Origin: a virus
IMG/VR virus record: IMGVR_UViG_3300042296_000166
Span: 1 to 25,999 of that record
DNA length: 25,999 nucleotides
Reading direction: 5' to 3' (one strand)
Position numbers and translations under genes: made by a program
Shown: in pieces, positions 1 to 25,999 of the stretch
Layout of the letters: the number at the start of each line of letters is the position of its first letter
Numbering within the stretch: position 1 is the stretch's first letter
Notes under the pieces: model-generated
What the model saw: only the letters and a program-made list of their open reading frames with translations
What the model was told of the DNA's origin: nothing
The model's database searches: none

Positions 1-121
1 ATTGAAGAGTTTGTGCTGTGTCAACAACATCAACATGCTCTGTACCACTCTTAAGTATTTGAGTAAGCATAAGAGCAATGATTATTGCTATAAGTCCAAG
101 TATTACAAGCTTGTTTTTCAT
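1..121 (-). CDS. Small membrane protein, C-terminal part outside window
   Basis: Reading leftwards from an ATG at 121, 40 codons are open to the window edge. The product begins MKNKLVILGLIAIIIALMLT, a single hydrophobic segment after a short positive N-terminus, so it is an inner-membrane anchored or exported protein. Its ATG overlaps the TGA of the preceding gene (ATGA), implying coupled translation with the lysis/membrane cluster upstream. Function is not recognisable from the visible part; an endolysin, spanin or holin accessory would fit the context. Confidence 0.6.
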   Translation of the reverse strand, partial: MKNKLVILGLIAIIIALMLTQILKSGTEHVDVVDTAQTLQ

Positions 122-402
122 CGCTTAGAGATTATAATGTCTTGTAGTTTCTCAAGGGCTTTTGTATTATTGTTCAAAGCCTCTGTAGTTTTTTGAGCAT
201 CTGAAGCAATATAAGTAGTGAGTTCTTTTTGTAACTCATCAACTTTTGTTTTTAAATTGTCCTCAGAAGTTAATTGTCTTTTTAACATAAACCAAAGAAC
301 AGCTCCTAATCCTAGGACTACAACTCCTAGTGCCCCATATTGGGTTAGTGTTTCAAAAATTCCAAATGAAGGAACAGCGGGGGTAGTGGCTATTAATACC
401 AT
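118..402 (-). CDS. Small membrane protein with coiled-coil tail (holin-like)
   Basis: The 94-residue product has one transmembrane segment (about residues 22-40, rich in Gly, Val and Leu, ending LWFMLKR) followed by a charged region (about 45-90) with heptad-like hydrophobic spacing, predicted to be a coiled coil. One membrane helix plus a cytoplasmic or periplasmic helix is the layout of XhlA/BhlA-type holin accessories. It lies in a run of small membrane genes downstream of a recognisable holin and overlaps the next gene by ATGA. A lysis role is inferred from architecture and position only. Confidence 0.75.
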   Translation of the reverse strand: MVLIATTPAVPSFGIFETLTQYGALGVVVLGLGAVLWFMLKRQLTSEDNLKTKVDELQKELTTYIASDAQKTTEALNNNTKALEKLQDIIISKR

Positions 403-404
403 AA

Positions 405-668
405 TTATTTTTTATTTAAAACAAATTCTTTTACTGCATCTGATAATTCACTTACGTGTCGAGCTAAATTTTTAATCTCTAATTGAGTTTGTTCCTGGAT
501 TGCTTGATATTTTAATCTAGCCTCTTGTTCTACTAATTCTATTTTACCTTTAAGTTTTCCTTGTTCTTCTGTGTTTTTTCTTACATCATTGTGAACTATC
601 TTTAGGAAGTACCCAATAATTAATACAGCAGTGCCAATTATAAATGTTGTAATTTCAGCAGGTGTCAT
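405..668 (-). CDS. Small N-anchored membrane protein with coiled coil
   Basis: The 87-residue product has a transmembrane helix at about residues 7-24 (TTFIIGTAVLIIGYFLKI) and then a long charged helix (25-85) with coiled-coil spacing and many Glu, Lys and Gln. Its ATG overlaps the stop region of the spanin-like gene upstream by four bases (ATGA at 665-668), and only two bases separate it from the next gene. The same architecture occurs in phage lysis accessory proteins and in short membrane-anchored scaffolds. The specific function is not recognised. Confidence 0.75.
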   Translation of the reverse strand: MTPAEITTFIIGTAVLIIGYFLKIVHNDVRKNTEEQGKLKGKIELVEQEARLKYQAIQEQTQLEIKNLARHVSELSDAVKEFVLNKK

Positions 669-1147
669 TTTTTAAACTGTTTGATTATAAAAAATGAAAA
701 GATTAAGCTTATCGCTATAAAAAGCCAAGTCCAAGGAAATGATTTATTCTCTTTACGTATTTTAGTTCTTTCTGTTTTTTTATTTGCCTTGTTTTGTTTG
801 GTCTTATACTTTAGTGCTAGTCTAAGACTGTCGTTCTGCAACTTCATCATCTTCTCCATGTGCTTGAACATGTCCTCGAAGTACTTACGTTCTTGCTTTG
901 ACATGCTTGATTTGATGGTGTTTGTTATAGTATATGGAAAGCTATCCTTTACTAAGTGCCTAACTTCAAGTGTATTAGTCTCTTTATTATAGATAGTGTC
1001 TGATGTGTACGAATACTTCCATACAGTGTCTGACTTAATAACAGCACCCTTAGACTTAGCAATAGCTATGTGCTTCTCAGCTTTCATTAGGTGCTTCTCA
1101 GCACTGCATGAGTACAGTAGAAATAATGCTATAAGTAACTTATACAT
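665..1147 (-). CDS. Candidate unimolecular spanin (outer-membrane lipoprotein with C-terminal TM)
   Basis: The 160-residue product starts with a short lipoprotein signal (MYKLLIALFLLYSC; lipobox LYSC, acylated Cys14) and ends with a transmembrane helix (about 139-156, WTWLFIAISLIFSFFIIK) and a basic tail. Between them lies a mostly polar, helix-prone stretch. Being tethered to the outer membrane by a lipid and to the inner membrane by a C-terminal helix is the definition of a u-spanin such as T1 gp11, which fuses the two membranes in the last step of lysis of Gram-negative hosts. The adjacent holin gene upstream supports this. Family membership by sequence was not tested. Confidence 0.7.
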   Translation of the reverse strand: MYKLLIALFLLYSCSAEKHLMKAEKHIAIAKSKGAVIKSDTVWKYSYTSDTIYNKETNTLEVRHLVKDSFPYTITNTIKSSMSKQERKYFEDMFKHMEKMMKLQNDSLRLALKYKTKQNKANKKTERTKIRKENKSFPWTWLFIAISLIFSFFIIKQFKK

Positions 1148-1640
1148 TGTTCTTTGTTCTGCTTATAAAATCAGTAACGTTATTGATAGAATTCCTTAAG
1201 ACAACAACAGTGTCCTTTACAGACTTTAGTATATTATTTCCTGATATATCAAACCAGTTCTCGTTAATTGATGCAAGCTCAATTATACAGAATATTATAA
1301 GTAAAAGATTTGTAAATATTGCCTTTGTAACAACTATGTACTCAATTGATAAGTACTGCATAACGCCCTTAATAAATGGTGTTAGCATGTAAAAATCTAA
1401 CGGAAAAACTGCTAAGGCAAACAACAAGTAGCCAGTACCTTTATAGATATATCCTTTTCTAAGCATCTTAGATGCAAAAACATCCATGTACCTTCGTCCA
1501 TCTCGTTTAGACTGTATCTTAAGAGATATAAGCTTAACCAACGTATCTACACCCATTGCCACCATTAGAAGTATGATTGATAACTCAATAGGAGAAATAA
1601 ACCCTAAGAATAGTGTAAATACAGTAGCTAGTTTTTTCAT
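1140..1640 (-). CDS. Phage holin, PF05105-like
   Basis: The 166-residue product has several hydrophobic helices (about 14-36, 68-92 and 104-122) and the motif ELASINEN (121-128), which resembles the conserved E-x-x-S-I-x-E-N segment of the phage holin 4 / toxin-secretion holin family (PF05105). Family length is about 120-170 residues. Holins form the inner-membrane lesion that triggers lysis. The gene starts the lysis/membrane cluster and overlaps the spanin-like gene by eight bases. Assignment to the holin family is strong; timing and partner endolysin are not visible here. Confidence 0.85.
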   Translation of the reverse strand: MKKLATVFTLFLGFISPIELSIILLMVAMGVDTLVKLISLKIQSKRDGRRYMDVFASKMLRKGYIYKGTGYLLFALAVFPLDFYMLTPFIKGVMQYLSIEYIVVTKAIFTNLLLIIFCIIELASINENWFDISGNNILKSVKDTVVVLRNSINNVTDFISRTKNNV

Positions 1641-1641
1641 C

Positions 1642-1935
1642 CTACTTAAGAACTAACGTTACAGATCCACTAGCTAACTCAATACTAGAAAAAGGCTTAC
1701 TAACATCCATTGGGGTAATTATAGCTCCTGCCTTTATAGGTGTTAATAGATCTGCAAAGTGATCATTTATAACATCAGTAACTATACCGTTTGAATCAGT
1801 AATTTCTAGAATAGAAAATTCTGTATCTTCTAATGTTACAATAGCATATACTAGTGAAGTGTTATATGTACTAGTATCATTAAGGATGTATGTTCCTCCT
1901 CTTGCTGTTAGGATTTCTCCGTATGAATTTGGCAT
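1642..1935 (-). CDS. Small probable virion protein
   Basis: The 97-residue product is rich in Thr, Ser, Val and Ile, with alternating hydrophobic residues suggesting a small beta-sheet fold. It begins MPNSYGEILTARGGTYILND. It has no signal peptide or membrane segment. It sits between basic virion-type genes and the holin, with a single base separating it from the holin gene. I do not recognise the family; a minor structural or decoration protein is the likeliest role given composition and place. Confidence 0.7.
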   Translation of the reverse strand: MPNSYGEILTARGGTYILNDTSTYNTSLVYAIVTLEDTEFSILEITDSNGIVTDVINDHFADLLTPIKAGAIITPMDVSKPFSSIELASGSVTLVLK

Positions 1936-1941
1936 ATCTTT

Positions 1942-2196
1942 TTATTTTAAACCTTTTCGTGCTCTGTTTCTACTTCTATGTTCTGCTACAACTCCACCAT
2001 CCTTTGTATGGCTTGCGTCTCGCTTATCTCCTTTTTTAAGTCCTAGCTTCTTTCGTCCTGCATTCGCCTCGACTCTAAGCTCTAGTCCTTTCTCAGTCTT
2101 GTTGTACTTAGACTGCTGCTTGAGGCGTTTCTGATTCGCCTCCTTGTTCTCCGCGTAGTACTTCGCTGTCTTCCCTTTTGTAGTTGAACTTTTCAT
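1942..2196 (-). CDS. Small, very basic conserved phage protein
   Basis: The 84-residue product is dominated by Lys, Arg, Gln, Glu and Asn. It carries the C-terminal pattern DASHTKDGGVVAEHRSRNRA (61-80). I recognise this D-A-S-H ... R-S-x-N-R-A-R layout from small basic proteins found in many marine and gut phages, whose function is unknown; nucleic-acid or capsid association is inferred from charge. Its first 89 bases overlap the end of the upstream gene in another frame, so both proteins are encoded there. Confidence 0.8.
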   Translation of the reverse strand: MKSSTTKGKTAKYYAENKEANQKRLKQQSKYNKTEKGLELRVEANAGRKKLGLKKGDKRDASHTKDGGVVAEHRSRNRARKGLK

Positions 2197-2344
2197 TCAA
2201 TAACTTTTTTCTCTTATCACATCCGCAATCCTCAATAATACCAAGCTCAACAGCCTTCTTAACGGCATACTTAATGCCTGTTACCTCAGTGATGAACTCA
2301 ACAGTATCACCAAGACCCTGCTGACGCTTGATCTTTTGGATCAT
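2108..2344 (-). CDS. Conserved small phage protein (GLGDTVEFITEVTGIK type)
   Basis: The 78-residue product has the signature GLGDTVEFITEVTGIKYAVK (10-29) followed by an EDCGCDKRK motif (39-47), which I recognise from phages and prophages of Bacteroidetes; the function is unknown. The Cys-Gly-Cys could bind a metal, but no other Cys is present. Related proteins tend to stop soon after the CGCD region, whereas this one continues 25 polar residues inside the next gene. Its ATG overlaps the preceding stop (ATGA at 2341-2344). Confidence 0.8.
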   Translation of the reverse strand: MIQKIKRQQGLGDTVEFITEVTGIKYAVKKAVELGIIEDCGCDKRKKLLNEKFNYKREDSEVLRGEQGGESETPQAAV

Positions 2345-2517
2345 CGCTTTTTCTTCATACCGCCCATCATACCCATGACAGACATCTTAACTGCGGCCTC
2401 AGTCACTTCTTCTTTCAAATCTTCAGCCATCTTCATGCTCTTCTTAGCACGAATCAACTTATCGATGTACGTATCGAAAGAAAAAACTGGCTTATTGTAT
2501 GGATACTTGTTTTTCAT
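2341..2517 (-). CDS. Small basic/methionine-rich protein
   Basis: This 58-codon gene runs from an ATG at 2517 to a TGA overlapping the next ATG. It encodes MKNKYPYNKPVFSFDTYIDK, then a charged helix, and ends VMGMMGGMKKKR. The Met/Gly-rich basic tail is distinctive, but I do not recognise a function. Support for the gene comes from the ATGA overlap with its downstream neighbour and the Bacteroidetes -7 element immediately before the start, which implies a nearly leaderless mRNA beginning here. Confidence 0.7.
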   Translation of the reverse strand: MKNKYPYNKPVFSFDTYIDKLIRAKKSMKMAEDLKEEVTEAAVKMSVMGMMGGMKKKR

Positions 2518-2521
2518 GATG

Positions 2522-2529
2522 CAAATATA
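2522..2529 (-). promoter_or_regulatory. Bacteroidetes -7 promoter element (TATATTTG)
   Basis: On the minus strand TATATTTG fits the Bacteroidetes -7 consensus TAnnTTTG and ends five bases before the ATG at 2517. No clear TTTG lies 18-20 bases upstream, so this is a one-box match and weaker than the others in this window. Confidence 0.5.
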
Positions 2530-2536
2530 AGTATTT

Positions 2537-2848
2537 TTACAATATAATTTCTACGAGATAACCTTGTTGTTCGTATGCAATTTGAGCATATTCATGAGCA
2601 GTTTCTAATCCTTGTACTTCAGTAGGTTTAATCTCTACATTAATATTACCCATAGGTACATCGGTAGATAATACAGCAGCTCCGCTTTCATATGCCTCTT
2701 TTGAGGCATATGTAGCAATGCTAACTTCTAATGTCTTACCATCTGCTCGACCAGCAAATTCAATTCTTCCGTACACGCTATCCATTTCAATAGTTGTGCC
2801 TTGAATGGTGATAGTTTTTTCTTCTGTTTTGTTTATTATTAGTCCCAT
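2537..2848 (-). CDS. Probable small virion/tail-associated protein
   Basis: The 103-residue product begins MGLIINKTEEKTITIQGTTI, is rich in Thr, Val and Ile, has regular beta-strand alternation, and lacks signal or membrane segments. It follows directly after the putative tail-fibre gene on the same strand (nine-base gap), so it probably belongs to the tail or baseplate set. The family is not recognised. A chaperone or tip protein of the fibre is an alternative. Confidence 0.7.
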   Translation of the reverse strand: MGLIINKTEEKTITIQGTTIEMDSVYGRIEFAGRADGKTLEVSIATYASKEAYESGAAVLSTDVPMGNINVEIKPTEVQGLETAHEYAQIAYEQQGYLVEIIL

Positions 2849-2857
2849 AATGTAAAA

Positions 2858-4201
2858 TTAAGCAATTAATCCGTGAGCTTGCAACCTTGCCTGAATTTCT
2901 GCAATTCTTGTAACTGCATTTGCAAGTGTTCCATCAGATGCCGTTAATGCAGAACCTCTAAAAAGTTTTATTATATTTCCGTTTTCTGTTCTAAAGTGTG
3001 GTGCTGCATTTCCTGCTACGATGTCGGCTGAATACAGTTCAAAACTATCTACTTTAGCTGTATAAGCATCTGGCCCTGTTCCAGTAAAAATGGATAATGT
3101 TTTCTTTGGGGTTAACCATAATGCTCTTTCCGAATCTAATGGGTTTAAATTATTATTAAAATACCAATGAAACCCATTATTCATACCATAATTAGTAATA
3201 TCTGCACAAATCATATTAAGTTTTGGTGCTGTACTCTGGGAGCCATCACTAAAACCTGATTGAAAAAAAGTAAAAGAATGTTTTAAATTTATAACAGAAT
3301 CTCCTCTTGGATGATGACTTATAGAGCCACCATTATTTGCCGAAGCATACGTCATTTTAGGTGCTACTCCAGTAAGAATTAAATTAGAATCCCCCCTTTG
3401 TTCTAATATATTTGCACTATCAGCACTGTTTCTAACTCTAAACGCTATATCCGTACTTAACGCACCTTGCGCTCTTACGTCTAGTCTAGCAGCTGGTGTA
3501 GTTTGACCTATACCGAAAAAATTACCTTTCAATAGAGTAAATGTAGATGAGTTTCTTGTACGAATATCTCCACTAGATGATATTATATCCCATCCTTGAG
3601 TGCCAGAGTTTAATTGACCAAAACCACTTGATGGAAACTGTATATTTAAATCAGTCGTGCCTCCTAGAACCATTTTAGTGCTTCCTGCTCTATTAATTAA
3701 TAGCCTTGGTTCCGTTGATTCGTTTCTACCTATAATAGTTAATTCATCTCCATAAGATGATATTATATTATATGTATCAGCACTATTTCTAACTCTAAAT
3801 GCTATGTCAGTACTCAACGTTCCTTGAGCGCGAACGTCTAAACGCACACTTGTTGAAGGTGTTGCACCAATGCCTAAACGCTTATTAGTGTTATCCCAAA
3901 ATAACGCAGAATCTTGACCTAAAACATCGCCGCCATTTTGAAATAATATTCTTCCGATAGTTCCACTTGCAATAGCTGTTGTACCTACCGTTAAACCACC
4001 TCCACCAATAACCAAATCACCACTACCAAGTAAAGAGTTGCCGTTAACTGTTTTGATATTTGTAGCTGAAACTAATGTAGGCTGATAGTTTGCTGCTAAA
4101 TAACTCTTCACAGCTTTCTGAGACGGAACAACAATATCACTATTAAGTGATAGGGTAGGATCTGTATCTATAGGGGTTCCTTTTGTAAATCCTTGGCTCA
4201 T
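2858..4201 (-). CDS. Tail fibre / receptor-binding-type structural protein
   Basis: The 447-residue product has an N-terminal segment (DPTLSLNSDIVVPSQKAVKS, 13-32) and a GSGDLVIGGGG turn of the type found in phage tail fibres, then repeats around LFWDNTNKRLGIG. The block LDVRAQG-LSTDIAFRVRNSAD occurs twice (about 122-143 and 239-260), and the two copies differ mostly at silent sites. The C-terminus (RIAEIQARLQAHGLIA) is a short helix suited to trimerisation. These are hallmarks of elongated trimeric fibres that bind the host surface. The one-base gap to the gene upstream indicates one structural operon. The exact receptor is unknown. Confidence 0.8.
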   Translation of the reverse strand: MSQGFTKGTPIDTDPTLSLNSDIVVPSQKAVKSYLAANYQPTLVSATNIKTVNGNSLLGSGDLVIGGGGLTVGTTAIASGTIGRILFQNGGDVLGQDSALFWDNTNKRLGIGATPSTSVRLDVRAQGTLSTDIAFRVRNSADTYNIISSYGDELTIIGRNESTEPRLLINRAGSTKMVLGGTTDLNIQFPSSGFGQLNSGTQGWDIISSSGDIRTRNSSTFTLLKGNFFGIGQTTPAARLDVRAQGALSTDIAFRVRNSADSANILEQRGDSNLILTGVAPKMTYASANNGGSISHHPRGDSVINLKHSFTFFQSGFSDGSQSTAPKLNMICADITNYGMNNGFHWYFNNNLNPLDSERALWLTPKKTLSIFTGTGPDAYTAKVDSFELYSADIVAGNAAPHFRTENGNIIKLFRGSALTASDGTLANAVTRIAEIQARLQAHGLIA

Positions 4202-4202
4202 A

Positions 4203-5444
4203 TTATCTGCTTATTTCTTCCCAGTCCATTGATGCAACAACAGTATCACTACCGCTATTAGAAGCAATTACCAGTGTAAGTTCAAATGGTGTTGATATTA
4301 ATCCATTTCTTTCTAACTGAAATTTAAACAATGCTTCCTTCAATATATCAACTTGACTTGCCGCTTGATTACTTTCACTAAAAAATCCACTTGCAAGTAT
4401 TCTTCCTCCTGTAAATGAGGTTCCTGTTATATTATATTCTACAGAAGAGTTTACTCCTGCACTCGTCCAAGTGCCACCTGTTGTTGTTCCAGATGCTACA
4501 ACTTGCCAATTAAACTTAGCTGTACTCATTGGCATTATAGAAAGAGCAGTAAGAATAATAATACCATCCAATCTTGTTGATTTTAAACGTAAGCTTATTA
4601 CAGGGTAAAATGTTCCTGCTGTTCCTAATGTTCTTGGAGATTGAATTGGAATACCAATTGCTTGCTGTAGCCCATTAAGTTCATATCCACCCTCAGACAA
4701 TACCGTAGAACATATTTGCTTCAATGTACTAGCACTAATTGTAGCACCTGTATTTGTTATCTCATACCTTAATGGTAATGATGCTGTAGTTATGTATGTA
4801 GAAGCAATAATATTAGCATGGTGAAACTTATGGCAAACATAAAAGTTACCATTTACAACAAAGCCTATCCTAACCGTTCCTACTCCTAACCACTCCAAGT
4901 CCATGAATAGAATCTGAGCCTTTGTTAGGTCAAGGGTGATTCCACTTGGACCAGACCCATCCATAGGATCAACATTCCAACTTGCTTGAGTAACAGGTGT
5001 ATTTACTACTGCTCCTGTAACAAAACTCCTCTCTACAAAACTTACAGTAGTCCCGTTCTGCTCTAGATAATATCCGTTGTTTGCTCCATAGTACCCAATC
5101 CTTTGTCTTAGGTTAGCCTTAGCAGGACTCATTACAAACGTGCTTAGTACCAATAAACTTTTTCCTGGTTGATATGAGAATACTTTAGTAGTCTCCCTTA
5201 CAACCTCAGATCCTGACGATGTGGTTACATCTAGATCAATTAAACCTTGAGCGGCATTAAATGTTGCAGTTCCTCCTGTTGCAGTTCCTGTTGACCAAAG
5301 TCCGTTGTCAGCAAATCTATGGCTTGAATCAAATAGTGTAAATGGTTCACTTACCCTAAGTCTACCAAATGCATCTATGTTAGGAGTATTTGCAAATGAA
5401 ATCTCACTACTAATTATATTATATGAAGCGTATCCCTGTGCCAT
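4203..5444 (-). CDS. Conserved virion structural protein (DAFGRLRVSEP type)
   Basis: The 413-residue product carries near its N-terminus NTPNIDAFGRLRVSEPFTLF (19-38). I recognise this motif from a structural protein widespread in marine and other tailed phages, usually encoded beside tail fibres. The rest is beta-rich with Thr, Ser and Gly repeats and no membrane segment. It is packed with neighbours at one-base spacing. A tail or fibre-associated role is likely; the exact location in the virion is inferred, not shown. Confidence 0.8.
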   Translation of the reverse strand: MAQGYASYNIISSEISFANTPNIDAFGRLRVSEPFTLFDSSHRFADNGLWSTGTATGGTATFNAAQGLIDLDVTTSSGSEVVRETTKVFSYQPGKSLLVLSTFVMSPAKANLRQRIGYYGANNGYYLEQNGTTVSFVERSFVTGAVVNTPVTQASWNVDPMDGSGPSGITLDLTKAQILFMDLEWLGVGTVRIGFVVNGNFYVCHKFHHANIIASTYITTASLPLRYEITNTGATISASTLKQICSTVLSEGGYELNGLQQAIGIPIQSPRTLGTAGTFYPVISLRLKSTRLDGIIILTALSIMPMSTAKFNWQVVASGTTTGGTWTSAGVNSSVEYNITGTSFTGGRILASGFFSESNQAASQVDILKEALFKFQLERNGLISTPFELTLVIASNSGSDTVVASMDWEEISR

Positions 5445-5445
5445 A

Positions 5446-5775
5446 TTAGCTTATTTCAGATCCATAAAGTGAAAATGACAGATTAGTATTTGATGCATAA
5501 ACTCTTACTACATCTGTTGCAGCTAAAGTTACACCTATTGTAGCGATAAATGTATCGTTAGCTCCTATAGGTAAGTCATAATATATATAATCCTTATTAG
5601 CAGTAGTGGCTCCAGCAATAGCTATTGATATTCTAAATGTAGATAGAACTGCTGATCTATTACAAATAATAACAGAACTAGCTACAGATGATGTAGCAGA
5701 TGGAACTGTATATAGAGCTGTCTCTGTAGTTGCTGATGGACTAGACTGTCCTAATACTTTATAAATTGTTGCCAT
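5446..5775 (-). CDS. Small virion protein, beta-sandwich-like
   Basis: The 109-residue product has the pattern ETALYTVPSATSSVASSVII followed by IYYDLPIGANDTF and ends SFSLYGSEIS. This combination recurs in small structural proteins of many tailed phages, located next to fibre or head-tail genes, and suggests a beta-sandwich. It is separated by one base from the structural genes on each side. A decoration, adaptor or tail-associated role is inferred from family context. Confidence 0.8.
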   Translation of the reverse strand: MATIYKVLGQSSPSATTETALYTVPSATSSVASSVIICNRSAVLSTFRISIAIAGATTANKDYIYYDLPIGANDTFIATIGVTLAATDVVRVYASNTNLSFSLYGSEIS

Positions 5776-5776
5776 A

Positions 5777-5980
5777 CTAAGCTCCCATTAATAAAAAATT
5801 CATTTCAAATCCAGCAGAACCTGTTGATGATGGAGGGACAGACCATGTGCCGTCACCTCTAAGGTATGTAGTACTGTCAGCAGTCCCACTACCAAGGTTA
5901 AATGTAGGTACCTTGTCCTGCTTGGAGAACGGTATTATCTTGCCTAGGACCCTCTTTAATGGACGTGGAAATATACTCAT
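5777..5980 (-). CDS. Small tail-fibre-like protein
   Basis: The 67-residue product includes LGSGTADSTTYLRGDGTWSV (29-48), a motif seen many times within phage tail fibres and fibre-like proteins. Here it is a free short protein with a basic N-terminus. It is the first gene of the leftward tail operon, and a TACCTTTG element lies just upstream, so transcription of the tail genes probably starts here. It could be a fibre attachment piece split from a longer fibre; this is inference. Confidence 0.7.
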   Translation of the reverse strand: MSIFPRPLKRVLGKIIPFSKQDKVPTFNLGSGTADSTTYLRGDGTWSVPPSSTGSAGFEMNFLLMGA

Positions 5981-5984
5981 GCTA

Positions 5985-6016
5985 GTTGCAAAGGTAGCAA
6001 ATTTAATCTAAATTTG
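5985..6016 (+). promoter_or_regulatory. Rightward promoter GTTG-N20-TAAATTTG
   Basis: GTTG (5985-5988) and TAAATTTG (6009-6016) are separated by 20 bases, close to the Bacteroidetes consensus. The ATG at 6024 is only seven bases after the -7 box, so the mRNA would start almost at the start codon. This supports the reality of the lone plus-strand gene in this region. Confidence 0.55.
5989..5996 (-). promoter_or_regulatory. Leftward -7 promoter element (TACCTTTG)
   Basis: The minus-strand TACCTTTG ends eight bases before the ATG at 5980 and matches TAnnTTTG. A second match (TAAATTTG) lies just upstream on the same strand. A proper TTTG at 18-20 bases is missing. It overlaps the divergent promoter serving the plus-strand gene at 6024, so the two may compete. 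Confidence 0.5.
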
Positions 6017-6023
6017 TACATCT

Positions 6024-6551
6024 ATGAGAACTAACAGGTGTAAGAGAAAGGACAAATACAAAATAAGTATAAAGTCCCGTCCGTTCCAAAAACATATCAC
6101 AAGAAACTACCCAGACCATAACTACATGAAGTACTGGAGGGTGATAAGGTACTGGGCATGTCGATACTACGACGTCACCATGATAGAGCTAGAGATACTG
6201 TTCTTCCTGCATGACGAGATGCTGTTCAACAAGACAACGTTCGATTCATACGACAACATATTCAGGTGGGATACAAAGAGGATGGCTAACCTAAAAAGAA
6301 AGGGGCTCATCAGAACATTCCGTGAGCCCACTAATAGCCAAGCTAGATTGTACGAGCTAAGCTTCAAAGCAAAGAAGATGATTAACTCAATCTATAAAAA
6401 GCTAAACGGCGAAGAACCCATACCTACTACACCTAGTAGAAACCCTATGTTTAAGAAGAAAGCAGGCTTCACAGATAAGGTCTTCGCCATCGCAATTAGA
6501 AACTTTAACAAAGAGTTTAAAGAATCAAAGCAACATCTCGATACTGAATAA
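6024..6551 (+). CDS. Probable winged-helix DNA-binding regulator
   Basis: The 175-residue product is basic. Its middle (about residues 51-125) reads as a winged helix: a helix starting VTMIELEILFFLHDE, a recognition-type helix TKRMANLKRKGLI, a wing-like FREPTNSQARLYELS and a closing helix FKAKKMINSIYKKL, a MarR-like order. It is the only plus-strand gene inside the leftward late block, with its own promoter at 5985-6016. Its 3' end overlaps groES by 35 bases on the opposite strand, so transcripts of the two would be complementary. A late-gene or chaperonin regulator is plausible; the target is unknown. Confidence 0.75.
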   Translation: MRTNRCKRKDKYKISIKSRPFQKHITRNYPDHNYMKYWRVIRYWACRYYDVTMIELEILFFLHDEMLFNKTTFDSYDNIFRWDTKRMANLKRKGLIRTFREPTNSQARLYELSFKAKKMINSIYKKLNGEEPIPTTPSRNPMFKKKAGFTDKVFAIAIRNFNKEFKESKQHLDTE

Positions 6552-6780
6552 TCCTGTACGACTCTTCACCATTTCGGTAGTCGTGCCCTTGGACAGCATC
6601 GTAGGCAACAACGTCACCCTTATGTATATGCTCAGCAACTAAATCGCTGACCTCTATAACCTCTGCCTCCTGGTAACGCTGCTTTACAATCTCAGCTCCA
6701 GTGAGTAACAACCCACTCGCGCTCTTTTGCTGCTCTACAACTAGAGGCTTAACTACAATAAAACTATTTAACGCTTTCAT
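6517..6780 (-). CDS. groES: Phage co-chaperonin GroES
   Basis: The 87-residue product shows the GroES frame: MKALNSFIVVKPL at the start, SASGLLLTG (mobile-loop region, about 21-29), EAEVIEVSD, then KGDVVAYD (54-61) and the closing YRIIQYRDVALIL. Typical GroES has about 95 residues, so this is slightly short. It would cap the GroEL ring during folding of client proteins in the cytoplasm. It follows groEL with a 17-base overlap, the reverse of the bacterial groES-groEL order. The mobile loop differs from the host type, which fits a dedicated phage pair. Confidence 0.9.
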   Translation of the reverse strand: MKALNSFIVVKPLVVEQQKSASGLLLTGAEIVKQRYQEAEVIEVSDLVAEHIHKGDVVAYDAVQGHDYRNGEESYRIIQYRDVALIL

Positions 6781-8362
6781 TCTCTCTTACATTTGTGATT
6801 ATCGCATTCGTACTAAGGATCGTAGTGGCCACAGATACAGCATTCTTAAGCGCGTTCTTAGTTACCTTCGCTGGATCAATAATACCCATCTTCACCATGT
6901 CACCTGTCTTCTTATCCTTCACGTTGTAACCCCTGCCTACACTACCATCGTCAAAGAACTTCTCGTAGTCCAACACCTCGTTGCCATCAACGCCAGCGTT
7001 CTCACAGATCTTATGGAATGGAGCCTCGCACGCCTGAGACATAATGTCCAACGCAACTGATGGGTTACCGTTAACCATAGCTTTAGACGCTGTAAACGCC
7101 ATCGCGTTCACAAGTCCTACACCACCACCAGGAAGCACACCATCCTCAATCGCAGCCTTAACAGCCAGCACCGCATCGTCAACACGATCCCTCAACTCCT
7201 TCTGCTCGATGTCTGAACTAGCACCAACGTAGATCATACCTACACCTCCTGAGATAGAGGCAATTCGTTCGTCCATGAACTTAAGGTTCTCCTCCAACGT
7301 CTCCTCCCACTTGCTCATCTTAAGCTCCTTAACGTATGCATCAAGGTCCTCATCAGTGCCCTCGTGACGCACAATGATCGTACTGTCCTGACTAACGATG
7401 ATCTTCTTCGCCCTGCCAAGTCCTGACACCGTACACAACGCTAGGTTGTCACCAGTAGACTCTGAGTAGTAGTGAGCACCCAATGCCTTGGATATATCTG
7501 TCATCATCTCGTCCTTACGGTAACCGAAATTAGGTGGGATAATGTTACATACCTTGATCTTGCCCTGCACAACGTTCATGTTAAGTGTAGCTGATACCTG
7601 TGGTGACAGCTGACCTACAATAAGCAATGGCTTACCTTCCTTCAACACATGAGCCAGTACGTTCTCTATGTTAGATAGATTATTAATCTCATGATCCGTA
7701 AGTAACACATACGCATCCTCCATCACGCACTCCATCTTCTTGTGATCCGTAACGTAGTACTTAGATGTCCACCCCCTGGCAACACGGATACCCTTAATAA
7801 CCTCAGAGTATGTCTTCGTGGTCTTAGAGTTCTCTACAATAACATGGCTAACCTGTGAGTACACATCAGCGATCAACTTACCTACAACTGGATCATTGTT
7901 CGCAGAGATCGTCGCTACATCAAGCAGCCTCTTACCACTGACCTTCTTAGACATACGTCCAAGCTCCTTCACTACATCGTCTGCAATTGATTGGATCTGT
8001 CTTAGTACCTCAGTCTTGCTGTGCTTGTCTACATCAAAGTAGTCCTCGAACGCATCGATAATAGCCTTGGTAAGCACAATACTAGTCGTAGTGCCATCAC
8101 CTGCCGACGAAGCCGTCTTAGATGCTGCCTCCCGTACTAACTGTACCGCTAAGTTCTCTACTGGATCGTACAAGTTGATTGATCGTGCGACAGTCACACC
8201 ATCCTTTGTAACAGTCACACCTCCTATGTGGTGTTCTGACTCTATTAATACCGTCTGACCTGATGGCCCTAACGTAGATGAAACTGCTGCTGATATCTTG
8301 TCGATGCCATTTTTCAGTTTCTTACGTCCACTTTCATCTAAAAATATCTGTTTTACTACCAT
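6764..8362 (-). CDS. groEL: Phage chaperonin GroEL
   Basis: The 532-residue product is a full-length group I chaperonin. Visible landmarks are LGPSG (31-35), TKDGV (52-56), the nucleotide-binding GDGTTT (88-93), and RVDDAVLAVKAAIEDGVLPG followed by GGVGLVNA, which contains the aspartate equivalent to the catalytic D398 of E. coli. The C-terminus ends TNVRENESVK and lacks the Gly-Gly-Met tail of bacterial GroEL. It probably folds phage proteins, perhaps the capsid or tail proteins encoded nearby. It is the first gene of a two-gene operon under a consensus promoter at 8382-8412. Confidence 0.95.
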   Translation of the reverse strand: MVVKQIFLDESGRKKLKNGIDKISAAVSSTLGPSGQTVLIESEHHIGGVTVTKDGVTVARSINLYDPVENLAVQLVREAASKTASSAGDGTTTSIVLTKAIIDAFEDYFDVDKHSKTEVLRQIQSIADDVVKELGRMSKKVSGKRLLDVATISANNDPVVGKLIADVYSQVSHVIVENSKTTKTYSEVIKGIRVARGWTSKYYVTDHKKMECVMEDAYVLLTDHEINNLSNIENVLAHVLKEGKPLLIVGQLSPQVSATLNMNVVQGKIKVCNIIPPNFGYRKDEMMTDISKALGAHYYSESTGDNLALCTVSGLGRAKKIIVSQDSTIIVRHEGTDEDLDAYVKELKMSKWEETLEENLKFMDERIASISGGVGMIYVGASSDIEQKELRDRVDDAVLAVKAAIEDGVLPGGGVGLVNAMAFTASKAMVNGNPSVALDIMSQACEAPFHKICENAGVDGNEVLDYEKFFDDGSVGRGYNVKDKKTGDMVKMGIIDPAKVTKNALKNAVSVATTILSTNAIITNVRENESVK

Positions 8363-8381
8363 ATTTGATTAAATTATGGTG

Positions 8382-8412
8382 CAAATATAGATGTTTTTAG
8401 TAGAAAAACAAA
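8382..8412 (-). promoter_or_regulatory. groEL promoter TTTG-N19-TATATTTG
   Basis: On the minus strand TTTG (8412-8409) and TATATTTG (8389-8382) are spaced by 19 bases, a full match to the Bacteroidetes sigma-ABfA consensus TTTG-N17-23-TAnnTTTG. The -7 box lies about 20 bases before the groEL ATG. The host-type promoter implies that the host polymerase can transcribe the chaperonin genes. Confidence 0.75.
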
Positions 8413-8443
8413 CAATCAGGATTTAATGGGATTTTAAAATTAA

Positions 8444-8791
8444 TCATGATTTTGAACTATCACCACGACTAATAGGTATAACCGTGTTACTGTCGGCAGA
8501 TGCGCTTCTTACAGCATTTGTAGCTGTTACAGTACATTTAATAGACTGCTTAGCATCTGCATCTGCTAATGTATAGGTGTTTTTATTTGCGCCAATTATT
8601 GGATCGCTGTTTCTTATCCACTGGTAAGTATAAGTAATTTTAGGTGTACCTGACCAAGTGCCTTGTGAACAGGTTAAAGTCTCCCTTACTTGAACTGTAC
8701 CTGTAATTACAGGTGCTTTCTTGTTTTTAGGAGCAAATGCACTATCTCCGAACAAAAGTATACTTGAAGTAAATGGCGATATACCGATCAT
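8444..8791 (-). CDS. Phage Ig-like domain protein
   Basis: From the ATG at 8791 the product has 115 residues. Residues about 27-105 form an Ig-like repeat recognisable from phage virion proteins: PVITGTVQVRETLTCSQGTW, TYTYQWIRN, YTLADADAKQSIKCTVTATN. Such domains decorate heads or tails and can bind surface glycans or mucus. The frame is open 12 codons further upstream, but the -7 element at 8804-8811 would then lie inside the gene, so 8791 is preferred. The gene is monocistronic, between its own promoter and the groEL promoter. Confidence 0.8.
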   Translation of the reverse strand: MIGISPFTSSILLFGDSAFAPKNKKAPVITGTVQVRETLTCSQGTWSGTPKITYTYQWIRNSDPIIGANKNTYTLADADAKQSIKCTVTATNAVRSASADSNTVIPISRGDSSKS

Positions 8792-8803
8792 TCTTTTTTT
8801 TGA

Positions 8804-8811
8804 CAAAGATA
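8804..8811 (-). promoter_or_regulatory. -7 promoter element (TATCTTTG)
   Basis: Minus-strand TATCTTTG lies 12 bases before the ATG at 8791. There is no clear TTTG at the usual distance because that position is occupied by the terminator hairpin of the upstream gene. It supports a separate transcript for the Ig-like gene. Confidence 0.5.
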
Positions 8812-8843
8812 AACAAAAAAAACGCACACCGTTAAGTGTGCGT
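8812..8843 (-). terminator. Rho-independent terminator after secreted-protein gene
   Basis: On the minus strand ACGCACAC (8843-8836) pairs perfectly with GTGTGCGT (8829-8822) around a six-base loop, followed by a U-rich run (8821-8812). It ends transcription of the gene at 8868-9215, directly before the -7 box of the next gene. Confidence 0.8.
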
Positions 8844-8867
8844 CTTAGTTATGTAGAGTGGGGGTTG

Positions 8868-9215
8868 TTATAATACTCTGCACATAATCATGCTTCTATC
8901 AGTGTTCTTGTAGAACATCATTCTTACATTCTGATCGTACTCATTCTTGTAGAACCATACGTTAACCTCTGCACCTGATTTCTTGTCTGTGAATTTTTCG
9001 TCAGGGTTTGCGGCATTCATTCCATATGCATCTAACCAGTTGTAAACAATACCATTCATATCAAAGCTGCTTCCTTTAAACGATACTAGGTTAGTGTCAC
9101 CTTTTACATAATACCACTCAAAGTCTGGAGCTGAGCTGTGGTTCTTGTAAGTCTCTTGTGCTGTGGCCATGAAGCTAAACGCTAACATGATTGCCGATAA
9201 AATTGCTTTCTTCAT
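8868..9215 (-). CDS. Small secreted/periplasmic protein
   Basis: The 115-residue product begins with a clean Sec signal peptide (MKKAILSAIMLAFSFMATAQ; probable cleavage after the TA or AQ at about 19-20), then a soluble domain rich in aromatic residues (FEWYYVKGDTNL, VNVWFYKNEYDQNVRMMFYK). There is no lipobox and no second membrane segment, so it is likely released into the periplasm. Having its own promoter and terminator, it is expressed as a single unit. Function is unknown; changing the host envelope or excluding other phages is a possibility from location only. Confidence 0.8.
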   Translation of the reverse strand: MKKAILSAIMLAFSFMATAQETYKNHSSAPDFEWYYVKGDTNLVSFKGSSFDMNGIVYNWLDAYGMNAANPDEKFTDKKSGAEVNVWFYKNEYDQNVRMMFYKNTDRSMIMCRVL

Positions 9216-9242
9216 AGTTGTTATTTAATTGAGTTTCTATTT

Positions 9243-9273
9243 CAAATGTAGTCAAAAAAAAATACCCACCAAA
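9243..9273 (-). promoter_or_regulatory. Promoter TTTG-N19-TACATTTG
   Basis: Minus-strand TTTG (9273-9270) and TACATTTG (9250-9243) are spaced by 19 bases, a full consensus match, about 27 bases before the ATG at 9215. The TTTG is part of the terminator hairpin of the preceding gene. Confidence 0.75.
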
Positions 9274-9289
9274 TTTTTTGGCAGGTATT
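9252..9289 (-). terminator. Rho-independent terminator after basic-protein gene
   Basis: Minus-strand AATACCTGCCAA (9289-9278) pairs with TTGGTGGGTATT (9272-9261), 12 base pairs with two G-U pairs and a five-base loop, followed by a run of U (9262-9254). It terminates the gene ending at 9310. Confidence 0.8.
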
Positions 9290-9309
9290 TTTAAAAAAAA
9301 ATATATTTA

Positions 9310-10314
9310 TTAAGAATAACGCATCTTTCCAGCTTGCATTCTGCCTTTCATGCCAGTCTTCTTCTCAACTTTTTCATTCATCTTAGACTTAGTAAAGTAT
9401 GAAGTCTTTCCTACTTGCTCTTTCTTTTCGAACTTCTGTGCTTTGCGTGTGTCTCTAATTGCGCTACCAACTTTTACTCCAGTCTCTTTTCTAGCAGCTT
9501 TAAGATCACTACGCATAGCTTTGTATCCAGCCTTTTTCTCTTTAGAAAAAGCTCCAGCTACAACGTTTGGCCCTTGGTTTTCGTCAGCTAATGCCTTAGT
9601 ACGTGTATAAGCACCAGCCAATTTTTCCTCTTTACGGAACTTACGACCTTCTGCACCTCTAGCTAATCCTCCTTGTGGTTTAAGTCGGTTAGTTACACTA
9701 CCTTGCTTTTTAAATGATCTACCTTTTACACCAGGACCTTCAATAGCTTTGTTAACCATCTCAGTCTTCTTAGTAGCTGTTGCCAAACTTCTTGAAGGTG
9801 TAGATGAACCAAGCTTCCTTGTTGGCAAATTACCTACCTTAACTTTCTCAGGTGTCTTAACTGGAGTAGATGGAGTCACTTTAGCTGGAGATTTGTAATA
9901 CTGCTTTTCTTTTGAAGGATCAGCATAGTAAACTTGGTGGAAACCAGGTTTTCCATATTTAGCTCCTTCAGCTCCTTCAGAACCTTTTGCATACCATACC
10001 TCTTTAGCCTTCATATTGTATCCCATAGATTCCTGCTCTTTATTAAATAACTCAAGCTCTGAAGGTGAAAGTTTAGACCCTCCAGCCTTTCTGCCAATAC
10101 CAGCTGTATATTCATAATTAGGCGCTTTTCTCTGCTCCGAAACCCATTCTTTATACTGATCTTCAGCACTCATACTTTTATATTGAGCCTGTGTCCTTCC
10201 ACCAGAAGTAGGGTTTTTACCAGTAACAGTTACTTGCTTTAAGTTCTTAGGATCACCTGGAGCCCTTGTTGTGGTTTTAACGGTCATTCGACCTGTTTTC
10301 ATTTTTGTTGCCAT
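9310..10314 (-). CDS. Very basic Lys/Gly/Ala-rich protein, possible DNA-binding or virion protein
   Basis: From the ATG at 10314 (MATKMKTGRMTVKTTTRAPG) the product has 334 residues. The frame is open 17 codons further, but the promoter at 10348-10377 and the better leader favour 10314. It is very rich in Lys, Arg, Gly and Ala, with few hydrophobic stretches and many short basic tracts (RSFKKQG, GRKFRKEEK, KAQKFEKKEQ). It is likely disordered and nucleic-acid binding: an internal virion or DNA-compacting protein would fit. No enzyme motif is visible. It has its own promoter and terminator. Confidence 0.75.
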   Translation of the reverse strand: MATKMKTGRMTVKTTTRAPGDPKNLKQVTVTGKNPTSGGRTQAQYKSMSAEDQYKEWVSEQRKAPNYEYTAGIGRKAGGSKLSPSELELFNKEQESMGYNMKAKEVWYAKGSEGAEGAKYGKPGFHQVYYADPSKEKQYYKSPAKVTPSTPVKTPEKVKVGNLPTRKLGSSTPSRSLATATKKTEMVNKAIEGPGVKGRSFKKQGSVTNRLKPQGGLARGAEGRKFRKEEKLAGAYTRTKALADENQGPNVVAGAFSKEKKAGYKAMRSDLKAARKETGVKVGSAIRDTRKAQKFEKKEQVGKTSYFTKSKMNEKVEKKTGMKGRMQAGKMRYS

Positions 10315-10339
10315 AACATATATGTTTTTTAAAAAGTAA

Positions 10340-10636
10340 TTACTCGACAAAGTTAGTAAATTCAAATGAATTACAAACAGAGTTCTCGCACGCAGTTATT
10401 TCTACAAACCTACTCATGCGAAACGCTGGCTCCTGATACCGACCAAGAAGCTGCTGATATATCTCCTCGTTACGAACCTCCTCCAATAAAACACCAGTGA
10501 CAATCCCATCGTTCTCCAATACCTGCCGAACAGTATACTCCTCACCCTTCTTCACCCACTGCGGATAAACCATGCACACGAACTCTATCTGGTCCGCCTT
10601 GATGGAATCATCTATGCAAATAAGCCTACTCTTCAT
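10340..10636 (-). CDS. Conserved small phage protein (WVKKGEEYTVRQVL type)
   Basis: The 98-residue product shows CIDDSIKADQIEFVCMVYPQ and then WVKKGEEYTVRQVLENDGIV, followed by GVLLEEVRNEEIY. I recognise this I-D-D-S ... V-K-K-G-E-x-Y-T-V-R ... L-L-E-E arrangement from small proteins common in Bacteroidetes phages and prophages; it is probably a compact beta-barrel, and the role is unknown. It is the first convincing gene of the leftward arm next to the control region. Confidence 0.8.
   Translation of the reverse strand: MKSRLICIDDSIKADQIEFVCMVYPQWVKKGEEYTVRQVLENDGIVTGVLLEEVRNEEIYQQLLGRYQEPAFRMSRFVEITACENSVCNSFEFTNFVE
10348..10377 (-). promoter_or_regulatory. Promoter TTTG-N18-TAACTTTG
   Basis: Minus-strand TTTG (10377-10374) and TAACTTTG (10355-10348) are spaced by 18 bases. 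It lies inside the end of the upstream coding region, about 33 bases before the ATG at 10314, and decides that start over the longer reading. Confidence 0.65.
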
Positions 10637-10814
10637 TGTTCATCATTATATACCTCTTACCATCGGTAAGCCAACGCATCACATAGTTCGTCTGACGCCT
10701 CTTAGACCTCTGAATGTACGAAAATGTTGACTTGTGTCGAGAAATGTCGGTCCAGTGTCGAGAAAATGTCGACTCAAAAACACGTAAGTTATTGATCCTG
10801 TGCATGTTATCCAT
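10626..10814 (-). CDS. Possible small basic protein containing 7-residue repeats (uncertain)
   Basis: From the ATG at 10814, 62 codons are open and overlap the start of the next gene by 11 bases. The DNA repeats at 10716-10773 read in frame as three 7-residue units (STFSRHW, TDISRHK, STFSYIQ), followed by a basic end RSKRRQTNYVMRWLTDGKRY. The overlap with the next gene and the sensible C-terminus favour a gene; the repeats, AT-rich upstream DNA and lack of a promoter match favour a non-coding origin or operator array. The frame remains open further upstream to 11108, but that part looks non-coding. Confidence 0.35.
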   Translation of the reverse strand: MDNMHRINNLRVFESTFSRHWTDISRHKSTFSYIQRSKRRQTNYVMRWLTDGKRYIMMNNEE

Positions 10815-10835
10815 TTTTAGTGTCGAGATGTCGAC
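10716..10835. repeat. Iteron-like cluster of GTGTCGAGA(AA)ATGTCGAC repeats
   Basis: Four related copies on the plus strand: GTACGAAAATGTTGAC (10716-10731), GTGTCGAGAAATGTCGG (10734-10750), GTGTCGAGAAAATGTCGAC (10755-10773) and GTGTCGAGATGTCGAC (10820-10835). Three are roughly 18-21 bases apart, about two helical turns, so a protein could bind them on one face. They lie in the control region between the divergent arms, next to very AT-rich DNA (10840-10920), as expected of an iteron-type origin or an operator array. Confidence 0.65.
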
Positions 10836-10839
10836 TTTA

Positions 10840-11600
10840 CTGCAAAAAAAAATATTTTTTTTATTTTTTCCTACTACTACTACTATATATATACTAATTT
10901 TTTTTTTATTTATAATTGGTAAAAAAGTCAACATCTTAACACTAAAAACACTAAAACCTTTACTACGACTGGGCTGTAGGAGTTTTGCATGTAACATCAA
11001 CTCAGCACAAACCGACACTAAATCGGGCTTTTCAACAAATTCTAACATCTTTTTTCGGGGGTCGCATATTCGGGGGTAGTGGGTAATATACCCATTTGAC
11101 GTAAGCACCCATCAAACGAAAACCGATCAAAATCCAGGTGGGGGGTATCGATTTTGGATAAATGCATGGAAGTTTTTAGCTTTTTGTTGAGGGGGCGCAT
11201 AGGTAGGTAGGTAGCACTCTACGCGCGCGCGCACATGTGTATGTATATAGATGGGTACAGCTGTAGGTATATAGATAGACCTACCGACGTACATACGTAT
11301 GTATGTGCCGACGATCATTCGATCAACCATTCTATTTAACATAATGTAAATTATAGGACAAGAAGATCAAACACCAGGCAACACGATCAATCGTTCAACC
11401 AATCGGCATGCCGTTCGTTCGTTCGGTGATCATAGGCGCACATCCTTAGATGTTGAATAACCCCATCAACCCCCCAAACCACGAAAAATCTAGCAAAATC
11501 CGACGTAATATCCGCATAACTATCTGAGGATCAGTAGATAGATATGTATAAAAGCAAATTGTAACATGTATTTTTATTTAGAATGAGTATAAATAAGCTA
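10840..11600. other. Non-coding control region with AT-rich tract and simple repeats
   Basis: No convincing gene is present. The region holds A/T runs (10842-10870 and 10897-10912), a CTA microsatellite running into TATA (10871-10894), GTAGGTAGGTAG (about 11201-11213), a CGCGCGCG run (about 11222-11231), a TACATACGTATGTATGT dyad (about 11291-11307) and GTTCGTTCGTTCGG (about 11413-11426). Imperfect repeats CGATCATTCGATCAACCATT and CGATCAATCGTTCAACCAAT lie near 11311 and 11383. Open frames here are low-complexity. It may contain an origin, recombination or termination sequences, but nothing specific is recognised. Confidence 0.6.
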
Positions 11601-11615
11601 TAAAATGAAAAAAAG

Positions 11616-11635
11616 TTATGCGAAAGTTTGCATAA
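11616..11635. promoter_or_regulatory. Operator-like palindrome on the early promoter
   Basis: TTATGCGAAAGTTTGCATAA is a 20-base palindrome with one mismatched pair around an AG centre. It covers the TTTG (-33) box of the rightward promoter, which is the place for a dimeric repressor or activator to act. No regulator gene next to it is identified; the winged-helix protein at 6024 is one candidate. Confidence 0.55.
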
Positions 11636-11658
11636 TCCAATCAACTACTGTACATTTG
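11627..11658 (+). promoter_or_regulatory. Main rightward early promoter TTTG-N20-TACATTTG
   Basis: TTTG (11627-11630) and TACATTTG (11651-11658) are separated by exactly 20 bases, a full match to the Bacteroidetes consensus. Transcription would start near 11664, giving a leader of about 300 bases before the first small gene at 11968. This is probably the promoter for the early operon of the right arm. Confidence 0.75.
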
Positions 11659-11717
11659 TTTCAACAAGATGAGGGAACGACCTCATGTAAAGCTTAAGAG
11701 TAATTAAAAGGGGGTGA

Positions 11718-11748
11718 CAAAGCTAACCACTGAACAAAGCTTAACAAC
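11718..11748 (-). promoter_or_regulatory. Possible leftward promoter GTTG-N19-TAGCTTTG
   Basis: On the minus strand GTTG (11748-11745) and TAGCTTTG (11725-11718) are spaced by 19 bases. If active it would run through the non-coding control region towards the left arm and oppose the early promoter. Only sequence similarity supports it. Confidence 0.25.
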
Positions 11749-11756
11749 AACAATAC

Positions 11757-11810
11757 GATCTTTGACATATATAACTAAGTAGGGGCAAGCGGTGCGGACG
11801 TTACTTAGTT
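11757..11810 (+). promoter_or_regulatory. boxA-like sequence plus 9-bp hairpin (nut-like site)
   Basis: GATCTTTGACATAT (11758-11770) resembles the TTCTTTGACATATTG-type box seen ahead of 16S rRNA in Bacteroidetes and boxA elements bound by NusB/NusE. It is followed at once by a perfect 9-bp stem (11773-11781 with 11802-11810). A boxA followed by a hairpin about 100 bases after the start of an early phage transcript is the layout of nut or put sites. Antitermination is an inference. Confidence 0.45.
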
Positions 11811-11967
11811 TATACATTGGGTGCACATTCTTGTCGGGAATGTGGGAACACTGAATTAATAGACGGCATGTAGTACTTTGTACGTGACATGCACACATGG
11901 TGCAATTGATACGATCAACTAGTCAGAGCGAAACTGATTGCACCACTAACCAAATAAAATAAACACC

Positions 11968-12090
11968 ATGAGAACAGTAGAAAGATTGATCGAAGTAGCT
12001 TTCATTAGCTTATTTGTAGCGGCATTTATGTTTGTCGTAGTTATGGCCTGCACAGGGCATGTATATGCAAGTCACACAGGATTAGGATAG
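11968..12090 (+). CDS. Small membrane protein or lipoprotein
   Basis: This 40-codon gene starts 9 bases after an AACCAAATAAA element. The product has a hydrophobic helix (about 10-27) ending VVMAC, a possible lipobox with Cys28, then a short tail TGHVYASHTGLG. It is the first gene after the structured leader. Either a single-span inner-membrane peptide or a small lipoprotein is possible. Function is unknown. Confidence 0.6.
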   Translation: MRTVERLIEVAFISLFVAAFMFVVVMACTGHVYASHTGLG

Positions 12091-12120
12091 TAGATTAATA
12101 AACCAATTAAAACAAACTAT

Positions 12121-12303
12121 ATGACAACTTACGAAAAACAATGCAAAGGAATGTACTTACAAAAGTGTTCAAAGAATAGTAATTTACTTCGTACTGCTGA
12201 ACAATTTGAATCAGGGAATTGGGTAGTTCATGTGTATTCAGGCCTTGATATTAGTGGAGAATATACTGATAAAGAATTCAAAAAAATCCGCAAATACTTT
12301 TAA
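12121..12303 (+). CDS. Small hypothetical early protein
   Basis: The 60-residue product begins MTTYEKQCKGMYLQKCSKNS and ends YTDKEFKKIRKYF. It is soluble and mildly basic, with two Cys spaced by seven residues (8 and 16). The leader has CCAATTAAAACAAAC, a weaker form of the shared element. The family is not recognised. Confidence 0.65.
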   Translation: MTTYEKQCKGMYLQKCSKNSNLLRTAEQFESGNWVVHVYSGLDISGEYTDKEFKKIRKYF

Positions 12304-12338
12304 AAATAAGAGAATAAAAACCAAATAAACCAAACACC

Positions 12339-12443
12339 ATGAGCAAGATCATTAAAATTGAGGGAGCATATGAGATCATAGGCTTTTTCGTAGAGGGTAA
12401 ATTAGTAAGCACAACTAAAAGAAGAGTAACTAACTGGAAATAG
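12339..12443 (+). CDS. Very small hypothetical early protein (34 aa)
   Basis: The ATG lies nine bases after an exact AACCAAATAAA element. The product is MSKIIKIEGAYEIIGFFVEG followed by KLVSTTKRRVTNWK, which looks like a short beta-hairpin plus a basic tail. Support comes from the shared leader and spacing. Function is unknown. Confidence 0.55.
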   Translation: MSKIIKIEGAYEIIGFFVEGKLVSTTKRRVTNWK

Positions 12444-12468
12444 TATTAACATTTAAAAATTAGAAATC

Positions 12469-12633
12469 ATGAAAATCGAAAAAATAATTCAAGAGTATAA
12501 GTTTATTAAGTTAGTTAAAACAGAAATGATAATGGGGGGAAATTATGCCGTAATTAATGGCGATAGAGCAAAAACAGGTCTAACATTAGATGCGGCTTAT
12601 GATCTATTTAAATTATTAAAAAAACTAGGTTAA
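12469..12633 (+). CDS. Small hypothetical early protein; stop codon inside ribozyme stem
   Basis: The 54-residue product begins MKIEKIIQEYKFIKLVKTEM and ends with an amphipathic helix (LDAAYDLFKLLKKLG). Its final GGT codon and TAA stop form the 5' strand of stem I of the hammerhead ribozyme that follows. Ribosomes finishing this gene would thus disturb the ribozyme fold, and cleavage would leave this gene on the upstream fragment with a 3' structured tail. The family is not recognised. Confidence 0.65.
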   Translation: MKIEKIIQEYKFIKLVKTEMIMGGNYAVINGDRAKTGLTLDAAYDLFKLLKKLG

Positions 12634-12706
12634 CTGACGAGTCTTGAATAGACGAAAGCAATTAAATGAACGGATGTTCAGCCATGCGAATGGTTTGCTA
12701 TTAACC
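12628..12706 (+). ncRNA. Type I hammerhead ribozyme
   Basis: All hammerhead elements are visible in order. Stem I 5' strand GGTTAA (12628-12633); core CTGACGA (12634-12640); stem II GTCT/AGAC (12641-12644 with 12650-12653) with loop TGAAT; core GAA (12654-12656); stem III AGCAA (12657-12661) with TTGCT (12695-12699), enclosing two hairpins, TGAAC-GGAT-GTTCA (12667-12680) and CCAT-GCGA-ATGG (12682-12693, a GNRA loop). Then A17 (12700) and stem I 3' strand TTAACC (12701-12706). The cut-site triplet is CUA, with predicted cleavage between 12700 and 12701. Every invariant core base is present. Open stem I makes it type I. Confidence 0.93.
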
Positions 12707-12723
12707 AAATAAAACCAAACGAC

Positions 12724-12906
12724 ATGACAAATATAGCATTTAGAGATATCGCAGGCGGAAAGATTCACGTGTACACGGCAAACCAGGATTTACCAAAGAA
12801 CGAACGAATCAAGGTAGCATTGGAAGAATTGAAGCCAATGGGTAATATTGTAATCTACCTATACAAAAGAAGAAAGTTTAGAATTATTAAAGTAAAGAGA
12901 TATTGA
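12724..12906 (+). CDS. Small basic protein downstream of the ribozyme
   Basis: The 60-residue product begins MTNIAFRDIAGGKIHVYTAN and ends in a basic stretch (LYKRRKFRIIKVKRY), possibly nucleic-acid binding. Its ATG is 23 bases after the hammerhead cut site and 10 bases after an AACCAAATAAA element. Cleaved mRNA would begin UUAACCAAAU with a 5'-hydroxyl, so expression of this gene is the one most directly affected by the ribozyme. The family is not recognised. Confidence 0.7.
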   Translation: MTNIAFRDIAGGKIHVYTANQDLPKNERIKVALEELKPMGNIVIYLYKRRKFRIIKVKRY

Positions 12907-12907
12907 T

Positions 12908-13021
12908 ATGGAGACAAATGAAATATTCGATCTCAATGATCGATTGACGCAATTACGCATGAAAGCATTGCGTATCACATTAGCTGACGGAATGTGTACA
13001 TATCTGTTGGCATTTAATTAA
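12908..13021 (+). CDS. Very small hypothetical early protein (37 aa)
   Basis: The frame starts at an ATG one base after the stop of the gene before it and encodes METNEIFDLNDRLTQLRMKA followed by LRITLADGMCTYLLAFN. A helix then a short hydrophobic end are predicted. Tight spacing and A-rich leader support translation. Function is unknown. Confidence 0.5.
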   Translation: METNEIFDLNDRLTQLRMKALRITLADGMCTYLLAFN

Positions 13022-13044
13022 TAACCAAATAAAATCCAGAAACC

Positions 13045-13545
13045 ATGAGAAATTTAACAGCAGAACAATTGAGAATCATTGATGAACTAACTAATGAATT
13101 CTTGTCAATGAATGAAAAGCAAACAAGCGAAAGAAAATTGATTGACTTAGACTTTTTATCCGAAGCGAAAAAAGAGTGGAAAGAAAAGGTATTGATGCTT
13201 GAGAAAAAGAACGAATGCCTATTGAACAAAGCAAAGGATGAATGCCTAATTGCATGGGGAAAATTAAGAGACGAACTAGAAGGAATCGCTGATGTGAAAG
13301 TAAGATATGACGATTACGGTGGTTATATATCAATTGAAAAAGGTAGAGATGCATTCAGAATAACATATAAAGCACCACAAACAGTATATGTTAGCAACGA
13401 TACTCTTGGAGATAACTTCAGATATGCTGATAAGTTTACAGTTAGTGGTTACGTAAGTGGTAATCACGATATAAAATGTGACTCTACTGAAGAATTCTTT
13501 TCTAATGAGTATGTAAAAAATAGATTGTATAAATTACTTAAATAA
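13045..13545 (+). CDS. Hypothetical early protein with N-terminal coiled coil
   Basis: The 166-residue product has a charged helical N-terminal half (about 5-80, heptad-like: KKEWKEKVLMLEKKNECLLN) and a C-terminal half that looks beta-rich (DVKVRYDDYGGYISIEKGRD, KFTVSGYVSGNHDIK). An exact AACCAAATAAA element ends 11 bases before the ATG. No catalytic motif is visible and the family is not recognised. Confidence 0.75.
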   Translation: MRNLTAEQLRIIDELTNEFLSMNEKQTSERKLIDLDFLSEAKKEWKEKVLMLEKKNECLLNKAKDECLIAWGKLRDELEGIADVKVRYDDYGGYISIEKGRDAFRITYKAPQTVYVSNDTLGDNFRYADKFTVSGYVSGNHDIKCDSTEEFFSNEYVKNRLYKLLK

Positions 13546-13554
13546 CTAGAAACC

Positions 13555-13719
13555 ATGCAAGAAATAATCGACCAAGCAATTAACGACATGTTTGTCTGGG
13601 TTGCAAAAGATAACGGTTTGTCATCAGTGGATATCAGTCCCCTTGATGACATGATCATTGAGGATATAAAGGAACAGTTGCAAGAGGTATTGCAACGATT
13701 TGTAGAACAAAACAGATAG
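13555..13719 (+). CDS. Small acidic hypothetical protein
   Basis: The 54-residue acidic product starts MQEIIDQAINDMFVWVAKDN and ends IKEQLQEVLQRFVEQNR, two amphipathic helices around a loop containing SSVDISPLDD. Leader AACTAGAAACC is a weak relative of the shared element. It is separated by two bases from the next gene. A small protein-protein interaction module is plausible; function is unknown. Confidence 0.6.
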   Translation: MQEIIDQAINDMFVWVAKDNGLSSVDISPLDDMIIEDIKEQLQEVLQRFVEQNR

Positions 13720-13721
13720 CC

Positions 13722-13940
13722 ATGTACGGAAGAGTAACAGATCAGAAGCTTAAAAGCTACGGAAAAATCGTAGAGTATTGGCCTAACAAGTTGAATAGGT
13801 ACATGCGACACGTTAGATTCCAAGGTAGCGAGAAGACGTACACCATGAGCAAAGACGCGATCCAGGATTTAAATGACCTGGAGGTGATAGAGAAATGGGA
13901 GTCTATAGATAGACAGATGTTGAACCAAATAAACAAGTAA
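13722..13940 (+). CDS. Small basic hypothetical protein
   Basis: The 72-residue product begins MYGRVTDQKLKSYGKIVEYW. It is basic in its first half (KLNRYMRHVRFQGSEKTYTM) with a helical acidic end. A small beta-hairpin plus helix is likely. It starts two bases after the preceding stop. It is not recognised. Confidence 0.65.
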   Translation: MYGRVTDQKLKSYGKIVEYWPNKLNRYMRHVRFQGSEKTYTMSKDAIQDLNDLEVIEKWESIDRQMLNQINK

Positions 13941-13942
13941 CC

Positions 13943-14083
13943 ATGAGTAATAAAGAATTAAAAAAAATAATAGATGAATTTGAAAAGCATGCTCATTTAT
14001 TATTTGATAAAGGAGATAAAAATATGATTCATGAATCAAAAGGAATAATGCAAGTTTTAATAAAATTAAAATCAAAGTTATGA
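13943..14083 (+). CDS. Small helical hypothetical protein (46 aa)
   Basis: The gene starts nine bases after an AACCAAATAAA element and ends in an ATGA overlap with the next gene. The product (MSNKELKKIIDEFEKHAHLL, then FDKGDKNMIHESKGIMQVLI) is predicted wholly helical. The gene is visibly richer in A and T than its neighbours. Function is unknown. Confidence 0.6.
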   Translation: MSNKELKKIIDEFEKHAHLLFDKGDKNMIHESKGIMQVLIKLKSKL

Positions 14084-14640
14084 AAGCAAAAACATTTTTA
14101 CCGCTGTTCAGCGGATTCTACGGATCAATATGGGATGATGTAGATTTTTACGGAGAGGACGAATACTACAAGCTACCTGAAGGAACATACTTTGAGGATA
14201 TGGTTGATTGGGAGAAGTACCATGATACGATAGCGAAAAAGATGTGTGATTTCGTTGAAGATGAGCTTCGGCCATTCGTATCAGAGATAACGTTCGAACG
14301 TATTGCGAGTCCAAAGTACTACAACTTCGAGAACGATTCAATCTACATCGAGATTGAATTCGATTACCTAAAGGTATATAGATACCTACTTGCAAACTTC
14401 CAAACGTTCGATAGGTATATAGCTGATAGGTACACAAGTCGAGATGGTTTCATTAGTTATCACTCAACAGATCCATTCGATTGGTTGGATGAATTCGCGA
14501 ACGATGAGCATAAACTCGGTGCAGTCATGGACTTTATCCTACGTAACGAAGAGGTTGAAGAACCAATGTATCTTGACGATGTTCATGTGTCATTGTTTTA
14601 CAAGGACGAGATCAGCCAGTATAGTATTAACGAAAATTAG
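14080..14640 (+). CDS. Acidic conserved-looking early protein (FSGFYGSIWDD)
   Basis: The 186-residue product is strongly acidic and aromatic, beginning MKAKTFLPLFSGFYGSIWDD and containing TFERIASPKYYNFENDSIYI, then EIEFDYLKVYRYLL. I have the impression of related proteins in Bacteroidetes plasmids, conjugative elements and phages, but cannot name a function. The high negative charge with many surface Asp and Glu would fit a DNA mimic such as an antirestriction protein; that is speculation. Translation is coupled to the previous gene by ATGA. Confidence 0.75.
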   Translation: MKAKTFLPLFSGFYGSIWDDVDFYGEDEYYKLPEGTYFEDMVDWEKYHDTIAKKMCDFVEDELRPFVSEITFERIASPKYYNFENDSIYIEIEFDYLKVYRYLLANFQTFDRYIADRYTSRDGFISYHSTDPFDWLDEFANDEHKLGAVMDFILRNEEVEEPMYLDDVHVSLFYKDEISQYSINEN

Positions 14641-14645
14641 AAGCC

Positions 14646-14747
14646 ATGGAAGTAGTTATCTTTGTAGTAGAAAGCCTGCTGTTGATGGCAGGCTTCTACG
14701 GTTTGATCGGAGTAATCGATGTGCTAATTGAGGAAGAACGTAAGTGA
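14646..14747 (+). CDS. Very small membrane protein (33 aa)
   Basis: The product is MEVVIFVVESLLLMAGFYGL plus IGVIDVLIEEERK, a single hydrophobic helix with a charged C-terminus, so it should sit in the inner membrane. It begins five bases after the previous stop, and the next gene begins one base after its own stop, consistent with one operon. Function is unknown. Confidence 0.5.
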   Translation: MEVVIFVVESLLLMAGFYGLIGVIDVLIEEERK

Positions 14748-14748
14748 T

Positions 14749-14946
14749 ATGTGGCAAGCAGTCGTCAGACCTGTTGGCATTCCAGAGGAATGGGTGATAG
14801 GTGTGCTGTATGGAGAGAGTCATGTGGAGAGGTACAGCGAGATCGTATCGTATATGTTAGACATGGGTATCCAAGAATTCGAGGTGATGCACTATGCACC
14901 ACTTAGGTGCACAGCTGTAGCGATTGAGGATATATTTTTAAATTAA
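14749..14946 (+). CDS. Small hypothetical protein
   Basis: From the ATG at 14749 the product has 65 residues (MWQAVVRPVGIPEEWVIGVL). The frame is open seven codons further, but that would overlap the preceding gene and 14749 follows its stop by one base. It appears to be a small alpha/beta protein with no recognisable motif. Confidence 0.6.
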   Translation: MWQAVVRPVGIPEEWVIGVLYGESHVERYSEIVSYMLDMGIQEFEVMHYAPLRCTAVAIEDIFLN

Positions 14947-14958
14947 ATCTATTAAGTT

Positions 14959-15123
14959 ATGAGTAGTAAACCTGATTTCAGAGTCAAGTTATTTGGCGAC
15001 GATGTGACTAAGCAGATCCTTGCCGCATCGATTATCAATATGTATAAGGATGAGTACGGTGATAACAATATCCATGCATGGATATCTAACGGTTATGTAA
15101 ATATCAGTGTCAAGAATTGTTAA
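14959..15123 (+). CDS. Small hypothetical protein (54 aa)
   Basis: The product begins MSSKPDFRVKLFGDDVTKQI and ends WISNGYVNISVKNC, probably a strand-helix-strand fold. It is the last gene before a 500-base gene-free stretch, so it closes the first early cluster. It has no recognised family. Confidence 0.6.
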   Translation: MSSKPDFRVKLFGDDVTKQILAASIINMYKDEYGDNNIHAWISNGYVNISVKNC

Positions 15124-15426
15124 AATCTGTTAAATCGTGCTGACAAATGTTGTGTTGATGTTGCCCGCAAAACTATGTCTAGCCCTTTGCCAGTCTAGCT
15201 TTCAGCTTTCTTAGTGTTAAGATGTTACTCTTTACTCTAATTAATTAGAAAAAAAAATAATAGAGTATATATAAAGAGAGATGGGGCGTGGAGATAAAAA
15301 AAATAAAAAAAATCAGCGTCATGTCAGCACATCAGCACTAAAATAGGTTAGTCTATTGATAGTCAGGCAGTTACACATTTTTGTGTCAGCACTGAGTCAA
15401 CATTTTGCAACATTTGTTGACAGAGA
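15124..15426. other. Gene-free control stretch with GTCAGCAC repeats
   Basis: No gene is seen. GTCAGCAC occurs at 15323-15330 and 15385-15392, TCAGCAC at 15332-15338, and the inverse GTGCTGAC at 15137-15144. A dyad GTCAACA/TGTTGAC (15396-15402 with 15415-15421) lies directly before a consensus promoter. TACTCTA/TAGAGTA with CTCTTT/AAAGAG forms an imperfect hairpin around 15226-15288, inside an A-rich tract. The sequence GTCAACATTTT (15396-15406) also occurs, inverted, in the repeat cluster at 10721-10731. Repressor, activator or replication-initiator binding is likely. Confidence 0.55.
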
Positions 15427-15458
15427 TTTGCAAAGTTTATAATAATTGCATAGATTTG
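15427..15458 (+). promoter_or_regulatory. Promoter TTTG-N20-TAGATTTG
   Basis: TTTG (15427-15430) and TAGATTTG (15451-15458) have exactly 20 bases between them, the same spacing as the early promoter at 11627. Transcription would start near 15464, at the edge of the tRNA-like element. The dyad GTCAACA/TGTTGAC just upstream may regulate it. Confidence 0.75.
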
Positions 15459-15463
15459 CATTT

Positions 15464-15624
15464 ATTAGTGATTAGGTCGGGTAGTAAGGTAGCTTACAAA
15501 CTTATAGCGTTGAATTCCTTTAAGTCCCTGTAGATGGTTCGAGTCCATCGCCTGAACAAAACATGTTCATGGTAGACATGTTTTATTTGGTTTCATAGGA
15601 GGGGGTGGTTCCCCTCCTTTGTTT
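15464..15624 (+). ncRNA. Candidate small RNA with tRNA-like fold
   Basis: A cloverleaf-like pattern starts about 10 bases after the promoter. GGTCGGG (15475-15481) pairs 6 of 7 with CCTGAAC (15551-15557). TA follows at positions 8-9. A D-like arm GTAAG/CTTAC (15484-15497) and an anticodon-like stem ACTTA/TAAGT (15500-15504 with 15521-15525) come next. The T arm GATGG-TTCGAGT-CCATC (15533-15549) is canonical. Departures from a true tRNA are a 16-base anticodon loop, one extra G before the acceptor strand, a mismatch and no CCA. A 9-bp hairpin AAAACATGT/ACATGTTTT (15558-15584) and a terminator follow. It could be a degenerate tRNA, a tRNA mimic or an attachment-site remnant. Confidence 0.5.
15597..15624 (+). 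terminator. Strong rho-independent terminator
   Basis: AGGAGGGG (15597-15604) pairs perfectly with CCCCTCCT (15611-15618) around a six-base loop, followed by TTGTTT. It closes the small-RNA unit before the membrane-protein gene at 15649, which therefore needs readthrough, antitermination or its own promoter. Confidence 0.8.
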
Positions 15625-15648
15625 AACTTAATTTAAATTCAATTAACT

Positions 15649-15804
15649 ATGTGGTACTGTCCTTTATTTTTAATCTTTTGTTTTTACGCTGTGATCTTCT
15701 CAGCGTTACACAATCCCTGGCATAGATACACCGTATGGGTGTTATTCATGTGCATATTTATTAATCTAATCGGAACGTTATGGTTTATCATCGAAATAAT
15801 TTGA
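15649..15804 (+). CDS. Small membrane protein with two helices (51 aa)
   Basis: The product (MWYCPLFLIFCFYAVIFSAL ... VWVLFMCIFINLIGTLWFII) has two hydrophobic helices joined by a short loop HNPWHRYT. It overlaps the start of the glucosaminidase gene by 25 bases, which suggests coupling. A small two-helix membrane protein directly ahead of a cell-wall hydrolase could be a holin for that enzyme; this is inferred from layout only. Confidence 0.6.
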   Translation: MWYCPLFLIFCFYAVIFSALHNPWHRYTVWVLFMCIFINLIGTLWFIIEII

Positions 15805-16277
15805 TAGTCGCTGTAGGGCTAATATCATTTGTGCTCTTATCCTACAAGAGTAAGGAGACAATAGTAGTAACTAAGATCGTTGAGAGGAAGAAGGCCGTTG
15901 TTCACAATCATCCTTCTTTCAGCCCTGAAGTTTTTTATAGCTACGTGAAGCAGTGCGGTATTAAGTTTCCGCACATCGCGTTCGCTCAGGCTATATTGGA
16001 GAGTGGTCACTTTACATCTAATCGATTCAGGCAGACCAACAATGCGTTCGGCATGAAGGTCGCAAGGTCAAGACCTACGACATGCAGTCGTGAGCATACG
16101 GGCCATGCGTACTACGATGACTGGCGTTTGTCAGTCCAGGACTATGCGCTGTATCAGGCGGCGTACATGCGGAAGGTTAGGTCTGAGGACGAGTACTACG
16201 AGAGGTTGGATGGTAGCTATGCAGGAGATCCGACTTACGTTGAAAAGGTACGACGCATAGCAGAAAAATATAAGTGA
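15780..16277 (+). CDS. Membrane-anchored endo-beta-N-acetylglucosaminidase (FlgJ-like)
   Basis: The 165-residue product has an N-terminal membrane segment (about 8-21) and a glucosaminidase domain (PF01832 type, about 45-165). The motif AFAQAILESGHFTSNRFRQT contains the likely catalytic Glu74, followed by NNAFGMK (87-93) and a YYDDWRLSVQDYA segment typical of FlgJ-like hydrolases. It would cut the glycan strands of peptidoglycan in the periplasm. Such enzymes serve as endolysins or in DNA entry. Here it lies among early genes, far from the holin on the other strand. Confidence 0.88.
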   Translation: MVYHRNNLIVAVGLISFVLLSYKSKETIVVTKIVERKKAVVHNHPSFSPEVFYSYVKQCGIKFPHIAFAQAILESGHFTSNRFRQTNNAFGMKVARSRPTTCSREHTGHAYYDDWRLSVQDYALYQAAYMRKVRSEDEYYERLDGSYAGDPTYVEKVRRIAEKYK

Positions 16278-16278
16278 T

Positions 16279-16509
16279 ATGGAAGACAGAAAGAAAGCAC
16301 TAACGGAAATGATGTCTGACGATGAAAAGTCAGGGTTGTACATGGGTGAACAAAGCCCAGTAGAATGGCTGTTCTATAAGCTATGGGACGAGCCTAAAGA
16401 TAAGTTTAGGTGGCATTCGTTGCTGAAGAAAGCTAAAGAGAAAGAAGAAAAACTAAAAGACATTGAAACATGGAAAGAATGGAAAAACGAAACCTTTAAA
16501 TCAGAATAG
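16279..16509 (+). CDS. Conserved small phage protein (SPVEWLFYKLW type)
   Basis: The 76-residue product includes EQSPVEWLFYKLWDEPKDKF and a helical end with AKEKEEKLKDIETWKEWKNE. I recognise the S-P-V-E-W-L signature from many small proteins in Bacteroidetes phages; the function is unknown. It starts one base after the glucosaminidase stop. The closing KDIETWKEWKN is almost repeated at the end of the gene at 16756. Confidence 0.75.
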   Translation: MEDRKKALTEMMSDDEKSGLYMGEQSPVEWLFYKLWDEPKDKFRWHSLLKKAKEKEEKLKDIETWKEWKNETFKSE

Positions 16510-16510
16510 A

Positions 16511-16765
16511 ATGAGTACAACATTTGGAATACCAATAGAGCCTATTGATATAGAGTTAGGCGATGAAGATGGAGTATATTACTACATCAATACAAATATA
16601 TTTGAGGAAGTATTTTTTAGAAGTATGGGTAGATGCAGATGGTTAAGTCCATTGGCTGAAAGATTGCCAGACGATACAAAGGTGTACGCCTTAGATAATT
16701 CTCAACAAGGTGTGTATACAATTGGAGATATTAAGGAACTAATGAAAGATAAACGATGGAAATAG
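16511..16765 (+). CDS. Small hypothetical protein
   Basis: From the ATG at 16511, one base after the preceding stop, the product has 84 residues (MSTTFGIPIEPIDIELGDED ...). The frame is open 16 codons further into the previous gene, which is unlikely to be translated. It is acidic and beta-rich with an RCRWLSPLAERLPDDTKVYA segment. There is no known family that I recognise. Confidence 0.7.
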   Translation: MSTTFGIPIEPIDIELGDEDGVYYYINTNIFEEVFFRSMGRCRWLSPLAERLPDDTKVYALDNSQQGVYTIGDIKELMKDKRWK

Positions 16766-16884
16766 GAATTATAATTGGGATGTTTGTGATGTTTATGATA
16801 TCAACAAAGATGTACTTGGAGATAAAAAAACAAATTGAACAGCTAAAGGACTTTGAGGTATGGAAGGAGTGGAAGAACAGATGA
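16756..16884 (+). CDS. Very small membrane protein ending in a WKEWKN motif (42 aa)
   Basis: The product is MEIGIIIGMFVMFMISTKMY then LEIKKQIEQLKDFEVWKEWK and NR: one membrane helix and a charged helix. It overlaps the previous gene by 10 bases, and its stop overlaps the next ATG (ATGA). The ending nearly repeats that of the 16279 gene, so the two may share ancestry or a binding partner. Confidence 0.6.
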   Translation: MEIGIIIGMFVMFMISTKMYLEIKKQIEQLKDFEVWKEWKNR

Positions 16885-17102
16885 TTGATAAAGATATGGA
16901 TACAAAAGAAAAAGCGAAAGAACTGATTGACAAGTACTTCGACTTAGTCGAGGCACATACAGCAGAACAGCAGGAAGATAACGCACGAGATGCCGCATCG
17001 ATTACCTGTGATGAAGTACTTAATGCACTAGAAGAAAACCGTTGGCAGAATAGGCTGATGATGGATTACTGGGAGGAAGTTAAAAAAGAAATAAACACTT
17101 AA
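16881..17102 (+). CDS. Small helical phage protein
   Basis: From the ATGA-overlapping start at 16881 the product has 73 residues (MIDKDMDTKEKAKELIDKYF ...). An ATG 21 bases upstream is in frame but inside the previous gene. The pattern KAKELIDKYF ... ITCDEVLNALEENRWQN ... YWEEVKKEI recurs in small helical proteins of Bacteroidetes phages. The role is unknown. Confidence 0.75.
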   Translation: MIDKDMDTKEKAKELIDKYFDLVEAHTAEQQEDNARDAASITCDEVLNALEENRWQNRLMMDYWEEVKKEINT

Positions 17103-17119
17103 ACGAAAAAAAACCGATT

Positions 17120-17515
17120 ATGAGACAGCTAGTTTACAACGCAGTAAGATGCCATGATTGTGAAGAGACGATAGTCAGCTACAGTAGGCACGACTATAAA
17201 ACGTGCGGTTGCCCGAACGGAGCGATGGTTGATGGTGGCCTTGACTACGCTAGGTATGGCGCGAAGACCTTGAAGAAGATCACATCGATCAACATCTATG
17301 CAGACGATGACTTTGAGTTAGTCAGAAAACATGCCTTTAGAGGTAGCAGAGGTGTGAGTGGTATAGAGCCAATGAAGTACGTACCAATATGCGATATGGA
17401 CGACGGCTACCTACAGAAGGTATTGGAGTATGGTGGTGCTTCGTGGCATCTTGATTTGATTAGGAAAGAGATCGATTACAGAGAAAATATGTTAAACAAA
17501 AAAATGAACAAATGA
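17120..17515 (+). CDS. Zinc-ribbon-like conserved protein (DUF7695-type)
   Basis: The 131-residue product has NAVRCHDCEETIVSYSRHDY followed by KTCGCPNGAMVDGGLDYARY. This gives C11-x2-C14 and C29-x-C31, a likely zinc site, and the conserved V-D-G-G-x-D-Y. I associate this pattern with the small DUF7695 domain found in phages and mobile elements. The C-terminal part (about 55-131) is an added acidic region. A nucleic-acid or regulatory role is possible but not shown. Confidence 0.75.
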   Translation: MRQLVYNAVRCHDCEETIVSYSRHDYKTCGCPNGAMVDGGLDYARYGAKTLKKITSINIYADDDFELVRKHAFRGSRGVSGIEPMKYVPICDMDDGYLQKVLEYGGASWHLDLIRKEIDYRENMLNKKMNK

Positions 17516-17778
17516 AAAGTAGAAAGGAAGAGTTCTTAATTGACCTTATCAACAAGATGTTCGAGATCGCAGGTCACGATGTCAAGTTCGAGGATATCGT
17601 AGAAAGGAAGGACGCATGGTACAACAATTGGACCATGACTAGTGAACAGAATGAAGAATGGGTTAATTATGGCGAGGCACTTATAAAGAAGGTGTTCAGG
17701 TACCCAAAGAAGATATGCCACAGAGAAATGATGTGGTTAAATATGATGTACGGACTTAAAATAAAAAACGATGAGTGA
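17512..17778 (+). CDS. Conserved small phage protein (WTMTSEQNEEW type)
   Basis: The 88-residue product includes AWYNNWTMTSEQNEEWVNYG and KKICHREMMWLNMMYGLKIK. This T-M-T-x-E-Q-N-E-E-W plus E-M-M-W-x-x-x-x-Y-G-L-K pair is familiar from phage proteins of unknown function, often encoded among accessory genes. The start overlaps the preceding stop (ATGA). Confidence 0.78.
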   Translation: MKSRKEEFLIDLINKMFEIAGHDVKFEDIVERKDAWYNNWTMTSEQNEEWVNYGEALIKKVFRYPKKICHREMMWLNMMYGLKIKNDE

Positions 17779-17983
17779 GGAGTATATGGCGGTAAAGATC
17801 TTCAACGAGATATGGATGGAGGTTGGCCACAAGGAGAAGTCTAAGAGACTAGCTATTATGCACGCAGACAGAATGATCGAGATGGCGTTCTTCAGACGTG
17901 GGTATGGTATAATACCTATCTACTACACAAAGAGGTACTGGATAGATGTAAGAAAGTACATATGCAATTTATCAAATACTTAG
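17771..17983 (+). CDS. Small hypothetical protein
   Basis: The 70-residue product starts MSEEYMAVKIFNEIWMEVGH, is helical in its first half, and has an aromatic basic end (IPIYYTKRYWIDVRKYI). It overlaps both neighbours by a few bases, in line with the compact operon. Its family is not recognised. Confidence 0.7.
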   Translation: MSEEYMAVKIFNEIWMEVGHKEKSKRLAIMHADRMIEMAFFRRGYGIIPIYYTKRYWIDVRKYICNLSNT

Positions 17984-18159
17984 TCGTATGGATATCACAA
18001 AACCTATCTGTTCCATTCTGGATGGTAGGTCATGTGTATCTATCTGTAAATGTGTATAAGGATATACACGAGATAATTGCATCATTAGGGATGAATTTAA
18101 TTGTATTTATTGGATTTTTAATTAGTTATAATGAAAGAGATAATCAACGAAAATCATGA
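17962..18159 (+). CDS. Small membrane protein
   Basis: The 65-residue product has two hydrophobic stretches (about 4-28 and 40-56: SLGMNLIVFIGFLISY) and a charged end. It overlaps the preceding gene by 22 bases and the following by 29. An inner-membrane location is likely. Function is unknown, and the large overlaps make the exact start uncertain. Confidence 0.6.
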   Translation: MQFIKYLVVWISQNLSVPFWMVGHVYLSVNVYKDIHEIIASLGMNLIVFIGFLISYNERDNQRKS

Positions 18160-18514
18160 GATTTTCAAGACGAGAAGTCGCAAAGCAGAGGTAGTGAGAC
18201 AGAGACAAGAGGTGTACTACCATGCGTTTCAGAAGTACCAGAGTGCTCCTAAGATACAGCAGTACTTGCTTGACAACTACAACTTCTCAGTGAACCAGTC
18301 AACGATCTACTACTCGTGGCGTAAGGTGATGACATCACTTGCGGAGCTTACACCTCAGCAGTTTGAGGCTGAAAACGATATCTTTAATAAGTACGAGCTC
18401 GCTGAGAGGTACGCGGCATATCAGCTGAGTCTTCACTCAGATGGCTACATGCGTGGTGATATCAGGCACAAGATTCAGAAACTAACAGCAGGTTACGATG
18501 AAGGCATGGAGTGA
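18131..18514 (+). CDS. Probable helix-turn-helix protein
   Basis: The 127-residue product has a basic helix (RSRKAEVVRQRQEVYYHAFQ) and then QQYLLDNYNFSVNQSTIYYS followed by WRKVM, which looks like a helix-turn-helix with recognition helix at about 53-66. The C-terminal region is helical (QFEAENDIFNKYELAERYAA). DNA binding is inferred from the motif. An early regulator or replication accessory is possible. Confidence 0.65.
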   Translation: MKEIINENHEIFKTRSRKAEVVRQRQEVYYHAFQKYQSAPKIQQYLLDNYNFSVNQSTIYYSWRKVMTSLAELTPQQFEAENDIFNKYELAERYAAYQLSLHSDGYMRGDIRHKIQKLTAGYDEGME

Positions 18515-18890
18515 ATTGAAGGAGAGGCCACACGTCTCGTTTGTGCAGACAGATAATAGTGAGTTCTATGTAAACCACGGTGTAAAGATAGAACGATTCA
18601 ACGATGGAAGGATCGAGGTCAAGAACACAATGACTAACAGTGATCACTATGAGGATGTGCCCTGGGAAATCCTACAGATATTTAAGGAAGTAGGGTTCGA
18701 TCACGGTGCATTCGCAGTGTGTTCGTATGTACACAAGAACAGAGCTGACAAGGTCATGTACAACATAGAGCTTGCTCTAAGAGATGACAGGACTGAGCTT
18801 GCGGCTAGGTTAAATGATACGTACTTAAAAGTTTTCAACAAACATTTAGATTATGAGGATAGGATAAGCAAATTATCCTCATCTTTGTAG
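18498..18890 (+). CDS. Hypothetical early protein
   Basis: The 130-residue product begins MKAWSELKERPHVSFVQTDN, with a beta-rich N-terminal half (GVKIERFNDGRIEVKNTMTN) and a helical C-terminal half. It overlaps the previous gene by 17 bases. No motif is recognised. A short hairpin with a weak U-run is contained in its 3' end. Confidence 0.7.
   Translation: MKAWSELKERPHVSFVQTDNSEFYVNHGVKIERFNDGRIEVKNTMTNSDHYEDVPWEILQIFKEVGFDHGAFAVCSYVHKNRADKVMYNIELALRDDRTELAARLNDTYLKVFNKHLDYEDRISKLSSSL
18854..18885 (+). terminator. Possible weak terminator inside gene end
   Basis: TGAGGATA (18854-18861) pairs perfectly with TATCCTCA (18874-18881) around a 12-base loop and is followed by TCTTTG. It lies within the last codons of the gene ending at 18890. 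The large loop and short U-run make it weak. Confidence 0.25.
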
Positions 18891-18941
18891 CCCCTAATTA
18901 GTGATGGGTTAATTCACTACTCAACTCAAATCAATTTAATT

Positions 18942-19448
18942 ATGCACTGGAGACAGAATTTTAAAGACAGTGACAAGTACCTAGGCGCAGTAGACCTATG
19001 GGACGACAAGAAGAAAGGCTACGCACAGCTCGTAGTAACCATCGACAAGTTCTTTGTTGATGAGATGGTAGGATCAATGGGTAAGGAACGTAAGGTGTTC
19101 TGTAAGCTCAAGGAGTTCACAAAGCCAATGGTTGTAAACGTAACTAACTTCAAGCGATTACAGAAGTTGTTCGAGACAGTCGAGCAGGACGTTTACCTAG
19201 GTAAACCAATCGCACTAGGAGTGGAGAAGGTATCATCACCTGAAGGTAAGGTTGACGCACTACGTTTCAGCAGCAGACCTCCGCAGGTAGCACAGAAGGA
19301 GGCTAAGCCTGGGATCTCTGACGATGACTTCCCGAAGGCGATTGCATCGGTACAGAAGGGATCAACGACTATCGAAAAGCTCATGGCTAGTCGTACACTT
19401 ACACCTAACCAGATTAAACTTCTGAAGGATGCGATTGAGAACGTATAA
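18942..19448 (+). CDS. Exonuclease-adjacent conserved phage protein
   Basis: The 168-residue product contains VFCKLKEFTKPMVVNVTNFK and YLGKPIALGVEKVSSPEGKV followed by DALRFSS. This K-P-M-V-x-N-x-T-N ... G-K-P-I-x-L ... V-D-A-L-R order is familiar from proteins encoded directly before phage recombination exonucleases; the fold appears OB-like. The C-terminal helix (SRTLTPNQIKLLKDAI) may contact a partner. It overlaps the exonuclease gene by 20 bases. A recombination-mediator or exonuclease cofactor role is inferred from position. Confidence 0.78.
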   Translation: MHWRQNFKDSDKYLGAVDLWDDKKKGYAQLVVTIDKFFVDEMVGSMGKERKVFCKLKEFTKPMVVNVTNFKRLQKLFETVEQDVYLGKPIALGVEKVSSPEGKVDALRFSSRPPQVAQKEAKPGISDDDFPKAIASVQKGSTTIEKLMASRTLTPNQIKLLKDAIENV

Positions 19449-20196
19449 CATCGCACCACTTTTCTTAGGCACGGATGGCCTAACAGAGGTACAGAGCAAT
19501 AAGCTGGAGGAGTTACTCAACAAGATCAAGCTTACTGAGAAGCAGGCAGAGGAGAGAGATAAGCTGATCGCTAAGCGTGACGCAGATGTAGAGCTTCCAG
19601 TAGGTGCTAAGAGTCTTATTGAGTCTTATGTTGACAGTGAGGTATACGATTACAAGGATACGTTTGATAGCAAGGAAGTAGCGAAGGGTAGAGATGTTGA
19701 GGACCAGGCTATCGAGCTGTATAACCGTGTGTTCTTCACTGACCATAAGAAGATGACAGAGTTTGATGAGTACTACGAGCTGTCGTATAAGAGTGTTGTT
19801 GGTCACCCAGATGTAGTTGACAAGGAGAACCTAATGGTTAAGGACGCGAAGAGTTCGTGGTCTAAGAAGACGTTCCCTAAGACTCCTGAGAAGGCTGACA
19901 ACAGTACGTACACATGGCAGGTCAAGACTTACCTATACATGCTACGTGGTATGACTGGTATGGACTGGCGTAAAGGTGAGGTGTTCCATTCACTTGTAAC
20001 TACTCCAGAGGAGTTGGTTCCAGAGTACGAGCACGACAGCTTACACTTCGCTGATAACCTAGCCGACAACCTACGTGTGACTGTGTGTCCTGTGTACCTG
20101 TCAGATGATGACATCGTTCACATGAACAGAAGATTAAATGCTGCATTCAAGTATGCGCAAGAGTATAAGGATTATTTATTAAACAAAAACAAATGA
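19429..20196 (+). CDS. PD-(D/E)XK exonuclease, lambda-exo/YqaJ-like
   Basis: The 255-residue product shows the catalytic pattern of the family: GRDVEDQA (87-94) with the first Glu, GHPDVVD (125-131) with the Asp, KDAKSSW (138-144) with the E/D-x-K pair, and WQVKTYLYM (163-171), the Q-x-x-x-Y helix. The typical role is 5'-3' resection of double-stranded DNA ends for single-strand annealing recombination. Neighbouring SSB and a presumed cofactor complete the module. The first 20 bases overlap the preceding gene. Confidence 0.85.
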   Translation: MRLRTYNIAPLFLGTDGLTEVQSNKLEELLNKIKLTEKQAEERDKLIAKRDADVELPVGAKSLIESYVDSEVYDYKDTFDSKEVAKGRDVEDQAIELYNRVFFTDHKKMTEFDEYYELSYKSVVGHPDVVDKENLMVKDAKSSWSKKTFPKTPEKADNSTYTWQVKTYLYMLRGMTGMDWRKGEVFHSLVTTPEELVPEYEHDSLHFADNLADNLRVTVCPVYLSDDDIVHMNRRLNAAFKYAQEYKDYLLNKNK

Positions 20197-20588
20197 CAAA
20201 TCAATTTCAGATGACTGGTGTCATCAAGTTTATCGGAGATACTGCACAGGTATCTGAGAAGTTCAAGAAGCGTGAATTCGTTGTAACAGAGCTAAGTGAC
20301 AAGGACTCGAAGTATGATCAGCACATAGCGTTCCAACTTACTCAGGACAAGTGCGACTTGATTAACTCATTCGGAACGGGGCAGTCAGTTAAGGTGTCGT
20401 TCAATCTAAGAGGACGTGAGTGGCTTTCTCCACAAGGAGAGACCAAGTACTTCAACACATTGGAAGCATGGCGTGTAGAGGCAGATGTGATAAGTGCTCC
20501 TCAAGACTTAGGTACTTACGTACTTACTTCTGCACCTATTGAACCAGCTACATCCGCGCCAATAGATGACGAGGATCTTCCTTTCTAA
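20193..20588 (+). CDS. Single-strand DNA-binding protein, DUF3127-like
   Basis: The 131-residue product is an OB-fold-type protein: MTGVIKFIGDTAQVSEKFKK, REFVVTEL, then IAFQLTQDKCDLIN and VKVSFNLRGREW. It ends in an acidic tail finished by DDEDLPF (125-131), the same kind of tip SSB proteins use to recruit partners. DUF3127 proteins serve as SSB in many Bacteroidetes phages. It protects single-stranded DNA in replication and recombination. Its start overlaps the exonuclease stop, and a terminator follows the gene. Confidence 0.88.
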   Translation: MTNQFQMTGVIKFIGDTAQVSEKFKKREFVVTELSDKDSKYDQHIAFQLTQDKCDLINSFGTGQSVKVSFNLRGREWLSPQGETKYFNTLEAWRVEADVISAPQDLGTYVLTSAPIEPATSAPIDDEDLPF

Positions 20589-20610
20589 TTAGGTAACCAT
20601 AAACGTAGAG

Positions 20611-20639
20611 CCCACAGATGTAATGTCTGTGGGTTTTTT
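20611..20639 (+). terminator. Rho-independent terminator after SSB gene
   Basis: CCCACAGA (20611-20618) pairs with TCTGTGGG (20626-20633) around a seven-base loop, followed by TTTTTT. Only 20 bases separate it from the primase-helicase start, and they hold no promoter match, so the downstream genes need readthrough or antitermination. Confidence 0.9.
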
Positions 20640-20659
20640 AACCAATTAATTTTAATCTC

Positions 20660-23047
20660 ATGATAACTCTATTCAGGAACATATCTGAAACTGATAAACC
20701 TTACTACATATCTGTTGACAAGGCTCTTGATCGTATACGCACTGGTAAGTCAAAGGAGTTGTGTGAGCAGATCAGGATGTACCCTGGGTCTGACAGTAAG
20801 CATAAGCGTAACGAGATCAAGAAGCATCTACCTGCAATATGTTTTAGTGGTAAGTTCACCAAGCGATCAAAGGCAGGGATAGTAGAGCACAGTGGGTTCA
20901 TATGCATAGACTTCGATGGATTCATAGATGAGTGGTCAATGATAGACTACCGTGACTTCTTAGTGAAGGACAAGTACTCTTACGCTGTGTTCACTTCTCC
21001 TAGCGGTGACGGACTGAAGGTGATTGTGAAGATACCGAAGGACATCGAAAGCCATCAGAATTACTTTTTATCCCTAAAAAAATACTACAACGTCCCTGAG
21101 TTTGACAACAGCACTAAGGATATTAGCCGTGTATGCTACGAGTCCTACGATCCAGAGCTATTTGTTAACGCAGATAGCGAGGAATTTAACCAAATAACTA
21201 CCGAAGAACATACAGTATTTGACACCAAGACCTCACGTAACACCATTAAGCTAGACAACACCAACGAGATAGTCAGAAGGCTACTCATATGGTGGGATCG
21301 TGACTTCGGAATGGTGCAAGGCCAGAAGAACAACAACTTGTTTATCCTAGCCTCAGCACTGAACGACTTTGGTATACCTGAGTCAGAGGCACAGACTGTT
21401 TTACTGAGCTACGATGAGGGAGACAAGGATCGTGAGATAATGAACATCGTTAGGTCTGCATACAAGAACACAGCTGCTCATGGGAGCAAGTTCTACGAGG
21501 ACAACGAGAAGGTTGACAGTATTAAGACCTTGGCAAAGAAAGGTACACCAGTTAGTGAACTTGTAAGTATCAACAAGAACATAGCGTCTGATGTAGTTGA
21601 GGCTATAGCCTCAGATATTGAGACAGATGATCCTACAGTGTTCTGGACAAAGAGTAGTAAGGGTGCGATAACGCACATCAATCACCTTTACAAGGAATAC
21701 CTTGAGTACCTTGGGTACGGGAAGTACTTTGTTGAGGGTGGAAGTGTGTTCGTATTTGTTAAGGTCCGCAACAACATTGTATCTGATGCAAATGATACGA
21801 TGATAAAGGATCACGTAATTAATGACTACCTGTACAACCTTGAGGACAAGAGTATATACAACTACTTTGCTGACAAGAGTAAGCTGTTCAAGGAAGATCA
21901 CCTATCGTTCTTAAACACAATCCATCCTAACATCATGAAGGATGACAAGGACGTATCGTATCTGTACTACCGTAACTGTGTTGTGAAGGTGACAGCTGAT
22001 AAGGTTGAGACCATAGATTACTCAGATATTGATGGGTACATATGGCAGAACCAGATGATCAACAGAGACTACGTACAGTGCGAGTACAAGGACAGTATAT
22101 ATCGTAAGTTTGTACATAACATTGGAGGTCAAGAGTCTGATCGAATCAACAGCATTGAGTCAACAGCAGGATACCTGATGCACAGCTACAAGCCACCGTC
22201 GTTCTCGCCTGCTGTAATTATTAATGACGAGGTGATATCTGACAATCCCTCTGGAGGTACTGGTAAGGGGTTGTATGTTCAAGGGATCAGCCACATGAAG
22301 CGCATGGTTATTATTGATGGTAAGGCTTTTTCGTTCACTAAGTCGTTCCCATACCAGCGTGTATCTGCTGATACTCAGCTACTTGTGTTCGATGACGTGA
22401 ACAAGAACTTTGACTTCGAGAGACTGTTCTCAGTGATTACTGAGGGTATAACACTTGAGAAGAAGAACAAGGACGAGATCCACATACCGTTCGAGAGATC
22501 ACCGAAGATAGTGATCACGACTAACTATGCGATCAAGGGTGACGGTAATTCGTTTGAGCGTCGTAAGTGGGAGCTAGAGTTCGCACAGTACTACAGCAAG
22601 GACTTTACGCCTGAGACAGAGTTCGGTCATCAGCTCTTCACTGAGTGGAGTAAAGAGGAGTGGGCTAAGTTTGACAACTACATGATCTCCAATCTACAGA
22701 TGTACCTTAAGAAGGGACTGCGGAAGGCCAAGTTCAAGAACCTACGTGAACGTAAGTTCATTGCTCAGACTGACTACAACTTCTACGACTGGTGTGCTGA
22801 CAAGGACAACATGCTGACTAAGAGTCATGCAGAGAATCCTGGAAATGCGCTGTACTACAGTTTCGTAGAGCAGAACCCTGACTACGGTCCACGAGGTAAG
22901 CTGGCTATTCCGCTGACTAAGTTCTACAAGTGGTTGGATCTATGGGGAGACTTTAAGTACAACTGTAAGCCTCACTCGTACAGATCAGCGGCAGGTAAGA
23001 TGATTAGGTTTGATGTAAAGTATGATGAACAATCTAAAATGTTTTAA
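20660..23047 (+). CDS. Primase-helicase: BT4734/VirE-type N-terminus with SF3-type helicase
   Basis: The 795-residue product joins two parts. The N-terminal part (about 1-170) is BT4734/BF3469-like (PF08800, archaeo-eukaryotic primase superfamily) with the metal-binding IDFDG (83-87) and SPSGDGLK (113-120). After a linker the C-terminal part carries a helicase like DUF5906/SF3: Walker A GGTGKG (about 532-537), Walker B LLVFDDV (about 574-580) and sensor ITTNY (about 618-622) with a later arginine pair ERRKWELEF. It should unwind DNA and lay primers at the phage fork. It stands alone after a terminator. Confidence 0.9.
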   Translation: MITLFRNISETDKPYYISVDKALDRIRTGKSKELCEQIRMYPGSDSKHKRNEIKKHLPAICFSGKFTKRSKAGIVEHSGFICIDFDGFIDEWSMIDYRDFLVKDKYSYAVFTSPSGDGLKVIVKIPKDIESHQNYFLSLKKYYNVPEFDNSTKDISRVCYESYDPELFVNADSEEFNQITTEEHTVFDTKTSRNTIKLDNTNEIVRRLLIWWDRDFGMVQGQKNNNLFILASALNDFGIPESEAQTVLLSYDEGDKDREIMNIVRSAYKNTAAHGSKFYEDNEKVDSIKTLAKKGTPVSELVSINKNIASDVVEAIASDIETDDPTVFWTKSSKGAITHINHLYKEYLEYLGYGKYFVEGGSVFVFVKVRNNIVSDANDTMIKDHVINDYLYNLEDKSIYNYFADKSKLFKEDHLSFLNTIHPNIMKDDKDVSYLYYRNCVVKVTADKVETIDYSDIDGYIWQNQMINRDYVQCEYKDSIYRKFVHNIGGQESDRINSIESTAGYLMHSYKPPSFSPAVIINDEVISDNPSGGTGKGLYVQGISHMKRMVIIDGKAFSFTKSFPYQRVSADTQLLVFDDVNKNFDFERLFSVITEGITLEKKNKDEIHIPFERSPKIVITTNYAIKGDGNSFERRKWELEFAQYYSKDFTPETEFGHQLFTEWSKEEWAKFDNYMISNLQMYLKKGLRKAKFKNLRERKFIAQTDYNFYDWCADKDNMLTKSHAENPGNALYYSFVEQNPDYGPRGKLAIPLTKFYKWLDLWGDFKYNCKPHSYRSAAGKMIRFDVKYDEQSKMF

Positions 23048-23049
23048 TT

Positions 23050-23709
23050 ATGAAAGTATTAGTAGCATGTGAGGAATCACAGACAGTAACAAAAGCGTTT
23101 CGTGCATTGGGTCACGAAGCATATTCATGTGACTTACTTCCGTGTAGCGGAGGTCATCCTGAGTGGCACTATCAACAGGATGTATTTGAAGTAATAGATA
23201 AAGGATGGGACTTAATGATAGCCCATCCTCCTTGTACATTTTTAGCAGGAAGTGGAGCGCAATGGTTGTCTCATCCAGAAGATAAAGAACTTCCATTTGA
23301 TGATAGAAGACCTCATCCAAAATATCCTAACAGAAGACAAGATATGTTAGATAGTGTTGAATTTGTTAAAGCTTTATATAATTCAGATATTAAACATATA
23401 GCTATTGAAAATCCTGTTGGTTTATTAAGTGGTAGATGGAGAAAGCCTGATCAAATAATTCAGCCATATATGTTTGGTGATGAAGCAACTAAAACAACCT
23501 GTTTGTGGCTTAAGAACTTACCTTTATTACTACCAACTAAAATTGTTGGAAAGGGTGAAAGAACTGTTTTTTCTTCAGGCAAATCACATCCTAAGTGGTA
23601 TGCTGATGCGCTTAAAAATGCAAAGACAAAAGAGGAAAGACAGACACTTAGGAGTAAGACGTTTCAAGGTATTGCTGATGCTATAGCTAACCAATGGGGA
23701 TCTATATGA
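23050..23709 (+). CDS. DNA cytosine-C5 methyltransferase-like protein
   Basis: The 219-residue product shows a cofactor-binding start (MKVLVACEESQTVTKAFRAL, then GHEAYSCDLLP), the catalytic-type motif IV HPPCTFLAGSG (59-69) with Cys62, and ENPVG (120-124) as motif VI. This short C5-methyltransferase-like form without a large target-recognition domain is common in phages. It may modify phage DNA against restriction. The coding sequence is visibly more AT-rich and uses AGA for Arg, unlike the CGT-rich genes around it, suggesting separate acquisition. It starts two bases after the primase stop. Confidence 0.82.
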   Translation: MKVLVACEESQTVTKAFRALGHEAYSCDLLPCSGGHPEWHYQQDVFEVIDKGWDLMIAHPPCTFLAGSGAQWLSHPEDKELPFDDRRPHPKYPNRRQDMLDSVEFVKALYNSDIKHIAIENPVGLLSGRWRKPDQIIQPYMFGDEATKTTCLWLKNLPLLLPTKIVGKGERTVFSSGKSHPKWYADALKNAKTKEERQTLRSKTFQGIADAIANQWGSI

Positions 23710-24950
23710 AAGAACTACGCGAATATCAATCATCTGGAGCAAAGAAGGGTCTAGAGATACTCAACATGTACAAGATTCTGTACATGGCTTGGGGAGTTAG
23801 AACAGGAAAGTCAGCTACTTCTATGGAGGTAGCTAGGCTTTTCGGTGCGAAGAAGGTGCTGTTCTTGACTAAGAAGAAGGCTATATCATCCATCCAGTCT
23901 GACTATAATGACTTTGGTTTTAACAATTATTATGATATAACAATACTCAACAATGAGTCATTGCATAAGTTAGAGAACCCTAGTCAGTATGATCTAGTGA
24001 TCATGGATGAGTCACATAGGCACGGATCGTTCCCTAAGCCATCGGCAGGAGCGAAGCTATTCAGACAGTTATTCAGCAGTAAGCCTATGATCTTCCTATC
24101 TGGAACTCCGTTCCCTGAGTCATTCTCTCAGGCCTATCATCAGCTGTGGGTGTCAGACTACTCCCCTTGGCGCAGGTACTCAACGTTCTATAAGTGGGCC
24201 AATGACTACGTCATAGCTTCACAGAAGAGGATCGGTGCGTTCATGTACAACGACTACTCTAAAGGAATAGAGAGTAAGATAATGGCTGACATATCACATC
24301 TGATGATCACGTATACACAACAGCAGGCAGGATTCTCATCCACCATTGATGAAGAGATCGTGCATGTGAATATGAAACCTCAGACGTATGCTATTATCAA
24401 TCAGCTGTTCTCAGACAGAGTTGTAGAAGGAAAGGAAGAAGTGATACTCGCTGACACATCAGCTAAGCTTATGCAGAAGGTACACCAGCTATGCGGAGGA
24501 ACGATTAAGTTTGAGTCAGGAGTGTCGATGGTTCTTGATACCACTAAGGCAGAGTACATCAGAGATAGGTTTAGTTCTGATAAGATAGGCATATTCTATG
24601 TGTTCAAAGAGGAGCTCGTCGCTCTTAAGTCTATATTCTTAGATGACTTGACTACAGATATTGATGAGTTCAATACAGGTAAGTTTAAGGCTATCGCCTT
24701 ACAAACGGTTTCTGGGCGTGAGGGTATATCCTTAAAAAATGCAGACTACCTAGTGTTCTACAACATCATGCACAGTGCTGTGAGCTACTGGCAGGCGAGG
24801 GATCGTATGACTACCATCGATAGACTTAACAACAAGGTGTTCTGGATCTTCTCGGAGAATGGTATAGAGGACAAGATATACAAGGTCGTTAAGTCCAAGA
24901 AGAAGTACACACTGAACATATTTAAAAAAGACTACAAGGTTTGTGATTAA
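23706..24950 (+). CDS. SF2 (SNF2/DEAD-like) helicase
   Basis: From the ATGA-overlapping start at 23706 the product has 414 residues (MKELREYQSSGAKKGLEILN). Helicase motifs in order: Q-motif-like REYQ, motif I WGVRTGKS (29-36), motif II MDESHR (100-105), motif III FLSGTP (130-135), and in the C-terminal half SGREGISL (motif V) and SYWQARDRM (motif VI, near 360). These define an ATP-dependent DNA translocase of the SNF2-like group frequent in phages, used in replication restart or recombination. An in-frame ATG four codons upstream lies inside the methyltransferase gene. Confidence 0.9.
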   Translation: MKELREYQSSGAKKGLEILNMYKILYMAWGVRTGKSATSMEVARLFGAKKVLFLTKKKAISSIQSDYNDFGFNNYYDITILNNESLHKLENPSQYDLVIMDESHRHGSFPKPSAGAKLFRQLFSSKPMIFLSGTPFPESFSQAYHQLWVSDYSPWRRYSTFYKWANDYVIASQKRIGAFMYNDYSKGIESKIMADISHLMITYTQQQAGFSSTIDEEIVHVNMKPQTYAIINQLFSDRVVEGKEEVILADTSAKLMQKVHQLCGGTIKFESGVSMVLDTTKAEYIRDRFSSDKIGIFYVFKEELVALKSIFLDDLTTDIDEFNTGKFKAIALQTVSGREGISLKNADYLVFYNIMHSAVSYWQARDRMTTIDRLNNKVFWIFSENGIEDKIYKVVKSKKKYTLNIFKKDYKVCD

Positions 24951-24971
24951 CTTATTATTGGTGTACATTTG
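24940..24971 (+). promoter_or_regulatory. Promoter TTTG-N20-TACATTTG
   Basis: TTTG (24940-24943) and TACATTTG (24964-24971) are 20 bases apart, the same elements and spacing as the early promoter at 11627. The ATG at 24977 follows the -7 box by five bases, so this transcript would have almost no leader. Confidence 0.7.
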
Positions 24972-24976
24972 CTCAA

Positions 24977-25234
24977 ATGCTTGAGTCAAAGATACAGTCA
25001 GCACTAATTAAAGACCTAGAGAGTAGAGGCTACTATGTCATAAAGCTATCGGTAACAAATAAGAACGGCATACCAGACATACTAGCCCTGCCTCCAGGGT
25101 GCAACGCTGAGTTCTACGAGGTAAAGCAGAAGGGCAAGCAACCAAAGCCAATACAAAAATTTAGGATGAATGAAATTAAGAAAGGAGGATTTGGAAAGAC
25201 GTTTGTCCATGATGGAACAACAAGAGAAGCGTAG
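24977..25234 (+). CDS. VRR-NUC domain nuclease
   Basis: The 85-residue product has the full VRR-NUC (PD-(D/E)XK) pattern: MLESKIQ with Glu3, KNGIPDILAL (29-38) with Asp34, FYEVKQKG (46-53) with the E-x-K, and KPIQKFRM with Gln60. Stand-alone VRR-NUC proteins are common in phages and are proposed to cut branched DNA. It directly follows the SF2 helicase, an arrangement seen in many phages, but here it has its own promoter. Confidence 0.88.
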   Translation: MLESKIQSALIKDLESRGYYVIKLSVTNKNGIPDILALPPGCNAEFYEVKQKGKQPKPIQKFRMNEIKKGGFGKTFVHDGTTREA

Positions 25235-25505
25235 CTATTTAGCTTACATGGATTTCAAGGACGGCATGGTGATAAGTGATATATGTAGGAAACATGCATG
25301 CCACGTTGACTCAATATACCCACACTTCAAGAAGTTCATGGCTGCTGAGACTACGAGGATAATACTAACTGTTAGCGGACATAAGTCAGAGCCATACTAC
25401 AAGGAGGAGTCTGAGATGCTTGCTGATAGGGTTTATAATTACGAAGATTTAAGTGATAAAGAAAGATGGTTCTATGAGTGCAGACAGCCACTACAACAAC
25501 AGTAA
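25209..25505 (+). CDS. Probable helix-turn-helix protein
   Basis: From the ATG at 25209 (another is at 25212) the product has 98 residues. The segment MDFKDGMVISDICRKHACHV followed by DSIYPHFKKFM looks like a helix-turn-helix (about 12-45). The longer open frame upstream overlaps the nuclease extensively and is unlikely to be used. It overlaps the nuclease gene by 26 bases. DNA binding is inferred. Confidence 0.65.
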   Translation: MMEQQEKRSYLAYMDFKDGMVISDICRKHACHVDSIYPHFKKFMAAETTRIILTVSGHKSEPYYKEESEMLADRVYNYEDLSDKERWFYECRQPLQQQ

Positions 25506-25677
25506 CGGAAGCCTTTACAAGTTTGCTGAAGATCATGGGTTAAACGCCTACGAGTTTGATATATGCAAACGTATTGTAAGATGCCGAAAGAAAGGTCAGT
25601 TCATTGAAGACCTAGAGAAGACAAAGAGAGTAATTGATTTATATTTAAAAGAGCACAATGACAGAGGAAGGGATTAA
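25474..25677 (+). CDS. Conserved small phage protein (SLYKFAEDHGLNAYEFDI type)
   Basis: From the ATG at 25474 the product has 67 residues; an in-frame ATG at 25453 would add seven. The segment SLYKFAEDHGLNAYEFDICK, then RIVRCRKKGQFIEDLEKTKR, is familiar from Bacteroidetes phages, where it often lies near terminase or replication genes. The function is unknown; the basic helical pattern would allow DNA binding. Confidence 0.75.
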   Translation: MSADSHYNNSNGSLYKFAEDHGLNAYEFDICKRIVRCRKKGQFIEDLEKTKRVIDLYLKEHNDRGRD

Positions 25678-25969
25678 GCTAACAATGATAACAGCAGTTG
25701 GACCAGTGCTAGCTGACTTTATCGATGACCTTATTGAAGAAGGTCTATTCAAGAACCACATCAAGTATAAGTTTCAGAATACTGCGGCACAGATCCGTAG
25801 CATTGATGAGTACTTTATGAAGGACGCAACGATTGAGGAGGGAGAGCAGCAGATCGCTCTACAAAGATTTTTTAGACAATGGGTAAATCACATACATGAG
25901 CAAAGCACTGTACATAACGGACATAGTGATAACAGTCAGGAGGAAGAGGGAGGTACTGAAAATACATAA
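25658..25969 (+). CDS. Hypothetical phage protein
   Basis: The 103-residue product starts MTEEGIKLTMITAVGPVLAD and has a helical middle (AAQIRSIDEYFMKDATIEEG) and a polar tail rich in Glu, Ser and Asn. It overlaps the preceding gene by 20 bases. The tail lies over the start of the next frame (25896 on), so one of the two ends may be misjudged. The family is not recognised. Confidence 0.65.
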   Translation: MTEEGIKLTMITAVGPVLADFIDDLIEEGLFKNHIKYKFQNTAAQIRSIDEYFMKDATIEEGEQQIALQRFFRQWVNHIHEQSTVHNGHSDNSQEEEGGTENT

Positions 25970-25999
25970 GATCCTTCACCCTGTTATACTTACAGAGGA
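25896..25999 (+). CDS. Start of next gene, cut by the window edge
   Basis: An ATG at 25896 opens a frame to the end of the window (34 codons): MSKALYITDIVITVRRKREV then LKIHKILHPVILTE. The basic helix and its overlap with the previous gene fit the operon style, but too little is visible for a function. Confidence 0.5.
   Translation, partial: MSKALYITDIVITVRRKREVLKIHKILHPVILTE

Follow-up and report, generated by a model that had tools for sequence, protein, structure and literature searches.

Hammerhead ribozymes have been described in phages before; some of them cleave in vitro, and one also does so in E. coli, according to the sections of PMC3088659 drawn on here. Perreault et al. 2011 proposed, in the same sections, that phage hammerheads cut long transcripts into gene-length mRNAs (PMC3088659), so that both these RNAs and the mRNA-processing idea are already known. 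In the haloviruses HF1 and HF2, a hammerhead variant (HHphage) lies 13 nt upstream of the start codon of an early gene, and a mapped mRNA 5' end is at most 3 nt from the cut (PMC3088659, same sections). Natural ribozymes that are switched by a separate aptamer are almost unknown, though easily engineered, and the one natural allosteric ribozyme is the c-di-GMP-II aptamer associated with a group I intron (PMC10043782).

Here we describe a type I hammerhead between two small genes of a viral DNA (IMG/VR record IMGVR_UViG_3300042296_000166, positions 1 to 25,999; this whole stretch of 25,999 nt is hereafter called the window). Like the phage and prophage type I hammerheads of Perreault et al. 2011, as far as the sections used here describe them, it belongs to a group with a common core and topology, positioned between genes and often present several times per genome. 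Unlike that set, it carries a conserved three-way-junction domain in stem III, and the account of HF1 and HF2, which are haloviruses, has no comparable domain in those sections. A separate folded domain on a ribozyme stem is a feature shared with engineered aptazymes and with the c-di-GMP-II-group I intron; unlike the latter, the window encodes a putatively self-cleaving hammerhead in phage mRNA, and its regulation is putative. The open-access literature gave us no phage hammerhead in which stem III carries a domain or a stop codon is built in; this absence is not proof, and the conserved domain of stem III seems not to have been described. The ribozyme and its surroundings consist of the following features.

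12469 to 12633, plus strand: upstream ORF, 54 aa, no known family; its stop TAA (12631-12633) lies within stem I
12628 to 12633, plus strand: stem I, 5' strand GGTTAA (sequence and alignment)
12634 to 12640, plus strand: catalytic core CTGACGA (C3-A9), invariant in the alignment except at the N position
12641 to 12653, plus strand: stem II GTCT/AGAC with loop TGAAT (sequence and alignment)
12654 to 12656, plus strand: core G12 A13 A14 (sequence and alignment)
12657 to 12661, plus strand: stem III, 5' strand AGCAA, with A15.1 at 12657 (sequence and alignment)
12662 to 12666, plus strand: stem III insert, junction strand TTAAA, in 29/29 genuine matches when this strand was unconstrained
12667 to 12680, plus strand: insert hairpin 1, TGAAC-GGAT-GTTCA, 5/5 pairs changed on both sides and 100% paired
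12681 to 12694, plus strand: insert hairpin 2, GCCAT-GCGA-ATGGT, GCC/GGT invariant and inner part variable
12695 to 12699, plus strand: stem III, 3' strand TTGCT, with U16.1 at 12699 (sequence and alignment)
12700 to 12701, plus strand: predicted cleavage site between A17 (12700) and U1.1 (12701), from hammerhead numbering on the sequence
12701 to 12706, plus strand: stem I, 3' strand TTAACC, whose AACC is the start of the leader element (sequence)
12703 to 12713, plus strand: leader element AACCAAATAAA, with further copies at 11948, 12319, 13023 and 13923
12724 to 12906, plus strand: downstream ORF, 60 aa, no known family; its ATG lies 23 nt 3' of the cut

Inspection of the sequence showed a complete type I hammerhead at 12628-12706 (plus strand), its core intact, the RNA order being GGUUAA-CUGACGA-GUCU(UGAAU)AGAC-GAA-AGCAA-[UUAAA UGAAC(GGAU)GUUCA GCCAU(GCGA)AUGGU]-UUGCU-A-UUAACC. 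The CUGANGA...GAA core, the A15.1-U16.1 pair and an NUH cleavage triplet (CUA, with H17 = A12700) are all present, stems I, II and III each show compensatory changes, and stem I is open to the flanks, as in type I. Every element that an earlier, sequence-only reading had listed (stems I-III, CUGACGA, GAA, A15.1-U16.1 and CUA) was thus found in place. That reading had also proposed two computational checks. RNA folding placed the hammerhead fold level with the minimum free energy, at -17.0 kcal/mol. The covariance-model search, in contrast, gave nothing at the Rfam gathering score: RF00163 reached 16.4 bits (E 0.26; cut-off 34) and misplaced stem III and the 3' side. In formal terms this matches one half of what that reading would have counted as refutation. 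Because the 33-nt insert in stem III cannot be placed by the 45-position model of this family, we take the sub-cut-off score to reflect the model and not the fold. RF03152 (RAGATH-1-hammerhead) gave no match to the window at E up to 10, and the RNA is not assigned to that family. Both families have the same core and stem order as the window hammerhead, and the ordinary hammerhead of a sister phage, L132, scored 30 bits against RF03152 (E 0.0012; cut-off 56.3).

In an alignment of 17 relatives, 96% of cells were paired, compared with 78% in shuffles and 35-49% in slid controls. Compensatory changes on both sides were found in 17 of the 23 pairs of the whole ribozyme, comprising 5/6 in stem I, 3/4 in stem II, 4/5 in stem III and 5/5 in insert hairpin 1. 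A covariance model built from these relatives scored the window, itself one of the 17 training sequences, at 90 bits. Insert-type hammerheads scored 79.7-94 bits, whereas no ordinary phage hammerhead exceeded 44. The training set contained most of the highest-scoring sequences or near-identical ones; L285, which was found later and lies outside that set, scored 72.9 bits. Taken together, the RNA at 12628-12706 is almost certainly a real hammerhead. No close DNA relatives of the window were found in the phage collection; an identical copy of the locus is present in a second contig of 50 kb (L003), which has no second hammerhead.

The position of the ribozyme follows a rule that is common among phage hammerheads. 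We collected 142 non-redundant complete hammerheads from the fetched viral loci, 120 of which had enough flanking sequence for a junction test, a junction being defined by an upstream stop codon within -30 to +20 of the core together with an ORF that begins with AUG 8-70 nt past the cut. Hammerheads lay at such a junction in 91/120 cases versus 8% at random positions, in a set whose loci are not independent (relatives of the window are included) and whose ORFs were called mechanically; a single one of the 120 was inside a long ORF. Stop codons ended most often at +4, where the UGA is that of CUGA itself (29 cases), and at -5, where a UAG shares the first base of stem I (29 cases), followed by position 0, where a UAA closes stem I (13 cases). 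In all, the stop overlapped stem I or the core in 78/121 (~64%), and start codons peaked 20-26 nt after the cut (60/114). The built-in stop and the frequent 20-26 nt start spacing, quantified here over the 142 viral hammerheads, go beyond Perreault et al. 2011 in the sections consulted. The annotated genome of a cultured isolate, Cellulophaga phage phi19:3, provides an independent case: an ordinary hammerhead lies between gp051 and gp050, and the end of gp051 falls within its stem I (L292 4768-4820, corresponding to KC821608.1 21769-21817, minus strand); this phage offers a practical test system for the junction rule. With its stop in the ribozyme and its start commonly 20-26 nt after the cut, the rule turns the question of what phage hammerheads do into a precise and testable one. 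We also observed that the phage contig pieces L030 and L053 each carry five to six hammerheads of the ordinary type, all on one strand and separating successive genes.

The window ribozyme obeys the same rule, which bears out the inter-cistronic placement claimed for it by the sequence-only reading. As that reading had stated, the UAA of the upstream ORF closes the 5' strand of stem I, and the predicted cut lies 23 nt before the downstream AUG at 12724. It also lies two bases before the leader element, which starts at 12703. Copies of AACCAAATAAA are located 20-22 nt before five start codons of the window, and the ribozyme is present at only one of the five, so that the cut falls two bases 5' of a standard leader. 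Stem I therefore pairs with the AACC of an element that other genes of this phage also use. Hammerhead identity and inter-cistronic placement were accordingly well supported, while the conserved domain in stem III, the most unusual feature of this RNA, had been overlooked.

This domain, the 33-nt insert, forms a second three-way junction made of stem III, the strand UUAAA, hairpin 1 and hairpin 2. Hairpin 1 has 5 bp and a loop RNAU, and hairpin 2 has the form GCC..GGU with a variable interior; the RNAU loop and GCC..GGU were found in 14/14 distinct domains. As the scan patterns had fixed TTAAA, the AT of the loop and GCC, each was relaxed in turn as a control. With the UUAAA strand left free, it was kept in 29/29 genuine hammerhead matches, the other six matches not being hammerheads. 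With hairpin 1 and GCC left free, one new variant appeared, L285, which has UUAAA, the loop GUAU and GCC..GGGU. Hairpin 1 was fully paired in 12/12 matches inside hammerheads and in 0/18 outside them. Matches outside hammerheads were thus chance matches only, and in bacterial genomes the sole match (L271, Idiomarina) had no hammerhead fold on inspection. A 12-codon AUG...UAA reading frame inside the insert of the window was also considered and rejected: it is not conserved, and the ATPase group described below has UAG in place of the AUG.

The insert domain occurs in ~35 viral contigs with 14 distinct domain sequences, and each sampled contig has exactly one insert-type hammerhead, accompanied by zero to three of the ordinary type. 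The domain is carried by at least two kinds of phage. The first kind includes the phage of the window. The primase of the 50-kb contig with the identical locus has relatives in phages of Flavobacterium, Nonlabens, Polaribacter, Cellulophaga and Bacteroides, and the host is thus most likely a member of the Bacteroidota. Among these Bacteroidota phages, the gene after the insert hammerhead varies; its products include a WYL_2 protein, a 41-aa probable membrane peptide and a 235-aa phrog_2554 protein. The second kind has GGAGG in its start regions and an AAA+ ATPase (phrog_1297, as in N4-like phages) after the ribozyme. In this N4-like group, the same ATPase (45-99% identity) comes either immediately after the insert hammerhead or with roughly one small gene in between, and no proteins shared with the phage of the window were detected.

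Several further structures were seen in these phages. At L076 2796-2877, a second hammerhead of the same phage has a stem III insert (UUUAAAAUAGGUAUC...ACCCAGAAAUGGG) that resembles the domain; it scores like the ordinary type (40.5 bits) and may be a copy that has diverged or is decaying. The phage of L076 also has, at L322 4073-4103, a hairpin of 10 bp with a run of eight T behind it, which resembles an intrinsic terminator; it separates the insert-type hammerhead, which it adjoins, from the ATPase gene. In L214 (5125-5170) and its relatives in the ATPase group, the RNA immediately 3' of stem I is able to fold into a hairpin that covaries (GUUAGCAUUUCUGCUAAC and variants); after cleavage, the downstream mRNA would be capped by this hairpin at its 5' end.

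We propose that the early mRNA of a Bacteroidota phage is cut between cistrons by a type I hammerhead and that a regulatory domain has been added in stem III of this hammerhead, a combined reading that we hold to be evenly poised between right and wrong. Its best-supported part is inter-cistronic mRNA processing, which is probably the role of the window ribozyme. Self-cleavage at 12700/12701 would give the upstream message a 2',3'-cyclic phosphate end, and the next AUG would be preceded by a 23-nt leader that carries a 5'-OH and begins with UUAACCAAAUAAAACC. In the uncut RNA, stem I would hold the start of the leader (AACC), and cutting followed by release of the 6-bp strand would free the leader for initiation. 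A ribosome terminating on the UAA in stem I would cover the 5' half of the ribozyme and delay its folding. The position of the stop in stem I or the core (78/121) is compatible with such ribosome blocking; the same pattern could also arise from tightly packed genes and from the UGA that is fixed in the core.

For the stem III domain, we suggest that it binds a small molecule, an ion or a protein, and that this binding would govern both the extent to which the short stem III forms and the rate of cutting. Judged from sequence, a regulatory function of the domain has an even chance, and a small-molecule aptamer is possible, if on the doubtful side. Unpaired insert bases that are conserved across unrelated phages have the expected look of a binding site, which makes a regulated hammerhead the most interesting reading. 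Moreover, the insert is an independent, conserved, folded domain on a catalytic stem, as in an aptazyme. The loops of stem II are similar in insert-type and ordinary hammerheads of the same phages, which suggests that the insert is an addition and does not replace the usual stem I/II contact; the loop of the window ribozyme, UGAAU, is of the same type as ordinary phage hammerhead loops, and an A (76%) precedes stem I. The domain has no match among known aptamer families: Rfam gave no family for the insert with curated cut-offs or with permissive filters, and three domains searched alone matched none at E up to 3. We regard the insert-type RNA as a candidate allosteric hammerhead; a conserved, covarying stem III domain in different phages is a concrete candidate for a natural switchable hammerhead. 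In its fullest form, the proposal is that this would be the first natural ligand-controlled hammerhead, with a stem III aptamer in unrelated phages through which a signal of the infected cell adjusts how polycistronic mRNA is cut; we offer it tentatively, as rather unlikely to hold in full. Against regulation, the varying downstream genes and the presence of either hammerhead type before the same gene are unlike a pathway-specific riboswitch.

The latter observation also bears on a reading without any ligand, in which the insert has a structural role only: it would be a three-way junction that folds by itself and stabilises the short stem III, and the RNA would be a constitutive inter-cistronic hammerhead like the others. 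The insert domain indeed folds alone as drawn, and the same gene follows the insert type in one phage and the ordinary type in another (L216/L243 and L285/L270). Folding predicted core sequestration in several insert-type groups, but the low computed stem III probability of insert types was largely matched by random stems of equal GC, which behave as the native ones do. As this control weakened the folding signal, a core-sequestering switch was dropped as evidence, and a built-in off-state is not supported. Ordinary phage hammerheads, however, work with simple variable hairpins, so that nothing requires such a module, and the invariant unpaired UUAAA and RNAU, in one copy per sampled contig, suggest a specific role. 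Overall, we consider a purely structural insert somewhat unlikely.

A special case of the regulated hammerhead is that the insert is the site of a phage or host protein, which would control cleavage or cap the upstream message at its 3' end. Proteins often bind short hairpins whose loop bases are invariant, and the diversity of downstream genes is more readily reconciled with a general phage signal than with a metabolic one. Such a protein would have to be widespread, because the domain is found in phages that have no detected shared proteins and that use different translation signals, and this explanation is in our estimate unlikely.

Exchange of DNA between phages could also account for the distribution of the hammerhead, if it were a mobile or recombinational punctuation cassette that travels harmlessly with exchangeable small genes. 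L132 is ~97% identical in DNA to the window over most aligned stretches but lacks the 54- and 60-aa genes that flank the ribozyme; in this sister phage, an ordinary hammerhead and then another small gene come after the gene at 12339. The adjacent genes are exchanged, and the ordinary hammerhead stands at the neighbouring junction. L243 and the window share almost only the hammerhead DNA, which is 91.5% identical, whereas the shared proteins are just 44-56% identical. These comparisons suggest that the ribozyme and small genes recombine as modules. However, compensatory changes over deep divergence, and the way the hammerhead stays linked to the ATPase of the N4-like group, require selection on the RNA, and a mere cassette is improbable. 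Finally, a chance resemblance, for which the Rfam score under the gathering cut-off and the frequent chance occurrence of the CTGANGA..GAAA pattern could speak, is ruled out by the comparative evidence, and that or a dead relic has a negligible likelihood given the intact core, the covariation and relatives at 73-94 bits.

Two further features were noted in the window. On the reverse strand at 11327-11358, in a non-coding stretch before the early genes, there is a dif-like Xer recombination site, TTGTCCTATAA-TTTACA-TTATGTTAAAT, whose arm TTATGTTAAAT is identical to the XerD arm of E. coli dif. The relatives L132, L243, L176, L320 and L152 keep TTATGTTAAAT, and the spacer and the other arm vary; the site may be a phage attachment or dimer-resolution site. 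On the minus strand, 6764-8362 encodes a phage GroEL-like chaperonin (phrog_5725, Cpn60_TCP1), and such a chaperonin is also found beside the early region in MW202828.

Follow-up and report, generated by a model that had tools for sequence, protein, structure and literature searches.

Between a small gene that ends at position 14946 and the endolysin gene that starts at 15780, the genome of a podovirus-like phage carries a segment that looks in part like a tRNA gene, raising the question of whether it is a working tRNA, the remains of one, or an RNA of another kind. We analyzed this locus within the window, that is, the whole 25,999-base virus record, whose gene content includes GroEL, a BT4734-like primase, a single-strand binding protein, an exonuclease, and a glucosaminidase-type endolysin. 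The nearest named relative, judged by the primase (48% identical), is MW202828.1, and a primase search gave 80 IMG/VR relatives (54 to 100% identical). A preliminary description had proposed a separate small-RNA gene with a tRNA-like fold and no reading frame. Indeed, the ORF list holds no frame of 60 or more amino acids between the two flanking genes, and the T arm, the minimum-energy fold, and the comparison of the slot in relatives supported the proposal. The assignment of 15417-15618 as a small RNA gene composed of a promoter-like site, a tRNA-like fold, a 9-bp hairpin, and a terminator thus largely holds, and the element is very probably a tRNA-like RNA gene, neither a canonical tRNA nor debris. 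Elsewhere in the window, the phage GroEL gene (6517-8362) has a GroES-like frame alongside, a pair also present in MW202828.

In the unconstrained minimum-energy fold of 15476-15557, the tRNA-like part spans 15477-15557 (Table 1). Its acceptor consists of 6 contiguous pairs, the next position being G-A, and so falls short of the 7 bp of a canonical tRNA. With this 6-bp acceptor, in which T15482 pairs with G15550, the extra base previously placed before the acceptor strand disappears. Counted from the 6-bp end, a G-U forms the third pair and an A follows the last one, an arrangement that resembles the known AlaRS signal, a lead only. The T arm, in contrast to the acceptor, is canonical as described (TTCRANN loop on a 5-bp stem): one strict T arm is present in the window, compared to 0.15 per dinucleotide shuffle, and the motif GGTTCGANTCC occurs 0.017 times per shuffle. 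The same T arm was found in the second element of MW202828 (L009 near 673). The middle hairpin, separated from the T arm by a 7-nt spacer in the minimum-energy fold, does not form a canonical 5-bp/7-nt anticodon arm, its stem being irregular, with a mismatch and a bulge. The 16-base anticodon loop of the preliminary description is one possible reading, obtained if just the outer 5 bp form, while the minimum-energy fold closes further and leaves 7 nt; the absence of an anticodon arm is therefore less clean here than in the 57-nt element L052 or in the long elements described below. Since the fold energy of the tRNA-like part was ordinary (z of -0.38, no better than shuffles), it is the T arm and the comparisons that carry the case. 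With the hairpin and terminator included (15467-15640), z was -3.07.

Table 1. Features of the small RNA gene in the window
Feature	Positions	Strand	Basis or remark
Promoter-like site TTGACA-18-AATAAT, 11/12	15417-15446	+	Promoter scan
Exchangeable cassette	15462-15556	+	In L005 an unrelated, longer tRNA-like element; homology back at discriminator base
5' acceptor strand TCGGGT	15477-15482	+	Fold; pairs with 15550-15555
D-like hairpin GTAAG-GTAG-CTTAC	15484-15497	+	Fold; 4-nt D loop
Middle hairpin ACTTA...TAAGT, where the anticodon arm would be	15500-15525	+	Fold
7-nt loop TTGAATT, left by irregular extension of the middle hairpin	15510-15516	+	Minimum-energy fold
T arm GATGG-TTCGAGT-CCATC	15533-15549	+	Sequence, fold, shuffle comparison
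3' acceptor strand GCCTGA	15550-15555	+	Fold
Discriminator A and first C of the CCA end; full CCA not encoded	15556-15557	+	Sequence; as in nearby phage tRNAs
9-bp hairpin AAAACATGT-TCATGGTAG-ACATGTTTT	15558-15584	+	Sequence; kept in L005, altered form in L020
Intrinsic-terminator-like stem, then TTGTTT	15597-15618	+	Terminator scan; equivalent stem in L020

Standard tools did not recognize the element. ARAGORN called no tRNA or tmRNA gene in the window, and Rfam gave nothing at the gathering threshold and no tRNA match even at an E value of ≤10, the matches obtained at that level being at chance level. The lack of a fully encoded CCA, listed earlier as a departure from tRNA, is real but is no departure, because true phage tRNAs nearby mostly lack it too; for true tRNAs encoded close to the long elements and on their strand, the three-base context at the 3' end mostly reads CAA, CTA, or CAT. 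We also searched the 23-nt 3' part, allowing up to 2 mismatches, for a long match to a host tRNA and found it in none of 395 genomes from the phylum of the Riemerella genome, a set in which tRNAs were detectable by a tRNA search and outside which the phage's host may lie.

The signals around the fold were of unequal strength. The promoter had been called full consensus, whereas the site matches at 11 of 12 positions, and the number of promoter-like sites (3, versus 2.6 expected) was about that of chance. The segment 15417-15461 has 1 change in 45 nt compared to L006, a relative from another metagenome, and likewise compared to L005. A Bacteroidota-type motif, TTTG-N20-TAGATTTG, also fits, overlapping the promoter-like site and ending near 15459. 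The 9-bp hairpin and the terminator were confirmed: the terminator scan of 15100-15800 gave six sites, five of them overlapping at 15597-15618, compared to 0.4 per shuffle. Upstream of the promoter, the leader region at 15148-15276 is about 72% identical over 130 nt to an opposite-strand noncoding copy at 10883-11007, an inverted repeat also present in L005.

Comparison with relatives revealed that the tRNA-like part behaves as a cassette. In the closely related L005 (endolysin, 98%), homology to the window runs as far as 15461 and is regained at the discriminator base; the insert between these points is unrelated and has a Leu-type tRNA-like element (acceptor GGAGCAG/CTGCTCC) at its end. In this insert, an open frame (L005 6480-6660) runs at its 3' end into the tRNA-like element, with its stop inside the element. 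L020 (primase, 75%) carries a third element (acceptor AGTCGGG/CCCGACT) followed by a related hairpin and terminator, with homology seen downstream only. Judged from these sequences, the slot of the window element is occupied by different tRNA-like RNAs in close relatives. The window element itself occurs in two slightly different copies, one in the window and L001, the other in L002 and L006, and a wider search by promoter and by hairpin returned the same three records and nothing more. Record G001 (primase, 99%) was left out of the slot comparison, its sequence not covering the slot.

Several relatives have a second slot close upstream of the primase gene, marked by the shared downstream sequence CAGTTAGGGTTCTGNGGTTANCC, which all of its occupants precede. 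These occupants include true tRNAs called by ARAGORN, namely, tRNA-Lys (L055, L060, and L062) and tRNA-Arg (L056, L057, and L072); a 57-nt mini-tRNA made of an acceptor, one hairpin, and a T arm, with no anticodon arm (L052 and L054); and a Leu-type element (L284; acceptor AGTCAGG/CCTGACA). The last belongs to a record, G045, whose primase is 54% identical to that of the window, and its cassette is about 94% identical over 114 nt to the one found in the first slot of L005, although the two acceptors differ on both strands.

We then considered the class to which the L005 element belongs. Two pattern scans of viral contigs, each with at least 120 matching stretches, together with the loci from relatives, gave at least 235 distinct long elements among the matches listed, which are not an unbiased sample. 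They are defined by a D arm TGGCGGAA..GGTANACG and a T arm CAGG..CCTG with a long interior between; the shell, that is, acceptor, D arm, and T arm, is Leu-like, and 46 to 107 mostly unrelated nucleotides stand at the position of the anticodon arm. The D arm and inner T stem are prescribed by the scan pattern, so independent evidence comes only from the acceptor, from bases 48 and 73, and from the interior. Among the 234 listed elements analyzed for pairing (one of the 235 lay too near a contig end), the acceptor formed 7/7 pairs in 211 and read AGTCAGG in 137, while A73 was found in 192 and T48 in 224. Where the acceptor was other than AGTCAGG, 90 of 97 among the matches listed were fully paired, compared to a mean of 1.8 with shuffled partners. 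Such covariation points to RNA pairing at work, since nothing else requires these partners. In L255 and L278, near-identical interiors stand on differing, fully paired acceptors (ACCAAAG/CTTTGGT and AGTCAGG/CCTGACT, respectively); by sequence comparison, the acceptor appears exchanged and the interior kept.

The anticodon stem of these elements was at shuffle level. At the canonical place, 19, 77, 94, 38, and 6 of the 234 listed elements formed 1, 2, 3, 4, and 5 pairs, compared to 18.6, 76.3, 95.4, 38.5, and 4.7 in shuffles; the positive control for this comparison was small and imperfect, five of nine canonical-length Leu shells scoring 5/5 and four scoring 1 to 3. A hidden 5-bp/7-nt hairpin with T33 occurred in 28 of the 225 distinct interiors listed versus 21.4 in shuffles, inside the shuffle range of up to 32. 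The interiors were mostly unrelated to one another, 158 of the 234 listed having no partner. After removal of near duplicates, 70 of 199 listed interiors had a helix abutting base 48, compared to 12.4 in shuffles that keep base composition only, and its 5' strand lay most often 5 to 30 nt after the D arm. Folding of seven clusters revealed between 0 and 7 two-sided changes per cluster, several of which fall in the acceptor, and support for a specific interior fold is therefore modest.

Two simple accounts of the interior were rejected. If an intron interrupted the anticodon loop, the sequence that follows the D arm should pair downstream; it did so in 28 of 199 cases versus 11.5 in shuffles. 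This excess of about 2-fold is much smaller than a conserved anticodon stem would produce, and the strong signal lies instead in the helix before base 48. An antisense guide was not supported either, since the longest antisense match between an interior and its own locus did not exceed in length those to the loci of other phages (215 of the 234 listed elements had enough flank). A BLAST search with one long element against named phages returned part-matches only, mostly to tRNA genes. In the interiors of L190, L219, and L245, we observed a second-T-arm lookalike, accompanied in L219 by a tRNA-like anticodon hairpin, as if these were nested tRNAs.

Short forms also exist. A dedicated scan gave 49 stretches representing 31 distinct sequences of 54 to 69 nt, L052 and L054 among them, and the outer three T-stem pairs, which lie outside the search pattern, were formed in all 31. 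Further short elements are L009b (68 nt) and L079 (45 nt). Elements of 45 to 69 nt can accommodate little or no payload, and their existence indicates that the shell itself is the common functional part. The L009 locus of MW202828.1 (523-697) holds two unannotated tandem tRNA-like elements; both exceed the Rfam tRNA gathering score, although a normal anticodon arm is missing from the fold of each. A related long pattern, searched in 84,980 bacterial and archaeal genomes, was found in 31 stretches, giving 29 analyzed elements. Phage-like neighbors were present in several of 12 examined by eye, with a terminase-like gene near L366 and L386 and a Mu-like transposase beside L361. L369, L373, and L387 were judged to be nested tRNAs, and L377, which has a run of N, is an artifact.

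How does the window element relate to these classes? On sequence grounds, and with its transcription predicted, it fits a broad class of stand-alone RNA genes with an acceptor and a T arm and no canonical anticodon arm. It lies outside the long Leu-shell class, from which it differs in D arm, T arm, and length; it shares with the long element of L005 only the slot and the signals, and its link to the Leu-type class is one of slot and plan, not of sequence. The window element can thus be regarded as a real, conserved, stand-alone phage tRNA-like RNA gene, one occupant of an exchangeable slot, for which a function may be suggested.

Phages are known to supply tRNAs of their own, and it is increasingly recognized that bacteria counter phages through attacks on tRNA. 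The acceptor/T half is common to the window element and to the short and long forms, whereas the decoding half is absent or variable, and for this reason we prefer a mimic or decoy. The transcript would be matured as a tRNA, its 5' end by RNase P and its 3' end, including CCA, by host enzymes. Normal decoding would not be possible, and the RNA would act through its acceptor stem and T/D elbow, tying up a host protein that holds this half, most likely a tRNA-attacking defense or toxin enzyme or else a tRNA-processing or charging enzyme. Rapid exchange of cassettes would fit an arms race. The mimic reading of the preliminary description, with tRNA enzymes or host defenses as the target, is thereby retained as a suggestion. 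As a whole, an exchangeable tRNA-like RNA acting via its acceptor/elbow half as a mimic or decoy is our best explanation, one that we would put a little short of an even chance; the decoy or mimic mechanism, taken by itself for the window element, is somewhat more tentative. LeuRS is not known to need the anticodon, which could explain a Leu-type shell, although the window element is not of Leu type. A precedent for the acceptor/T half alone as a target is Cas12a3, a defense nuclease reported to engage the tRNA tail, acceptor, and T arm (PMC12851939); no link between it and these phages was seen.

The alternative that survives best, although it is unlikely, is that the tRNA-like fold serves as a processing handle or scaffold: RNase P and a 3'-end nuclease would excise it, and the useful product would be the interior payload or the constant 3' hairpin with its loop TCATGGTAG. 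Consistent with this, the hairpin and terminator stay in place while the tRNA-like part is exchanged, and many members combine an interior of 46 to 107 nt with the helix beside base 48. A payload, however, is missing from the members of 45 to 69 nt, antisense matches between the interiors and their own phage are not in excess, and the hairpin motif follows a T arm at only 3 of 27 distinct places.

It is still less probable that the element is an aberrant but working tRNA, for instance, a tRNA-Phe(GAA) on an overlong anticodon stem, in a slot devoted to tRNA supply. The 7-nt loop of the minimum-energy fold would permit such a reading, and the true tRNA-Lys and tRNA-Arg genes found in the second slot of relatives would also be compatible with simple tRNA supply; in addition, an ARAGORN tRNA is located no more than 2 kb from 87 of the 234 listed long elements, and all 304 such tRNAs are on the same strand. 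Against it stand the 6-bp acceptor, the 4-nt D loop, and the failure of ARAGORN and Rfam to recognize the element, as well as the other occupants of such slots, namely, L052 and L054, which lack any anticodon arm, and L005, L020, and L284, long elements of the Leu type, in which the canonical anticodon stem pairs no better than in shuffles.

The preliminary description had also considered a decayed tRNA. A nonstandard acceptor and D arm and the lack of recognition by ARAGORN and Rfam would suit a decayed gene or neutral relic, but conservation makes this very improbable. Compared to L006, the tRNA-like part has 0 changes in 83 nt and the hairpin and terminator (15557-15624) 0 in 68, the latter also compared to L005, while 26 of 155 positions differ just downstream (15625-15779), 11 of 324 upstream, and 6 of 402 in the endolysin gene. 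About 2 changes would be expected in these 151 nt at the endolysin rate and about a dozen at the combined rate of both flanks. An unchanged element between changed flanks is unlike a relic; moreover, the flanking signals are conserved, and the replacements found in the slot are other, well-formed tRNA-like elements. The least probable reading is that the tRNA-like sequence acts as DNA, either as an integrase target (the earlier suggestion of the tRNA half of an attachment site) or as a seam for cassette exchange: tRNA 3' ends are common phage integration sites and homology between the flanks of the cassettes resumes exactly at the discriminator base, but the 3' part is absent from all 395 genomes, both acceptor strands and the D hairpin are present, acceptor partners covary as RNA pairing alone requires, and the gene has its own signals.

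Some known RNAs resemble these elements in plan. T4 species 1 RNA (rnaC, NC_000866) is annotated as a small stable RNA and adjoins tRNA genes, and its 3' 94 nt fold with a 7-bp acceptor (CGGAACG/CGTTTCG), a canonical T arm, and a long hairpin but no canonical anticodon arm. T4 is an unrelated phage, and its RNA has no sequence relation to the window element beyond the T-loop pattern. Nothing was found on it in the literature searched. The long elements resemble tRNA-Leu, a class II bacterial tRNA, in their D arm (TGGCGGAA(T)TGGTAGACGC), T48, A73, 7-bp acceptor, and an arm abutting base 48, but have no anticodon stem at the canonical place and carry an interior of 46 to 107 nt. tmRNA, like the window element, has an acceptor and a T arm and no anticodon arm; the tRNA-like part of about 80 nt, however, leaves no room for a tag frame and pseudoknots, and neither ARAGORN nor Rfam called a tmRNA gene with a tag peptide. 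Plant RNA viruses likewise imitate part of a tRNA, with tRNA-like structures at their genomic 3' ends that are mentioned in PMC9693318. Those structures are parts of RNA genomes, whereas the window element stands as a small gene by itself in a DNA phage, equipped with a promoter-like site and a terminator.

Neither Rfam nor the literature searched yielded a description of phage RNAs of this kind. RNA genes that keep the acceptor and elbow, give up normal decoding, and are exchanged as cassettes suggest nontranslational tRNA mimicry by DNA phages. Tentatively, and about as firmly as the decoy mechanism itself, we propose a large and as yet unnamed guild of phage RNAs that consist of tRNA bodies that have lost the anticodon arm or carry a fast-evolving domain in its place, that occupy tRNA slots of phages (many of them phages of Bacteroidota) as exchangeable cassettes, and that act as decoys or mimics against host enzymes seizing the acceptor/elbow; T4 species 1 RNA would count among its classical members. 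Nearly all of these elements escape standard annotation, ARAGORN naming 9 tRNAs among the 235 long elements listed and none among the 31 short forms. With related elements in prophage-like regions of cultured strains, such as Sphingobacterium paludis CGMCC 1.12801 and Epilithonimonas mollis DSM 18016, and a T4 look-alike, the question is directly testable.

Two further sequence patterns were noted near elements of other relatives. A recurrent TTGACAGCT(C)GGAAAGAC(G)AGC-like sequence lies directly 5' of tRNA-like elements in L028, L074, L053, and L065, the L028 copy being a variant; with a -35-like hexamer followed by a small palindrome, it is seemingly a shared promoter or operator. In L041 (near 1482) and L060 (near 920), T-arm-like hairpins that lack a convincing acceptor partner are followed by TATATAAG..GTG.TGCAAGT; they are possibly another type of RNA.
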